A stretch of 64,000 nucleotides of DNA from Eutreptiella sp. 'Long Island Sound 2002' (Eukaryota > Euglenozoa > Euglenophyceae > Eutreptiales > Eutreptiaceae): assembly GCA_964036045.1 (NCBI GenBank), contig OZ038379.1:118247104-118311103 (forward strand), written 5' to 3'. A program made the position numbers and the translations under genes. Every line of letters starts with the position of its first letter. The stretch's first letter is position 1. The notes under the pieces were generated by a model. The model was not told where the DNA came from. It saw nothing but the letters and a program-made list of their open reading frames with translations, and did not search any database. Positions 1-64,000 of the stretch are shown here, piece by piece.

Positions 1-398
1 AAATACCTGCGCAAACATCTGCGGAGGGAGGCCCCTGCAGAAAAGCCTCAGGGAGGGAGGTCCCCACAACCCGACTCTAACCCTGGGAAGGGTAAGGGAG
101 GGCAACTGAAGCATATGAAGGAGACCATCCCCGCTAAAGGCAAGGGAGCCCCCAATCTTTTTTATTTCCGCCTACAGACGACAAGGGGGGACCATGTCAC
201 GCCCCTGACTGCGATGGACGCAGCTCTTGTATGCTCCAGTTGCGGCGGACGCAGAAGACCAAGGATGGTCAGGAGGTCAAACACCAGGACCACTTCCGCC
301 GCACTATCACGTGCGGCTACTGCGGCAAGAGGAGGCACTACGAGGATGAGTGCCACATAAAACGCCGCGAGTCCGAGAAGCTCAAGAAGGCCGAGTAA
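1..398 (+). pseudogene. gag: Ty3/gypsy Gag, C-terminal part with CCHC zinc knuckle (truncated by window edge)
   Basis: Frame 1 is open from base 1 (Lys/Arg/Gly/Pro-rich text) to about 236. The reading then moves to frame 3, which carries a perfect retroviral-type knuckle CGYCGKRRHYEDEC (C-x2-C-x4-H-x4-C) at 312-353, followed by a Lys/Glu-rich tail ending at TAA 396-398. Such knuckles bind element RNA in the nucleocapsid part of Gag. The frame change and the stop show this copy is decayed. The 5' LTR and the start of Gag lie outside the window. The next piece of the same element follows directly. Confidence 0.75.
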
Positions 399-806
399 GA
401 ACGGTGTAAGAACGCCGGTAAGGGGGGCGGAGGCAGTACCCCTGGGGGAACTCCTGGTGGAGGTAACCCTGGAGGAGGGCAAGGAAACTCCACACCCCCC
501 ACAGGTGGAAAACCAGGCCCCACCCCCAAGGGTGAGCAGCCTGGGGAGAAGCAAACCGTACCCTCTACCCCCAGCGCCGGTGGCGCTGACAAGGGAAACG
601 AGAACGCCAAGAAGCGCCGCCTCAACTGGTACTCTAAGTGCCTGCAGGCGGCGGGCTTTAGAGTGAAATTCCCTGAAGGGGAATAGGGGGGCGGCTCCGA
701 GGAAGAAGATTTGGTTTTCTGGATCACCGTCAAAATAGGTGATCAGGTTTACAAAGCGGTCTCCGACACGGGCGCCACGCTCTCAATCGGGCCCGCAGAT
801 TGCTAA
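399..806 (+). pseudogene. Ty3/gypsy Gag-Pol linker and N-terminal half of aspartic protease
   Basis: Frame 3 continues past the TAA as a Gly/Pro/Thr-rich linker, meets a second stop (TAG 684-686) and then enters a retropepsin. The active-site signature SDTGAT is visible, with codons for D-T-G-A at 765-776, after a typical beta strand (WITVKIGDQVYKAV). The frame ends at TAA 804-806 because one base appears to be missing near 800; the protease resumes in frame 2. Retropepsin cleaves the Gag-Pol polyprotein, and this copy cannot make it intact. Confidence 0.75.
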
Positions 807-1699
807 AACAAGCCAAGATCCGGAAAACCAAAACAGTGGCCATAAGGGTAGGGGATGGTCGGACCATCCATTCCCTGGGGGGGGTTGATGTGACTGTATG
901 TCTAGGCGATGAGGGAGTGGCGCAGCACTGCAAAGTGCTTGACACCGACGCCTTTGACATTGTCATTGGCAGTGATTTTCTGCGCTTCAACCCCCAGGTG
1001 AAGTTGCTGTCCTTGCAACGTCCCTACGCCCTTCAGTGCGATTTTGGCAGTGGCCTATACTCTGTCCGTCTGGAGCTGTCAGGTCTAAAAGAATCCGGTC
1101 TACGTTACGTGAACCGGTCTTACAGAACTGAGAACTATCAGTTGGTGTGGCCAGCAATGGAAAATGGACTGGCTGCCCTGCAGCTGGACCTGAATGAAAT
1201 TCAGGTAGAACTGTTCGCGAGTAAAGAGCAGCATCTGATGCAGCTCTACTGCTCGCAGAACCTAAACAATGCGTACCGCTTTTACTGGAAATCAATGGGG
1301 TTGTGCTACGCAAACCCCCCTTTCTGCAAGCTCGACAAGGTGATTACCAAAATCACCCTCGAAGGAGCGAGAGTGGTCCTGTGCACCCCCGACTGGGATA
1401 CCACAGGTGAACACGCCTATTGGAGGCGCCTCTTGGACCGTATGACCGTGCGAAGGACTGAACTGCCCAACGGTCCCATCTACGTCCCTGAGGACTCTCA
1501 GGAGACCATGCCCGCCCCTGAATGGGGCAGTTTCCTATCCATCGTAGATGGTGCTCTATACCCCGTGCCCGTGAGTGACCTTGATCAGGTTGTACTCAAG
1601 GAGTTGATAGCTGAAAACAAGGGCCTTACCCTCCATGATCTCAAGAAGAGATCTGAGTACTCTTCGGTTACCACTACGAGTGGTGAGTGCCCCGATGAG
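800..1699 (+). pseudogene. Ty3/gypsy Pol: protease C-terminus plus NPPF (Dam/DIRS-like) domain
   Basis: The open frame starts at the one-base deletion, so residue 1 is not a real start. Residues about 50-60 (FDIVIGSDFLR) are the conserved C-terminal retropepsin strand. Residues about 135-215 form a second module: ELFAS near its start, then YANPPF, a spaced V-x-K-I, an E-G-A-R-V-V-L strand and a P-D-W turn. The NPPF plus following strand pattern recalls the N6-adenine methyltransferase-like (Dam) region described in DIRS-type retroelements; that assignment is from memory of the motif. The frame is cut by the LINE insertion within the codons at 1683-1699 and resumes in phase at 26432. Confidence 0.7.
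1683..1699. repeat. 17-bp target site duplication, left copy
   Basis: GTGAGTGCCCCGATGAG is repeated exactly at 26415-26431. Joining the gypsy Pol frame at this 17-mer keeps the codon phase. It marks the ends of the 24.7-kb insertion between the two copies and fits target-primed reverse transcription by a LINE. Confidence 0.9.
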
Positions 1700-1720
1700 G
1701 TTTGAGGTTTGAGGTTTGAT
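1700..1720 (-). repeat. 3' terminal tail of the LINE, (TCAAACC)n on its own strand
   Basis: Three consecutive GTTTGAG units on the + strand directly abut the target duplication. Several LINE clades end in short tandem repeats rather than poly(A), and this tail fixes the element's orientation as minus. Confidence 0.7.
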
Positions 1721-4620
1721 TTTGCGGGTACTAGACGCCTTTCAGCCCCTGGGGGGCCACCTGGTCGGGCCAGGTGATATCCTCCCCACGGGTCCTAGTG
1801 GGGGGCCCTCGAAGACGCACCTCCTGCCTGGTGGCGGAGTCCCCCAGGTTCACAGAGCTCGGAGCCCCGTCCTTCCCCGGCGTCCCCGTTTCGCCACTCC
1901 CCGGTCAGTGCATCAATTCGCAGCCGTGGCTGCGGGCGCTTACCCACTGCGTCGCCCCCCTAATGCGTGGTCGCCCGGGGCGCCGGCGCTGCCGGGCCGG
2001 TGCTACTGGCTTGTCGCCAGTGGGACCCCCTTGGGCTGGCGCGGAGGCTGCCTAGCCTAGGGGTTGGGGCGTGGCGCTGTGCGCCACTACTGCCTTGGCG
2101 GGCGCAGTGCCCCGTCTGTGTGTGCGCGGCGCTCGCGGCCGGTTCGGGGGGGTTCGGGCCGGCACCTGGCGTCGTGTCTCTTTCGTTTCCCCCTCCCCGC
2201 CCCGCGTGTTCCGCGCTGCGTGTGGCGGGCCGTCTCGTCCGGGTGTCCCTTACCCCCACTCGCTGGTACGCCATTCCATGCGGTCTGTGCGTTCCGCACG
2301 CTCGGTCCGGTTGCCCTTCCGGTAGTCCCCGCGTGTCCCTTTCGTGTGTGTGCGCTCGCGCTCTCGCGGTGTCCGCTCCCCCCCCCGCTGGGTGGTGTGG
2401 CGCGCGCATCTCGCCTGGTCCCGGCACTGGGCGCTGGTAGGGCCGTTCCACGTGGTCCGTGCCCCTCCGCGTGTCCTGCCCCGGTCCCTTGCTCCGTCTG
2501 GCGTGCTTGGGGGGGGGCGGTCCGGTCCCGGTTCCCCCCTACTTGGCTTGGGATTGTGGGGGCGGGGGCAGGGCGTCCCTGGGGGGGTGCCTTCGACCGT
2601 TGCGTGGGGCGTCTGGGGTCTTGCGCTCCTCCTCCCCCGACTGCCCGTCCACTGGGTGGGCTGTCGGGGTCCGCGTTGTGGGCGCGGGCGTGCGGGTGTG
2701 GGGGCCCTGCTCTGTCCCTGTGGGGGCTGCGCGCCGCGGGGCGGGTCCATGGCGTTCTTATGCTGGGGGGCGGGCTGGGGGGGGGGGGCGTGCGCCGTTT
2801 CCTCCGGCTGTGCGGCCGGGGCGGGGCCTGTAGGGCGGGGGGTCGCTCTGCCTCTTTCCTTCCCTCTGCCTTCCCTGGGCAGGCAACAAATCGGGCGTCA
2901 CTGGCGTTGTGCTGTCCATGGGGGGCGTGGCCCCCCATACCACTCCGGTTCGTGCTCACCCAGCTTCTCTGGGTACGATCTGTGCGGCGTCCCGGTGCGC
3001 CGGCGTGGGCCCGCTTGTTCTTCGCGGCCCCCATGTGAGCAGGCGGCTGGGGCGGGGGGGCGGGTCACACTCCTCGGGGGGTGGGGGCCGGGGCCCCCCC
3101 GGCTGGCGGGCTGGTGGGGGGGCGGGGGGGGGGTGTCGCGCCGCGGCCTCCCTGCTCTCGTTCCGGGCGGCGGCCTGCAGTACTCCTTTCTGGCCCTCTC
3201 CGTGTCGCCGGCGCGCTCTCTTCCGGCGCGCGCGTGCGGTCGGGGCTGAAGTGCCGCCCCGGGGTGGGGGGGGGTGAGGGGCGGCCCGTGGACCGCTCCC
3301 CCGGGGGCCCCAGCTGACCTGAACCCCCCCTCTGTCACCTCGGAGTGGGCTGTGGTTACGGGAGGGTCATGTGGGGCGCGGCCTCCTTCCTGTTCCGTTG
3401 TGCGCGTTGCTCCGGGACGCCGGTGTGGGTTCGCGGGAGCAGGTCCAGCCGCCGTTGCCCTTACCACGTCGCCGTTCCTCCTGAGGGGGGGGGCGCCCCC
3501 CCGGCCCTGGGGGGGCGGACGGCCGCGCCTGTGGCTCCCCAGCTGAGGTGGGTGCGGGGGGGGGGTGGGGGGGGCGCCCCCCCGCCCGCTCTCGGGCCCG
3601 TGCCGGAGGGGGGGGGGAGGGGGGGGGTTCTTTGGTCCCCTGGCGATGCCTCCTGTCGGCCGGGGGGGGGGGGGGCATGGCAGTCCTGGCCCCGGGGGCC
3701 AGCCATCGGCCGGGAGGTCGCGCCCTTCCCCCGCCCCCCTCTACCGAGAGCCGGATTCTCACGCAGGCCCTCGCTTGGGCCCCTCATCCCCCTGCCGTTG
3801 TCGCGCCGCGCTGGCCGGCCGGGGGTGGCCGTGAGGGTTAGCGGTCAGTGGTTAGCGGGCTGCGGGGCAGCAGGTTCCCCCCCGCGCTCATTGTCTCCGC
3901 ACTCCCTCCCGCGGGAGGTGGCGCGCCCTCTTGCGTCGTGCTGTACCGTGGGGGGGGCGTGGGTCGGGGGGCCCAGCCCCCCCCCCCCAAACTCTCCCGT
4001 ACCCGCCGTCTGAGCCCTCACCTGCGCCGCTGCTTGTGTGGGGGCTGGGGCTGCGGCGGCGGCGGGTTGTGCCGGCGGTAGCGCCAGTGGGCGAGGGCGC
4101 TGCGCAAAGCCCGGGTGAGCCAGTTGTTGGCGTCCGCATCCGTGATGCGGAGCACCGCTCCCCCTTCCAGGAAGGCAGGCCACGTCGGCTCCCTGTCGGG
4201 CCACGCCGCCCGGATCACTGACCTGAGGACCCTCTCATGGTCCTCTGAGGCTGCCCACCCCCCCGGGGGTACCTCTCGGTTTTTTTTCCGTCCCTCCGGA
4301 GGAGCACGGCATCGAAGGGCCGGTTCCTCGACCTCCTGGAGGTCCCCTGGTTGGCCCAGCACAACCACCCGTACACCTCCCCCACCAGGGGGAGGGTCTC
4401 CTCCCCCAGAGGGTCCGGGACCGCGCTCCAGTCCCGGTCCCACGGCCGGCCCTCCTCCGCCCCCCGTGCCGGCCTCCCTCACTGCCCCTGCGCCTGCGGC
4501 GCCGATGCCGCGCCCCGTCCCCCCTCCGCCGAGGCCATCCGCGCCGGCTCCGCCCTCGGCGCGGGGAGGGCTTGATGGTGCTGGTGTCGTGGGGGTTGGG
4601 GGGGGACGAGCTCGCCGGCG
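1721..4620 (-). other. LINE 3' untranslated region, extremely G-rich on + strand
   Basis: No credible gene is present; open frames here occur in many frames at once and translate to Gly/Arg/Pro low-complexity text. Poly-G runs of 6 or more are frequent between 2510 and 3690. A stretch at about 2570-2700 resembles one diverged copy of the 212-bp monomer found upstream of ORF1 (shared CCGTTG, then the GCCCGTCC block). Confidence 0.6.
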
Positions 4621-6342
4621 TCAGGGTCGATGTTGTAGAGGTGGTGGTGGTGGTGGTGGTGGTGGTGGTGGGGTTGGTGTGCCGGCATCTGTTGGATGCC
4701 GGGGGGGATGCACCTCACCGGCTGCACGTCCGGCTGCGGGGGCGCCCCGCCCTCTGCCCCCCTCCCTTCGTCCTGTCCTCCCCCCTGGGCTCCCATGCTC
4801 CGTCCCGCCTCTCCCTTGGGGCCCGCGGCGCCCTTGCCCTTGCCCTTGGGCCCCTTTCCAGCCCCCTGCCCGTGTCGCGGGTCCCGCCTCACGTCCCCCA
4901 CGCCCTGGCCCGCTCGCTCTCCCACTTCCCCTCGCCCTGCCCCCTGCACCTGGGCTCCCTGCCCGCGCCCCTGCGCGCCCTTCCCGTGCCCTGGCCCCTT
5001 CCCGGCCCCCTGCCCCGAGTCGCGCCGTCCGCTGCCTGCGCTCTGCTCCCCCCCTGCTGCTGCGCCCTTCCTGGACCACTCGGCGGGCGTCCCGCTGCCT
5101 TTGCAGCTGTGGCAGCGTGACGCCCGGCGGCGAGCGCTCGCGCGTCGGGGGACGGACGTGCCGCTCCTGCCCCGGGGGGAAGGGCTTGGGGGGGAACGGC
5201 TTGGGGGGGCTGGTGTGGATGTGGGTGGGGTTGGCGTGGGCGCGGTACTTCGCGCTCTCCCTGCCCACTGCTGCTGCTGCGGCGGCCGCCGGCGAGGCGT
5301 CCGTGGCCCGTGCGGGGTTCTTCCCCCGCTTGCGCGGCGTGCTGGGGGTCGTGGCGTGGCCGGTCGAGGCGGTGTCGCGGCCCGCCGGGGTCGCGGCAGC
5401 AGCCCCTCGCGCGCCCTCCTCGCTCTCCTTCGCTGCCGTGGCGGCCGCCGACGAGGCGCCCGTGGCTCGTGCGGGGTCCGCCCCCCGCTTTCGCGGCGTG
5501 CTGGGGGCCGCGGCGTGGTCGGCCGGGGCGGTGGTGCGGCCTGCCGGGGCCGCGGTCGCAGCCCCTCGCACGCCCTCCTCTTTCTGCTCTGCTGCCACGG
5601 CGGCCGCCAGCGAGGCGCCCGCGGCCCGTGCGGGGTCCGTCCCCCGCGTTCGCGGCGTGCTGGAGGTCGCGGCGCGGCCGGCCGAGGTGGTGTCGCGGCC
5701 CGCCGGGGTCGCGGCCGCAGCCCCTCGCGCGCCCTCCCGGCTCTCCTTCACTGCCGTGGCGGCCGCCGACGAGGCGCCCGTGGCCTGTGCGGGGTCCGCC
5801 CCCCGCTTCCGCGGCGTGCTGGGGGCCGCGGCGTGGTCGGCCGAGGCGGTGGTGCGGCCCGCCGGGGCGGCGGTCGCAACCCCTCGCGCGCCCTTCTTGC
5901 TCTCCACTGCGGCTGCGGCAGCCCTCGGCGATGCGCCCGGTTCCTGCGCCGGGGCTGCCCCCCGTGTCGGCGGCGTGCCGGGGGCCGCAGTCGGGGCCGC
6001 GGCGTGGCTCGCTGGGGCCGCGGTCTCCGTTTCCTGCGCATCTGGGCGGGGCGGGGCGGCGGGGCTGGCTGCTTGGGGGGCGGGGGCGGTCGTCTCGGCT
6101 GGCCCAGGCTCCTGGACCGGCGGCGGCGGCCCGACCAGCACCGCCGCCTCCGCCAGCCTCCGCTCCTCGCGCTCCGCGAGGGTCTCCCCCGTCCACTCCG
6201 GGGAGGAGACGGGGGAGCGGGAGCGGGACCGGCGGTGGTGGCGGTCGTCCCGCTGGGGGGAGCCATCGGAGTCTGCCATCACTGTTACCCTGGTAGGCAT
6301 GCGTGGTGGCAGGCGCGCCCTTCCCACTACCTCCTGGTGCAT
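4621..6342 (-). CDS. LINE ORF4: SR-rich and Ala/Thr repeat protein (573 aa)
   Basis: The ATG at 6342-6340 overlaps the stop of ORF3 in a TGATG arrangement, which suggests termination-reinitiation. The N-terminus (residues about 20-45) has Arg-Ser dipeptides (RSRSRSPVSS) like SR splicing factors. Residues about 100-370 are four to five copies of a 53-residue unit rich in Ala/Thr with a TPRKRG core, resembling basic DNA-binding tails such as linker histones. The C-terminal third is Gly/Arg/Pro-rich and ends in a proline run near the GT-repeat at 4640. The bias is compositional and no enzymatic motif is visible. A role in RNA or chromatin binding is inference only. Confidence 0.55.
   Translation of the reverse strand: MHQEVVGRARLPPRMPTRVTVMADSDGSPQRDDRHHRRSRSRSPVSSPEWTGETLAEREERRLAEAAVLVGPPPPVQEPGPAETTAPAPQAASPAAPPRPDAQETETAAPASHAAAPTAAPGTPPTRGAAPAQEPGASPRAAAAAVESKKGARGVATAAPAGRTTASADHAAAPSTPRKRGADPAQATGASSAAATAVKESREGARGAAAATPAGRDTTSAGRAATSSTPRTRGTDPARAAGASLAAAVAAEQKEEGVRGAATAAPAGRTTAPADHAAAPSTPRKRGADPARATGASSAAATAAKESEEGARGAAAATPAGRDTASTGHATTPSTPRKRGKNPARATDASPAAAAAAAVGRESAKYRAHANPTHIHTSPPKPFPPKPFPPGQERHVRPPTRERSPPGVTLPQLQRQRDARRVVQEGRSSRGGAERRQRTARLGAGGREGARAREGRAGARAGSPGAGGRARGSGRASGPGRGGREAGPATRAGGWKGAQGQGQGRRGPQGRGGTEHGSPGGRTGRREGGRGRGAPAAGRAAGEVHPPRHPTDAGTPTPPPPPPPPPPPLQHRP
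5250..6030. repeat. 159-bp coding tandem repeat inside ORF4
   Basis: The motif CGCGGCGTGCTGG recurs at about 5332, 5491, 5652 and 5811 with a diverged fifth copy near 5970, giving a 159-bp period. It is in frame and yields the 53-residue protein repeat. Confidence 0.8.
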
Positions 6343-7574
6343 CAGTGCCGTGCCGTGGGCAGTGCCGTGTGGTGCTCTGCGCGGGGGAGGGGGGGAGGGG
6401 GTGGGGGGCCGGCTGTGGCGTCAGCCCCGCACGGCCGGGGGCCTGCGGCCATCCACCGGCATTGGGAGGGGAGCCGGGGGAGCCACGCAGCCCACGCATC
6501 CCGCCACAGCTCCCAGTCTGGGGCGGGGCCCAGGGCCCTGGGCCCCCGGGGGTCGTCGAGCGGTGTCGGGGGCAGCCGCACCAGGTGGACCCCCGTAACG
6601 GCGGTGACCTCCTGTGTTCGCAGGAAGGTGTGTACTCCGTCCCGCGCCACAGGCGCCGGGAGGGGGGGGCGGGGTACGGGTGTTGCCCCATAGAGGTGGG
6701 TGGGGGTGATCCCGAGGATCCGCCCCGGGTCCCCGCGGGTCGCGACGACGAGGAGGAGCAGGGGGGTGCCAGGGCACTCCTGCCAGAGGACCTGCCCCCT
6801 GTGGTGGGCACCCCTGGTCCTGGAGAGGGGGGGGGACAGGTCTGGGTTAGCCCAGCCGCGGGGCGCGTGCGTGGGCGGCGGGAGGGCGGGGCACCAAGTG
6901 GGCTCCCTGGGGAACGCCTCGTAGACGACGGCGTACGGGGGGGTAGGCCTGGTGCCGTTGTACACCGGGTTGGTCGGCCGGGGGCGGGCGGACGCCTCGT
7001 CCGCGCCTTCCACGAACACCGTGACCTCGCCCACCTCCAGGTCCTCGTCTGGCGGGTGTAGAACGTGGAGCGCCCCATCCAGCTCGGACACTCCTCCCGG
7101 GTACGTGGCCCGCGCCTGGTTCAGGTACGGGGCCGCGTCCACGGGGTAGCGCGTCCTGAGGGCGTGCAGCAGGGCTGGGGCGCTACTGCGGAGGGACATG
7201 GCAGACCCTGCTCCCGTCAGCCGCAGGTTGTCCCCCATGGACAGGGGCCGGCCCGACCGATTGGACTCCCGCCACTCCATCCAGTGCCCGTAGGGGGCGG
7301 CCTCCGGGCTGATGAGCCCCGGCCGGACGGCGTTCACGATCCGGTGCATTGCCGGGAGCAGCGTAGGGGCCCCCGCTCCGTTCAGGGCGCGGACGGCCGG
7401 GAGGGCGGTCTCGTTGAGGAAAGCCCTCGCACTGCCCTCCAGGTCCCACCGTGCGGCAGCGTGCGCTTCGTGTGCCTCCGCCACCACGTCCGCCACCAGG
7501 CCCCGGACGGCCGCCTCCTGCGCTCTGCGGCGGGCCTTGGTGTGCCCCGGCCCATCCCCCCGTCGGCGTGGCAT
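6342..7574 (-). CDS. LINE ORF3, unknown function (410 aa)
   Basis: It starts at a real ATG (7574-7572), 13 codons after the ORF2 stop and in the same frame, and ends at TGA 6344-6342, which shares its A with the ATG of ORF4. The N-terminus is strongly basic (MPRRRGDGPGHTKARRR), then a mixed alpha-helical-looking middle (about 30-200), then a Pro-rich C-terminal half with scattered Trp and Cys. I recognise no domain. The tight spacing implies it is translated from the same RNA as ORF2 and ORF4. It could be a C-terminal extension of ORF2 if the intervening TAA is a lesion. Confidence 0.6.
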   Translation of the reverse strand: MPRRRGDGPGHTKARRRAQEAAVRGLVADVVAEAHEAHAAARWDLEGSARAFLNETALPAVRALNGAGAPTLLPAMHRIVNAVRPGLISPEAAPYGHWMEWRESNRSGRPLSMGDNLRLTGAGSAMSLRSSAPALLHALRTRYPVDAAPYLNQARATYPGGVSELDGALHVLHPPDEDLEVGEVTVFVEGADEASARPRPTNPVYNGTRPTPPYAVVYEAFPREPTWCPALPPPTHAPRGWANPDLSPPLSRTRGAHHRGQVLWQECPGTPLLLLVVATRGDPGRILGITPTHLYGATPVPRPPLPAPVARDGVHTFLRTQEVTAVTGVHLVRLPPTPLDDPRGPRALGPAPDWELWRDAWAAWLPRLPSQCRWMAAGPRPCGADATAGPPPPPPLPRAEHHTALPTARH

Positions 7575-7613
7575 GGTGCTGCGGGCTCTGTAAAGGGCGG
7601 CGGCGGGTGCAGG

Positions 7614-10082
7614 TTAGGGGGCGAACACGTGCGACAGGTGCGCAACGGATGTGGGGTCCCGCAGGTGCACGTGGATCCACAGAAGGGCAGCGCCCGCGGG
7701 GCCCGCTTGTTCGTGCGAGGGGGTGTGTGCCCCCTCGAAGCGCCGGCGCAAGGCCTCCTCCTCTGTGCGCCTGCGCGGGCCTGCGGGAGGTTCGGGCCAG
7801 GGGCACGCGGCTACCTGGGCGCACCGCGCGCACCTGTTGGCGCCTGTGGACGCTGCGGAGGACACGGTGTCACATTCTCCGCAGAGTCGGCAGGTGTGTG
7901 GGAGGTGGGAGGGCGGCGACCAAGGGTCGAGATGGCGGAGCCAGAGGTCGTCCCAACTCTGTCGGAGGGGGTCCCGGATCTCCAGCAGGCGGGCGCGGAC
8001 GCGGCGCCAGTAGTCCTTGCCAAGCGTCTTCCGCTGGACCTCCTGCCACGTGTCGTCGGGGAGGATCCCGTGGTCGTGGAAGTCGGCGATGAGGTCGTCC
8101 CACGCCGGGCGGGGCTGCCCCTGGGGGGGGCTCGCCATGTACACGTGGCGCCCGGTGAGGTGGGGCGTCAGCGCATCCCATTGGCACCCGTTCACGGTGT
8201 CTCTGTGGAGGAGGGCCAGCAGGGTGCCGTCCGCGACTGCCTCCCACCCCACTCGCAGCCCTTCGCAGCCGTCTAGCTCCTGGCGCAGCGCGGCTGCAAT
8301 GCCGGTGGGGAGCATGAGGAGCAAGGGCCCCTGGGTGTCGCCGAGCCGGGACAGGGCGTCGTCGTATACCGGCCCACCAGCTTTGAAGTGCGCGACGGTG
8401 AGTTGGGTGGCCCCGTCCTCTGGAGGGTGCCACCGGACGGTGGCCGCAGCGTGTCCCCACGTGTGTATCTCCGTAGCCCGGAGCACGTTGGCGGCGTGAA
8501 GGACGATGCGGGGCGGGACGGGTGTCCTGATGAGTGAGGACACGTCCCCAGTCCATCCTGTTTGCGGTCCCGGGGCCGCCTGCAGCCATTCCCCCGTCGC
8601 CGCGTCCCACGGGTGGTCAGGTCCCGCCCCGCGGATCATGGTGGGTCTCGGCCGGGTGTCGGGCCCCCACCACCGGAGCGGGATGGCGGTGCACCACCGG
8701 CTCCGCTCCCGCGCCCACTCCTCCCCCACGATGCGCGCCTCCCATGCGGTCATGGAGCCGCGCCCGATGATCCACGGTGGGAAGAGGGCGTCTTGTAGGT
8801 GCCTCGAGAACCCCCCCGGCAGGTCCTGGTACGGGTGGGGGCTCTCTTGGGGCGGGCACTCCAGAGTGCCATTCACAACACGGAGGGAGGCTACGAAGTC
8901 CTTGTCAGGGCGCGGGGGAGGGGGAGGGTGGTCGCCCTCCGCCGCAGTGAGCCACCGGTGCGCCCGGACTGCCGCGCTCTGGGGCTTGCGGAGGAGTTGC
9001 TCCAGCCGGTGGTTGCGAAGCTTCCACGCGAAGTCCCCCAGCCGGAGCATGTGGTGGAGGAAATCGTCCACCGAGGTCCCTCCCGGCGGGTCGTATCGGG
9101 TTATGGCGCGGAGCTGCGCCTCCGCGTCCTCGGGCACCAGTCCGGAGCAGAACACCTCTGTCCACGTGGCGCCTGCGGAGCGCCACGAGGCCACCCACAG
9201 GGCCTTGTCCCCAGGTGGGAGGTGGCGGGCCGCCTCGTGTACCGCCTGGCGGTAGTGGGGCCAGAGGAGCCGTGAGTGGGTGCAGCCCACGTGCATGTGC
9301 ACCGGGGTCTCCTCCGGGCCGCCGCAGAAAAGGCACGGTTGTGGGACGATGGCGACGCCGGAGAGCCGCTCCTTCCGGACGCGGAGCCTGCGCTGCACCG
9401 GCGTGTGGCCGTCTCGGGCGCGCAGCGCCTGGCGGTTGGTGGCCGCCGCGGTGAGGTCCCGGGCGTGGACGTAGGCCGTGGCGTGGGCCGCGCCCAAAGG
9501 TGTGTGTCCCCGGTGCGTCAGCGCATGGTCCGTCTGCGCCCGTTGCGCGACCTCGCCGAGCACCCGCATCGTGGGGGGCCGTAGATCGAGATGGCCGTCA
9601 CGGCCGGCGACAATGAGTTGGGCGTGGCCAGGGTCCGGGGGCGTGTTCTGCAGGACGGTGTCCTGGGACGCCGCCCAGTCCGCCTTGTGCAGTAGGGCGT
9701 CATTGTGGTGCGAGGTGGCTCGGACGTACCAGAACGGGTGCCCGGCGTGTTGCCCCCGCGCGCACAGGCCGTCCCGGAGCCACGTCAGGGGCATCTGGTT
9801 GACCACCTTCGCTGCGCCCGCGGGGACCCCCGTGGTTCGTTCGCGATCTGCGTGCCGCAGGAGGTGGAGGATGACTTCGGCGTCCACCGTGTGGACCCAT
9901 GGTCTGTGGGCACCGTATTGTAGGGGGAGGGAGGCGGCCACCCCCTCCCCGTCGGGCACCGTGCCCGAGATGGCCACCTCCCACGTGCGGGTGAGGTCGG
10001 CGGCGAGAGCGACGCTGGTGGCGTGTTTGCAGGGTGCGCCCCCGGACGCGTCAGAGGAGGTGTGTCCCCAGGCCTCCGGGAT
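7614..10082 (-). CDS. LINE ORF2, third block: RNase H, CCHC knuckle, zinc ribbon
   Basis: The frame opens right after TGA 10085-10083 and has no needed ATG, so it looks like readthrough or a broken continuation of ORF2. RNase H acidic residues can be traced: D in SDASGG just after the stop, E in DGEGVAAS, D in HTVDAEVI and D in SHHNDALLHKADWAA. A LINE-type C-terminal knuckle CLFCGGPEETPVHMHVGC (C-x2-C-x8-H-x4-C) lies at about 9335-9282. Near the C-terminus CRLCGEC followed by CARC suggests a zinc ribbon. The block ends at TAA 7616-7614. RNase H would degrade the RNA template during cDNA synthesis. Confidence 0.75.
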   Translation of the reverse strand: MPEAWGHTSSDASGGAPCKHATSVALAADLTRTWEVAISGTVPDGEGVAASLPLQYGAHRPWVHTVDAEVILHLLRHADRERTTGVPAGAAKVVNQMPLTWLRDGLCARGQHAGHPFWYVRATSHHNDALLHKADWAASQDTVLQNTPPDPGHAQLIVAGRDGHLDLRPPTMRVLGEVAQRAQTDHALTHRGHTPLGAAHATAYVHARDLTAAATNRQALRARDGHTPVQRRLRVRKERLSGVAIVPQPCLFCGGPEETPVHMHVGCTHSRLLWPHYRQAVHEAARHLPPGDKALWVASWRSAGATWTEVFCSGLVPEDAEAQLRAITRYDPPGGTSVDDFLHHMLRLGDFAWKLRNHRLEQLLRKPQSAAVRAHRWLTAAEGDHPPPPPRPDKDFVASLRVVNGTLECPPQESPHPYQDLPGGFSRHLQDALFPPWIIGRGSMTAWEARIVGEEWARERSRWCTAIPLRWWGPDTRPRPTMIRGAGPDHPWDAATGEWLQAAPGPQTGWTGDVSSLIRTPVPPRIVLHAANVLRATEIHTWGHAAATVRWHPPEDGATQLTVAHFKAGGPVYDDALSRLGDTQGPLLLMLPTGIAAALRQELDGCEGLRVGWEAVADGTLLALLHRDTVNGCQWDALTPHLTGRHVYMASPPQGQPRPAWDDLIADFHDHGILPDDTWQEVQRKTLGKDYWRRVRARLLEIRDPLRQSWDDLWLRHLDPWSPPSHLPHTCRLCGECDTVSSAASTGANRCARCAQVAACPWPEPPAGPRRRTEEEALRRRFEGAHTPSHEQAGPAGAALLWIHVHLRDPTSVAHLSHVFAP

Positions 10083-11201
10083 TCAGTAGTACCCGGTGGG
10101 GCTGAGCCACCCCGCGTTGAGGTCGGCGGAGTGCCACCGGACGTCGGGGTGGCTGGGGGTCAGTTGGTCCACGCTCAGCGCCCTGGTGTCGCCTGGGCTG
10201 ATCGCCGGGTGGTCGTGCAGCCGGATCTCCGCTCCGGCGACCGTGCTTGCCCAGGACCGTAGCGCCGTCACATGTTCCTTGAGCCACGCGGGGCCCCCGC
10301 GCTGGTGCACCACCAGGTGTCCCGTGTCCTCCGGCTGGTCCTCCAGCGCGTGTGCCGCCATGTGTGGGTCGTGCGGCACCCCCGTAGCCACCAGTAGGGC
10401 GGTGCCACGTGGGAGCCCACGGGGTTCGGGCTGGCCTGCCCCCACTTGCACTATTACCCACTCGGCCCGGAGCTGCGCTTGCCCCGTCGCTTGGGTGCAT
10501 CGGTCGTCCGTGGTCACCAACCACAACGGCGTCGGCGCGTGGGGCCGGGGGCGCAAGAGCTCTGGCCACGCCACGTCCGCGTTAGGCTCTTGGTGCTCGC
10601 TTTCCGCGAGTACGTCGCGGAGGATGTACATGAGGGCTGCTGGTGGGTGGTACGCCGCCCCCCGCGTGGGGGGGGATAGGCCGTCCCGGCGGCGATAGCC
10701 CCCGACGTGGAGGTGCAGGCCGTCCGGGGTCACCTGTGGGCCGCTGTCGGCGTCCTGCTTAGCCCTCGTGGGGTGGACGAGTCTCAGGCGGGGGTCCCGT
10801 GTGCCGGTGGTGTGGAAGAGGTGGGCCAGGGCGTCGCGCCACCCGGGGTGGTTGGTGGGCTCCTGCTCACGGTGGCAATACTGGAGGTGTTCATCGGCGC
10901 ATTGGTTGAGGCACTCCCGCACCGCCGTCGGCCACGGATCGTCGTTGTCGGCGAGGGGGTGGCGTGGCCCGTGGTGCCCATGCCACGGCGTTGTGTGTGG
11001 CACCGTCAGGCGGCACGTGTCGCGTTGTTGCAGCTTGGCGGTGCGCAGCGTGACGATGTTGCCCGGCGGGGACTGTAGTTGGACATGGGCCCCCCTGGGG
11101 CACGCGATGGGGTTGTACATCCCCACTCCCAGGGCGGCCAGGGCCCGGGGTATGCGGTGGACCCAGTCGCCTCCCGCCAGAGTTGCGAACTCCGGGACGT
11201 G
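10083..11201 (-). CDS. LINE ORF2, second block between RT and RNase H
   Basis: This is the same frame as the RT block, separated from it only by TAG 11204-11202, and it ends at TGA 10085-10083, after which the frame continues into RNase H. The 370 or so residues are rich in His, Pro and Trp with no motif I can name; the position corresponds to the RT thumb/connection region. The two stops (CAC-TAG-CAC and TAC-TGA-ATC) could be C-to-T mutations of Gln and Arg codons, or programmed readthrough sites. Confidence 0.6.
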   Translation of the reverse strand, partial: HVPEFATLAGGDWVHRIPRALAALGVGMYNPIACPRGAHVQLQSPPGNIVTLRTAKLQQRDTCRLTVPHTTPWHGHHGPRHPLADNDDPWPTAVRECLNQCADEHLQYCHREQEPTNHPGWRDALAHLFHTTGTRDPRLRLVHPTRAKQDADSGPQVTPDGLHLHVGGYRRRDGLSPPTRGAAYHPPAALMYILRDVLAESEHQEPNADVAWPELLRPRPHAPTPLWLVTTDDRCTQATGQAQLRAEWVIVQVGAGQPEPRGLPRGTALLVATGVPHDPHMAAHALEDQPEDTGHLVVHQRGGPAWLKEHVTALRSWASTVAGAEIRLHDHPAISPGDTRALSVDQLTPSHPDVRWHSADLNAGWLSPTGYY

Positions 11202-14200
11202 CTAGTGCACCTCGGGACATATTCCGTGCGCGCCGGCTATCTCCCAGAACATCTTGGTGACCTCGGCGCGCACGGAGGTTGCGCGGTGGTGGACGAGTGT
11301 ACCCACGAGGGCCACCGCTGCCTGCTGGCACCGCGTGGGCACCCGTGTGAGCCCCAGGGTCCGATCATCCTGCAGGCTGTCCCGCGAGGCGTCGAAGGCG
11401 TACCGCGCCCTGTCCTTCGCGACCTGGAGAGTGATGTGGTCCAGGTGGCGTGCAGTGTCGGAGTCTTTGGCGATGAAAGGGGCGACACACTGCGTCACCC
11501 CCCCGAGGATCGCCAGGATGACGTCCTGCACCACTTTCGGTGGCGCGAGGGTGTTAAGGCACCAGTGGTGCACCGCCGCCAGGCGTAGCCGGTGCTTGCG
11601 CTGCAGGGAGAACTCCCCGTCCGGCTGCAGCTGGAGTCCCAGGTAGGGGACGGAGTCCGCCGCTGGTACCCAGTGCCACGGGTTTTCCAGGTGGGGGCAG
11701 AGGCGCAGCTGCAGGCCCGGGACCCCCTCTGTGGTGGCCATGGCGCACTTGCGGGGGTTGAGCTCCATGCCCATCATCCCCAGGTACGCGGCCACCGCCT
11801 CCACGCCCTCGACGAAGTGCTGCAGCGTGTGGGCCACCACCAGCAGGTCGTCGATATAGGCCTGGATGAGGCCGTGCTCGGCCCCTCCCGGCGGGCGCAG
11901 GCGGTGCCCCTGTGCCCTGAGCAGGGGCTCCAGGAGGAGCGCGTACAGCAGGGGGCTCTCGGGGTTGCCCTGCCGGACGCCGCGTAGCATGTAGACGGGC
12001 TGCGTTAGCCCGTGTGCTGTGACGATGCGCAGCCTGGCGCACGTGTGGAGGAAGAGCAGGAGGTCGATGACGTCCGGCGGCACAGAGAGGTGGCGCAGGA
12101 TGAGGTGGAGGGCGCCGTGTGGGGCGGTGTTGAAGGCCTTGCGGGCGTCAAAGGAGAAGGAGTAGTTGGGCCCTCCCCGCTGGAGCTGCCGCTGCGCCAT
12201 GAACAGCGGGGGGCCTGTGTTGGGGCCAGGGAGGGCCCCCTGCTGCCAGTCGCTGACCACTCCGTGCCGTGTGAGCACTTCCTTGATGCGCTGGGTGAGG
12301 GGGCCCGTGAGCAGCTTCATGTCCAGCTGGCCCAGGGCTATGGGCCTGTAGTCGTCCACTCTGGCAGAGCCCGGTACCTTGGGGCTGAGCCAGATGTGCG
12401 CGTCCCTCCAGTGCATCGGCGGCGGGGCGCCGCGGAGGATGGCCCGGTAGGAATGGACCAGGAGCCACTGTACGGGTGCTGGGAGGGCCTTGATGAAACG
12501 GGCCTCCACGTGGTTAGGACCTGGGGCCTTGCCATCGGCCTTGTCCAGGGCGGATTTCAGGTCCTGCATGGAGTACTGCTGGACCTGTGTCCAGGCCCCC
12601 TCAGGGACCCGGGGGACGTGGCGGCCGAGGACTGCCTGGAAGCCCGGGAGGTCCACCGGGCGTTTGTCATACAGTTCTCGCCAGAAGGCGCGAACTGCGA
12701 ACATCACGTCGTGGGCCTCCGTGAGGAGCGTTTGGGTGTTGGGAACCAGCACGTTCCAGAGGCCTGACGGGCCTGGGGCCTCTACCTCTATGGCTCCCCG
12801 CACGGCTTTCCATCGCTGGGCGATGTCGGGGGCGTGGCGGCGCCAGAAGTCCTTGATGGCGCGCTTGCAGTCTGCCGCCAGGAGGGCGCGGAGCTGGCGA
12901 ATGTCCTCCTCGAGGGCGGCTGCTTGCCTCTCAAGCTCCTCCTGTAGCTGGCCCTGCGTGGTCGGGCGGAACCCGGGCGACACACCCTGCAGCTCCTCCG
13001 TGAGCCAGAGCGCCGCCTCGGACCGGATGCCATGCCCGGCCGCGTCCGCCTGGTACGCTGCCGGCGCGCGCGCTGCCAGGGTGTCATAGCGGAGGACCGC
13101 TGCCTGGAGCTGCTTTCCGCTCTCCGGGAGGTCCCCCTCCGCCGGGTCCGTCCCCGCCGGAGACGGCTGCCAGCGTCCCACCACGCGCGCCAGGGCGTCA
13201 TGCGTCGCGTGGAGGTGTTCGAACACCTTGTCCACCGCGGCCGCGGGCATGGACCCGTAGTCGTGCTGCTCTGCGGGACCCAGCCAGGGCGCCAGGGAGG
13301 GTTCATTCTGCGCGGCGGTGACCGCCGCCCACAGGCAGTGTTGGACGGGCGCGGCCTCCGCGTCGTACGGGAGGAGGCGGCCCTCCGTGTGGCTGTAGGG
13401 GGTGGGCATCGCCGCGCGCCCCGCTGCGCTGAGGAGACCCGGCAGGGCCAGGCGGACCGGGAGGTGGTCCCAGCCGACCACCTGGGGTTGTGCCATGCCG
13501 CGAGCCCAGACGCTTTCCCGCAGGGACCACGGCAGGAGGGGCTCGTTGACCAGGAAGGTGTCCACCCTGTGCCGGGACGGGTGGAGCGTGGGGGTCATGT
13601 CCTCCTCGCCGCCTGCCGCGGCCCTTCGGAAACCGCAGGCCTCCCAGCCCGCTCGGAAATGCTCCGTGGCCGGGTTGGCGGGGACATCCATGTAGATGTT
13701 GGTGTCGCCGGCGATGACCACCGGGTGCCTCCCGCCGAGGCTGCGTGCCGTGGCATACATTTGTATGTCGGCCCAGAACGCCGCCCGTCCCGCCCACGGG
13801 GAGCAGCCTGCTTGCGGCCCGTGGACGTTGATGAGGGTGAAGCCTCCCCCGTCCGTGCGGATCTCCAGGGCCGCGGCCTTCCCGGGGACAATTTCCGTGA
13901 AGCTGAGCACCACGTGCTCCGCCACGTACTTGCTGCTGACCGCGGTGAGGAGCCCCCCCCCTCTCAAGGTGGAGGTGGCTCCCGTCTCTGCCAGCCGGCT
14001 GCTGAAGAAGGCGGTGTACCCCTTGTCCCGGAGCGCCGCGGCCACGTGCATCTCCTGCGCCCTGGTGGCGATCCCTGTTTCCTGGAGCATGATGGCAAAG
14101 CCCCCCTCCTGGGGCAGCATGCCGGTGATGAGGTGCTCCTTGTCGGTGCAGGCCGCCGGCCCCCGGCGCCGCCGGAGTGTGTCCCGGAGGGACCGGTCTG

Positions 14201-14258
14201 ACGGCACGAGGCCGTTGCGCAGCCTCCAGGAGAGGAGCCACAGGGCGTCGCCCGTCAT
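11202..14258 (-). CDS. LINE ORF2, first block: AP endonuclease and reverse transcriptase (1018 aa)
   Basis: Residues about 50-275 are an APE-type endonuclease: QET (59-61), LINVHGP (142-148), AGDTN (183-187), VDTFLVN (232-238) and the terminal WDH (263-265). Residues about 570-930 are a non-LTR reverse transcriptase: FDARKAF with catalytic D704, GVRQGNPESPLL, and YIDD at 801-804. The endonuclease nicks the target and the RT copies the RNA from the nick. ATG 14258 is preceded closely in frame by TGA, so the start is plausible. The upstream C2H2 ORF lies in a different frame. The stop at 11204-11202 interrupts an otherwise continuous frame. Confidence 0.9.
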   Translation of the reverse strand: MTGDALWLLSWRLRNGLVPSDRSLRDTLRRRRGPAACTDKEHLITGMLPQEGGFAIMLQETGIATRAQEMHVAAALRDKGYTAFFSSRLAETGATSTLRGGGLLTAVSSKYVAEHVVLSFTEIVPGKAAALEIRTDGGGFTLINVHGPQAGCSPWAGRAAFWADIQMYATARSLGGRHPVVIAGDTNIYMDVPANPATEHFRAGWEACGFRRAAAGGEEDMTPTLHPSRHRVDTFLVNEPLLPWSLRESVWARGMAQPQVVGWDHLPVRLALPGLLSAAGRAAMPTPYSHTEGRLLPYDAEAAPVQHCLWAAVTAAQNEPSLAPWLGPAEQHDYGSMPAAAVDKVFEHLHATHDALARVVGRWQPSPAGTDPAEGDLPESGKQLQAAVLRYDTLAARAPAAYQADAAGHGIRSEAALWLTEELQGVSPGFRPTTQGQLQEELERQAAALEEDIRQLRALLAADCKRAIKDFWRRHAPDIAQRWKAVRGAIEVEAPGPSGLWNVLVPNTQTLLTEAHDVMFAVRAFWRELYDKRPVDLPGFQAVLGRHVPRVPEGAWTQVQQYSMQDLKSALDKADGKAPGPNHVEARFIKALPAPVQWLLVHSYRAILRGAPPPMHWRDAHIWLSPKVPGSARVDDYRPIALGQLDMKLLTGPLTQRIKEVLTRHGVVSDWQQGALPGPNTGPPLFMAQRQLQRGGPNYSFSFDARKAFNTAPHGALHLILRHLSVPPDVIDLLLFLHTCARLRIVTAHGLTQPVYMLRGVRQGNPESPLLYALLLEPLLRAQGHRLRPPGGAEHGLIQAYIDDLLVVAHTLQHFVEGVEAVAAYLGMMGMELNPRKCAMATTEGVPGLQLRLCPHLENPWHWVPAADSVPYLGLQLQPDGEFSLQRKHRLRLAAVHHWCLNTLAPPKVVQDVILAILGGVTQCVAPFIAKDSDTARHLDHITLQVAKDRARYAFDASRDSLQDDRTLGLTRVPTRCQQAAVALVGTLVHHRATSVRAEVTKMFWEIAGAHGICPEVH

Positions 14259-14436
14259 GTCCTCCTGGAGTCAGCTATCCCGCATCGGCATCGCCGCCGG
14301 GTTCGCCAGCGCAGCCAGGGCATCTGGGTGCGCCGCATCCGCTGAGCCCGTTCCCAGCGGGGCCCACAGGGGGGCCCGGGGGACCGGGGGAGCAGGGAGG
14401 CCAGGGGGGCCAGCTCCGCGGGGATGGACATGGACC

Positions 14437-15126
14437 CTAGTGGGGCCGCACCGCCAGCCCCCGGGGCCGCTCCGGGTGCCTCCTCATCTCCATCTGCGTG
14501 GTCGGCTGCCTGGGGCGGGGGGCGCCGGGTGTACGGGGCGTGCCATGGGGACCTCCGTGCTCCCCCTGCAGGATGTTGGTGGCCGCCTCCTTGTCGTCCG
14601 CCGGGGCCGCAGCGTGCACCGCGTGCCACGCCAGGTGTTCCAGCATTGCCCTGCTGGTGTAGTACTTGTCCGCACACAGGGGGCATTTCGTCGGCTCCGT
14701 GGCCCCTCGCGCCGGGGGGAGCGGCACCGACTTCCGAATGGCGCCCTCCGCCGCTGGTTCGAAGGGCAGGTTGGCCAGCGGCACCGTGTGTGGTGCCAGT
14801 GTGCGGTCCGGAGCCGCCGCATCGAGGGCTCGCGTCGCGGGCGCGGGCCCGAGACCTCGGATGGCATCGCGCTGCGCGTCTGCTTGCAGCCACGTTTGCC
14901 AGTGCGTGGAGCCGATTTGGCGGTCAGGCTTGCCCCTCCATCGCAGGTCGTGGGTCGCAGGTCGCGGGCACGTCCAACCGCCTAGGCCGCCTGGGGTTGC
15001 AGCGCCGCGTCGAGGCCCCGCACCCAGGAGGCGTGGTGGAACAGTGGCTAACGCTCCGCAACCCGTCCACCGCGGAGGGCCACTGGTACCTGCACCAACT
15101 CCTCTTCCAACCACGGGCAGCCCCAT
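14437..15126 (-). CDS. LINE C2H2 zinc-finger ORF upstream of the endonuclease
   Basis: A true ATG at 15126-15124 starts a 229-residue frame with one clean C2H2 finger: Cys148, Cys151, His164, His168 (C-x2-C-x12-H-x3-H). The N-terminal half is Gly/Pro/Arg-rich and the tail is Pro/Arg-rich. Fingers sit before the catalytic core in some site-specific LINEs, where they bind target DNA, so this may be the N-terminal part of ORF2 displaced by a frameshift (the frames differ by one base across 14436-14259). It could also be a separate small ORF. Confidence 0.65.
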   Translation of the reverse strand: MGLPVVGRGVGAGTSGPPRWTGCGALATVPPRLLGAGPRRGAATPGGLGGWTCPRPATHDLRWRGKPDRQIGSTHWQTWLQADAQRDAIRGLGPAPATRALDAAAPDRTLAPHTVPLANLPFEPAAEGAIRKSVPLPPARGATEPTKCPLCADKYYTSRAMLEHLAWHAVHAAAPADDKEAATNILQGEHGGPHGTPRTPGAPRPRQPTTQMEMRRHPERPRGLAVRPH

Positions 15127-15128
15127 AA

Positions 15129-16559
15129 CACCGCAGGCAAAACCCGTACCACACGCACCCGGAGCGCCGAGGCGCGCAAAACTACCCGCAGGCAGTCCCG
15201 CCCCCCCTCCCGCCGGGGCAGGACCCGGAGGCGCTACAGCGGGGCCCCCCGCTCGACACCGCCACCACGGTACAGCAAAGGGGAAGCGACGGCGCGGGTG
15301 GTGCCGAACCGGACTGCACGAACTGCGGAGCGGTGGCCTGGATGGCAGCCTGCAGGCACCTCGCCCGAGATACCACGGGGCTCCGGCAGTACAGACCCAC
15401 GGATCGCACGGCGCTGGAGTCCGCGGTCGCGGCCGTCACCATGGGTCCGATGGCGGCGTGGCCGCCGCAACTGCTGCCCCACGTCCCCTGCCGCGACACG
15501 CGGCCCCGTCGGCCGGCCGCGACGCACGCGCCGACGGCACCCCTCACGGCGGAGCAACTATACGTCGCCGCGGCGGCGTTGCTAGCAGACGGCGGGGAGA
15601 GCTTCGTCCACCACCACGGCCCGGCGCAGATTGCGGGATGCATACAAGGGCCTCAGCGCGATGCACCAGACCCGTGGCATGCCACACTCTGTGGGCGCAC
15701 CCGCGTCTGGGGTGCGGGCGATGGCACACCCCTGCCCGGGCCTAAGCAGGGGGAGGCACTGGTACTGCAGACGGCAGGCTACCAGGCCATCATACACGGC
15801 CACGCCAGAGGGTACCGGTCGCACGTCCTGGCCGGAGGCCGATGGAAGGTCTGGCACAGCACCGCCAGGCAAGGGGCTTTCCCGCCCCTGCCCCACATCG
15901 ACTGGCGACAGGGGCCCACCCAGGCCTACTATATGTCGGCGGACCCCTGGCCGCTGGCGGTCCCGCTACACACTGTCAGCGCCCCCAACAAGAGGCAGGA
16001 ACCGGGGTGGGTCAACCCCCCCACACTGGTGTGGAGCCCCGACCAGGAGGAGCATCTACGGGCCGCGTGGCAGGGAGACGCCATCAGGGCCACGGACGTC
16101 CCAGACCTCCACGCGGGGCCAATCACGCACGCCCACCCAGCGGCTACCCTGGCGGTGGCCCAACGGGGACAGCAGAACCCGCAGTGGGTGGTCTGCATGT
16201 TCAGCCCGGCGGACACGCACATCGTCGTCTGCGACCCCGAACGCCTGCCGGGGCCCGAAGCCTTGATCGGCGTGGCAGACTGCACCCGCATGATCATCAA
16301 GGCGCTGCGGGGGGGCGAACACCACGCCCTCCTGCTCCAGGTCAGGCTGAAGGACAACGCCCGGGCGGCGAGGCCGGGAGTGTGGCCGGCAGCGGCGCAC
16401 CCCGCCGACCTGGAGCTCCAGCTGGCGGTCCCGACCGCGGTGTACCACTGGCTACAGGGGTGGGATGTGGGCTTGCGGGTAGAGCACCCGCAGCGGCTCC
16501 AGCGCCAGGTTCAGCACTTCGTCGTTGAGCTGCTTCGTGAGAGCCGACCCCCTGTGTAG
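15129..16559 (+). CDS. Opposite-strand ORF inside the LINE, unknown function
   Basis: Frame 3 is open from after TAA 15126-15128 to TAG 16557-16559; the first ATG is at 15342, and GTG 15333 is an alternative start. The translation is compositionally normal (many Trp, His, Tyr) with strong GC third positions, while the minus strand here has no comparable frame. A Cys pair and Cys/His follow at the start (CTNC...CRH), a possible zinc site. The central part has PQWVVCMFSPADTHIVVCDPERLPGPEAL. It overlaps the 3' end of ORF1 by about 105 bp, tail to tail. It could be a gene of the element read antisense, or a segment inverted in this copy. Confidence 0.55.
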   Translation, partial: HRRQNPYHTHPERRGAQNYPQAVPPPLPPGQDPEALQRGPPLDTATTVQQRGSDGAGGAEPDCTNCGAVAWMAACRHLARDTTGLRQYRPTDRTALESAVAAVTMGPMAAWPPQLLPHVPCRDTRPRRPAATHAPTAPLTAEQLYVAAAALLADGGESFVHHHGPAQIAGCIQGPQRDAPDPWHATLCGRTRVWGAGDGTPLPGPKQGEALVLQTAGYQAIIHGHARGYRSHVLAGGRWKVWHSTARQGAFPPLPHIDWRQGPTQAYYMSADPWPLAVPLHTVSAPNKRQEPGWVNPPTLVWSPDQEEHLRAAWQGDAIRATDVPDLHAGPITHAHPAATLAVAQRGQQNPQWVVCMFSPADTHIVVCDPERLPGPEALIGVADCTRMIIKALRGGEHHALLLQVRLKDNARAARPGVWPAAAHPADLELQLAVPTAVYHWLQGWDVGLRVEHPQRLQRQVQHFVVELLRESRPPV

Positions 16560-17969
16560 GGCGTGGAGGACCCCGGGTGTGGGGGCCGTGAGCTGTTCGA
16601 GCACCGGTCCCGGCGGGTACCGCGCACCCGGGTTCGTTAGCCACTCCCTGGTGTGGCTCAGTACGGCCTTCCACACGTCCCTTGTAAAGGCGTGCTGGGG
16701 GGCCAAAGAGGGAACCATCCGTAGGAGGCGGTGGCACGCCGGCGGCGATCGCATGGGCTGTGGGGCGGCCGCCGTGATCCACCTGCACGCCGTGCCGGGC
16801 ACGATCGCCCCCCATTCCACGGTCCCCATGCCCTCGGCGTGGATCAGCGCCTGGCCCTGGACCATGGGGAAATAGGGGCTCGAGCGCCCCTTTCCTTTCT
16901 TCCACCGTACCCAGGCGGCCCCCGCCTGCAGGCTGCGGAGCAGGGCCACGCCGGGGAGGAGCGGCTGTGGGAAAGCCCCCTTGACGGCCTGGGTGGCGCT
17001 GGCCAAGGTGCCCATGGGCAAGTACCACAACGGGAGGGTCCAGGGGCCCGGCAGCGGTTGCGCCACCCCTGCGTCCAGTCGCCACTCGGAGTCTGGCGGG
17101 GTGGCCGGGACCGTGCCCGTCTGCAGGAAGTGGCGTGCCTGCTTGTCGGGGTGCCGTTGCAGGGTTGCCGCGAGGCTGAGCCCCTCTGCCGCTGGTGCCA
17201 CCGGGAGGCCGCCCCGGGGCCTGCGCCAGGGGTAATCCTGGTCGGCCGGCCAGGTGTGGAGGTCCTGGGCGATGTCCTCCGCGGTCCCTGTGGGGTCGTC
17301 CTCTGGTGCCAGGTGCCACATGACGGCGAGCACCGCCCACGTGGAAAAGGGCCACGCCCGCGGGGGGGTGTACACCTGGATGGTCCACTGTGGGCACACC
17401 CGCCGCACGCGGGACGCGTGGAGCACCCCTCGGACCATGTCCGCCGCCAGGACCAGCACCATTCCCGGGGGTTCCACAATGATCCCCTCTGCGGGTCCGC
17501 CGTGGCGGCCCCGGGTGTGCAAGGCCACTGCCGTCTGTCCCGCGTGGGTGACTCCGTCGACGGCCTCCTGGATGTTCACGCTGCCGCGCGCGGTCTCATC
17601 CAGGATCCAGCCCTGCGCCACCCCGTAGCGTAGGGCGGCGCGTGCGGCCGCGGGTTTCACCTCAGGCAACACTCCGTCATCGGGGCCGGGCTGGTGGTGC
17701 TGTTTGGGGCACCAGCCTTCGCCGGTGCAGTGGCCCCGTTTCCACGCGGGGCAGATCGCGGGTACGCTGCCCGCTGGCGGCGCAGGTTCCGCGGGCGCGC
17801 CTCCCGTGGGGGGCTCCGGCAATGCCTCCAGGTCGGAGTCCGTGCCCGCGTCCCCTTGTGGGGGGTCTCCTTCGCCGTCTCTGAGTCCCAGCGCCCTGAG
17901 GACCTCGTGTGCTTCGTCCAGCGTCGGGAATCGGGGGCGTGTCTTGCGTGGTGCCGCGGGTTCCGCCAT
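16452..17969 (-). CDS. LINE ORF1 with CCCH zinc finger (505 aa)
   Basis: I chose ATG 17969 (MAEPAAPRKTR) over the longer frame from 18074, because the extra residues only translate monomer-like leader sequence. Residues 73-91 form a CCCH finger, C-x7-C-x5-C-x3-H, of the kind that binds single-stranded RNA. A low-complexity acidic/Pro stretch precedes it. Residues about 100-505 look globular, with Trp-rich segments (YTPPRAWPFSTWAVLAVMWHLAPEDD). LINE ORF1 proteins coat the element RNA, and position directly after the 5' monomers fits that role. No RRM or coiled coil is obvious. Confidence 0.7.
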   Translation of the reverse strand: MAEPAAPRKTRPRFPTLDEAHEVLRALGLRDGEGDPPQGDAGTDSDLEALPEPPTGGAPAEPAPPAGSVPAICPAWKRGHCTGEGWCPKQHHQPGPDDGVLPEVKPAAARAALRYGVAQGWILDETARGSVNIQEAVDGVTHAGQTAVALHTRGRHGGPAEGIIVEPPGMVLVLAADMVRGVLHASRVRRVCPQWTIQVYTPPRAWPFSTWAVLAVMWHLAPEDDPTGTAEDIAQDLHTWPADQDYPWRRPRGGLPVAPAAEGLSLAATLQRHPDKQARHFLQTGTVPATPPDSEWRLDAGVAQPLPGPWTLPLWYLPMGTLASATQAVKGAFPQPLLPGVALLRSLQAGAAWVRWKKGKGRSSPYFPMVQGQALIHAEGMGTVEWGAIVPGTACRWITAAAPQPMRSPPACHRLLRMVPSLAPQHAFTRDVWKAVLSHTREWLTNPGARYPPGPVLEQLTAPTPGVLHALHRGSALTKQLNDEVLNLALEPLRVLYPQAHIPPL

Positions 17970-18055
17970 TGCTGTGTCGCTGTGTCTAAGAGCAGGGGGT
18001 GGGGTGCGGATGTCCCGTGGCTGGTACGTTGGTGCGCTGGTGCGTTGCTCGGTGT

Positions 18056-21000
18056 GGGAGTGGTGGATGGGCATCCCTGGGGGGGCGCTTTCCAGCGTTG
18101 CGAGGGGCGTCTGGTGTTAGGCGCTGTCCCTCTCCCGGTTGCCCGTCCTCCGGAGCGGGCAGCCAGGGTTCCGCGACCCGTGTGTCCTGGGTGCGGTCGA
18201 TGCGGGCGTGTGGGCCCAGCACCGGCCCCACAGCGTGCGCCCTTGCGGGCCGGCGTTGCTCGCTGTGGGGGTGGCGGAAGGGCGTCCCCGGGGGGGGGGT
18301 GCCTTCCACTTTTGTGAGGGGCGCCTGGTGTCAGGCGCTGTCCCTCCCCCGACCGCTCGTCTTCTGGAGCGGGCAGCCAGGGTTCCGCGACCCGTGTGTC
18401 CCGGGTGCGGTCGATGCGGGCGTGTGGACCCAGCACCGGCCCCACAGCGTGCGCCCTTGCGGGCCGGCGTTGCTCTCCTTGGGGGTGGCGGAAGGGCGTC
18501 CCCGGGGGGTGCCTTCCACCGTTGTGAGGGGCGCCTGGTGTCAGGCGCTGTCCCTCCCCCGGCCGCCCGTCCTCTGGAGCGGGCAGCCGGGGTTCCGTGT
18601 CCCGTGTGTCCCGGGTGCGGTCGATGAGGGCGTGTGGACCCAGCACCGGCCCCACAGCGTGCGCCCTTGCGGGCCGGCGTTGCTCAATGTGGGAATGGCG
18701 GAAGGGCGTCCCCAAGGGGGGTGCTTTCCACCGTTGTAAGGCCCTCCCGGTGTCATTCGCTGTCCCTCCCCCGGCCGCCCGTCCTCTGGAGCGGGCAGCC
18801 AGGGTTCCGCGACCCGTGTGTCCCGGGTGCGGTCGATGCGTGCGTGGGGACCCAGCACCGGCCCCACAGCGTGCGCCCTTGCGGGCCGGCGTTGCCCGCT
18901 GTGGGAGTGGCGGAGGAATGTCCCCGGGGGGGTCGCCTTCCACCATTGTGAGGGGCCCCTGGTGTCAGGCGCTGTCCCTCCCCCGGCCATCCATCCTCTG
19001 GAGCGGGCAGCCAGGGTTCCGCGTCCCGGGTGTCCCGGGTGCGGTCGGCGCGGGCGTGGGGACCCAGCACCGGTCCCACAGCGTGCGCCCTTGCGGGCCG
19101 GCGTTGCTCGCCGTGCAGGTGGCGGAAGGGCGTCCCCGGGGGGGGTGCTTTCCACCGTTGTGAGGGGCGCCCGGTGTCAGTCGCTGTCCCTCCCCCTGGC
19201 CGCCCGTCCTCTGGAGCGGGCAGCCAGGGTTCCGCGTCCCGTGTGTTCCGGGTGCGGTCGGTGCAGGCGTGGGGACCCAGCACCGGTCTCACAGCGTGCG
19301 CCCTTGCGGGCCGGCGTTGCTCGCTGTGGGAGTGGCAGAAGGGCGTCCCCGGGGGGGGTGCTTTCCACCGTTATGAGGGGCGCCCGGTGTCAGGCGCTGT
19401 CCCTCCCCTGCCCGCCCGTCCTCTGGAGCGGGCAGCCAGGGTTCCGCGTCCCGTGTGTCCCGGGTGCGGTCGGTGCGGGCGTGGGGACTCGGCACCGGCC
19501 CCACAGCGTGCGCCCTTGCCGGCCGGCGTTGCCCGCTGTAGGGGTGGCGGAAGAACGTCCCCGGGAAGGTCGCCTTCCACCATTGTGAGGGGCGCCTGGT
19601 GTCAGGCGCTGTCCCTCCCCCAGCCATCCGTCCTCTGGAGCGGGCAGCCAGGGTTCCGCCACCCGGGTGTCCCGGGTGCGGTCGGTGTGGGCGTGGGGAC
19701 CCAGCACCGGTCCCACAGCGTGCGCCCTTGCAGGCCGGCGTTGCTCGCCGTGGGGGTGGCGGAAGGGCGTCCCCGGGGGGGGTGCTTTCCACCGTTGTGA
19801 GGGGCGCCCGGTGTCAGGCGCTGTCCCTCCCCTGGCCGCCCGTCCTCTGGAGCGGGCAGCCAGGGTTCCGCGTCCCGTGTGTCCCGGGTGCGGTCGGTGC
19901 GGGCGTGGGGACCCAGCAGCGGCCCCACAACGTGCGCCCTTGCAGGCCGGCGTTGCTCGCTGTGGGGGTGGCGGAAGGGCGTCCCCGGGGGGGGTGCTTT
20001 CCACCGTTGCGAGGGGCGCCTTGTGTCAGGCGCTGTCCCTCCCCCGGCCGCCCGTCCTCTGGAGCGGGCAGCCAGGGTTCCGCGTCCCGTGTGTCCCGGG
20101 TGCGGTCGGTGCGGGCGTGGGATCCAGCACCGGCCCCGCAGCGTGCGCCCTTGCAGGCGAGCGTTGCTCGCCTTGGGGGTGGCGGAAGAGCGTCCCCGGG
20201 GGGGGTGCCTTCCACCGTTGTGAGGGGCGCCTGGTGTCAGGCGCTGTCCCTCCCTCGGCCGCCCGTCCTCTGGAGCGGGCAGCCAGGGTTCCGCGTCCCG
20301 TGTGTCCCGGGTGCGGTCGGTGCGGGCGTGGGGACCCATCACCGGCCCCACAGCGTGCGCCCTTGCGGGCTGGCGTTGCACGCTGTGGGTGTGGCGGAAG
20401 GGCGTCCCCCGGGGGGGTGCCTTCCACCGTTGTGAGGGGCGCCTGGTGTCAGGCGCTGTCCCTCCCTTGGCCGCCCGTCCTCTGGAGCGGGCAGCCAGGG
20501 TTCCGCGTCCCGTGTGTCCCGGGTGCGGTCAGTGCGGGCGTGGGGACCCATCACCGGCCCCACAGCGTGCGCCCTTGCGGGCTGGCGTTGCTCGCTGTGA
20601 GGGTGGCGGAAGGGCGTCCCCGGGGGGGCTGCTTTCCACCGTTGTGAGGGGCGCCTGCTGTCAGGCGCTGTCCCTCCCCCGGCCGCCCGTCCTCTGGAGC
20701 GGGCAGCCAGGGTTCCGCGACCCGTGTGTCCCGGGTGCGGTCGATACGGGCGTGTGAACCCAGCACCGGCCCCCCAGCGTGCGCCCTTGCGGGCCGGCAT
20801 TGCTCGCCTTGGGGGTGGCGGAAGGGCGTCCCCGGGGGGGGTGCCTTTCACCGTTGTGAGGGGCGCCTGGTGTCATACGCTGTCCCTCCCCCGGCCGCCT
20901 GTCCTCTGGAGCGGGCAGCCAGAGTCCCGCGACCCGTGTGTCCCGGGTGCGGTCGATGCGGGCGTGTGGACCCAGCACCGGCCCCACAGCGTGCGCCCTT

Positions 21001-21965
21001 GCGGGCCGGCGTTGCTCGCTGTGGGGGTGGCGGAAGGGCGTCCCCGGGGGGGGTGCCTTCCACCGTTGTGAGGGGCGCCTGGTGTCAGGCGCTGTCCCTC
21101 CCCCGACCGCCCGTCCTCTGGAGCGGGCAGCCAGGGTTCTGCGACCCGTGTGTCCCGGGTGCGGTCGATGAGGGCGTGTGGACCCAGCACCGGCCGCACA
21201 GCGTGCGCCCTTGCGGGCCGACGTTGCGCGCTGTGGGGGTGGCGGAAGGGCGTCCCCGGGGGGGTGCCTTCCACCGTTGTGAGGGGCGCCTGGTGTCAGG
21301 CGCTGTCCCTCCCCCGGCCATCCATCCTCTGGAGCGGGCAGCCAGGGTTCCGCGACCCGTGTGTCCCGGGTGCGGTCGATGCGGGCGTGTGGACCCAGCA
21401 CCGGCCCCACAGCGTGCGCCCTTGCGGGCCGGCGTTGCTGGCTGTGGGGGTGGCGGAAGGGCATCCCCGGGGGGGGTGCTCTCCACCGTTGTGAGGGGCG
21501 CCTGGTGTCAGGCGCTGTCCCTCCCCCGGGGCCCGTCCTCTGGAGCGGGCAGCCAGGGTTCCGCGACCCGTGTGTCCCGGGTGCGGTCGATGCGGGCGTG
21601 TGGACCAAGCACCGGCCCCACAGCGTGCGCCCTTGCGGGCTGGCGTTGCTCGCTTGTGGGGGTGGCGGAAAGGGGGTCCCCGGGGGGGGGGTGCCTTCCA
21701 CCGTTGTGAGGGGCGCCTGGTGTCAGGCGCTGTCCCTCCCCCGGCCGCCCGTCCTGTGGGGCGGGCAGCCAGGGTTCCGCGACCCGCGTGTCCCGGGCGC
21801 GGTCGGTGCGGGCGTGGGGACCCAGCACCGGCCCCACAGCGTGCGCCCTTGCGGGCCGGCGTTGCTCGCTGTGGGGGTGGCGGAAGGGCGTCGCCGGGGG
21901 GGGGTGCCTTCCACCATTGTGAGGGGCGCCTGGGGTCAGGCGCTGTCCCTCTCCCGACTGCCCGC
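18056..21965 (-). repeat. 212-bp tandem monomer array (about 18 copies) upstream of ORF1
   Basis: The landmark TGTCAGGCGCTGTCCCTC recurs every 209-214 bp from about 18117 to 21935, with copies mostly above 90% alike by eye. Each unit carries a G run of 6-9 and a CGGGTGCGGTCGRTGCGGGCGTG block. The array ends within about 90 bp of the ORF1 start, where a 5' UTR promoter would be on the minus strand. Two subfamilies alternate in blocks: copies near 18.1-18.8 and 20.7-21.7 kb have CGATGCGGGCGTGTGG, those between mostly CGGTGCGGGCGTGGGG. Confidence 0.9.
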
Positions 21966-22490
21966 CCACTGCTGGGCGGGTTGCCGGGGTTCGTTGGGTG
22001 TGTGCGGTGTGTGTGGTGTCTGTGCCGTGCGTGTCGTGGTGCGTGGTGCCGCTCTTCCCTTGGTCCTCCGGTGCTCCCCTCTCCGGTGTCTCGGTGCGGT
22101 GTTGTGCTCGCCGTGTGCCCGCCGTGTCCCCTCCCCTGTGCGCGCCCCTTGCTCGTCCGCTGGCTACCCCTTGTTCCTTTCGCGGCTTCGTTGCTCTTTA
22201 CCCTGTCCTCTACCCTTCTCCCTGACATGCGCTTTTTCCCTGCCTCCGCTTTGTTGTGTGTCTCGGTCTTTTTCCTTGTCGGCCCGGGCTTCCTCCTTTG
22301 AACCTGCGTAGAGAGAGGAGAGGGCGCAACCGGGCGTGCGGTGGCGGCGGTTTTGTCGCGACACGGCACCTCGAGCTGGCTGGTACGTCATGCGACATGT
22401 GTGTGCGACCGGCGTGTGCGTAGGTTTATTGTCCCACTTGCTCCCGTCTTGACTCCACACCCCTTTGGCCGCTATTAGATTCGGGCCACC
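21966..22490. other. Non-coding sequence upstream of the monomer array
   Basis: GC-rich at first (GTGTG- and CCCTT-rich), then more balanced after 22300. I see no gene, RNA or clear signal. The first 40 bases look like a diverged partial monomer. Confidence 0.4.
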
Positions 22491-22494
22491 TCGC

Positions 22495-22622
22495 TCTCCT
22501 GTCGCCATCCTGTCGCCTCCCTGTCGCCTCCCTGTCGCTGTTTTGGCACTTTTAGCCCCCTGTCGCTCCCCTGTCGCTTGCCTGTCGCTCTCCTGTCGCT
22601 CCCCTGTCACTCCCCTGGTGCT
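22495..22622. repeat. CCTGTCGC-type short tandem repeat, block 1
   Basis: Degenerate 8-12-bp units built on CCTGTCGC run through the interval. The same motif makes the larger block at 24127-24600. Confidence 0.8.
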
Positions 22623-23560
22623 GGCTGGGCCATGAAACATCACTGCCTCTTTGTGCACGCTCAAAAGTCCAGCAAACAAACACTCAGAGAAAAGAGGGTG
22701 ATTGAAGTTCGATTGGGCTACACTCAACTTACCTTGTGGGTGCGTTTCCAAACAATCACCACGAAAAGGTGAGTTTGCGTTGCACACCCACTTCAGAGCA
22801 ACCAAGTGCTCCTCTTATTACGATACCACACCGGCCCCCAGGCACTGTCCAAATTTCGGCACATCGTACACCCCTTCCCGTGTGCTTGAACACCAGTGCC
22901 AGATAGAGAAAGCTGGAAAAACTGCCCAAACCTCCACACGATCATCCGACAGAACAAAGGATGCAATTCCCCCGACAGCAACCAAAGAAGTCCACAAAGC
23001 TGATAAAGTCCAAGGCTCTCGGTTGTCCCAAGGCAGCACAGGCACACACAGCCACGCGCGTGCCTGGCACTACGAAATGCTCGTCATCGTTAAGCTTTCA
23101 GGCAGCATAGGCGCAGTCAGCAGTGCAAGATCACAGTGATGCGCAAGAGTCTCAACCGTTGGCGATGGCGTCGAGCAGGCCCCGTGTGTCCTCTCGTGTG
23201 CGGCAAACTTGCAAATCGTTCTCAACGTTTTCCTTGTGCAAATCCTGAAAATGCACAAGTGCGAAGCACGTGTAAGCCCTCGACGCTACTACCCTCTGCG
23301 ACATACATTCAGTTCTGCGCAAGCAGCGTCGACAGCATCAGCCGTTAAAGTCTTCAGATCGTCAAACTGCGTCAACAGACTGTTCATAATAGTCTGGAAT
23401 AGTGGTTCACTGTTTGAAAGAGAGGAAGCGGCAAACTGAAAAAGCAGTGCACTTTGGCAAAGTGAATTACCTGGACTTGATCAACCAGTTGTGTTTGTGT
23501 GTTCTCAAACTGCTCCGTCATTTGCTTCAGCGTGTCGCTGCAGGTTGAAGATTAGTGGGG
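22623..23560. other. Intergenic or element interior, no gene seen
   Basis: Balanced base composition, only short open frames, no conserved motif or splice pattern I could defend. Confidence 0.3.
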
Positions 23561-23682
23561 TGCTGAGTTGTGCTGTGCTGTGCCGTGCGGTGCTGAAATT
23601 GTGCTGTGCTGTGCCGTACGGTGCTGAATGGTGCTGCGCTCTGCTGTGCGGGCGTTGTACACACACACACACACACACACAA
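23560..23682. repeat. GTGCT-rich short repeat and (AC)n microsatellite
   Basis: GTGCTGTGCTGTGCCGTGCGGTGCTGA-like units repeat two to three times from about 23565, followed by a CA dinucleotide run at 23658-23681. The GTGCT units are the reverse complement of the AGCAC repeats at 32-34 kb. Confidence 0.75.
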
Positions 23683-24126
23683 GTACCTTTTCTTTCTTGT
23701 TTCTTCTTCTTGCGGCCTTGTCTGAGATAACGGAGAGCATGTTCATAACAGAAACTATAAACAGAAAATGTGAAAAGAAGAGGACAAAAACGCAATCAGA
23801 AACAATTTTCGGATTAACTCAATGAAATGCTTGCATAAATAAAAGTTCTTGCTGTCGGGACGAGTTCTTGCTGTCGGGACCTGTCGGGGTCATTGCTGAT
23901 CGGGAAAGTTTGCAGTTGACACTTATCTTTATCATTTAGTTCTCAGTTTCAGGCGAAATCTACCTGCGGAATGAATCGATAAAAGATGAAAATTCACCAA
24001 ACGCTAAAAGTTTATCCATCTAACAATGAAATGATATCTTCATAAGAATCCAAATAAATGTAAAACATTGGTTCTCATTTTCTTTACATATATCCACCTG
24101 TATAAAAATCCATGTACTATTTTGTC
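23683..24126. other. AT-rich spacer
   Basis: AT-rich sequence with a doubled GAGTTCTTGCTGTCGGGAC unit near 23850-23880. No gene is visible. Confidence 0.35.
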
Positions 24127-24600
24127 CCACTTGTTGTCTTCCACAGGCCTGTCACTCTCCTGTCGCACCCCTGTCGCCTTCCTGTCGCCTTCCTGTCGCC
24201 TTCCTGTCGCAAAAAAACACCCTGCCGCTCTCCTGTCGCTCTCCTGTCGCTCTCCTGTCGCTCTCCTGTCGCTTTCTCCTGTCGCTTCCCTGTCGCTTCC
24301 CTGTCGCTGCTAGCCCTGTTGCCCTCCTGTCGTCTTCCTGTCGCTTTCCTGTCGCTTATCCTGTCGCTATGTCTTGTTTCCTGTCGCTTCCCTGTCGTCT
24401 CCCTGTCGCCACCCTGTCGCCGCCCCGTTGCCCTCCTGTCGCCCTCCTGTCGCACCTCCCCTGTCGCCTTCCTGTCGCCTGCCTGTCGCTTCCTGTCGCT
24501 TCCCTGCCGCTTTCCTGCCGCTGGCCTGTCGTCTTCCTGTCGCCACCCTGTCGTCTTCCTGTCGCCACCCTGTCGCCTTCCTGTCGCTCCCTGCCGCATT
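24127..24600. repeat. CCTGTCGC-type short tandem repeat, block 2
   Basis: About 45 degenerate copies of CCTGTCGC with C/T-rich 2-4-bp spacers. The minus strand reads GGCGACAGG. Open frames here (Gly-Asp-Arg-Gln repeats on minus, Leu-Ser-Pro-Cys on plus) are shadows of the repeat. Confidence 0.85.
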
Positions 24601-24639
24601 TCACCGTCGCCTGCCTCGCGTGGCCCGAATCTATTTGGC

Positions 24640-26200
24640 CGCTACCTTTGCTCGTTGCCCGTTCCGCGCGCGCGGCGTGACATGCAACATACCTGTTTCT
24701 TTCCCCACTACCTTAACGTGTCCTAGTCTTCCCGCCTTGCCGGGCGGTCGCTAATGTGAGACGACGGCACGACGCAATACTTGCCTAAGCGTCTAAGACA
24801 ACCCTACTTTAACGCCCGGACGACGCAAACGCGAGCATACGCTTCTCCTTGGGACCTGTGAGGGGAAGAGAACGTGGGTGCATGCACGTGTGTTTGTCGG
24901 GACCCGGCACACGACGGCGCTATGCTATTTGTGTGTATGCTCCCCGTGTCTCCCTCCCTGGCTATTTGTGTGTTCTAATCAGCGCAACAAAAAGGGTGGT
25001 TGTGCTGTAAGAGCAGTTGTCACGGTTGCCCTGCATTGCACCGCGGGGCAGGACCGTTAGCCCCCCGTGACAACCACTCCCTGGCCGAAGGCCATTTTCT
25101 TTTTCCCCGTCTCGGTTGGTGGCGCGGGCCGGGCGGTTGGCGACGTGGCACGACATGGTAACATACTTGCGTTCTTGGTGGCGGTGTGTGGCTTGCCTAC
25201 TATTTGTTTGCATGCGGCGGCATACCTTTTGTCCCCTTTCGCCCCCTTTTCGCCTCCTACATAAGCAGGCGTGCGGGTGGGCGGTGGGCACGTCTCGGTT
25301 ACGCCTCGTGGTCACCTTTTACTTTTGTTGGCGTGGTTGCCGTTCTCGTCTCGTGTTCGTTGCGTAGCGTAGCGTGGCATGCAACATACTTGGACCCGAC
25401 TAGCCACGTGTGTATGTTTAGTTTTTGTTTGTGTGTGTTGGTTTTTTTTTGTGTTGTGCTTCACCTCGGTGGCGCATGGCCTCCTTCGCGCGTTCTTCTC
25501 TCCTTTGTCGGTTTTTTGTTCCCCCTTGTTTGTCCCTTCATACCATTCTGCTCGTCCGTGGCGGTGATGACCTTGCGGCGTTCCAGGCACGCACGTACGG
25601 GCATACCTTTCTTTCCCTATGTGAGCGGGGGTGAGCATAGGCATTCATTCGGTGCCACCTCTTGTTGGTTTTCCTTGCCGGTGCGGTTTTCGTTGTGCTT
25701 TTCGTGGCGGCGCACTTTGGCGTTGCTTGACACGTAACTTCCTTGTATTGCGTTTGTTACGGCGTTATGCATACAATATATGGCATATAACATTCTTGCT
25801 TTTCGGCGGCCGGTGGCGTTGTTGTTGCTTGTGCGTATTATTCATGCATGACATGCAACATACTTGTGTACTTGTGCGGCTTCTTTTTTCTTTTGTTGTG
25901 ATCCCCTTCGCGTGTTACGGCGTCGTCGTATTCCCTACGTGAGCGGGCTTGCATTGCTTGGTCGTGTACTTCGGGTATATCTCCACCGTGGTGCGGTTCG
26001 TTACATACCTTGTTCTCTCCTTGTCTACCTCTTACCGCGTTGTGCTTGTTTCGTTCGTTTCTAGCGTTGCGCGGCATATAACATACTTGCTTGTCGGCGG
26101 CCGTTGGCGTTGTTGTTGTCTATGTGTGGTTTGTTTTGGGGCGCGCACAAGTCCCTGGCGCCTAGGGCACGCACTTTGCTAGGTGGTTTGGGGCAAGCAA
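24640..26200. repeat. Decayed repeats of about 230 bp sharing a CATGCAACATAC core
   Basis: A GGCATGCAACATACTTG-like motif appears near 24675, 25148, 25375, 25847 and 26073, with a weaker copy at 25782. Most spacings are near 227 or twice 237 bp, suggesting an old tandem array. No coding sequence is convincing. On the minus strand this is the most 5' part of the large insertion. Confidence 0.45.
24783..24920. repeat. Dispersed repeat, copy 1 (pairs with 42449-42600)
   Basis: GCCTAAGCGTCTAAGACAAC and the following CCCTACTTTAACGC, GACGCAAAC and GGGTGCATGCAC blocks recur in the same order at 42449-42600 with about 80% identity by eye. Confidence 0.75.
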
Positions 26201-26414
26201 CGCTCAGCTCCTTCGCCGTCGCGACTCTATTGTTCGTCCTTTTTGGTGAGTGTCCTAAACTTTGCGACCTCGCCAAACAGCGGCGTAAAATTGTTGGGGG
26301 GGTTTCTGAGGTCGGAAAAGACGATTTTTCGCTTTATTTCTTCTGGCGGTGCGTCATTTTCTTGGTTTTTTTTTTCTTCTGCTGCGATCGCGCGACGTCA
26401 ACCCTTGACCTGCT

Positions 26415-26431
26415 GTGAGTGCCCCGATGAG
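26415..26431. repeat. 17-bp target site duplication, right copy
   Basis: Identical to 1683-1699; the gypsy Pol frame resumes immediately after it. Confidence 0.9.
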
Positions 26432-27292
26432 CCGGAGACACCAGCAGTCTCTACTCCGCTGGCTGATGCTGAAGACCGCCTGAGTGGTATCGCCAGTGTA
26501 ATACCCCCGGTCGACCCGGAGGTTGTGACACTGAAGCATAGCGCTTTCCTAGCGCAGTTGCTCATGGAAGAGGTGGATCTCGGCGAGTCCGCCCCTGGTG
26601 GGTCTAATGATCACGCCGTGCTCTCTATGAGGGCCACTGATGGCCCCTCAGGTCAGGTACCTGGCGCTAAACCCTCACCAAATAACATGCCCGTCTCTTG
26701 GTATGACGTGCGGGAACTACAGCAGGTCCTGTGGGCTAAGGCTGAGGGTATCGAGCAACGGACCCGCCTGGACCACCTCAAGAGGACCTGGAAAACCTCT
26801 ATTTGGTCCGAGGAGGATGATGAAGAGATGACTCTCCCCGATCTTGAGACCCCTCTGGTATACTCCCTCCACTATGCCCAGGAACGCCAGGACTGGGAGG
26901 ATGAGTTGCCCCCCGAAACGGTGGGGCGTATAAAAAAGCAGGATAAAGGGAAGAGTAACCTCCGCACTGAGGAGGATTTTTCCGAGATAGTGGAGAACAT
27001 GAATCTCGACCCCCGTCTCACGAAGCTGATCCACAAGTATCAGGAGGTTTTTGGAGCGTTGCCCCCACCCCTGTCTTGTAAGAAACTGGTCCACATGGAC
27101 CTCAAACTCAAACCAGAGTTTGAAGGGTCGGTAGTGAGGCGGCGTCCATACCCCGCCCCACAAGACCAAATCGACGTGATCGAACGCCAGATCCAAGAGT
27201 GTATAGATGCTGCCTCGTCGAGGAGTATAAGCATGGGGACTACCCCCGCCATTGTAGCCCTTGTTTTCTGGTTGCTAAACCTGGGTCCACTG

Positions 27293-27307
27293 CTATGCGC
27301 TTGGTCG
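27293..27307. repeat. 15-bp target site duplication of the second insertion, left copy
   Basis: CTATGCGCTTGGTCG recurs at 38073-38087, and joining there restores the RT reading phase. Confidence 0.85.
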
Positions 27308-28173
27308 AAATGAAATTGAAAGATAAGTAAAACACGACGAAAAAAGTTTCTAAATAGCTGAAATTAAAGGTAATTAACATAAGAAACGCTTAGGCCAAAA
27401 GGCGCGCTGCGAAACGCGTAAGAACGCGACGAAAAATTTTTTGGATGTGAAATAGGTGGATAGTTAACGCCGTAAGCACTGTAAAAAACGTACGAACATA
27501 ACGACGTGCCCCTCGTTGCTGTGCGTGCCCAATAGTCAAAGAAAACGACGTCGCGAGCAGCGCGTAAAACTCGAAAACGTTTTCTAACACGTTACGCCCC
27601 TGCACTCGCCGCCTCTTGCCCCTTTTTATTCTCCATGTACCTTCTCCTCCCACTGCTGCCCCATCCCCGTAGCGTTTGCCCCCCCTTTCGCTGCAGGTGC
27701 ACAGTGTCCAAAACCCCGAGGACGCAACCGCAAGACTCAAGACCGAGACCTGCGGTGCACACCAGCCCAAGGCCAGGGATTAAATAAATAAAGCAGGCTG
27801 GTTTTTTCAGTGTGTGGTATTGTTGCATGCAGGGAGGACAGGGTACACAAGGCAAACCAGCGGGAAACAATTTTTTCTGTTTTTGAAAATAGGAAACAGT
27901 TTTTTCGGGTTTTGAAAATGAACGGGGGTAACACCACAGGGCGCTAGCAGCACAACGGACAGCAGCAAAAACAGCACACACCACAACACAACGGCAAAAC
28001 ACACAGAGCGCAGCGCGCACTGCAAGGGGCACCACAGCAAAGCACCGCACCCAACGGCACAGCACCCCACAGCGCGGCACAACACCCGAGGGCAAGACAC
28101 AGCACGCACCAGCACCAAACAACGCGAGCAAAAACAGCACCGCACCACGCAAACAGCACAGTGCGCAACAGCA
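27296..28173. repeat. 878-bp direct duplication, copy 1
   Basis: From TGCGCTTGGTCG through GCGCAACAGCA this segment is repeated at 31560-32436 with roughly 97% identity by eye. It includes 12 bases of the gypsy target plus the first 866 bases of the second insertion, so it was duplicated after that insertion. The fragment at 28174-31559 lies exactly between the copies. Confidence 0.85.
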
Positions 28174-28269
28174 GGTAGGTAGGTAGGTATCTTCGGGAGC
28201 TCGGGATGCCTCCTTTGACATTGCAGGAAGAAGGTCTTACCAAGGGGACGTCCTGTCCCTCCCACTGCC

Positions 28270-28584
28270 CTATGTCAGGTGCCTCTTGAGCCGCTCCCGC
28301 ATGTGCTTGGGAAGGCATTGTCGCGGCCACCCGGTCCATGTGTCCCAGGTGGGAGGGTGTCCCCACATGTGTCCATGGGTAGGGCCACATGCCCCCTCCT
28401 TTGGGCGGCGGCTCTGGGGGGCTGCCCAGCCGTGTGGAGTATCTCTCACCACAAGGGGTATTGCTCCCGCTTGTCTACGGTACGACCGCCTCACCCTTTT
28501 CGCTTGAGTTGCGGGGCCACTCTGCTTGGCAGGTGACCCCCTCCTGGACTGTGTACCGGCTTGCCTGTCACCGGTTGCTTCCAT
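28270..28584 (-). pseudogene. C-terminal fragment of a LINE ORF
   Basis: The last 40 or so residues (HMWGHPPTWDTWTGWPRQ followed by a basic helix, stop at 28270) look like genuine protein, and the stop lies about 100 bp before the (TACC)n tail. Upstream residues are basic and less convincing. No domain is recognised. Confidence 0.4.
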
Positions 28585-28744
28585 GGCTCCGGGTGACGTT
28601 TGCCATGGTCCCCGATGCAGCCTGGCCGGGCTCGGACCAGTGGCCTTGGAGTACCGCTCCTGCCACTGGCCCGGTGGGACGGCTGGGTCGCCCCAGTGCG
28701 TCCGACCCCTGGGGTATTGGTTCTTTCCTGTCCCTCGGCCGCCC

Positions 28745-28935
28745 TACGTGTGTGCAGTGTCCTGGGCTGCTGGGCTCCTGTTCACCGGTGTGCCCGCGCG
28801 GTTTGCTGTGTTGCGTCTGCGGTGTCCTGGGCCAGCTGGCTCCTGTTCACCGGTGTGCTCGCTCGGTGTGTTGTGTTGCATGTGCGGTGTCCTGGGCCAC
28901 CGGGCTCCTGTTCACCGGTGTGCGTGCTGTGTGCG
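28745..28935. repeat. Tandem repeat of about 64 bp, three copies
   Basis: The block GTGTCCTGGGC, a variable decamer and GGCTCCTGTTCACCGGTGTG repeats three times in succession. Confidence 0.8.
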
Positions 28936-29528
28936 GTGCGCGTGTGCCATGGGTGGTTCTGTCCCTCTTCCTCCCCCCCTAATTTTGGTTTTTTTTTTTT
29001 TTGGTTTTTTTTTTGGGAAAAAAAAAACAAAAAAGAGAAAAACAGGGGCGCGCGTACACTGCAGGCACAGGCATGGGCAGCTGGTGCGGCAGTGCAATAG
29101 CGTTGTGTCCTCTGGCGTGTGTCGTCGGTGCTGTGGCGGCGGTCGCGCCCCAGGGGTGCGGCTCGCGCGTCCTGATGTACACGGCCTTGGGTCAGGGTCG
29201 GTTTGGTGAGGTGTCTCTTTGCTTCAGGAGCTGGCTGGTTAGGCGGCTGTGTGGGCTGTGGGTGTGGGCTGTGGTTACGTTGCTCCCTCGGCGGGCTTGG
29301 TTAGGAGTCAAGGGTTAGCGGTTTCGGGGTGTGGCTCGGGTTCCATTTGTGCTTGGGTTCTGGCTTGGTTAGGCGGTTGCGACGGTAGCGGGCCTGGGCT
29401 CGGTGCATTTGGGTGTAGTGGTGCTCGTTGTCGTGTGCGTTGGCTTCCTTCGGCGTCCGGTTTGTTTGGTGACTTCTGGGCGGGGCCTGGCGTGGCGCGC
29501 CGTGGTGGTGGTTTGCTGGGTAACGGGG

Positions 29529-29979
29529 TTAGGTGGCGGCGCCGCTGCCCGGGGGGTCAGGCGCGTCGTGTTGTGTGGCGAGCAGGGCTCCTGGGGTGCT
29601 GTGGGTGTCGCCGGTGTCGGTGCGCCGACGCTTGTGGGGTGTTGAGGGGGTGTGTTTGTGCGGGGCTGGGCTTTGGGTGATGTCCCACAGGCAGATGCCA
29701 TCTCGCTGCGTCTCCTGGAGGGTCTCCCGCAGGCGCCTGAGGACATACGGGTGGTCCTGGGGCGCGGAGAGGTTGCCGGGGTGGACTCCCAGGGGGTTGA
29801 GCGCATCGGCCAGCATGGCTTCCCATGCGGCCTGCGGCATCCACCCCCCCGCCAGCCGGAGGCGGCAGTTCTCCACCGACCCCTTGCGGGGCCGATGGAC
29901 CAGGCCCTTGAGGGAGGGCTCCCCCCGGGCCCACTTTCGCAGCTCTCAGAGCTGTGTGTGGGTCCGGCGCTGCCACCAC
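29529..29979 (-). pseudogene. LINE ORF fragment, unknown domain
   Basis: The minus frame ending at 29529 has compositionally natural residues (LAGGWMPQAAWEAMLADAL, then LRRLRETLQETQRDG) before a Pro/Thr-rich tail. A second overlapping frame to 29557 is less natural. No family recognised. Confidence 0.4.
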
Positions 29980-30989
29980 TGTTCCTGGGCGGGCCTGCGG
30001 TCTTGAGCGGAGGAGTGGGCGTGGGTGGGTGTGACGGGGTCGTGGGGACCGGTGGCGGTGGCGGTGGCGGGCCTGGCGGATTCCTCGTAGTCCTGTTCCG
30101 TGGGGGTGCGTGGGGAGTGGGGGCGCGCGCGGATGTGGACCCGCGGGTGTGCACGTACGGTCTCTGCCTCGGGGTTGGGCGGGGACTAGCGGCGGCGGCG
30201 GTAGTGGGGCATGCGCTGTATGTGGGCTGTCATCGAGGGTTGGTAGGGGGGCGGGGACGCTGCTGGCGGACCCTGGCGTCGTTCTGGCCTGGTCGGGGGC
30301 TGTCCGTGGGCCTGGGCTGCGGGCTTTGAGAGGTGGCGGGACGAGGTGCGTCGTGCTTCGGCCGCGGCGCGCTCCGCCATGAAGGTGGTGGCGGTGGCGT
30401 CGGTGACGGTGGGGGGGCGCCGCGCTGGGCGCTGCTGCCTTCGGGCCTGGGACAGCTGGGGCCGAATGTCATAGAGGACATCCTCGGGGGGCCGGGTTCG
30501 CGCTGCTGTCGTGGCGCCGGGTTTGGACTTGGGTTTGGGCTTGGCTGCGGGTTGCGGTCGTGGCGCGCTGACGGGTTTGGGTGGCTGTTTGGCGGCGGTC
30601 TTGGGTTTCGGCTGGGTCGCGGGTGTGGGCCTCGTCGGGGCGTGGGCCTTGGCGGCGGCGGGTCTGCTCGCGGTGGGGGCGTGTTTGGGGGCCCGTTTGG
30701 GAGGTGTCCCCCACGGCCTGGGGGGTGGAGTGCTGGATGAGGACGTGGTGGTGGCGGTGGATGAGGTGGTCGTGGTGGTGGAGGTTGTGGAGTCGGAGGC
30801 GGAGGAGAGGGCTGTGGGAGACGGCGGAGGGTCCTGGGGTTCGGGGGCGGGCGTATGATGCTGGGTCCTGCAAGTAGCGAGAACGAAGGTGCGGGTTCGG
30901 GCACCGGGCGAGTGCGCACGTTTTCCCTGGTGATCCGTGCGTGCTGGTGCTGGTGTGGCGGCGTTGTCTCGGCTGCGCGGGCACGTGGG

Positions 30990-31580
30990 TTACCCGGGGG
31001 GTGGCCATATCTGCTCCGGGACGTGCGGGTGTGTCTGCTGAAGGTAGTCGAGGGTCTCGAAGAAGCATCGCTGGATGCCGGGCATGTCCTCCTCTGTGAG
31101 GTGGGGGTAGTTTTGGGTGGGGGTGTGTCCGCCCGGCCACAGCAGCGTCATGAGGCGGGCTGCCACCATGTACGGGCAGAGCTGTAGGGTGGTGGGGCGT
31201 GGGGGGCCGGGTCCCCTGCGGTTTGCGGGGGCTTCCCTCTGCTGGGGGCGCAGCGTGACCACCCACACCCACCGGTCCGTGGGGATCCGTTGGGTCCACT
31301 TGGCGAGGCAATACATCGCCCTACCAAGGCCCTGGCTGCTGCTGCGGATGGAGAGCAGCGTGTCCAGGGATTTGCGTTCCCACGTGCCCCAGATGTGGGG
31401 GTCGTCCTGGTCGTCCCCCCTGGCGTACGTGTCGGGGCCTGGGCTGTGTGGGGGGGGGGGGGGGGGCGTAGTCGGCGGGGAGGAGGGAGTCGGTGCCGTG
31501 TACCACCCAGTGGTCAGTGGGTGCGTGGTAGTTGGTGGTGGAGAGGGTGTAGTGCAGATTGCGCTTGGTCGAAATGAAAT
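30990..31580 (-). pseudogene. Broken ORF1-like fragment, frameshifted at a poly-C run
   Basis: Coding-like text runs from 31580 (YHAPTDHWVVHGTDSLLP), is shifted at the homopolymer 31451-31467, and continues in another frame (DDPHIWGTWERKSLDTLLS, then WTQRIPTDRWVWVVTLRP) to a stop at 30990. Its W-T-x-R/Q...P pattern and later hydrophobic helix vaguely match the middle of the ORF1 at 16452-17969. That relationship is inference and needs a profile comparison. Confidence 0.5.
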
Positions 31581-32436
31581 TAAAAGATAAGTAAAACACG
31601 ACGAAAAAATTTTCTAAATAGCTGAAATTAAAGGTAATTAACATAAAAAACGCTTAGGCCAAAAGGCGCGCTGCGAAACGCGTAAGAACGCGACGAAAAA
31701 TTTTGGATGTGAAATAGGTGGATAGTTAACGCCGTAAGCACTGTAAAAAACGTACGAACATAACGACGTGCCCCTCGTTGCTGTGCGTGCCCAATAGTCA
31801 AAGAAAACGACGTCGCGAGCAGCGCGTAAAACTCGAAAACGTTTTGTAACACGTTACGCCCCTGCACTCGCCGCCTCTTGCCCCTTTTTATTCTCCATGT
31901 ACCTTCTCCTCCCACTGCTGCCCCATCCCCGTAGCGTTTGCCCCCCCTTTTGCTGCAGGTGCACAGTGTCCAAAACCCCGAGGACGCAACCGCAAGACTC
32001 AAGACCGAGACCTGCGGTGCACACCAGCCCAAGGCCAGGGATTAAATAAAAAAAGCAGGCTGGTTTGTTCAGTGTGTGGTATTTTTGCATGCAGGGAGGA
32101 CAGGGTACACAAGGCAAACCAGCGGGAAACAATTTTTTCTTTTTTTGAAAATAGGAAACAGTTTTTCCGGTTTTTTGAAAATGCACGGGGGTAACACCAC
32201 AGGGCGCTAGCAGCACAACGGACAGTAGCAAAAACAGCACACACCACAACACAACGGCAAAACACACAGAGCGCAGCGCGCACAGCACGGGGCACCACAG
32301 CAAAGCACCGCACCAAACGGCACAGCACCCCACAGCGCGGCACAACACCCGAGGGCAAGACACAGCACGCACCAGCACCAAACAACGCGAGCAAAAACAG
32401 CACCGCACCACGCAAACAGCACAGTGCGCAACAGCA
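31560..32436. repeat. 878-bp direct duplication, copy 2
   Basis: Matches 27296-28173. After this copy the second insertion continues without a break (CTACACCGCACG), so this side is the original junction with the insertion body. Confidence 0.85.
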
Positions 32437-34030
32437 CTACACCGCACGAAACAACAAGATGCAACGCAGAGCACCACAGCACCAAGAGACACAGCACAGC
32501 ACACAGGAACACAGAGCCCGACCAAACAGCCAGACACGACGCGAACAGCACAGCACAGCGCACCAAGGCACCACACCCCCAGGCACAGCACAAAACACAG
32601 CAGCACAGCACAGCACGCAGCAAAGCACACAACACCCGAGGCACCGCACAGCAGCCGAGGGCATGCCACAGCGGGAAGCGGCACCACAGACCGCGAGACA
32701 ACGCAGCACAGTGCCACCCCCACAGCGCGGTGCACAGCAGCACAGCACCACACAGCACAACACGACGCGACACGGCCCAACACAGCACCAGGAGGCACAG
32801 CACAGCACAGCAAAGGGCAGCGCGACCAAAAGGAAACAGCGAGCCACAACGAGGACAGCACAGCACAGCGCAAACAGACACCACGCCCAAAGGCGCAGCA
32901 CAGCACACGGCAGCAAACAACGGTGCGGCACAGTACGCAGCGAACCGCACAACGCCAACAGACACCAGACGGCACAAAGCAACCCACGACAGCACACAGT
33001 GGGACAGCACAGCACAGAGCACCAGGACGCAGCACCCCAGCGAACGGCGCAACGCACGACAGCACAGCACAGCACGACACAGCACAACACAACGCGACAC
33101 GGCCCAACACAGCACCAGGAGGCACAGCACAGCACAGGGCGGCGCGACCAAAACGAAACAGCAAGCCACAACGAGGATAGCACGGCACAGCGCAACCAGA
33201 CACCACGCCCAAAGGCGCAGCACAACACACAGCAGCAAACAACAGCGCAGCACAGCACGCAGCCAACCGCACAACGCCAACAGACACCAGACGGCACAAA
33301 GCGACCCACAACAGCACACAGCGGGACAGCACAGCCCAGAGCACCAGGACGCAGCACCCCAGCGAACGGCGCAACGCACGACAACACAGCACAGCACCAC
33401 CGAGCACGGCAGAGCACGCAGCAGGACGCAGCCGCACGAGGAATCGCAGCGCAGCACCACGCCACCCGCGGAGCACAACAGGACACGGCACAACACGACA
33501 CGGCACGCCGCACCCCGAACAACACAACACAGCAAGCAGCAACACGGCACCACAAAGGGCAGAACAAGCCAGCACACCGCAGCAACACAAACCGGCAGAA
33601 GGCACGACACACAAACCACGGGGGGGGGGGGGCAGCACCTGGCGGCACAAACCCGCAGGTGCGCAAAACCAAGAAAGGCAGAGAGAGAACAACCACGACA
33701 CCACAGAGCAACAAGGAAAACACCGCAGCACACGACAACGCACGACGGCACCACACACGACGAAACACCCCACAAAACAGCGCAGAGAAGCAGAGCACCG
33801 AGCGACACCGACAGAAAGGGCGCGGCCAACGCCAACGGGAGACGGCCAACGGCACAACAGACGAACGCACCACACAGCAAGGCACCCGCACAACAACACA
33901 GCACGGCGCAGCAAAACACCGCACGCCGCACACAACAGCCCACCCTCAACCACAGCACCACAGAACAAGACGCGGGGCACCGCAGACCACCAGGAGCAAC
34001 CGCCGGCGGGGGGGGGGGCGGGCACCAGCA
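32190..34030. repeat. T-poor AGCAC/ACAGC satellite with a 325-bp higher-order period
   Basis: Short ACAGCAC units dominate. Longer blocks repeat at about 325 bp: GACACGGCCCAACACAGCAC near 32768 and 33096, CACGCCCAAAGGCGCAGCAC near 32881 and 33206, and AACGCCAACAGACACCAGAC near 32950 and 33273. The very long open frames on both strands are products of this repeat and of the absence of T. Confidence 0.85.
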
Positions 34031-34259
34031 TGTGCCGAGGGGGGAAAACAAAACCCAACCAAACAGGTGCCAAGGCCAAAGGCACGGAAAAAACAAGGCA
34101 GAAGCAGGAGGACAAGGGAAAACGAGCGGCAGGGGCCAACACCCAGGAAACACGACCCGGGGGGGGGGGGCAAAAGGAAACGCCAACAACGGCCAACCAC
34201 AAGGCACAGAGGCAACAAGGGTAAACGAGGGCGAGACAACCAGCCGGGAAGGGCATGGC

Positions 34260-36900
34260 CCCGGGGAAGGGGGGGGGGGGACCGCCGGTGGGGGCACCAA
34301 GAAGCGAGGGGGCGGGGTGGGGTGGGGGGGGGGGGCACAGCAGCAGGCGGCGACAAACACCGGCGCAAGGCCAGGAACCGCACAGACAGGAGCGAGCAAA
34401 GGACCAGGAGCAGCAGGGCGACGACACCCGCGAAACAAAAACGAGGAGTGGCGCACCGCACGCGCTCGGGAGGCCGGCCCGTCCGACCCGGCCAGGACAA
34501 AGGGGTGGTGCACCACACGCGCTCGGGAGGCCGGCCAGTCCGTCCCGTCCAGGAAAACACCACAGACAGGCAACACCCGACAACGCCGGCCGTACGGCGG
34601 CGGAGACAACAGCACACCAACAAAACAAGCCGAGCAACCAGCCGGCTATAACACCACGAACCAAAACCCGAACACGCCGACACAGCAGGCCCCACCAAGG
34701 GGGGGGCCACGCACAAGCACGGCACGCCCCAACAAAGAGGGGGGCAGGCACCAACACAGCACCGACCCAGGCCACGCAAACACCACAGGCAACAAACACC
34801 CGACAACGCCGGCCGTACGGCGACGGAGACAACAGCAAACGAACAAAACAAGCCGGGCATCCAGCCGGCTACAACACCAAGAACCTAAACCCGAGCACGC
34901 CGACACAGCAGGCCCCACCAAGGGGGGGGGCACGCACAAACACGGCACGCCCCAACAGGGGAGGGGGGGGGCACGCACCAGCACAGCACCAACCCCGGTC
35001 AAGCCAACAACACAACCACCACCACAACCCACCGGACAGGCTACGACAACCCAAACCAAACACCACCATCGCGGCAGGGGGGCACCAACACAGGCACACC
35101 CCAGCAAGAGGGGGGGCACGCACCAACACAGCGCGCCCCACCAAGAAGGGGGCCACAACCCAACGCAGCACGCCCCACCAGGGGGGGGGGCACGCACCAG
35201 CACAGCACCAACCCCTGTCAGGCAAACAACACAGACAACCAACACCCGACAATGCCGGCCGTACAGCGGCGGAGACAACAGCGAACCAACAAAACCAGCC
35301 GGGCATCCGGCCGGCTACAACACCACGAACCGAAACCCAAACACGCAGACACCGCACTCCCCACCAAGGGGGGAGCCACGGACAAACACGACACGCCCCA
35401 ACAGGGGGGGGGGGGGGGCACGCACGATCACAGCACCAACCCCGGCCAAGCCAACAAGACAACCGCAACCACAACCCACCCGACAGATGACGACAACCCA
35501 AACCAAACACCACCACAGCAGCAGGCGGCCACCAACACAGCACGCCCCAGCGAAAGGGGGGCGACGCACCAAAACAGCACGCCCCACCAAGGGGGGGGGC
35601 ACGCACAAGCACGGCACGCCCCAACAGGGGGGGGGGCACGCACCAGCAGAGCACCAACCCCGGCCAGGCAAACACCACAGACAACCAACACCCGACAACG
35701 CCGGCCGTACGGCGGCGGAGACAACGGCGAACCAACAAAACCAGCCGGGCATCCAGCCGGCTACAACACCACGAACCGAAACCCGAACACGCCGACACAG
35801 CACTCCCCACCAAGGAGGGGGCCACGCACAAACACGGCACGCCCCAACAGGGGAGGGGGCACACAACAGCACAACACCAACCCCGGCCAAGCCTACAACA
35901 CAACCGCGACCACAACCCACCGAACAGATGACGACATCCCAAACCACACACCACGACCGCGGTGGGCAGGCACCGACACGGCACGCCCTACCGGGAGGGG
36001 GGCCACGCACCAACGAAGCACGCCCCACCAGGAGGGGGGCCATAAACCAACGCAGCACGCCCCACAACGGGGGGGGGGGCACACACCGACACAGCACGCC
36101 CCACCATGAGGGGGGCACGCACCAACACAGCACGCCCCACCAAGAGGGGGACCACAAACCAACGCAGCACGCCCCACCATGGGGGGGGGCACACACCAAC
36201 ACAGCACGCCCCACCATGGGGGTGGGCACGCACCAACACAGTACGCCCAACCATGAGGGGGGCCGCGCACCAGCACAGCACCCGGCCCGGCCAGGTGATC
36301 AACACAACCACAACCGCAATCCAACCGCCAACCACACCAATCCGAACACGCCGACAGTATGGCGGCAAAGACAACACCGAACAAACAAAACAAGCCGCGC
36401 ATGGCGCTGGCTCAAACACATCCACAAGCACCACCAACCCGAACCCAACGCCGGCCCCCAGGCGGCACACACGACGACAACCCAAGCCCAGCACCACCAC
36501 ACCACGCACAACCACCGCGGCGGACAGGCACCAACACATCGTGCCCCACCATGAGGGGGGCCACGCACCGGCAGAGCACGCCCCACCACGAGGGGGCCCA
36601 CGCAGCAAAGCAGCACGGACGACAATGCGGTGGGCCGCACGCGAGCACAGCACCCACCTTGGGAGGCGCAACACACCGACACAACACGCCGCACAGTGGG
36701 CAGGAGGCGCGCACCAACACAGCACGCCCTACCATGGGGGGGGCCACGCACCAACGTAGCAAACCCCACCAAGAGGGGGGCCACGCACCGGCACAACACC
36801 AACCCCGGCCAAGCAAACAGCACAGCCCCAACCGCAGCCAGACCCGGGCACGACCAACCAACACGGAAACAAGCAGGACAACCACACGAACAACATCTGA
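34260..36900. repeat. T-poor satellite with poly-G runs, nested periods
   Basis: Units of about 32-36 bp (CACGCACCAACACAGCACGCCCCACCA plus a G run of 6-14) alternate with a longer block CCCGACAACGCCGGCCGTAC seen near 34577, 34800, 35247 and 35694. The spacings imply higher-order repeats of about 225 and 447 bp. No gene is supported. Confidence 0.85.
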
Positions 36901-36954
36901 CCGCGCAAGCACCCGCAGCAGCGCCTAGGAACCAACGCCGAACAAGCCGACCAT

Positions 36955-37590
36955 GAGGCGGCTAACACAACCGTGCACCAACAAAACCGCTGCAGCGGCC
37001 ACGACATGACCATAAACAGACCACACGCAAGCCGGCCAACACCGAACCAGCCAGGCATGCAGTGGTCGAAACAGGAACGGCGTCCAACGGGTCGGCGAAA
37101 GCGTGGTGTGCCACGCCCGCCGACCACCATACCCACGAACACAACAGAACATGTAACTCTACCGTTACGAACGCGACCAACCAACGTGAACAAACTACAC
37201 TATACGACACTTGGACAAACCAAAACGCAACTAACCAGCACCGACACGGACGTGCCGGCTACACAAACAACATTCGGCGATACGACCACCGGCAGCAGCG
37301 CGACGGAACCCACGCAAACCAGGCCGACCATTAGGCGGCCAAGACAACCGCGCACCAACGTCACCGCAGCTGCAGCCGCCACTTGACCATAAAGAGACCA
37401 CACGCAAGCCGGCCAACACCAAACCAGCCAGGCGTGCACGCGTCGAAACGGGAACGGTGTCCAACGGGTTGGCGACACCGTGGTGCGCCACGCCCGCCGA
37501 CGACCATACCCACGAACAAAAACGTGAGTCTACCATCACGCAACCGACCAACCAACATTAACAAACTACGCCGAACAGTTAAACGACCGA
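36955..37590. repeat. Two tandem copies of a 378-bp unit
   Basis: The block GACCACACGCAAGCCGGCCA occurs at about 37019 and 37398, preceded and followed by matching sequence in both copies (roughly 85% identity by eye). Confidence 0.8.
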
Positions 37591-38054
37591 CCAACCAACC
37601 ACAACGACCTACTTGGAACTCCTGGCCCCCCGGGAGAGCGCAAGCTCGACCGAGTCAGGAGGCGTGAGTGTGCACCACGGCATGCGAGTCCCGTAGCACG
37701 TGCTTCTTCAAGTCGCCTCACGCCTACTGAAAACCAACCCAGGTGGGGGTGCCTGCAGGACAGGGCCTTTGGCCTGGCTCCCGGCCCCCGGGTCCCAGAA
37801 TCCGGAGGTGGATGAGGACGTGCGATGGGACGCTCCCCCACGTATCATCCGCCCGAAGGAGAGGAATGTGAGACTTCGGTCGAACATGGGTTACCTCTCT
37901 GGGCAGAACCACTGTAGGGTACTGCTCGCGGCGACCGCGCCCTCCCCCCATGTGGGGCAGCCGCTTTGTGGGGGCACGTGCAGTAGGGCCGGGGGTGGGT
38001 GAGCAAAAGCCCCTTGGTAAGTCCCCCCTGCGGGGCAACCCCAGTCCCGAGTCG
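37591..38054 (+). other. 3' region of the second insertion
   Basis: Ordinary GC-rich sequence with only short open frames. It ends with CCCCTTGGTAAG and CCCGAG just before the tail, matching the 3' end of the nested minus-strand fragment. Confidence 0.5.
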
Positions 38055-38087
38055 ACCTACCTACCTACCTACCTATGCGCTTGGTCG
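38055..38087 (+). repeat. (CTAC)n tail and right copy of the 15-bp target duplication
   Basis: Four to five CTAC units are followed by CTATGCGCTTGGTCG (38073-38087), identical to 27293-27307. Confidence 0.85.
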
Positions 38088-39433
38088 TTGACTATGGGGA
38101 GGTCAATAAAAAGACCCAGAACCACTCAGGGAGTATCCCCAACATGGAGAACACCCTGGAGAGAATCGCTAAGTGTCGATTCAAGACCAAGATGGAAAAG
38201 CGCAGGGGCTTCTGGCAAGTAGACTTAACCCGAGCAGCCCAGGAACTGCTCGCCTTTGTAACCCCTAAGGGCCGTGTCTTCCGCTGAAAGGTCATGCCCT
38301 TTGGTGTCGCGAATGCCCCTGCTCTCCTTCAGGAGCTGATGAACAAAATCCTATATATGCTGAGACGCAGACCCCTTGTGCAGGAACTGGTTTCCCGCGG
38401 GGCTGAGATGGAGGTCCACATCGACGACGTGAGCCTGGCTACTAATACCCAAGAGGATCATATCCTCCTCCTGCAAGAGTTTTTCACCTTCTGTCAGGAA
38501 AACCATCTCCGCATCAAACTCGAGAAGTGTGAGTTTATGCGAGAGGAGATGGAGTACCTAGGGTTTGACGTGGGGTATGGCTGGAGGAAACCAGCCGCGT
38601 CTAAGATGCAGCCCCCACAGGACATGCAGATACGTGACAACCCTAAGAAGGGTCTACACGATGTGCGGAGTTTTATTGGTCCCTGCAATTTTTACCGACG
38701 CCACATTCACAATTTTACGTATTCATCGGCCCCCCCGACTGACGTTATAAAGAAGACCAACCCTCGGCGGTGGACCGACAAGGAGGAGGCCTCTTTCCAG
38801 GAGTTGAAGAGGAAAATATCTTCCACCAACTGCCTGGGGGTGCCCCGCCCTGAGGGCGAGATAATAGTCGTCACGGATGCGTGTGATGTAGGGGGGGCTG
38901 GTACCCTATACCAGTGGCAGCAGCTTAACCCCAATGAGTTGTCGCACTGCCAGTTTCACACTTCAGGTCTGAACCGCGATGGAACCCTGAAGCATGACTA
39001 TCCCACCAATGAATGGCGTCTGTTGCGTCTCGGGCAGTGGAACTGGAAGTGGAATCAAGCACGATCCAACTACAGTACCTATGACCAGGAACTCTTGGTT
39101 GGGATGCTCGTGCTCTCTTCCCAATCCCGTCTTCTAGTTACTAACCCTGTTGTATCGCTCTGTGACCAAGAGCCTGTGAAGACATTTCAGAAGGGCCCGC
39201 CTCCTGAAAAAGCGAAACTAAAACGATGGTGGACATACCTGAGTCAGTTCAGGTGGACCGTCCATCATATACCAGGTATAAAGAACGAGATGGCTGACTA
39301 CATCTCGCGTAATAACATCGACGCCCTCCTAGGCGAGAGCTCTGAAGCGTTGGCCAAAGAGGCGTCCAACGTATGGATGTCCAGCCCGACCTATCCATGC
39401 GTACGGCAGGTGTACTGGAGGGCTGGAGCCTGA
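38073..39433 (+). pseudogene. Ty3/gypsy Pol, third piece: reverse transcriptase and RNase H
   Basis: RT resumes at MRLVVDYGEVNKK. FWQVDLTRAAQE is the first catalytic region, KVMPFGVANAPA is motif 4 and HIDDVSLAT the catalytic DD (usual Y replaced by H). A TGA at 38285-38287 replaces the invariant Trp before KVMPFG. RNase H follows: D in VVTDACDVGGAG, E in YDQELLVG, D in SLCDQEPV. The frame ends at 39433, where an indel near 39365 shifts the reading into the integrase frame. RT and RNase H make double-stranded cDNA. Confidence 0.9.
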
Positions 39434-40983
39434 GAGACTACCAGGCTGAGTACCAGTGTGTACTCAGTACCCTCAGTGATGGCCTAGAGGCACGCCTAAT
39501 AGATGGAGACCGCTGGTATGAAGATAACCAGTACCTATACTATGAGGACCGCATGGTTGTGCCTGAGGCACAACTGGACGGCTGTCTGCAGTGGGCACAC
39601 CACAGCTCCAGAGACACAGGGTGCAACCGGGCTGCTGCTTTCTTCAGTGAGCGTTTCTACTGCCGACTAACCCAGTCTGAACTACGTGCCCGTATGCAGT
39701 CCATAGTGGACTCCTGTGACTTTCACGCCAGCAAACAGAGCGACTCACGTGACAGAGGACTGGTCTCCAGTCTCCCCATACCCTACTGTGCTAACACCCT
39801 GTTGTACGCGGATTTCATCCACGGTTTGCCTAAGTTTGGTGGCTATGATAGTTGTTTGGTGGTCACCTGTGATCTAACCCGCTTCACACGTGGTTTCCCC
39901 TGCAACAAGAAGATCACAGGAGAGCAGACTGTGAAGATCCTGGTGGAGGAGTGGTTTGAGCCCCATGGGGCGCCTAAGGAGATCCACTCCGATGAAGATG
40001 GACGCATCCAGAGTGATACCGGTTGGTACAAGCGAGTGCTGGACGCCCTGAACATCCAGGTAACCACAGATGTACCTTACACGCTCACGTCTAACCCTCT
40101 TTGTGAGAGACATAATCGCGTGGTGGAGCACAATCTGAGGATTCTGATGAAACAGGAGCGCACCAAACATTGGGTACGCCTGTTGCCCTGGGCCGTTCTG
40201 ACCATGAACTCTCAAGAGAGTTCGTCAACCAGCTATACCCCCCCCGAACTGTTCCATGGGGGGCGTCCTGCGTGGTTTTTCCAAACCCCTTTCCCCGAGG
40301 ACTATAACAGCCCAAATGGGGACTGGCTGGAGCACCGGCAGGACCTGGCTAACAGGGCCAGAGCTAACCTGAAACGCGTTCGAGAACGCGAACGAACCCG
40401 GCGTAACCGCACGGGACGTCCTGCCAGTTTCAAGGTAGGAGACCTGGTGCCTGTACACCACTCACGATTGCCCACATGGCCCCGCAACTGTTTGCAGGAC
40501 CCCTACTTTGGGCCCTATCGTATTATCAGAATAGATGGATCCAGGATCCATGTGAGGTGCAGCCCTCGTCTAGGTGGGGAGCTGCTGTGCGCTCCTAAGC
40601 AACTCAGACACTACCACTCCCCTGATGAACTATCGTGCGATGAGTGGCGCTTGCCTGACTGTGAGGTCAAGCGTATCGACCTAGAGAACGCTGCCACCCC
40701 TGAGGAGGCAGACGAACGCGAGGAGATGACTGCCGAGGAAATGGCAGTCGATGGCCACTACGTGGTTGAAGGTATTGCACGCCACGAGTATAAACAGGGC
40801 TGGAATTTACTGACCCTGTGGGATGGCTATGGGCTACCAGAGGCTACCTGGGAGCCTATGTCAGCCTTCATACAGCCAGATGGGAGTATCAACCCCATCT
40901 TTTGTTCCTACCTCGTTGAGAACAACGAGGGGCAGTTGCTAACCCGTGCTGAGACCCTGTCCCAGCGTAAGAAGAGGAACTAA
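39373..40983 (+). pseudogene. Ty3/gypsy Pol: integrase with C-terminal chromodomain
   Basis: An open frame of 536 residues. The zinc-binding N-domain is imperfect: HH is present but the second pair reads C-D-F-H rather than C-x-x-C. The catalytic core has D in LLYADFIHG, D in EIHSDEDG and E in LCERHNRVVEH, spaced as a DDE integrase. The C-terminal 70 residues form a chromodomain (YVVEGIARHEY then LWDGYGLPEATWEPMS), which places the element among chromoviruses that target chromatin marks. The frame is intact to TAA at 40981-40983, but the N-terminal part depends on the shifted upstream frame. Confidence 0.9.
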
Positions 40984-42448
40984 CCTCCCAGGGTCAGTGA
41001 GCACTCTGAGCACTGCACCAACCGTGGCTGTCCCCTGCAGTCCCATGCCTATGATTACCAGGGTGAGCCAGATGGCCGCTTATCAGGTTTGCAGCCAACC
41101 AGCGAGTGTTTGCCTTGTTGACCATGTGTGCCATGGGACCTACCCTGATGTTATGACCTCCGGGAGCCAACGATGAACGCTGGCTAGTTATTCTAATGAC
41201 CAGGGGGTAATGACAAGCAAGCTGTAATCACCCTCCTTGGGGACAAGCATGCCCACAGTTAGGACCCCTAACAGGTCCAGACCTGTGGGGTTCTACCCTT
41301 CCTAACCTGGTCGCTATACATGTCGGCCTAGGTATGTGTGAGTGTGCTATGCCTGAGGTCCTAAGAGCAAGTTGCAGAAGTGGTGTCCTAATTATACCAA
41401 AGTCTGCACGCTTGCTAAACCTGGAGGGTTGTCTTATTGATGCCACGGGGTACGCCCCGGGTCTCCCCTCCCCTATGCGCCCAATTTCTGTGCTGGCGTA
41501 CTAATCCAGGTATTGTTTTTCCTACCTACCTGACTACTAAAGGGAGGGGTAGCCAAAAGCTATGAAGGCATGAAAACGCCATTTCGCTAAGTGGCCCAAA
41601 ACGCTGACCTAACCACTGCCACAGCCCACCAGCCCTGCCAAAATTGCAGAAAACAGGTGGGACTGTGACACACGCACTACAGGTCCTACACACCCTAGAG
41701 TGGCACCTTTCTGGTGGGCGAGCACTACTGCAACTGGCTCAACCCCCCACGCAGGACTACCACTCCTACACGCACCCTCTACTGGGTTGTGTTGAGGATA
41801 AAGTCGTTGGTCCTAATGACCCTCCTGTGAAGAAGACAAGAGAACACAGCGCTGCTAAGCAACTGTGGCCTAACAGGGACGTCACAACACGGATCCCTGC
41901 TAGGCCTTGGAGGGGAAGGGCGCAAAGGTGGCGTGCACAGCGCGGATGTCGATGGAGTCGAACTGCCCTCGCCACTCCTGGCTGAGGCGCAGTCAATTGA
42001 TTGTGTGATCAGCGCCGTATAATTTAGCACGGCTCAAGGGACTGCACCAGTTCACCCTGACCCTCCCACCTGTACAACAGAGGCCAATGGACTGGGTTCA
42101 AGACGGAGGAACCAAGACACACTCCACGTATTATACGCTTCTTAGTGTGCCCTATAATACACTGTTCCTGAACCCAGTTGCAAGCAAGCAAGCTTAAGGA
42201 CTTCGCCCGTTCCCTTATGGAACGTAGGGCGAAGCCCTGTGTAACCTGGCAAGGGTTCATACCGCGTGCACAGCGCGTGGCCTACTGTCAAATCCCTTTA
42301 ATGCATCGTGTGCACGCATGCAGGGAAGGGAGGCGAGACCAAAACCACTGTAACCACACTGACTCAACCAGAAGGTGAGTTCCTCCTGGGCTTACCTACC
42401 TTACTCACCATGCATCGTGTGAATGCTGAAGTGAAGCGAACGCAAAAC
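40984..42448. other. Region downstream of gypsy integrase, 3' LTR unresolved
   Basis: The 3' LTR should begin here, but the 5' LTR is outside the window, so its edges cannot be set. Purine tracts that could prime plus-strand synthesis are AGGGGG near 41203 and AAAGGGAGGGG near 41537. No gene is supported. Confidence 0.4.
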
Positions 42449-42600
42449 AAGCCTAAGCGTCTTAGACGACCCTACTTTAACGCACAAACGACGCAAACAC
42501 AAGCACACACTTCTTCTTTGGAACTGTGAAGAGAAGGGAAGGTGGGTGCATGCACAAGGAAGCGTCGCAACGTGTGTATGTCGGAATCCGGGACATGCAT
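42449..42600. repeat. Dispersed repeat, copy 2 (pairs with 24783-24920)
   Basis: Same ordered blocks as copy 1, with a small insertion near 42562. It shows that part of the 5' zone of the large insertion exists elsewhere as an independent repeat. Confidence 0.75.
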
Positions 42601-43200
42601 CGCGAGCACTTCATCTTCTCTAACCCTACGAGCGCACTATGTGCACCATTCGTCGAGCATACCTTTCAACCTTGTTTTTACCTGTGCAGGGGGAACGCAG
42701 GAGTCGCCCAACCCCCCGGAGACACGACAGAGACAACCCTAACGTTTTAACAAAACAACCACGACGAACACAATGCATACGTGTGTCATGACACTGGCAT
42801 ACCTGAGAGGCGAATTTTTCGCCTGCTCTTCCTTTTGTTTGTGTTTTTGATGCAACCATGCAGAAACTTTTGGTTTCTCTCTGTCAAGGCACGGCACACA
42901 CCTCCCTACTCGAGTGCCTGGTAGTGCCGTTAACCCCTTTTCTTGGGCGCGGCTCTGTTGCACTTGTCTGCGACTTTGAGTTTGGGCCCATAAATGACGA
43001 TTTCTAACATCTCATCGTCACTTTTTAGCGATTTGACTTGTTACGTCGCTCAACCTTTCGCTAAACCACAGGATTCACTCCCTGTTGGTCCTCATTTCTA
43101 TTTTTTTCAGCTCCTGGAGTTTTGTGGGCTCCATCAGGAGTATGGCTCCGCCCTGGCCGTTGGTCAGGACGATTACTGAAATACGTTGTTTATACAGCGA
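42601..43200. other. Non-coding, no feature resolved
   Basis: Balanced composition, short open frames only. An inverted GAGGCGAATTTTTCGCCT hairpin lies at about 42811. Confidence 0.3.
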
Positions 43201-43224
43201 TGATCGTCCGCATTAGAGCGTTCC

Positions 43225-43300
43225 ATCATACCCTAGTGGGTAGCAATGCAGACTCTAGGGAGGAGGTCATGGGTTCAAACCCCACTGCCCCGAAACTGGT
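43225..43300 (+). ncRNA. tRNA-like sequence with pol III boxes, possible SINE head
   Basis: GGGTTCAAACCCC matches a B box and T-arm, followed by CTGCCCCG like an acceptor strand; TAGTGGGTAGCAATGCAG upstream is A-box-like at roughly the right distance. The T stem has only four pairs and the 5' acceptor strand does not match the 3' one, so it is not a functional tRNA. A tRNA-derived SINE is the likeliest reading. Confidence 0.35.
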
Positions 43301-44298
43301 GTTCCAAAAGTTTACGCTCACGCCAGCTACTTTTGAGGAATGCCGCTTCGAAGGGACATCATTCACGGTACATCACGCTGTTTCTAAAGGGTACCAGCAG
43401 TGTTAACAGCTTCTATGAACTGATGAGGAGGTTTTGTGAAGGTTTACACCATTTTCTGAGGTAATTTCAGGGTAATTTGAGCCTTTTTCCTTGGTCCTAA
43501 TAGCTTACCTAACTAGTACTCCAGGGGGGAGTAAGAAAAAGTCACTACCATGTCTTGCTTGGGGTACTTGATCCAGGCTACAGCCCCCTATTTGCCAAAG
43601 GAAGCGCTGAGACTAACACTTAAACATTTTTGTTTCTTTTATGAAGCTTCAAGTACACTTTCTCAGCAACTAGGGTTAGAACCCGAGCTCCCCCATGAAG
43701 TTCACCCCTACCACTCAAAGCAGCGGAGGTATCATCCCTCATGGAGGTTATACTGAAATAAAGTAGGCACTTCATGCCTTGGGCCTTGTAGGTTAAGCCT
43801 AGTGGTCTCCCACATCAGGACCCCTATACTCAAAGGTTTCTACTACTTATTGTGGTTCCAGATTGTAACTGTTTCTGAATTCAGTTGCGTGGCCACGTCA
43901 TTTCCTGTGTCTGGCCTAACTCCTATGCCCCAGATTCCTAACCAATTCCATTTCATCCAAAAGAGTGCACATGAAGTGCTTGGTGCTATCTTGGAGGCCT
44001 GAGTCATGCCGGTTTTCACATAAAATCATTTGTTTTGTTTATAAAACCATTTGAGTTGCATATTTGATTCCGCATTTGTCTATATGCAGCCCCTCTTTGC
44101 TTACAATGCTTTGATTTGGAAGAATACTATCACAATTCTGACTTTGATCCTGTTTGTGGTGTTCCTTATTCGTGGACCTTACCTTTTTGCAGTTTTGGGG
44201 AAACATCTTTTGAAAAGCAATCAAGGTTTTCAATATCAACAACAAGCAAGGGACATCAGAAACTCTTTCTGGTCCTTGACCTTGTCCGGCTCTCTGTC
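43301..44298. other. Non-coding, no feature resolved
   Basis: Only short open frames and no conserved motif. It could be the body of a SINE or degraded element. Confidence 0.3.
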
Positions 44299-44299
44299 A

Positions 44300-44450
44300 C
44301 ATTGTTGAGAGCTGCCTGTGCTCATGTGGTCGCCTTCTGTCGCCTGGTTGAAGGTGCTTGTGCTCAGACGCTCGCCCTCCGTCACCTTGTTGTGGGGTTT
44401 GTGCTCAAACACTCGCCCTCTGCCACCTTGTTGAGTGGTGCCTATGAGGT
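44300..44450. repeat. Tandem repeat of about 51 bp, three copies
   Basis: GTGCTCA followed by YRCYCGCCYTCYGYC and ACCTTGTTG-like text repeats three times with moderate divergence. Confidence 0.7.
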
Positions 44451-44798
44451 ACACGAGGGACAAAAGAAAAGCTCTAGGTTAGACTACACCCCATCTTCTT
44501 AGGGAACAGTTTCCTCTGTGTTTTTGTGTACGGCACTGGTCGAAAATGTCAGTGAATAGTGATAGACTAGGCGCCCAATACATTGGTGCGCATGCCCAAC
44601 ATCGATATGTGCCAACCGGTTCATTGTCAAGTCTCCAGTAGCAGCCACAGCTGCCTCGTGCACATTCCAGGCAAGTTTCACAAGATTAAGGCTAGGGCAA
44701 AAAAAGAGGTGGTACAAACCAAGAGAAGACGGAGCGAGGAAGGAGACGATGACGGGGCACACAAGAAATCAAAACCCCAGAGCGAGCCGTCTACCCAC

Positions 44799-45549
44799 TG
44801 CAATAGGGTTGGCTTTCCCCCTTTGGGTTACCCCCCACGGCATCGGTCCCAAGACCGATCCAAGCCCCCCACACACACAACATACCTTTGGGGTGGGATG
44901 CAGTAGACCCTAGGGGTGCTGAATTACTCCTTTTCTGGCCAGGTGCGCGCGCGACACAAATCGCGATCGGGCCTGAGCCTACTGAGTTTTAATTTTCCAA
45001 TTCTGATTTCTGTGGGTCTGACTTTACGGGATCGTGGATTTCTGTGGTTTTAGACCCATCCAGTTTGATTGGTGCTCTTGGTTTGGTTTGAGGGGCTGAT
45101 TTTGCCATTCACACATGTTAGAGGTCCGACACACACGAATCTTTGTCGCCACAGCGTTGCTCGTGGTGTAGAGTACTCAATTGTGTCGCTTTGGTATTAG
45201 TAAAAAACTGAGTGTGTATTTGTTGTGCTCTTGTTTGTATGTTTACTTATCTATTTCATAGATAAGTATAAGATGACATTATGTAAGGTTCATTGTTCGA
45301 ATGTTATGTGATACTCTGTCTGAGAGAACTTCAACAAGGATCAAGACCAAGTCTGGAAAGTGTCTTTGCTCGCCTTTGTCATTGTGCATTTACTTTGATT
45401 GAGGTTTGTGGTGTCCATCCATGTACCATGCTAAAGAATAGACATCCTTGGTCATTGGCAAGTTGGAACTTTTGGATTTTGAGTTCGGCATTTTCGAAAT
45501 ATCATTGGGAGAAAGTTATTTGACTTGACCAACATGGGAGATCCTTACA
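44799..45549 (+). repeat. 5' LTR
   Basis: 751 bp, begins TGCAATAGGG and ends GATCCTTACA. Aligns without gaps to 49007-49757 at about 96% identity. Confidence 0.9.
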
Positions 45550-45699
45550 ATCTTATACTTATCTTATGGTGGAGATGGATGGAATCGACTTCTTGCTCTT
45601 TGCCAAGACAACATTGGTTTGGTGAAGGTTATCACTCCTTCTTGCACTTCCCCCAATCCATTCTTGGCAAAATATTTAATTCGAAAAAATTCTTGAAGG

Positions 45700-46960
45700 T
45701 CACCTATTTGAAGGTCACTGGACTCCAATTTACATGGGTTCAAATTTATTTCGACCTCTATGACGACGACTTCTTGCTCCTTACCAAGACTACATGGGTG
45801 TGGTGAAGGTTATCACTCCACTTGTTCATTTCTTGCACTTCTCCCAATCCATAGTGGGCGAACTTTTTAATTCGAAAAAATTATTTTCCCGAATCAACAC
45901 CCTATTTCGAGGTCGCTCGACTGTAATTTGCATGAGTTCAAATTTATTTCGACCTCTATGGCACACATTTTCATGCTTTTTGTTGGCCTATTTTTGACAT
46001 TTGTGGCCAGTTTGCATGTGTGCACATTATGCATGTTCCCCCAAGTGCTACAGGTGAGGTTGTTGAGTTCGAAAAAAATTATTTTCTTACACTCAAACCC
46101 TATTTTGAGGTCGCTCGGCTCGAATTTGCATGAGTTCCAATTTATTTCGACCTCTATCCCACACATTTTGATGCTTTTTGTTGGCCTATTTTTGCCTTTT
46201 TGGCCATTTTGCATGTGTGCACATTGTGTGTGTACCCCCAAGTCACACACCAAGGTGTGTAGACTTTGAATAATTATGAAGTGTGTACACCCACCCTATT
46301 TGAGAGTCGCTCGACTCAAATATGTTTAAGTTTTTTCGAATTTTATTGCATACTTTTTTGGGTCTTGGTTTTGGTCATTTTTGACATTTTTGGCCATTTC
46401 TGACACTTCTTCACGTGACACTTGGCCCAAATTATTTTGGGTTGGGAAACTAAGCCCAACAAAATTCAACAAAGGGGCATACACCCTATTTCGAATATGC
46501 CCCACTCGAATATGCATGATTTCGAATTCATTTCGAACTCAATTGTACATATCTTTGGGCTTTGTTTTGGCCATTTTTGACATTTTTGGCCATTTTTAGC
46601 ATTTCCTCACTTGTCACGCCCCCCGAAATTATTTTGGGTTGGGAAACCAAGCTCAAATAAATTCGACGAAGGGGCATGCACCCTATTTCGAATATGCTCC
46701 ACTCGAATATGCATGATTTCGAATTTATTTCGAACTCCATTGTACACATTTTGAGGCTTTGTTTTGGCCATTTTTGACATTTTTGGCCAATGTCAACATG
46801 TATTGATATGCTACACCCCCCAATCTTTTTTGGAATGGTGCATCAAGCCCAAAATAATTCGAAAAGGGATCATGCACCCTATTTTGAATGTGCTTGACAC
46901 AATTATGCACATGGTTCGAATTCATATGAGTGCATTGACCCATTTTTTTAATGATTGTTT
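45700..46960. repeat. Decayed 195-bp tandem repeat inside the LTR element
   Basis: AATTYATTTCGAMCTC-like motifs recur near 45747, 45945, 46145, 46332, 46525, 46725 and 46919, each with a GGCCATTTTTGACATTTTTGG-like segment between. Period about 190-199 bp, seven or so copies. Confidence 0.8.
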
Positions 46961-48996
46961 TGGTCACTTTTTCGCACGTTTTGATCAATATTTGGGCCAT
47001 AGTGACCAAATTAACATATCAAGGTATCCATTGCCCCTATTTCGAGGATGCCGGTTGCGATGAGAATAGTAGTGAGGCTTGAATAGATGCGAATGACCCT
47101 TGAATTTCGATTTTTTGTGTTAATTTCACATGCTTTCTCCTTGCCCAGCCTACTCACCGCATACACTCTTTGTGATTTTTTCCTCAACCTACTACTTGCT
47201 CAAGGAGAGGTTTTTTTTTATCAACAAGGACTGTATATTAGAGGATGATGCCTTGGTTGAAGCCTGGTATGTACATGTGGGAGTGTGGTATGTGTTTGGA
47301 CCTAACCTTTCCCATTTACCTCCAAGTCTCGCGAGACCGCCTGTTTGTCTCTATTTTTTCCCCCTATCTTTGGCAAGTAGGGCCCATCCTCTTGGGATGT
47401 GGGATGCCACATTTAAGTTGATCTTCTTTAATTTACTGGCGCGACGTGACTTTTCATGGACTCTACTCTTTCCACATCACACACACACAAACATACTCAC
47501 ATACACGTGTGTTTGCCCCGCCTAATCTCTTGTGAGATGTCATTTAAGCTTGATGGCCCTCTTCCTCTTTGCCTTCTCTGCATATGTCCAGCACCGAGCA
47601 CGGGGCTTGGTGACTGCACGGCGCGTTCGGGGAACGCCCACAACCTCCATTCCTACGGGGACCGGTGCTAGATGGACCATTCCTGGTGTCCCCCCGTTGA
47701 AGCCCATCTACGGGCACCTGACGTGCGGTATATGCCGGTTACAGGTGGTCATTCACCCCTCCTACATGTGAACTGTCTGTAGAACAGGGTCAGGGGATCC
47801 GCTGCACTTCGGCCGTGATGTGATGTGGAGCCGCCGACACACAAACAAATCAAGTCTTGGGTGTGCATTGAGCTTGTCTGGTTTGGTGTTTTTCTTTCCC
47901 CCCTAACCCCCCATGTGTCCTACGCTCTTCTGCTTGGTCACATCCACACCAACCTGTATGGCTGTAGTTCCATACCAGCCCGGAGAGAGCCATGGCCCAT
48001 CCTCACGGCCATAAAAGATAGGAGGTTATGTGAGTTGTTGTCTTTTGGGTCCTAAGGGCCCGGGAGGGCAGGTGCGGGCCACGTGAGCTGTCTGTAGGAG
48101 CTAGGGAGCGCACTGCACTTCGGCCGTGAGCCGTACCCCCCCCCCCCCCCATGATGCGCGGTCAATATTTTTTTCCATCACTGGGTACCGCCGCAGCAGG
48201 CCCCCGCCAAGACGGCCCACGCCACCGTCTTAGGGGCAAGGGGCTCGCCGGAATGTGCTGTGGTGAGCCCTATGGCGAGGTGCAGCGTGTAGGTGAACAA
48301 GACCCCCCCATCCGAACCTAGGTTGGTGTGCCGTTGAGCCGAGAGTGAGTCTTGTGGCCGGTACCCCCCCCCCCCCATGGTATGCAACTGAAGGTAGTAC
48401 TGCTGTGCGAGCTCTGTTTTCTGCCACGTCCATTTTGGTTGCCGACGGGTAGTCAAGTGCGGCTACGAGGGCAATGGAGGTAGGGTTGAGTTGGGCTTCC
48501 ATGTGTGACCTGCGGCAGATATCCCGCCAGGAGAAGGCCACGTGGTGTTCAGCTTCCGCGGGCCCATGGCACCCCATATATTCAGGTGCAGTGGTCGCTA
48601 AGGCCGTGAAGGCGTACTTGGGGTAGCACTGGAAGGGTTTGTAAGGAGGGTACACCTGCGGGTTGTGTTGCTGATTCCTGATTTTTGGCTTTTCTGGTGT
48701 TCCTGACGCCTGGAGTGCTGAATTTCTGTCACTCTGGACTCCTGGGGTCCTGAATTCTGTGACTGCTTGCTTTTGTGCTTGCCTGATGGCTGAATGTTTG
48801 TCTTTTTTTCTGAAGTTCTGCCCTGTAGGGACCCAAGTGGTGACGAGGCACTTGCGGTCTTGAACCTGCCCTACCACATCCACAACCACGCCCACAAAGG
48901 GACACATAACCCCCCCACATCACTGTTTGTGGGCAGCCAATCCTATATGGTTCTGGTTTCAGCCCAAACTTAGGGTTGCACCCTAAGTTCGGTCTT
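46961..48996. other. Interior of the LTR element, no gene seen
   Basis: A motif TGCACTTCGGCCGTGA occurs twice (about 47803 and 48114) next to CTGTCTGTAG, a small internal duplication. Poly-C runs lie at 48137 and 48365. No coding region is supported. Confidence 0.45.
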
Positions 48997-49006
48997 GGGA
49001 GGGGAG
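48997..49006 (+). promoter_or_regulatory. Polypurine tract of the LTR element
   Basis: GGGAGGGGAG directly abuts the TG of the right LTR, the site where plus-strand DNA synthesis starts in LTR retroelements. Confidence 0.7.
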
Positions 49007-49757
49007 TGCAATAGGGTTGGCTTTCCCCCTTTGGGTTACCCCCCACGGCATTGGTCCCAAGACCGATCCAAGCCCCCCACACACACAACATACCCTTGGG
49101 GTGGGATGCAGTAGATCCTAGGGGTGCTGAATTACTCCTTTTCTGGCCTGGTGCGCGCGCGACACAAATCGCAATCGGGCGTGAGCCTACTGAGTTTTAA
49201 TTTTCCAATTCTGATTTCTGTGGGTCTGAATTTACAGGATCATGGATTTCTGTGGTTTTAGACCCATACAATTTGCTTGCTGCTCTTGGTTTGGTGTGCG
49301 GGGCTGATTTTGCCATTCACACATGTTAGAGGTCCGACACACACGAATCTTTGTCGCCACAGCGTTGCTCGTGGTGCAGAGTACTCAATTGTGTCGCTTT
49401 GGTATTAGTAAAAAACTGAGTGTGTATTTGTTGTGCTCTTGTTTGTATGTTTACTTATGTATTTCATAGATAAGTATAAGATGACATTATGTAAGGTTCA
49501 TTGTTCCAATGTTATGTGATACTCTATGTGAGAGAACTTCAACAAGGATCAAGACCAAGTGTGGAAAGTGTCTTTGCTCGCCTTTGTCATTGTGCATTTA
49601 CTTTGATTGAGGTTTGTGGTGTCCATCCATGTACCATGCTAAAGAATAGACATCCTTGGTCATTGGCAAGTTGGAACTTTTGGATTTTGAGTTCAAAATG
49701 TTCGAAATATCGTTGGGAGAAGGTTTTTTGACTTGACCAACATGGGAGATCCTTACA
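49007..49757 (+). repeat. 3' LTR
   Basis: Pairs with 44799-45549; clustered substitutions near 49697 (CAAAATG against CGGCATT). Confidence 0.9.
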
Positions 49758-49781
49758 CCAACCCCAATCCATTAGCACACT

Positions 49782-49919
49782 CTTAGCCCACGCAAACTAC
49801 ACCCTGTTTAGCGCGCCGAAGCCGCAGAAAAGGACCGGTTCGCAACAGGGCAAAAAATCTATTTTTTTGGATGTTTGATGAACGTGATTTTAGACATAGT
49901 GAAATAAATTGCTTTTTTA
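49782..49919 (+). repeat. Left terminal inverted repeat region
   Basis: Sixteen exact outer bases, then patchy similarity to the right end, closing with the exact 19-mer GAAATAAATTGCTTTTTTA at 49901-49919. Confidence 0.7.
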
Positions 49920-50874
49920 GTGTTATGCAACTCTGTGTTCCTCAATGTGACGTTTTTTACATTTCTCTGGCGTTCTGAGTGCGCGAGGCCTCGCGCACTC
50001 AAGATATTCAAAGTGGAGTTTATCACAAAACCTAAAAACCCGTAAGGACTGGCGTTTGCAGAAATGCGCAGCTCCCACATGGTATTAAAGGTAGGATAGT
50101 GTTGCCCAAGGAGCATTGGAAGTGTATGACCGTCGGACTTCCCATGTTCGGGGAAACACATGTACTGTAAAGTGAAAGTAAAATACAAATTTAGGCATCC
50201 GGAGTGCGCGAGGCCTCGCGCACTCAGGTCACGTTATGCATTGAATTTGCAGAATGTAAATAACGCCTACAATCGCAGGTACAGTACCAGACGGACAAAC
50301 ACATTTGATTTTTCCGGTGTATGTGTGTGTAGACGCCATGTTGGTCAGATATAACGAGGTATAGAACATTGTCCCAAGGAGACAATCAGTGCGCGAGGCC
50401 TCGGGCACTTAAACGACGGAAGGAAATGAAAAAGCAGGCAGGTTGGGGTACGCCGGTATTTACATTCCCTTTCACGGCTACCACCTGTGACAGTGGATTA
50501 TACATCGGTAACCTTCGTCATATTTTTCAGGGGATCAGGATAATGATTTGCTTTTTTCCAACAGCCACTCAATGGCAGATGTGTCCAGTTCTAATAGCGG
50601 CCGTGGCCCTCGCTGCCCGATAGATATGGTTTTGTTTTCCAACTAGGTTTAAAGAGGGAAACAGAATGGGAAATTGTGGTTGCGAAAGCGGTTTTCGGTT
50701 ACTGGGAACGGAGCGCACGCAGACACCAAATACAATTTGCGGCGGCAGCAAGCGCACCAGAAATGACAACAGGAAAAGGCCAGATGTTTTGAAACACAAT
50801 TTTGTTAAAGATCGCCGTGCGAAACGATAACCAAAATATGTGCGCAAATCTAATTCCAGAGAGAAAGACGCAAA

Positions 50875-52870
50875 ATGCCACTTCGAGCCAGAAAATCCGT
50901 AACGCATCAGATGATAGCAGAAGTAAGCAAAGGAGCAGCAGCACTACGAGAGGCACACACGGCAGAAGCAGCATCCCAAACAGCAGACGACCTGTGGAAA
51001 GAACTCGAACGAAACGACCTGGCGGCGCAACTGGTGTTAACATTTGCACAGCGACTCAGGTTCAACAAAAGAACGCGCCACAGTTTACCAGCAGCTAAAA
51101 GGCAGGAGGACAAGCGCTGGGTGCGCATTTTGCGACAGGAGGGCTGGAACCTGTACCTGTTGATGCGTCAACGGGCAGTACCATACAGGGAAAAACCGGG
51201 AAACAAAAAAGGGTACCTAACGCAAACAGAAAGACGAACGAAAGTACGACTTGGGAAAGCAGACGCTGCCGCAGATACAGTGGACGAACAGGCAGCAGCA
51301 GCACTTAAAGCAACGTGGTCACTGGTGCTTTCGTCGTGTTGCGCTGTGGATAGACAACTGGTACCGGGCACAATACACGACACACCCAGACAAAAGTGAC
51401 CGGTCGCAAAACTGTACTGCAATGGCAGTACTTCAACTCAGGCAGAGGCCCACGTATTGGGCAGGACATCCAGCCATTGAGGACCTGGCAGCATGGATAA
51501 CCACAGTCGCAAGGGCTCTGCAACAGCGTGAACGAAGAATCCCCCAGACTTTGCGTGACATGGGGTATGCAGATGGGTGTGCACCAGACACCGGAAACGT
51601 GAGAGCACCGTTGGACGTGAGGAGGGATGCAAGGACTGTGCAGGCACCGGTGTGGCGCCCGTTTGCCCTGTCAAAAGAAAAGGTAACTAGTGGTGTTGGT
51701 CTGGTAAACTTGTTACACTTTGCAAAGGACACAGCACAACAGACAAACAGAGTTCTACCGCTGTTGGTTGACGAAAACATACACTACAGGATACTAAAGT
51801 TGTTGTACGGTGCCAAGAACCAACGATGGAACATGCGTGCGTACCTGCGTTACGTGCCTGTAGTTTACGGTGTCTTGCATGCCTACAAGTTCGTTGTTAC
51901 TCATACTTTTCGGGTGTTCTGGCCTATTCTAACCTACCTACGGAAAGGTCTGCTACGACCTGGTTCTACCATACTATCATACCCGAAACTGATAGTTCTG
52001 GAAAAAACTATTGCTGCGCTGATGCTTGCCACACCCCGAATACTACGCCCGTATCGGCTCAAGGCACAAGCTACAACCGCGATCAGTTGTCGTGACACTG
52101 CGCATGCCAACAGGGCAGCAGTGGCAAATGCAGTTCTGCATTTGTTGTCGGAATGGTGCCCGTTGCTGTTGTACTTGGGCCACGTGGTACGGGAATGCAA
52201 CTGGTCAGGGGAAAACAACGGTACAGGGTCACGAGCTCAGGAGGTGTTGCAGTTGAGTTTGTGTCTGTTGAGGAGGCTGCGTCGAGGACCGTGTGACACC
52301 GTACTGAAGTACCAACGCACAATCATGTGCACATTGTTGTACAACAGCAAGTGGCACCAGGACCGGCCCGGTCAGGCACACTCCCAGGAGTTTGGAGAAG
52401 GGATGTTGAGCAAGTTGGTGCGGGACAAGGCGAGAAACACGGGTTCTGTTACTGTTGAGGAGGTGGAAAACCATTACTTGTTACTAAAGGTTGGTCCTGG
52501 TGGCAAACACCTCGGGGTACAAAACGTTCCCAAGAACCTGGTACACAGGATGCGAGAACGACTGACAAGATTTTTGGCGACCGACCGGATTTGCATGGCC
52601 TATGTGGAATGGGAGTCGGACAGAGTCAGCACCGTTGCAACTTCGTGGCCGCGGAGGTTACCGAGATTTCCACCCTCACCTACACAACCCCTTGGTTACG
52701 ACCACTACCGGCTACTTGGTCACAGCGTACTAGATGCCCTCATCGACGAGAAAACAAATCCCACCAACCAACTAAAACGGAAACTGGATGCTGTTGTGGG
52801 GCGGAGAACAGATATGGATGCCGACAGACAGGAAGCAGCAACACGCAACGTGCGGCAACGCTTGCGGTAA
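50875..52870 (+). pseudogene. Transposon gene 1, unknown protein of about 660 residues, one frameshift
   Basis: ATG 50875 opens a frame with basic, helix-rich text; near 51290, at a GCAGCAGCAGCA run, the natural reading moves to the frame that continues to TAA 52868-52870. The shifted part (539 residues) has VDENIHYRILKLLY, then VPVVYGVLHAYKFVVTHTF, and later KYQRTIMCTLLYNSKWH and QAHSQEFGEG. This order faintly recalls the GDQ...FHA...EHN layout of DUF6589-type proteins of mobile elements, which I state only as a possibility. No intron and no palindrome lies in it. The frameshift may be mutation, slippage or a short intron. Confidence 0.55.
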
Positions 52871-53119
52871 CTGACGCCTGCAGTGCGCGAGGCCTCGCGC
52901 ACTAAACGTTACGAAAAACAGGTATGTAATGCGATGTGAGTGCGCGAGGCCTCGAGCACTGAGTAGTTCGCTAAGTGCCGTAGATTAAGTCACAACAAAG
53001 ACAGTTGTGGAACAGATTTGCGAAAACGACCTGCAAAATACCGTCTCGACTGATTTCAGAGTTCAAATGACCGTGTTTCATGTCATGCCATTTGCCCTTT
53101 TTAGGTTTTTTTTGGCATC
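52871..53119. other. Spacer between the two transposon genes
   Basis: Holds two palindromes. The second follows ACAGGTATGTAATGCG, which looks like a splice donor 17 bp before it, so a 5' UTR intron of gene 2 is possible. The start codon of gene 2 follows a T-rich stretch. Confidence 0.5.
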
Positions 53120-56060
53120 ATGAGTGAACCAGGGTCGCCAGAACGTCCAGCACCAGACGCAGAGGCCATGGAGTCGTCACCAAGGACCGACCAAGGGGAC
53201 ACGCCGAAGAAAGGACGCAAAAAGAAGGGTGAGAAGAAGCCAATACCGGAGATGAAGCTCACAGTCGACGTGCGTCAGTGGCTGCGGCAGGAGAATGGTA
53301 AAGCCGTGAAGGTAAAGATTGCTGATTTGAGAATTGACGAGACCAAGGAGCGCAGACAGATCCGATCCATCAACTATGACCACGTTGCCAGGAAAGTGAC
53401 GAGATACCACGCACTGCCACCAGCTGGACCGTTGCGCGTAACGGAGTGGGAGGATAGTGGTATGACTCGCTTCGCATTCGATCGACGACGTTTCTTCTCT
53501 TTGCTTCCGTACGTGATTTGCTTTGCAAATGGCTCACTTTACGTTCTGAATGGTCAACATGGCACAGAAACATGCGGGAACATTCAGGAACTGCGTCCCG
53601 CAGAAAGCAAAGAATTGGAGGATTGGCAGGACTTTTGCTACGTTGACATTCTGAAGTACGAAACGCCTTGGAGTATCCGGGCCAAGGTTGCAGGATTGCA
53701 ACGAGCTGGCAGCCGGTCTGTGACGTGGATTCCCCTGTCCGAGGCGCTGGACAACATGTTGTTGTACATTGAGGACCGGAAGCGGGAAAAAGAGCCACAA
53801 GATTTCGAGCGGTTCAAGATTGCTGTTGTCCAGGCTGCTGTCAACTCTGCGTTTCTTGCACCCAAGGCTTTGGAGGAAGCAGGACACACAGTATGTATTG
53901 TTGTAGCGCACGGTTACAGTGCGCGAGGCCTCGCGCACTCCATGACACTGTTTTCCCCCGCAAGACTCGACATTCAAGAACTAGAGGGACATCTTCAGCC
54001 TGGCGTATTACTGCGGTCGTAAGGCGGTTACTGGCAAGAAGAACCTCGAGACTAAGAGCACGAAAGAGGAATTTAGAAGGAATGCCTTCAAGAAGCTGGA
54101 TGGGTTGCATCTACCGAGCTTATTGCAGAAAGTCTGTGCGCACATGAACCTCAAGGACTCGACCTTACGCACCACCCAGAACTACATTGACGCACAGATT
54201 ACAGATCAATGGATTATTTTCCATCTTGACCATCCGGACAATAAGCAGTATGTCAACCAGACCGCAGGTATGCGTCAGTGTCGCAGCTTCAGTGCGCGAG
54301 GGCTCGCGCACTCAACCACCGTTTTTGCATCCGTACAGCTGCCGATGCGAAGATCCGAGCGAAAGTGGCAGCACTGGGCACGCCGCAACTGAAAATTGGG
54401 CTGGGAAATTGGGGTTACTGGCCGGACGCAACAAGTACGAAGTATCGGTCGCCGTGGCCAAAATGGAAGACGTTGACCAATGCACCTCTGTGGCGGACTG
54501 GGGACAAGGGCGCACCTCCATTACCACAGACGTTGGCCGTGCGGAAACAACTGCAAAGGAACACTGAGGCACCATCATCGGCACCGTCACAGACACAGCT
54601 GAGTACTGGCGACGTGATCAATGTCTCCAAGCAGGACGAGCAAGGGAGCAAATTCTCTTTGACGGCGTGCCGTATTGAGGATATTGAAGAGACACCGCCA
54701 GCCCGTTTCCGGGATCTGCAGTACCCGTTGTGGGTCATCAACGCTGACCTTTTCGTTGAATATGACACTGCAGGATTTGTTCCGAAGTGGCTGTTCGATG
54801 TGATGATGCTGGGGAAAGACGTCATTTTCTATGGCGAGGCTGATGTTGTGCACCGTATTGGCCGCGACATACAGAGGCTCTGGCGTATGGAGAAGGACAA
54901 GGATCCAGCCACAGTGCCATTCTACCATGTTCGGTTGCCGGTATACTCTTGGTTATCGGGTCCCGTGACCAGCAGTACATATCAGTTCGACGAGCACTGT
55001 ATGTGGATCGGAACAACGAGTCGCTGAGATGAGCAGGTATATGTGCTTCTTTCGCGTGTTACGATGCCGTTGTGTGCGCGAGGCCTCGCGCACTGCTGCC
55101 TCCGTTATTCGTCTTTATACATCACATTTACAGTTGCTGAACTATGTGTCGTATTCCGCTGGACATTTCCAAGAGATGCAGAACAAGAACCTTGGTGGTT
55201 TCATGCCTCCGATTCACGTGCTGTGGTACCTGGACAAATATCTTTTGGGCAGTGGGTATTCTGATGCAGTGGTTGTTGTGGACGACACGCCTGCCGTGGC
55301 CGCAAAGATTGCGATGTCCGACCTCTGTACTAAAGTGGCGTTTCTGGCTGTGTCAACGATCAAGCAAAAGGACCTTGGGAATGCCGTTGGAGGTGCTCTA
55401 CAGCATGCAATCATCATGCGTACATGTTGGAGGCTGATCGGACAGAGCAGGGAGCAACAGCTGCAACTTGGGACACTCAAGAAGGGTCGCATTCCACTGT
55501 GGGTTTTGGACAGCAACCGAGGGCATGAAGGGCACCAGCAGGTGCATGCTGCAGAGGCCGTCCAGGAAGATGTCCCGACTGAGGCCCCCGCTGACGACAC
55601 TGAGCCTGTTGCGCCTGCACCTACCTTGCCAATGCAAGCCAAGGTGAAAAAGGCTACCAAAGTTATACCAACTCAGGGTACTGCAGCCGGAAAGGGAACC
55701 CCCTCGAGTAGCAAGAAGCAGGCAAAAGGAAAAGAGAAGGAATCGGACAAGCCCGCGGAATCAGACGACGACGATACCGACGAGGAGGAGGAAGAAGAGG
55801 ATACGGAGCAAGTACTGGAGACCCAGCAGAAGCGCAAGCGGGCACCCGCCGCTCTCTTCGATGCAAGCCCCGAATCTGGTAAGGAACAGCCGAAGAAGAA
55901 AGCGAAGACTGCCGCCACCGCTAGTGCGGAGTTCAAGCCGCCTTCGCATTCTGGTGCCCAGCCGTCTCGTGGTTCCGTTGCCTCTCCAAGTGGGACAAGT
56001 GCATTGGCAAGAAGCCTGGGTTCCAGGTTGGCTAAGGTTGCTGGACCGAAGAAGAAATAA
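53120..56060 (+). CDS. Transposon gene 2, four exons, NGQH motif and acidic/basic tail
   Basis: Exons 53120-53890, 53985-54267, 54339-55036 and 55134-56060; the open frame carries across all three introns in phase. The N-terminus is Lys-rich. Around residue 145 FANGSLYVLNGQHGTET resembles the G-Q-H site of ParB/DGQHR-type domains, a weak likeness. Exon 4 has hydrophobic strands (DAVVVVDDTPAVAAK) and then a tail with an Asp/Glu run followed by KKRKR-like nuclear signals and Ser/Lys text. A TGA at 55025-55027, four codons before the third donor, interrupts the frame: a lesion, or the real end of a shorter protein. A DNA-binding partner of gene 1 is inference. Confidence 0.65.
53891..53984 (+). 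other. Intron 1 of gene 2, with palindrome
   Basis: GTATGTATTG donor, AAGAACTAG acceptor, 94 bp, phase 0. The palindrome begins 27 bases after the donor. Confidence 0.75.
54268..54338 (+). other. Intron 2 of gene 2, with palindrome
   Basis: GTATGCGTCA donor, CATCCGTACAG acceptor, 71 bp, phase 1. The palindrome (one arm base changed at the centre) begins 23 bases after the donor. Confidence 0.8.
55037..55133 (+). other. Intron 3 of gene 2, with palindrome
   Basis: GTATATGTGC donor, CACATTTACAG acceptor, 97 bp, phase 0. The palindrome begins 36 bases after the donor. Confidence 0.8.
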
Positions 56061-56285
56061 GTCACCATTAACCCAAGTGATTCACCTCTTTTTGCAGTCA
56101 TGTGTGCGCGAGGCCTCTCGCCTTCGACGCGAATGCAATTATATGCCCTTAAGGGCTTGTACATTTTTGCCGAGCTTTTATTTCAGTGTTTGTATGTTGT
56201 GCACTTCCCGTCCTGTTTTTGTTGCCATCTGTACACAATTGTTTCCATGACCTTGAGTGCGCGAGGCCTCGCGCACTCAGGGACA

Positions 56286-56622
56286 TAAAAAAGCAATTTA
56301 TTTCGAAGGACAAACATAGGTGCAACTGGAGACCCGCAGAATGTCATTTTTGAAAATGAGCTCCCGAACAGGCACGCACCAGTTGGGTTTTGAAATACAA
56401 AAACGACAAGATTGGTAAAACACACCCTTCAAATCAGACAAAATAATAGTTTATTTTAATAAACAAAAAGTGGAAAAAAGCAGCAAATTGGGTAAAATTG
56501 TATTTTTTCGGTGGTATCTGGGTCATGTGTGCTGCAAATGTCCAAAAAAAAAATAGTTTTTCGGGCGGTCATTTTTTAGGTCCTTCTCTTCCAAAAGGGG
56601 GGTGCAGTTTGCGTGGGCTAAA
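56286..56622 (-). repeat. Right terminal inverted repeat region
   Basis: Starts with the inner 19-mer (56286-56304) and ends with AGTTTGCGTGGGCTAA plus A. It is about 200 bp longer than the left end because of an AT-rich stretch at 56320-56510. Confidence 0.7.
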
Positions 56623-56754
56623 ACACTGGCGCAAACTGGCTCCTTGCTATATTGGACCTTTGGGGGAGAATTATGCTGCACAACTGCCAAAAGGCCATGC
56701 GATGCAAACCACGGACTAGCGGTTGCTCCCAGAACGCAATCACCGACTGTACTA

Positions 56755-57440
56755 CGACAAGAAGATACGACTTGACCAACTCAAATTGCATGGTATTGAC
56801 CCGTCCTGTGGCTCTTCACAACCTTCCTTTCATGAAAGGGACACACGGGCCACAAGATGTGAGCTCTCAAACTGAGGTCGAGTATGGACCCTTTTTCTCC
56901 TTGCCATGATTTCCGAATTCACCAACTTGAGCTACATCATTTTGCCCCGATCTTTGGCTCTTCACAAAACCCTTTCTTTTATGAAATGGACACACATGCA
57001 GAGGATCTAAGCCCTCAAAGTCAAGTCTACTATCCGCCCTTTTTTGTACTTGCCCCTGATTCAAAATTGACCAACTCAAATTGCTAATATTGCCCCAGAC
57101 TCTGGCTCTTCACAGCACCCTTTCTTTCATGAAATGGACACACAGTCCACAAGATTTGAGCCCTCAAAGTCACGTCGACTATCCGCCCTTTTTCGCCTTG
57201 CCGCTGTTTCCGAATGGACCAACTCAAATTGCTTGATTTTGCCTCGAGCTCTGGCCCTTCACAGCACCCTTTCTTTCATGCAAAGGACACACAGGCGACA
57301 AGATATGAGCCCTCAAACTCAAATCGACTATGCACCCTTTTTCTGCTTTCCACTGTTTTGCAATGCACCCACTGAAATTGCTTGATTTTGCCTGTAGCTG
57401 TGGCTCTTTATAGCACCCTTCCTTGCATTAAAGAGACTCG
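56755..57440. repeat. 148-bp tandem repeat, about 4.5 copies
   Basis: GGCTCTTCACARCACCCTTT occurs near 56811, 56957, 57105, 57255 and 57402, each followed by YTTTCATGAAATGGACACAC and a CTCAAA-GTCGACTAT block. Confidence 0.85.
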
Positions 57441-60400
57441 CACCCGGTTCAACAAACTGCCGTTATCTACCTTACCATCGTGGGTCTGAAAGCGAGTTGG
57501 GTTTCCATCATTTCTAACTTGTCTTGCAACAGCAAACAGTATGCAATACCACTTAAAATATCTGGTTAGTACTGCAAACCACAATTGCCACCTCAGACTG
57601 GAACTCCGGGATGCGAGCTGCAAAGTCAACTTGTGAGAACGGTTGTGTGTGCATCATGCACATCACCTGTTCACTTGTTCTTCTTTGAATCTTCCCCACA
57701 AGCAGGACGTGCACAATTGCAAGTTGCAGAACACAAAGCAATCAAGGAAAATGTTGGTTGCCAGGCAGCCCAATGCAGTTGAATGAGACCGTGCATGTCT
57801 GCGCCTAAGACCACAAAGGACATCGGACAGCCTCACCAATGCCACAAACTTGAAGTGAGAATGGGATGGAGATGGCTCATCAGATTGAGAGCGTTGCATC
57901 TTGTCACCCTCTGATAGACTGTTTTGATGTAGTCTTACGCTGGACATGCGGGGGCGGGGGAGGGGTCCAGCGTTCAGCATGCGAGTTCTGGCAGGTGTCA
58001 ATGGTCTCTCAGGACAGGCCACATCCATTTTGCTGAGAATATCACAAACTCAGGCCAGGCACCGACCCTTTTGCACGGAGGAAAGACATTTGGCCCAACT
58101 TGACGTGCCAGATCGTGTCTGTCAAGCTGTCGATGCAACAGCAGCCTGACAGGCCATGCCTTACTGCGACAGTGGGGCTGGAGTACCAGAACGGCTGCAT
58201 TACACAAATGATGCTGTGGGCACGGGCTCCTGACTGTCCCTGACTGTTGGTCTCTGCCGCTTTGCACTGAGGACTGGGTCGTAGCCGCAATGGTCGCACT
58301 TCAAAAGGCCTGTCAGAGTCACTATTCAGCACTTCGTTGTAGAAAGAGGAAAGAGGTAGGGGGGGGGGGGGGGTTGCTGTTGCACTCTTGGCATCTTGAC
58401 CCGTGGCAGCAGTAGTCGGACTGCGGGCATATCCTGTGTCACTGGACACCAGGATGACGATGTAGGCATGGGCAACTGGAAGTGGGGAAATGACGATATA
58501 GCATTCAGATGGGACCAGCTGTCCCAGAGACACTTGGGTGGGAGTCCCTCAGCATCCTCTACACCAAATCTATACAAGGGAGTGGGGGGCACAGGTGGCC
58601 CCAGTTCCTCAGCCCTGGGCCTCTAAGAGCCAGGGCTAAAATGCAGGAATCCCAAAATTTGTGTCTATTCAGGTTTTGCTAAACAACAAGAGTGCTGTGT
58701 CTCCCCCACAGTCCCCGACTTCTTCGGCTGTGCCTCTGGGGCCTGTGGCCACCGATGTTCCGCACCGAGGGGATGGTAACCCAACCCCAGTGGATGGAAA
58801 CCCCTCTTAAAGGGCTCCCCTGCTCTGAGTTTGGGCGTACCCCTGCTCTCAGTGACCGAACATGGCAGCAGCACCAGCAATTTACAGAATGATCAGCAGG
58901 TGCCATGCTTCGCGCAACGGGTCCCGATTCTTGGCCAGCCTGTGGATCAGTCACTGAGCACCAGAACTGTCTGAACTGGCGCACGGGCCCAGGCGCCGAA
59001 AAGCTTCACTGTTAATGCTGTTCTCACCCTCATTGAGACATGGTTCCTCTCTCTGTCTCTTGAACTGCTTGAACTTGATTTGTCTTCTTGGGTGTCCTTT
59101 GCTCGAAGCACCTCTAAACAAAAGGCCTTGCGGCCGCAGCTGTACACTTACGAAAGGACATGCAAACGTCATGTGTTGCATGTGCCACCAATGACCACTG
59201 CATCACCCCCTCGGACAAGCAGACCATTCCCTCCATATTCCACTGGACCACTTCTACCCGTATTGGCAAAGCCCCTCCACCGGCTTTGGGCATATCTCTA
59301 AACTGCTGCGTGTCGGCACTTTCGCGCTACTGTCTGAACAACAGCAGCGCCCCAAATGGCATCCACTGCGGGGGGTAAAAAGCCGCTCCATGCCATGCAC
59401 CCTCGATCAACTGTCACCTCCTCAACACTGAATGCCCGGCAGATTAAGGCAAGAGAGGATTGGGGAAGACGAAGGAGGTGATAAGAAACAAAGCACAATC
59501 GAAAGGGAACAATTTGCCAAGGGGACTCAGCGCTTGCGTTCTGGTGTGGTGCCAGGACGGTCTCCACTTTGTTGTGTAGAGAGCAGGTGCCCTCTCAACT
59601 CGAGCACAACGTCATACCTGACGCCCTCATGCGGAACGAACAAACGGGTTGTCATAATGCCGTCCCCGCACCTCGACCTCTGACGCGCGCACCACACCCG
59701 CTGCGTGTGTCAGTGGTACAGGCCAAGAACGCAAGTGCCCGCAGCAAATCCTCCCACACAAGAAATCCCCAAAACGAGACCACAAAATCCTTTTGGTGAG
59801 AAGCACTTCAATGATGGCGGATAAAAATGATTCCTTTGCATTGCTGAGGGGGCTCATGGAGCAATCATTCGGCAGGCACATTGCTCCAGAGTGGGCCATG
59901 ATCAGAAGTGAACTCGTACAGGAGACACCCTTGACAACCCCCTACAACCCTCAACATCATCATAAAGGGACACAGTGGCCTACAACAGCGTGGGGTGATA
60001 GCCTCCTGTCCTTAATGTGCGTACGAATGGACGTGTGTTATTGGGTTGTGACCTAGAATGCAACCTGCGTCGGAAACGACCCCAGATTTTCGCATTTTTG
60101 CGGTCTGTGCTGACCACGCACTGGGCACACAGCACACTGCACAACCTGTACGGTACGCACCCTCAAAGGCGTTCCCTGTGGGCAATCCTTGATTTCACAT
60201 ACTCTTCTCTATGGGGCAGCATAGTTCTCTGTATTCTACAGCGCGTTGTGTGTGCTATGGTTGATAATGCACACCCATGGTGCATGTGGAAAATGCATTA
60301 CATGACATGACAGGCGAGCGGACTGCAGGGACACGGGCGCGCATGGGGTGGGGCACAGACACGCATGGATGACCCAGATACAGCCGTCACACAGTGGTCC

Positions 60401-61746
60401 GCACTGGCACTGGCAGGAGTGCCAATTGCGTGAGGACCGTCACAGGCATCAGCACACAAAAGCGCATTCACCTACACACACACACAAGCACACACAGTGG
60501 GCGGGGCACAGGCACATTGATGGTGTTGCTGTGGAATATCCGGATGGTGTACTCTTTGGAACAAGATCCGCCGTTTGTGAGGACCAGTTTGCAGCCAGAT
60601 TCGGGGTAACACAGGGGTCATTTGGAGGGCCTGGGGTAGGGTTGTGGTAGGGAACGAGGGCTAAGCGGCTTGACACTGGAACTTAGGCTTGCCTGTCTGG
60701 TGCTGCGGCATGTATCCACCACGTCCATATCCATCAATCTACAAATCAGCAGCGAGACCTGCAGAAAACCAGCAGGCAATGATTGTCAAGCCACTAGAGC
60801 ATCCGCCATGCAGCTGTGGGCTTCACAGACCCAACCCATCCTCTCATCCCACCGCTATTCTTTGCAGTTCTTATGGAAGGCAAGGGGGAATCTTATGGCG
60901 CTAATGCACCATGCCTGTGTGGTAAACCTGTAAACCTGTGTGGTCTCTGCCCACTTGCAGCTGAGGAGCAATTTCATATTGTTGAATTGTTCGAAGCTTT
61001 GGGACTGATGTGAAACTTGTTTCTGTTTCAATGTGTGGCACCCGCAACTCCTGCACCTGCAGTGGCACCTGGACCTGAACCCAATGCAGCACCAAAGCCT
61101 AAACCAAAGTCCATCACTGCGTTTTGCAAATGAGGGAAATTGCTGTTTGGAAGACATCTGAGGACGGCCGCGAATCATTGACGATGTTGTGTTGCGTGTC
61201 GTTGCTCCATTGCATTGGGCTTTTGGAGGGTGCATCATTTTCGTTTCAAAAAAACAATACAATGCATGCATCATTTGGGCACATCGTATTTAATGAGTGG
61301 GTGAAGGGTTGTAGTGGACGAGGGTCGTTTGTACTCGGGGTCTTTGTTTGGATGCATGAGGGGTGTACACTCATTACCTCTACATTTTGAGCTGGGGCTG
61401 TGATTGTGCCTGTGTAGACAGCAATAGTGCAGTGTGTCTCTGCTGGTCTTTTGGGAAACTGGTCAGCACTGCTTTGATTTGCTTTTCTTGTTGTAAGGTC
61501 CCGATTTTTTTTATGCGGATCTTCTGCCAGCATTCAGCATGACACCCGGGCCCTCAATTGGGCACCCCATGTCCCGTGTGGTTCCCACATCAGGCAATGG
61601 ATGGTTTGCACTCAAGGCTGCATCTCCGCGAAATACACCATGTGCTCTGTGTTGCAGCTTCAGATTACCGTGACGAGGAGGGCGATCGGCCTGTGTCACC
61701 TAAAGTAAGCTAGAACCTCTAAGTGCAAGGTTTGGGGTGAAAGTAC
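57441..61746. other. Unresolved region with scattered exon-like segments
   Basis: Base composition is near even and no long frame exists. Protein-like short stretches occur on the minus strand at about 57560-57690 (QPFSQVDFAARIPEFQSEVA) and 57800-57960, and on the + strand at 61036-61134 (Pro/Ala/Lys run ending TAFCK and stop). These could be small exons of intron-rich host genes. I could not chain them with confident splice sites. Confidence 0.25.
60470..60510. repeat. (CA)n microsatellite
   Basis: A CACA run with two single-base interruptions. Confidence 0.8.
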
Positions 61747-62764
61747 TCAGTAGGGGGCGCACCAGAAGTGATATTTCATTTGGTACACGGCGCCATCTTG
61801 GAACATTTGGGCTGATTTGCGAAGAATCTTTTCGAAGGTCGGGGTGACGGGAGCATCGTGATCCAGGAACAAGGCAATACCTTCATCCAGAAGCAGCAGC
61901 AAGTAGACGAAGTAAGAACAACACAGCAAATCTGTGATGTGTTTTGTGGTGTGGTTAACATATTGAACTGGGATCCTTTGGATGTTCATCAATCAACCAA
62001 TCAATCAATCGGCTTCATTGTGTGCTCCTGCCTTCCTCTCTGCACACTTTTCCCATGGGGGTTGACTCTGTTGTCTCTGGTTGTTGATTGCTCAGTGAAG
62101 GTACCGATGACGTGGGCGAATCTAACGATCATGAGGACCACAGTGGGGAGGGAAAAAATGTGGAGGATGATGTTGCACAGCTCCGGCATGCCATCATCCT
62201 TCGTGGTCTGACTTTTGTTCAGGGTGGGCAGATTGCACTGCTACTGACTCCTTGAAGTACACGGACAACCTTTTCCAAGAAATCAATTTGATGCAACACA
62301 ACAAAATTCGTTGTCTCAAACGACCCATTCCCTATGAAGCCAAGAACCCAGTGCTCGTTGTTGCAGCATAGTGCCTCTGTGGCGTCGATTCCCCTGAGGG
62401 CACAGGGAGGCTTCAAAGGCTTTGCTGGTGCGGGAGGGAGCATCAATTCCTGAATCCCCATCCCTGTCTGGAACCCCCGCAAATCCCCTTGCATTGCCCT
62501 TGGTCCCAGAGAGTACCTGTGGACATGACCTCACAGATCATACACTCCCTTCAAAGGTGGTGCCATGATGATTCGAGGGACGTAGGAGCTGGAGTCGGGA
62601 TGACACCGAGCTCCAAGACCAGGCATGGGGCTGGTGGGGGATCGTGATGGAGACATGGCGTCTGAGGACTTCAGCTCAGGTCCAGAGTTTGCGGGGGGCT
62701 TCGTCCCGCTGACACCTTCATTGGCAGCAAACGTGGCCTGCCCTTTTGAAGGAGCATCAGTCCT
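61747..62764 (-). CDS. 3' exons of a probable host membrane-protein gene
   Basis: Read right to left: exon-like 62764-about 62540 (Ser/Pro-rich, RTDAPSKGQATFAANEG), 62516-62261 (LGFIGNGSFETTNFVVLHQI), 62207-62105 (PELCNIILHIFSLPTVVLMI) and 61931-61747 (YFVYLLLLLDEGIALFLDHD to the stop at 61749-61747). The last two join in phase through GTACCT...CACAG, and the previous pair through GTACTT...GTCAG. Two hydrophobic segments suggest membrane helices. The join between the first two exons does not keep phase with the sites I can see. No family recognised. Confidence 0.45.
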
Positions 62765-62917
62765 CTGCAGTGCGAGGATGGGTGGTGCGCTGGGTGTGTG
62801 GGGGTGTGGGGAGCATAAAACTGCCACCCTAGCACTGTTGAAAGGTGTCCTTCATTGAGTTCAACATAGGAGGGGGGGGCGGGGTCCTTACTTGCTGCCC
62901 CAAGCCCACCTGGTGGG

Positions 62918-62942
62918 GTGGTGGTGGTGGTGGTGGTGGTGG
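62918..62942. repeat. (GTG)n microsatellite
   Basis: About eight GTG units. A 19-base G run follows at 63025-63043. Confidence 0.85.
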
Positions 62943-63043
62943 GTCTGCAGGACTCACACCTGCACTGGTATGGGCTGGAGCATGGCTCAGGCCCACCCAA
63001 CCTACTGTGGACCATCGTGCCTTGGGGGGGGGGGGGGGGGGGG

Positions 63044-64000
63044 ACGGGGATGGGTGCCCCAGCTAGGCGCACCCATGTTTTTCGGTGACCAGGCGGTCGG
63101 GGAGGGAGGGCGTCGTTCCGCTTAATGTACGTGCTCTGGAGGTCTTAGATCTGTCTACGGTTGCATTCTCACGGAGTGCCCTTCCCCCGTCGACTGGTGC
63201 CTGTTGCCCTTTGTGTGTCGCGTGCGGGGTCCATTCCATGGGGGGTCATGTACTTTCACTTGCGCTTTGTCTGCACCTCTCTCGTGGTCTACGTCGACCG
63301 CGGTCCCTCGGCGGAGGCGGCGAGAACTCGCAAGTGAACCAGCTAGCACCCTAAGCAATTAGGCAATGCAAGCGCAAAGGTACAACACGTCCTCCTCAGT
63401 CGCTTGGCAGTCCCGCCGACGGGCCCCGGCCTTCTGGGAACTGGTGGGTCTCACCTTAGACAGTCAACGCGCGCACTCGAGGCACACTTGGTGAGGCAGT
63501 GGTGCGTCTGCCCCTCACAGGCTGCACCGCTGACCCCGGGGGGCGTCCAGGGTGGGTGGCGGCGTCGTCGGCCGGCCTGACTTGCAAGGAGGGGCGATGG
63601 GGGGGGGGGTCTAGGAGGGGCTGTCGCTGCCCATCAGACGCCAGTTGCGGCCTGGCCTAGGACGGTGAAGCGATCAGTCATGGGCCCTCAGTTTGGGCTT
63701 CATGGCCTGTGTCCTCGGGATGCGGCCCCCGGAATGCTTCCTCTCCATCCATCCATCCATCCTCCCGGAGCGCCCCCCCCTCCTTGGAGGGGGGGTTCAA
63801 GGAGGGGCGATGGTCATGTCATGTCATGGAGCGCTAGAGCCATCGTCCGCTGGTCCGCCCAGTGGGCGTCCATCGGCAGAACGTCTAGCCGTCACACACA
63901 CACACGCACTCCGATGGAATGGGCCACAGGTGAGGGGGGACCGAGAGCCCTTAGCAGCCCCCCCCCCCCCCCCCCCCCCCCCTGGAATGGCAGCAAATAC
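63044..64000. other. GC-rich terminal stretch with homopolymers, no gene seen
   Basis: Holds CCATCCATCCATCC at about 63745, GTCATGTCATGTCATGG at about 63813, a CA run at 63894 and a C run of about 23 at 63959-63981. No open frame is convincing. Confidence 0.4.

Follow-up and report, generated by a model that had tools for sequence, protein, structure and literature searches.

The locus raised the question of whether a 6.8-kb stretch of DNA is a mobile element of a known kind, and what the palindromes scattered over it might do. The window, i.e., the whole stretch of DNA that was analysed, comprised 64,000 nt of Eutreptiella sp. 'Long Island Sound 2002' (GCA_964036045.1, OZ038379.1:118,247,104-118,311,103, forward strand). 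An earlier note, made from the sequence alone, had proposed a DNA-transposon-like element with inverted ends, a flanking 5-mer ACACT, two same-strand genes of unknown family and ten identical palindromes. The element and its borders are as follows:

49777..49781, no strand: left target-site duplication, ACACT
49782..56622, plus strand: whole element (family 1), 6841 bp, with sharp edges common to other copies
49782..49804, plus strand: left terminal inverted repeat
56600..56622, minus strand: right terminal inverted repeat
56623..56627, no strand: right target-site duplication, ACACT

The inverted ends were borne out. The motif TAGCCCACGCAAACT[A/G]CACCC was present at 49784-49804 (plus strand) and at 56600-56620 (minus strand), and it was absent from 100 of 100 shuffles. 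Including flanking bases the inverted repeat was 23 bp long, with two mismatches in the window copy, and the termini read CTTAG..CTAAG. The proposed 5-mer ACACT was likewise found at both element ends. No Rfam or tRNA match was obtained in the window.

The genome (2.28 Gb) was searched for the ends and for the palindrome core, and 2,484 ends resembling those of the window element were found. The earlier note had suggested looking for sharp edges and 5-bp duplications in further copies. The target site was duplicated exactly, over 5 bp that differed between sites, in 30 of the 32 family-1-type copies of which both ends were read (11/12 complete copies, window copy included, and 19/20 pairs in a second set); one family-1-type copy had a 7-bp duplication. 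Two copies, L006 and L007, were 99.9% identical where aligned and resided at different sites with different duplications, showing that family 1 has moved recently. In one copy elsewhere in the genome both genes were open, while the window copy is broken. A second family was related to the first with about 45% identity in gene 1 and 34% in gene 2, and its ends had diverged (14 of 23 end bases matched family 1, counted by eye). Its copies, too, had sharply bounded inverted ends, and 5-bp duplications were present in 8/10 copies and additionally in copy E2. The best 67 of 8,591 candidates for its gene 1 were 96-100% identical to the query, and gene 1 was stop-free in 42 of these best 67; because only the best candidates were scored, they represent the young end of the family. 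Family 2 has many near-identical copies. In addition, short gene-less relatives that carry the ends of the long elements formed families of 1.2 kb and 1.7 kb, the latter with 5-bp duplications in 2/2 copies, and by BLAST they shared no gene sequence with the long elements. The many copies, sharp edges and 5-bp duplications supported the proposal of a DNA-transposon-like element.

Two genes on the same strand were confirmed, the first with a single exon and the second with five exons and four introns, the exon model of which was set using other copies and family 2:

50875..52870, plus strand: gene 1, a single exon with a disrupted frame in the window copy, probable transposase
53120..53459, plus strand: gene 2, exon 1
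53460..53528, plus strand: gene 2, intron A, free of palindromes in family 1, splice acceptor changed in the window copy
53529..53890, plus strand: gene 2, exon 2, contains the NGQH block
53891-53978, plus strand: gene 2, intron B, carries palindrome 6
53979..54267, plus strand: gene 2, exon 3, one in-frame stop in the window copy
54268-54338, plus strand: gene 2, intron C, carries palindrome 7
54339..55036, plus strand: gene 2, exon 4, one in-frame stop in the window copy
55037-55133, plus strand: gene 2, intron D, carries palindrome 8
55134..56060, plus strand: gene 2, exon 5, acidic and basic tail at its end

In another copy gene 1 was open over 665 amino acids, and the damage to gene 2 in the window copy amounted to the two in-frame stops and the changed splice acceptor. 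Both genes are under protein-level selection. In six comparisons per gene, all against L006, gene 1 had a dN/dS of 0.12-0.34 and gene 2, with 69 nt of intron A counted in, one of 0.26-0.53; frame-shifted controls of three copies gave 0.96-1.67 and 0.85-1.11, respectively, the gene 2 control likewise including that intron stretch. Neither gene is a single-copy host gene, as 131 protein clusters were found for gene 1 (E <= 10) and 97 for the exon sequence of gene 2.

The description of both genes as members of unknown families also held. No match above the curated cut-off was obtained for either gene with Pfam or NCBIfam, PHROGs yielded nothing below E 0.09, and PDB sequence searches gave matches at chance level only, so that neither a transposase assignment for gene 1 nor a DNA-binding role for gene 2 is backed by a family library or a PDB sequence. 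In Pfam, YL1 (0.0014) and DUF3245 (0.002) scored best, both short of their curated cut-offs and both within gene 2's acidic tail. Among 19 relatives of gene 1, Pfam matches at E <= 10 were restricted to JAMP in three and HTH_29 in one (best E 0.086), including a weak helix-turn-helix match (E 0.12) in one of the 19, and no transposase model was matched. The faint resemblance of gene 1 to DUF6589 proteins that had been noted gained no support: the model, presumed to be in the library, matched 0/19 relatives at E <= 10 with HMMER, which is perhaps too weak for this purpose, and no paper on DUF6589 was found in the literature search. A profile of gene 1 had no relative among viral contigs. Structure predictions had a mean pLDDT of 47 for gene 1 (74-row alignment) and of 33 for gene 2 (AlphaFold2, 53 rows, on a row with intron A in frame), both too low for use. 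The conserved acidic residues of gene 1 were D161, D300 and E447, E457 or E509, and their conservation may suggest, as a guess, that D161, D300 and one of the three glutamates are the catalytic residues of a DDE/D (RNase H-fold) enzyme.

The most unusual feature of the element is its array of palindromes:

49978..49999, no strand: palindrome 1, perfect, 22-mer starting at element base 197, core at 199
50203..50224, no strand: palindrome 2, perfect
50388..50409, no strand: palindrome 3, one mismatch
52882..52903, no strand: palindrome 4, perfect, between genes 1 and 2
52939..52960, no strand: palindrome 5, one mismatch, between genes 1 and 2
53918..53939, no strand: palindrome 6, perfect, in intron B
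54291..54312, no strand: palindrome 7, one mismatch, in intron C
55073..55094, no strand: palindrome 8, core perfect, in intron D
56103..56124, no strand: palindrome 9, damaged in the window copy
56256..56277, no strand: palindrome 10, perfect, roughly 345 bp inside the right end

The count of ten was right (within 49980-56275, with 0.08 expected in the window), but they were not identical: in the window copy the 18-mer core was exact in six, one base off in three and two bases off in palindrome 9 (56103), which also lacked 6 bp found in other aligned copies. Even with up to three mismatches allowed, the rest of the window contained none, in line with the earlier note. Genome-wide, the 18-bp core had 10,135 perfect occurrences, compared with 0 for a reversed control. 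Among the matches listed (C1, first 32 Mb), all 50 distinct perfect 22-mers lay within element copies or pieces, as judged by eye, and of seven further clusters of the 18-bp core two were shown inside a whole element. As far as seen, the palindrome was thus element-specific among the matches listed. The 18-mer was also present in one viral contig (L001), a contig that showed no BLAST similarity to the window element. The palindrome string and the two end strings were not found in the literature searched.

A comparison of the families revealed what had been retained. Families 1 and 2 shared the same palindrome core, and in the copies compared each had ten palindromes, none of them coding, while 67% and 70% of the element, respectively, were coding. 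Three of ten were intronic in each family; intron A carried a palindrome in the family-2 copy and not in family 1, and the reverse was true for intron C. The first core was 199 and 198 bp from the left end, and the DNA between that end and the palindrome scored 0.573 between families versus 0.586 +- 0.036 for shuffles, 126 of 200 of which were as good. In the 1.2-kb family the left palindrome was at 199-200 (197 in the long element) and the right palindromes were at 344-345 and 500-501 (346 and 499), while the DNA between palindromes and ends was near shuffle level in global alignments. The right side was not wholly scrambled, because the terminal 185 bp, up to and including the end, aligned by BLAST at about 66%. 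The outer palindromes of the 1.7-kb family were at 208 on the left and at 377 and 483 on the right. The spacing was not rigid: palindrome 3 lay at 610 versus 484 in families 1 and 2, and the second palindrome from the right was shifted by about 43 bp. In eight copies the diversity was 0.011-0.071 in palindromes and 0.048-0.162 in 30-bp flanks; palindrome 9 was no more conserved than its own right flank, and palindrome 1 was lost in one copy. That palindromes occur in the gene-less short families speaks for an action at the DNA level.

An origin of the 1.2-kb elements as plain internal deletions of the window element was rejected, because their likeness to it is limited to the ends, some 185 bp on the right (about 66%) and the palindromes together with short flanks.

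The explanation that we regard as likely is a class II cut-and-paste transposon with gene 1 as probable transposase, the palindromes of which would be read by a dimeric protein, possibly that of gene 2. The gene 1 product would cut at the element ends, and a symmetric protein would bind the palindromes; those near the ends would help to build the cutting complex, and the internal ones would mark, fold or regulate the whole element. The gene 2 product is the favoured binder because gene 2 accompanies the palindromes in the nine gene-bearing copies read end to end (eight of family 1, one of family 2). A bolder version, drawn by analogy, is possible but doubtful: a superfamily with its own centromere-like array, in which a dimeric gene 2 protein on ten parS-like palindromes would license the gene 1 transposase. 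Loading of the protein would tell the element from host DNA and fold the ends together, and gene-less relatives would need the end-proximal sites only.

It is unlikely that the palindrome is instead the binding site of a recruited host protein (transcription factor, origin, insulator), with gene 2 doing something else. The core is constant while the ends have diverged, and a fixed host partner would keep it unchanged; however, a host site should also occur at host loci, and the confinement of the listed perfect 22-mers to the element speaks against this, within the scope given above for the seven further clusters. An action in RNA, as hairpins in untranslated regions or introns that affect splicing, stability or silencing, is quite improbable. 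Every palindrome is outside coding exons, several are intronic, and in an intron model the palindrome folds back on itself, but that fold was no better than shuffles (z -1.16; 32/200 as good). Moreover, both gene-less families retain palindromes, the distance between palindrome 1 and the end is about 200 bp throughout, and neither intron A nor intron C needs a palindrome, since family 1 has none in A and the family-2 copy none in C.

The differing intron sets (A, B, D versus B, C, D) show that some turnover of palindromes has happened, as would be expected of passive passengers, i.e., a separate short mobile or self-copying repeat in the ancestor, or gene-conversion tracts. This origin is nevertheless very improbable, because the matching end offsets in diverged families, the avoidance of coding sequence and a mean conservation above that of the flanks need constraint, and conversion between sites would leave distances unfixed. 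A different kind of alternative, and a rather unlikely one, concerns the placement: the element might be a diverged member of a described superfamily (the 5-bp hAT group, Transib or the wider CACTA-like clade) missed by HMMs. PMC12730594 gives 5-bp duplications for hAT5 and 2-5 bp for the CACTA/EnSpm-Mirage-Chapaev-Transib clade, and both would fit. The ends do not read CA..TG, however; P0003 (gene 1) contains neither C(2)C nor H(3-4)H, in P0060 C(2)C is missing and the single H(3-4)H is at residue 484, past the CNW block, and no transposase model was matched by the 19 relatives. The earlier view that no known superfamily matches stands in so far as the lineage could not be placed in any described superfamily, while the diverged-member explanation is kept as its rival.

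Among known systems, hAT elements resemble the window element in carrying repeated subterminal motifs; the window element differs in its CTTAG.. ends, its two genes, and its 18-22-bp palindromes that span the full length, introns included. Some members of the CACTA-like clade likewise have an accessory gene beside the transposase; most have 5'-CA..TG-3' ends, unlike CTTAG..CTAAG, and C(2)C plus H(3-4)H between the second D and the last E, themselves putative catalytic residues, were not found in order. No hAT model was matched by the 19 gene-1 relatives (Pfam, E <= 10), which leaves room for a very distant member. By the same source, cut-and-paste anatomy and 5-bp duplications are common to hAT5 and the window element, the duplication falls in the range of the CACTA-like clade, and an extra gene in some KDZ (Kyakuja-Dileera-Zisupton) members parallels the two-gene layout (PMC12730594). 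By that description Zisupton makes 8-bp rather than 5-bp duplications (PMC12730594), and the genes of the window element had no KDZ match in Pfam. By analogy only, ParB-parS systems likewise combine a repeated palindrome with a gene linked to it, and the gene 2 block DGSLYVLNGQHGTETC / GDYWCVSGQHSVEAV is presumably reminiscent of a ParB/DndB-like G-x-H-R block, although it is not a database match; unlike ParB-parS, this is a eukaryotic transposon, and gene 2 has no HMM or PDB sequence match. No ParB-like protein linked to a eukaryotic transposon or transposase was found in the literature searched; among the papers listed, only archaeal work came up for ParB and nothing comparable for palindromes or KDZ. 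Because both proteins are without a convincing family match (Pfam, NCBIfam, PHROG, PDB), they may be founding members of a new transposase group. Known transposases mostly recognise sites that lie at the element ends or slightly inward of them. A long palindrome across the whole element, outside coding sequence and retained amid scrambled DNA, suggests that a further layer of recognition operates in transposition; comparing gene-bearing elements with ten sites and gene-less ones with three or four offers a way to test this.

The inverted ends and the flanking ACACT claimed in an earlier note were both present at the edges of the element (family 1). The window (C2 118247104-118311103, in an assembly of 2.28 Gb) contained the following features, all but the first being side observations.

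49782-56622: family-1 element, window copy, with 23-bp inverted ends and ACACT on each side
44798-45548 and 49008-49758: two near-alike copies (by reading) of a host repeat of about 750 bp, the second stopping just left of the element
38294-40983, forward strand: open frames resembling (by eye) Ty3-type reverse transcriptase, integrase and chromodomain
11202-14258, reverse strand: open frame of 1018 aa resembling (by eye) LINE-type endonuclease and reverse transcriptase, in a region of about 70% G+C

The window contained ten palindromes, all inside the element, with 0.08 expected by chance, and a search of the window outside the element found none. The 18-bp core is TGCGCGAGGCCTCGCGCA. The number in the claim of "ten identical palindromes" was thus correct, but its wording was slightly too strong, because only six of the ten match the core exactly.

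The family-1 end sequence, searched in the whole genome with up to two mismatches, yielded 1,252 and 1,232 occurrences, compared with 1 and 0 for the reversed control. Twenty stretches were inspected; one was that of the window, and the other 19 surrounded palindromes listed in the genome. These 19 held a whole copy of 6.6-6.9 kb (seven stretches), a 1.2-kb element (four) or a single end only (eight). The earlier note had proposed to look for 5-bp duplications at other copies, and these were indeed found: among the 12 complete copies, including that of the window, 11 had an exact duplication and one matched in four of five bases. A further 20 end pairs were drawn from at least 100 end places listed, with a few other pairs seen there left out, and 19 of them had an exact 5-bp duplication, while one had a 7-bp duplication. 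Two whole copies, L006 and L007, share 99.9% identity over their aligned parts (gene 1 of L007 has a deletion), lie 8 Mb apart and have different target duplications, and therefore movement was recent; the remaining pairs of family-1 copies are 86-95% identical. The proposed DNA-transposon-like element is thus a real mobile element, with many genomic ends, 5-bp duplications and recent movement.

Some further observations concern the insertion sites. Of 30 exact family-1 duplications, 26 had A or T as their fifth base, a mild insertion preference. The joined flanks of L007, L028-L029, L052-L053 and L058-L059 read, by eye, as possible coding sequence, and therefore the element may often insert into genes or into other mobile DNA. 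L013 and L014 (G000 C1, about 10978124-10992611) are possibly the outer parts of one rearranged copy, with GAGGT at both outer ends and a separation of about 11.8 kb; both pieces contain element bases 167-698.

Gene 1 of L006 is a single exon of 1998 nt, and its frame is broken in the window copy. Four short introns split gene 2 into five exons, and their spliceosomal type shows that the genome is that of a eukaryote. In L006 the gene encodes 876 aa without a stop; in the window copy it has two stops and a changed splice acceptor. L006 alone among eight whole family-1 copies had both genes free of stops and frame changes. Comparison of L006 with six other copies gave dN/dS values for gene 1 of 0.12-0.34 and for gene 2 of 0.26-0.53; the comparisons all share L006, several have broken copies as partners, and those of gene 2 include 69 nt of intron A. 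Frame-shifted controls (three copies) gave 0.96-1.67 and 0.85-1.11, respectively, and despite the sampling the contrast is still clear, showing protein-level selection on both genes. The description of the two genes as being of unknown family held, as neither had a match above the curated cut-offs of Pfam and NCBIfam or a convincing match in PHROGs or the PDB sequences.

Relatives of gene 1 formed 131 clusters at E <= 10, and the 120 listed fell into two groups, with identities of roughly 70-94% (excluding that of the window itself) and 36-52%. D161 (46 of 50 rows) and D300 (66 of 71) are aspartates that most relatives keep, and there are several conserved glutamates. Gene 2 was present in all nine gene-bearing copies examined end to end; a GQH block in it shows strong conservation, and its tail is charged and nuclear-looking. 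The GQH block may resemble that of ParB or DndB-like proteins; HMM and PDB sequence searches gave no match to such proteins. A gene 2 relative (P0131) was found on a JGI contig of 5,581 bp.

The second group of gene 1 relatives belongs to a second long element (family 2). A genome search with one member, P0060, in which the best candidates only were scored, showed that the best 67 of 8,591 candidates were 96-100% identical to it, and 42 of these 67, as counted from that table, had no stop. Another member, P0090, has a gene-2-like C-terminal sequence; this family-2 open frame joins a portion of gene 1 to the C-terminal portion of gene 2, the product expected from an internal deletion. One copy was read from two stretches.

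L066 and L068: family-2 copy, 6,393 bp, ends CTTAGGCGGCTCAAGTTGCATGG, TCACA duplication

This copy carries both genes; its gene 2 is split into five exons and encodes 832 aa free of stops. Ten sampled family-2 copies had an exact 5-bp duplication in eight cases and four of five bases in one; the right end of the remaining copy lies outside its stretch. The families share about 45% identity in gene 1 and 34% over 751 or 32% over 880 positions in gene 2. In both families exon 2 of gene 2 is 362 nt long and exon 4 is 698 nt, and therefore the introns are at the same places.

The family-2 copy has the same core ten times, six exact, three with one change and one with two. Three palindromes precede gene 1, two lie between the genes, the introns hold three, and the last two are close to the right end. 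The layout of family 1 is the same, except for the introns concerned (B, C and D in family 1; A, B and D in family 2). Although 67% and 70% of the two elements are coding, none of the 20 palindromes is in coding sequence. Several distances agree closely between family 1 and family 2: the first core starts 199 (L006) and 198 from the left end, the gap after it is 225 and 228, the intergenic pair is spaced by 56 and 55 bp, and the last core ends 341 bp (347 in the window copy) and 349 from the right end. Other distances do not match: the third palindrome is at 610 versus 484, and the penultimate one lies 500 versus 457 bp from the right end. Every one of the ten family-2 copies sampled has its three left palindromes at 198, 426 and 484. 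The stretch from the left end to the first palindrome aligned between the families at 57%, which is shuffle level (126 of 200 shuffles were as good), and for three other gaps 125, 18 and 30 of 200 shuffles were as good. The bases just outside the core, inspected by eye, are AG..CT in family 1 and mostly T..A in family 2, a roughly symmetric difference, as would be expected if the site is recognised as a dyad.

Two gene-less families were also found.

L016, L020, L022 and L023 (G000 C1): 1.2-kb elements, family-1 ends, three palindromes, 5-bp duplications, 94-97% alike
L089:867-2575 and L090:1140-2848: 1,709-bp elements, family-2 ends, four palindromes, 5-bp duplications, 94% alike

BLAST of the four 1.2-kb elements against the long element gave no strong match. 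A permissive BLAST revealed shared ends, the three palindromes with short flanks, and a right-hand stretch of about 185 bp, including the end, that aligned at about 66%. Global alignment of the stretches between end and palindrome gave 0.630 on the left (shuffle 0.594 +- 0.044) and 0.626 on the right (shuffle 0.608 +- 0.029), near shuffle level. The left palindrome starts at 199-200, versus 197 in the window copy, and the right-end distances are 344-345 and 500-501, versus 346 and 499 by the same count. The 1.2-kb elements thus say the same as the long elements: palindrome distances are kept while the stretches between are near shuffle level. The 1.7-kb elements were two of seven further core clusters on C1 and have exact duplications; the other five clusters had no pair of ends within the stretch. 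The palindromes of the 1.7-kb elements are at 208 from the left and at 377, 483 and 670 from the right, and thus the layout is kept, but not to the base.

Conservation was also seen within family 1. Across eight copies, of which two have almost the same sequence, diversity per site was 0.011-0.071 in the palindromes and 0.048-0.162 in the 30-bp flanks on either side (averages about 0.04 and 0.11). There are exceptions: diversity is higher in palindrome 9 (0.071) than in the flank to its right (0.056), and palindrome 1 is lost in copy L010. The perfect core occurs 10,135 times in the genome, versus 0 for the reversed control, and all 50 distinct perfect 22-mers among the matches listed fall, by eye, in element copies or pieces.

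Taken together, the results show cut-and-paste anatomy with 5-bp staggered insertion, recent activity and two selected genes, and there is constraint on the sequence of the palindromes and, close to the ends, on their position. The gene 1 product would cut at the ends. Because the ends diverged between the families and the palindrome did not, the latter probably has a reader distinct from the end-reading part of the protein. The gene 2 product is the best candidate for this reader, because the gene is in all nine gene-bearing copies examined end to end and has the GQH block and the charged tail. The end-proximal palindromes are likely part of a cis site needed for movement, because the gene-less elements keep them. 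The array of palindromes behaves like a functional component of the transposon.

The lineage is a real, recently mobile DNA transposon, and it is undescribed as judged by the features compared with described groups. It may be a very distant member of one of these groups; each of them differs from the element in at least one of duplication length, ends, C(2)C/H(3-4)H motifs and Pfam models. A gene 1 structure, or a palindrome-reading role of gene 2, that proved unlike known transposons would make the element categorically new.
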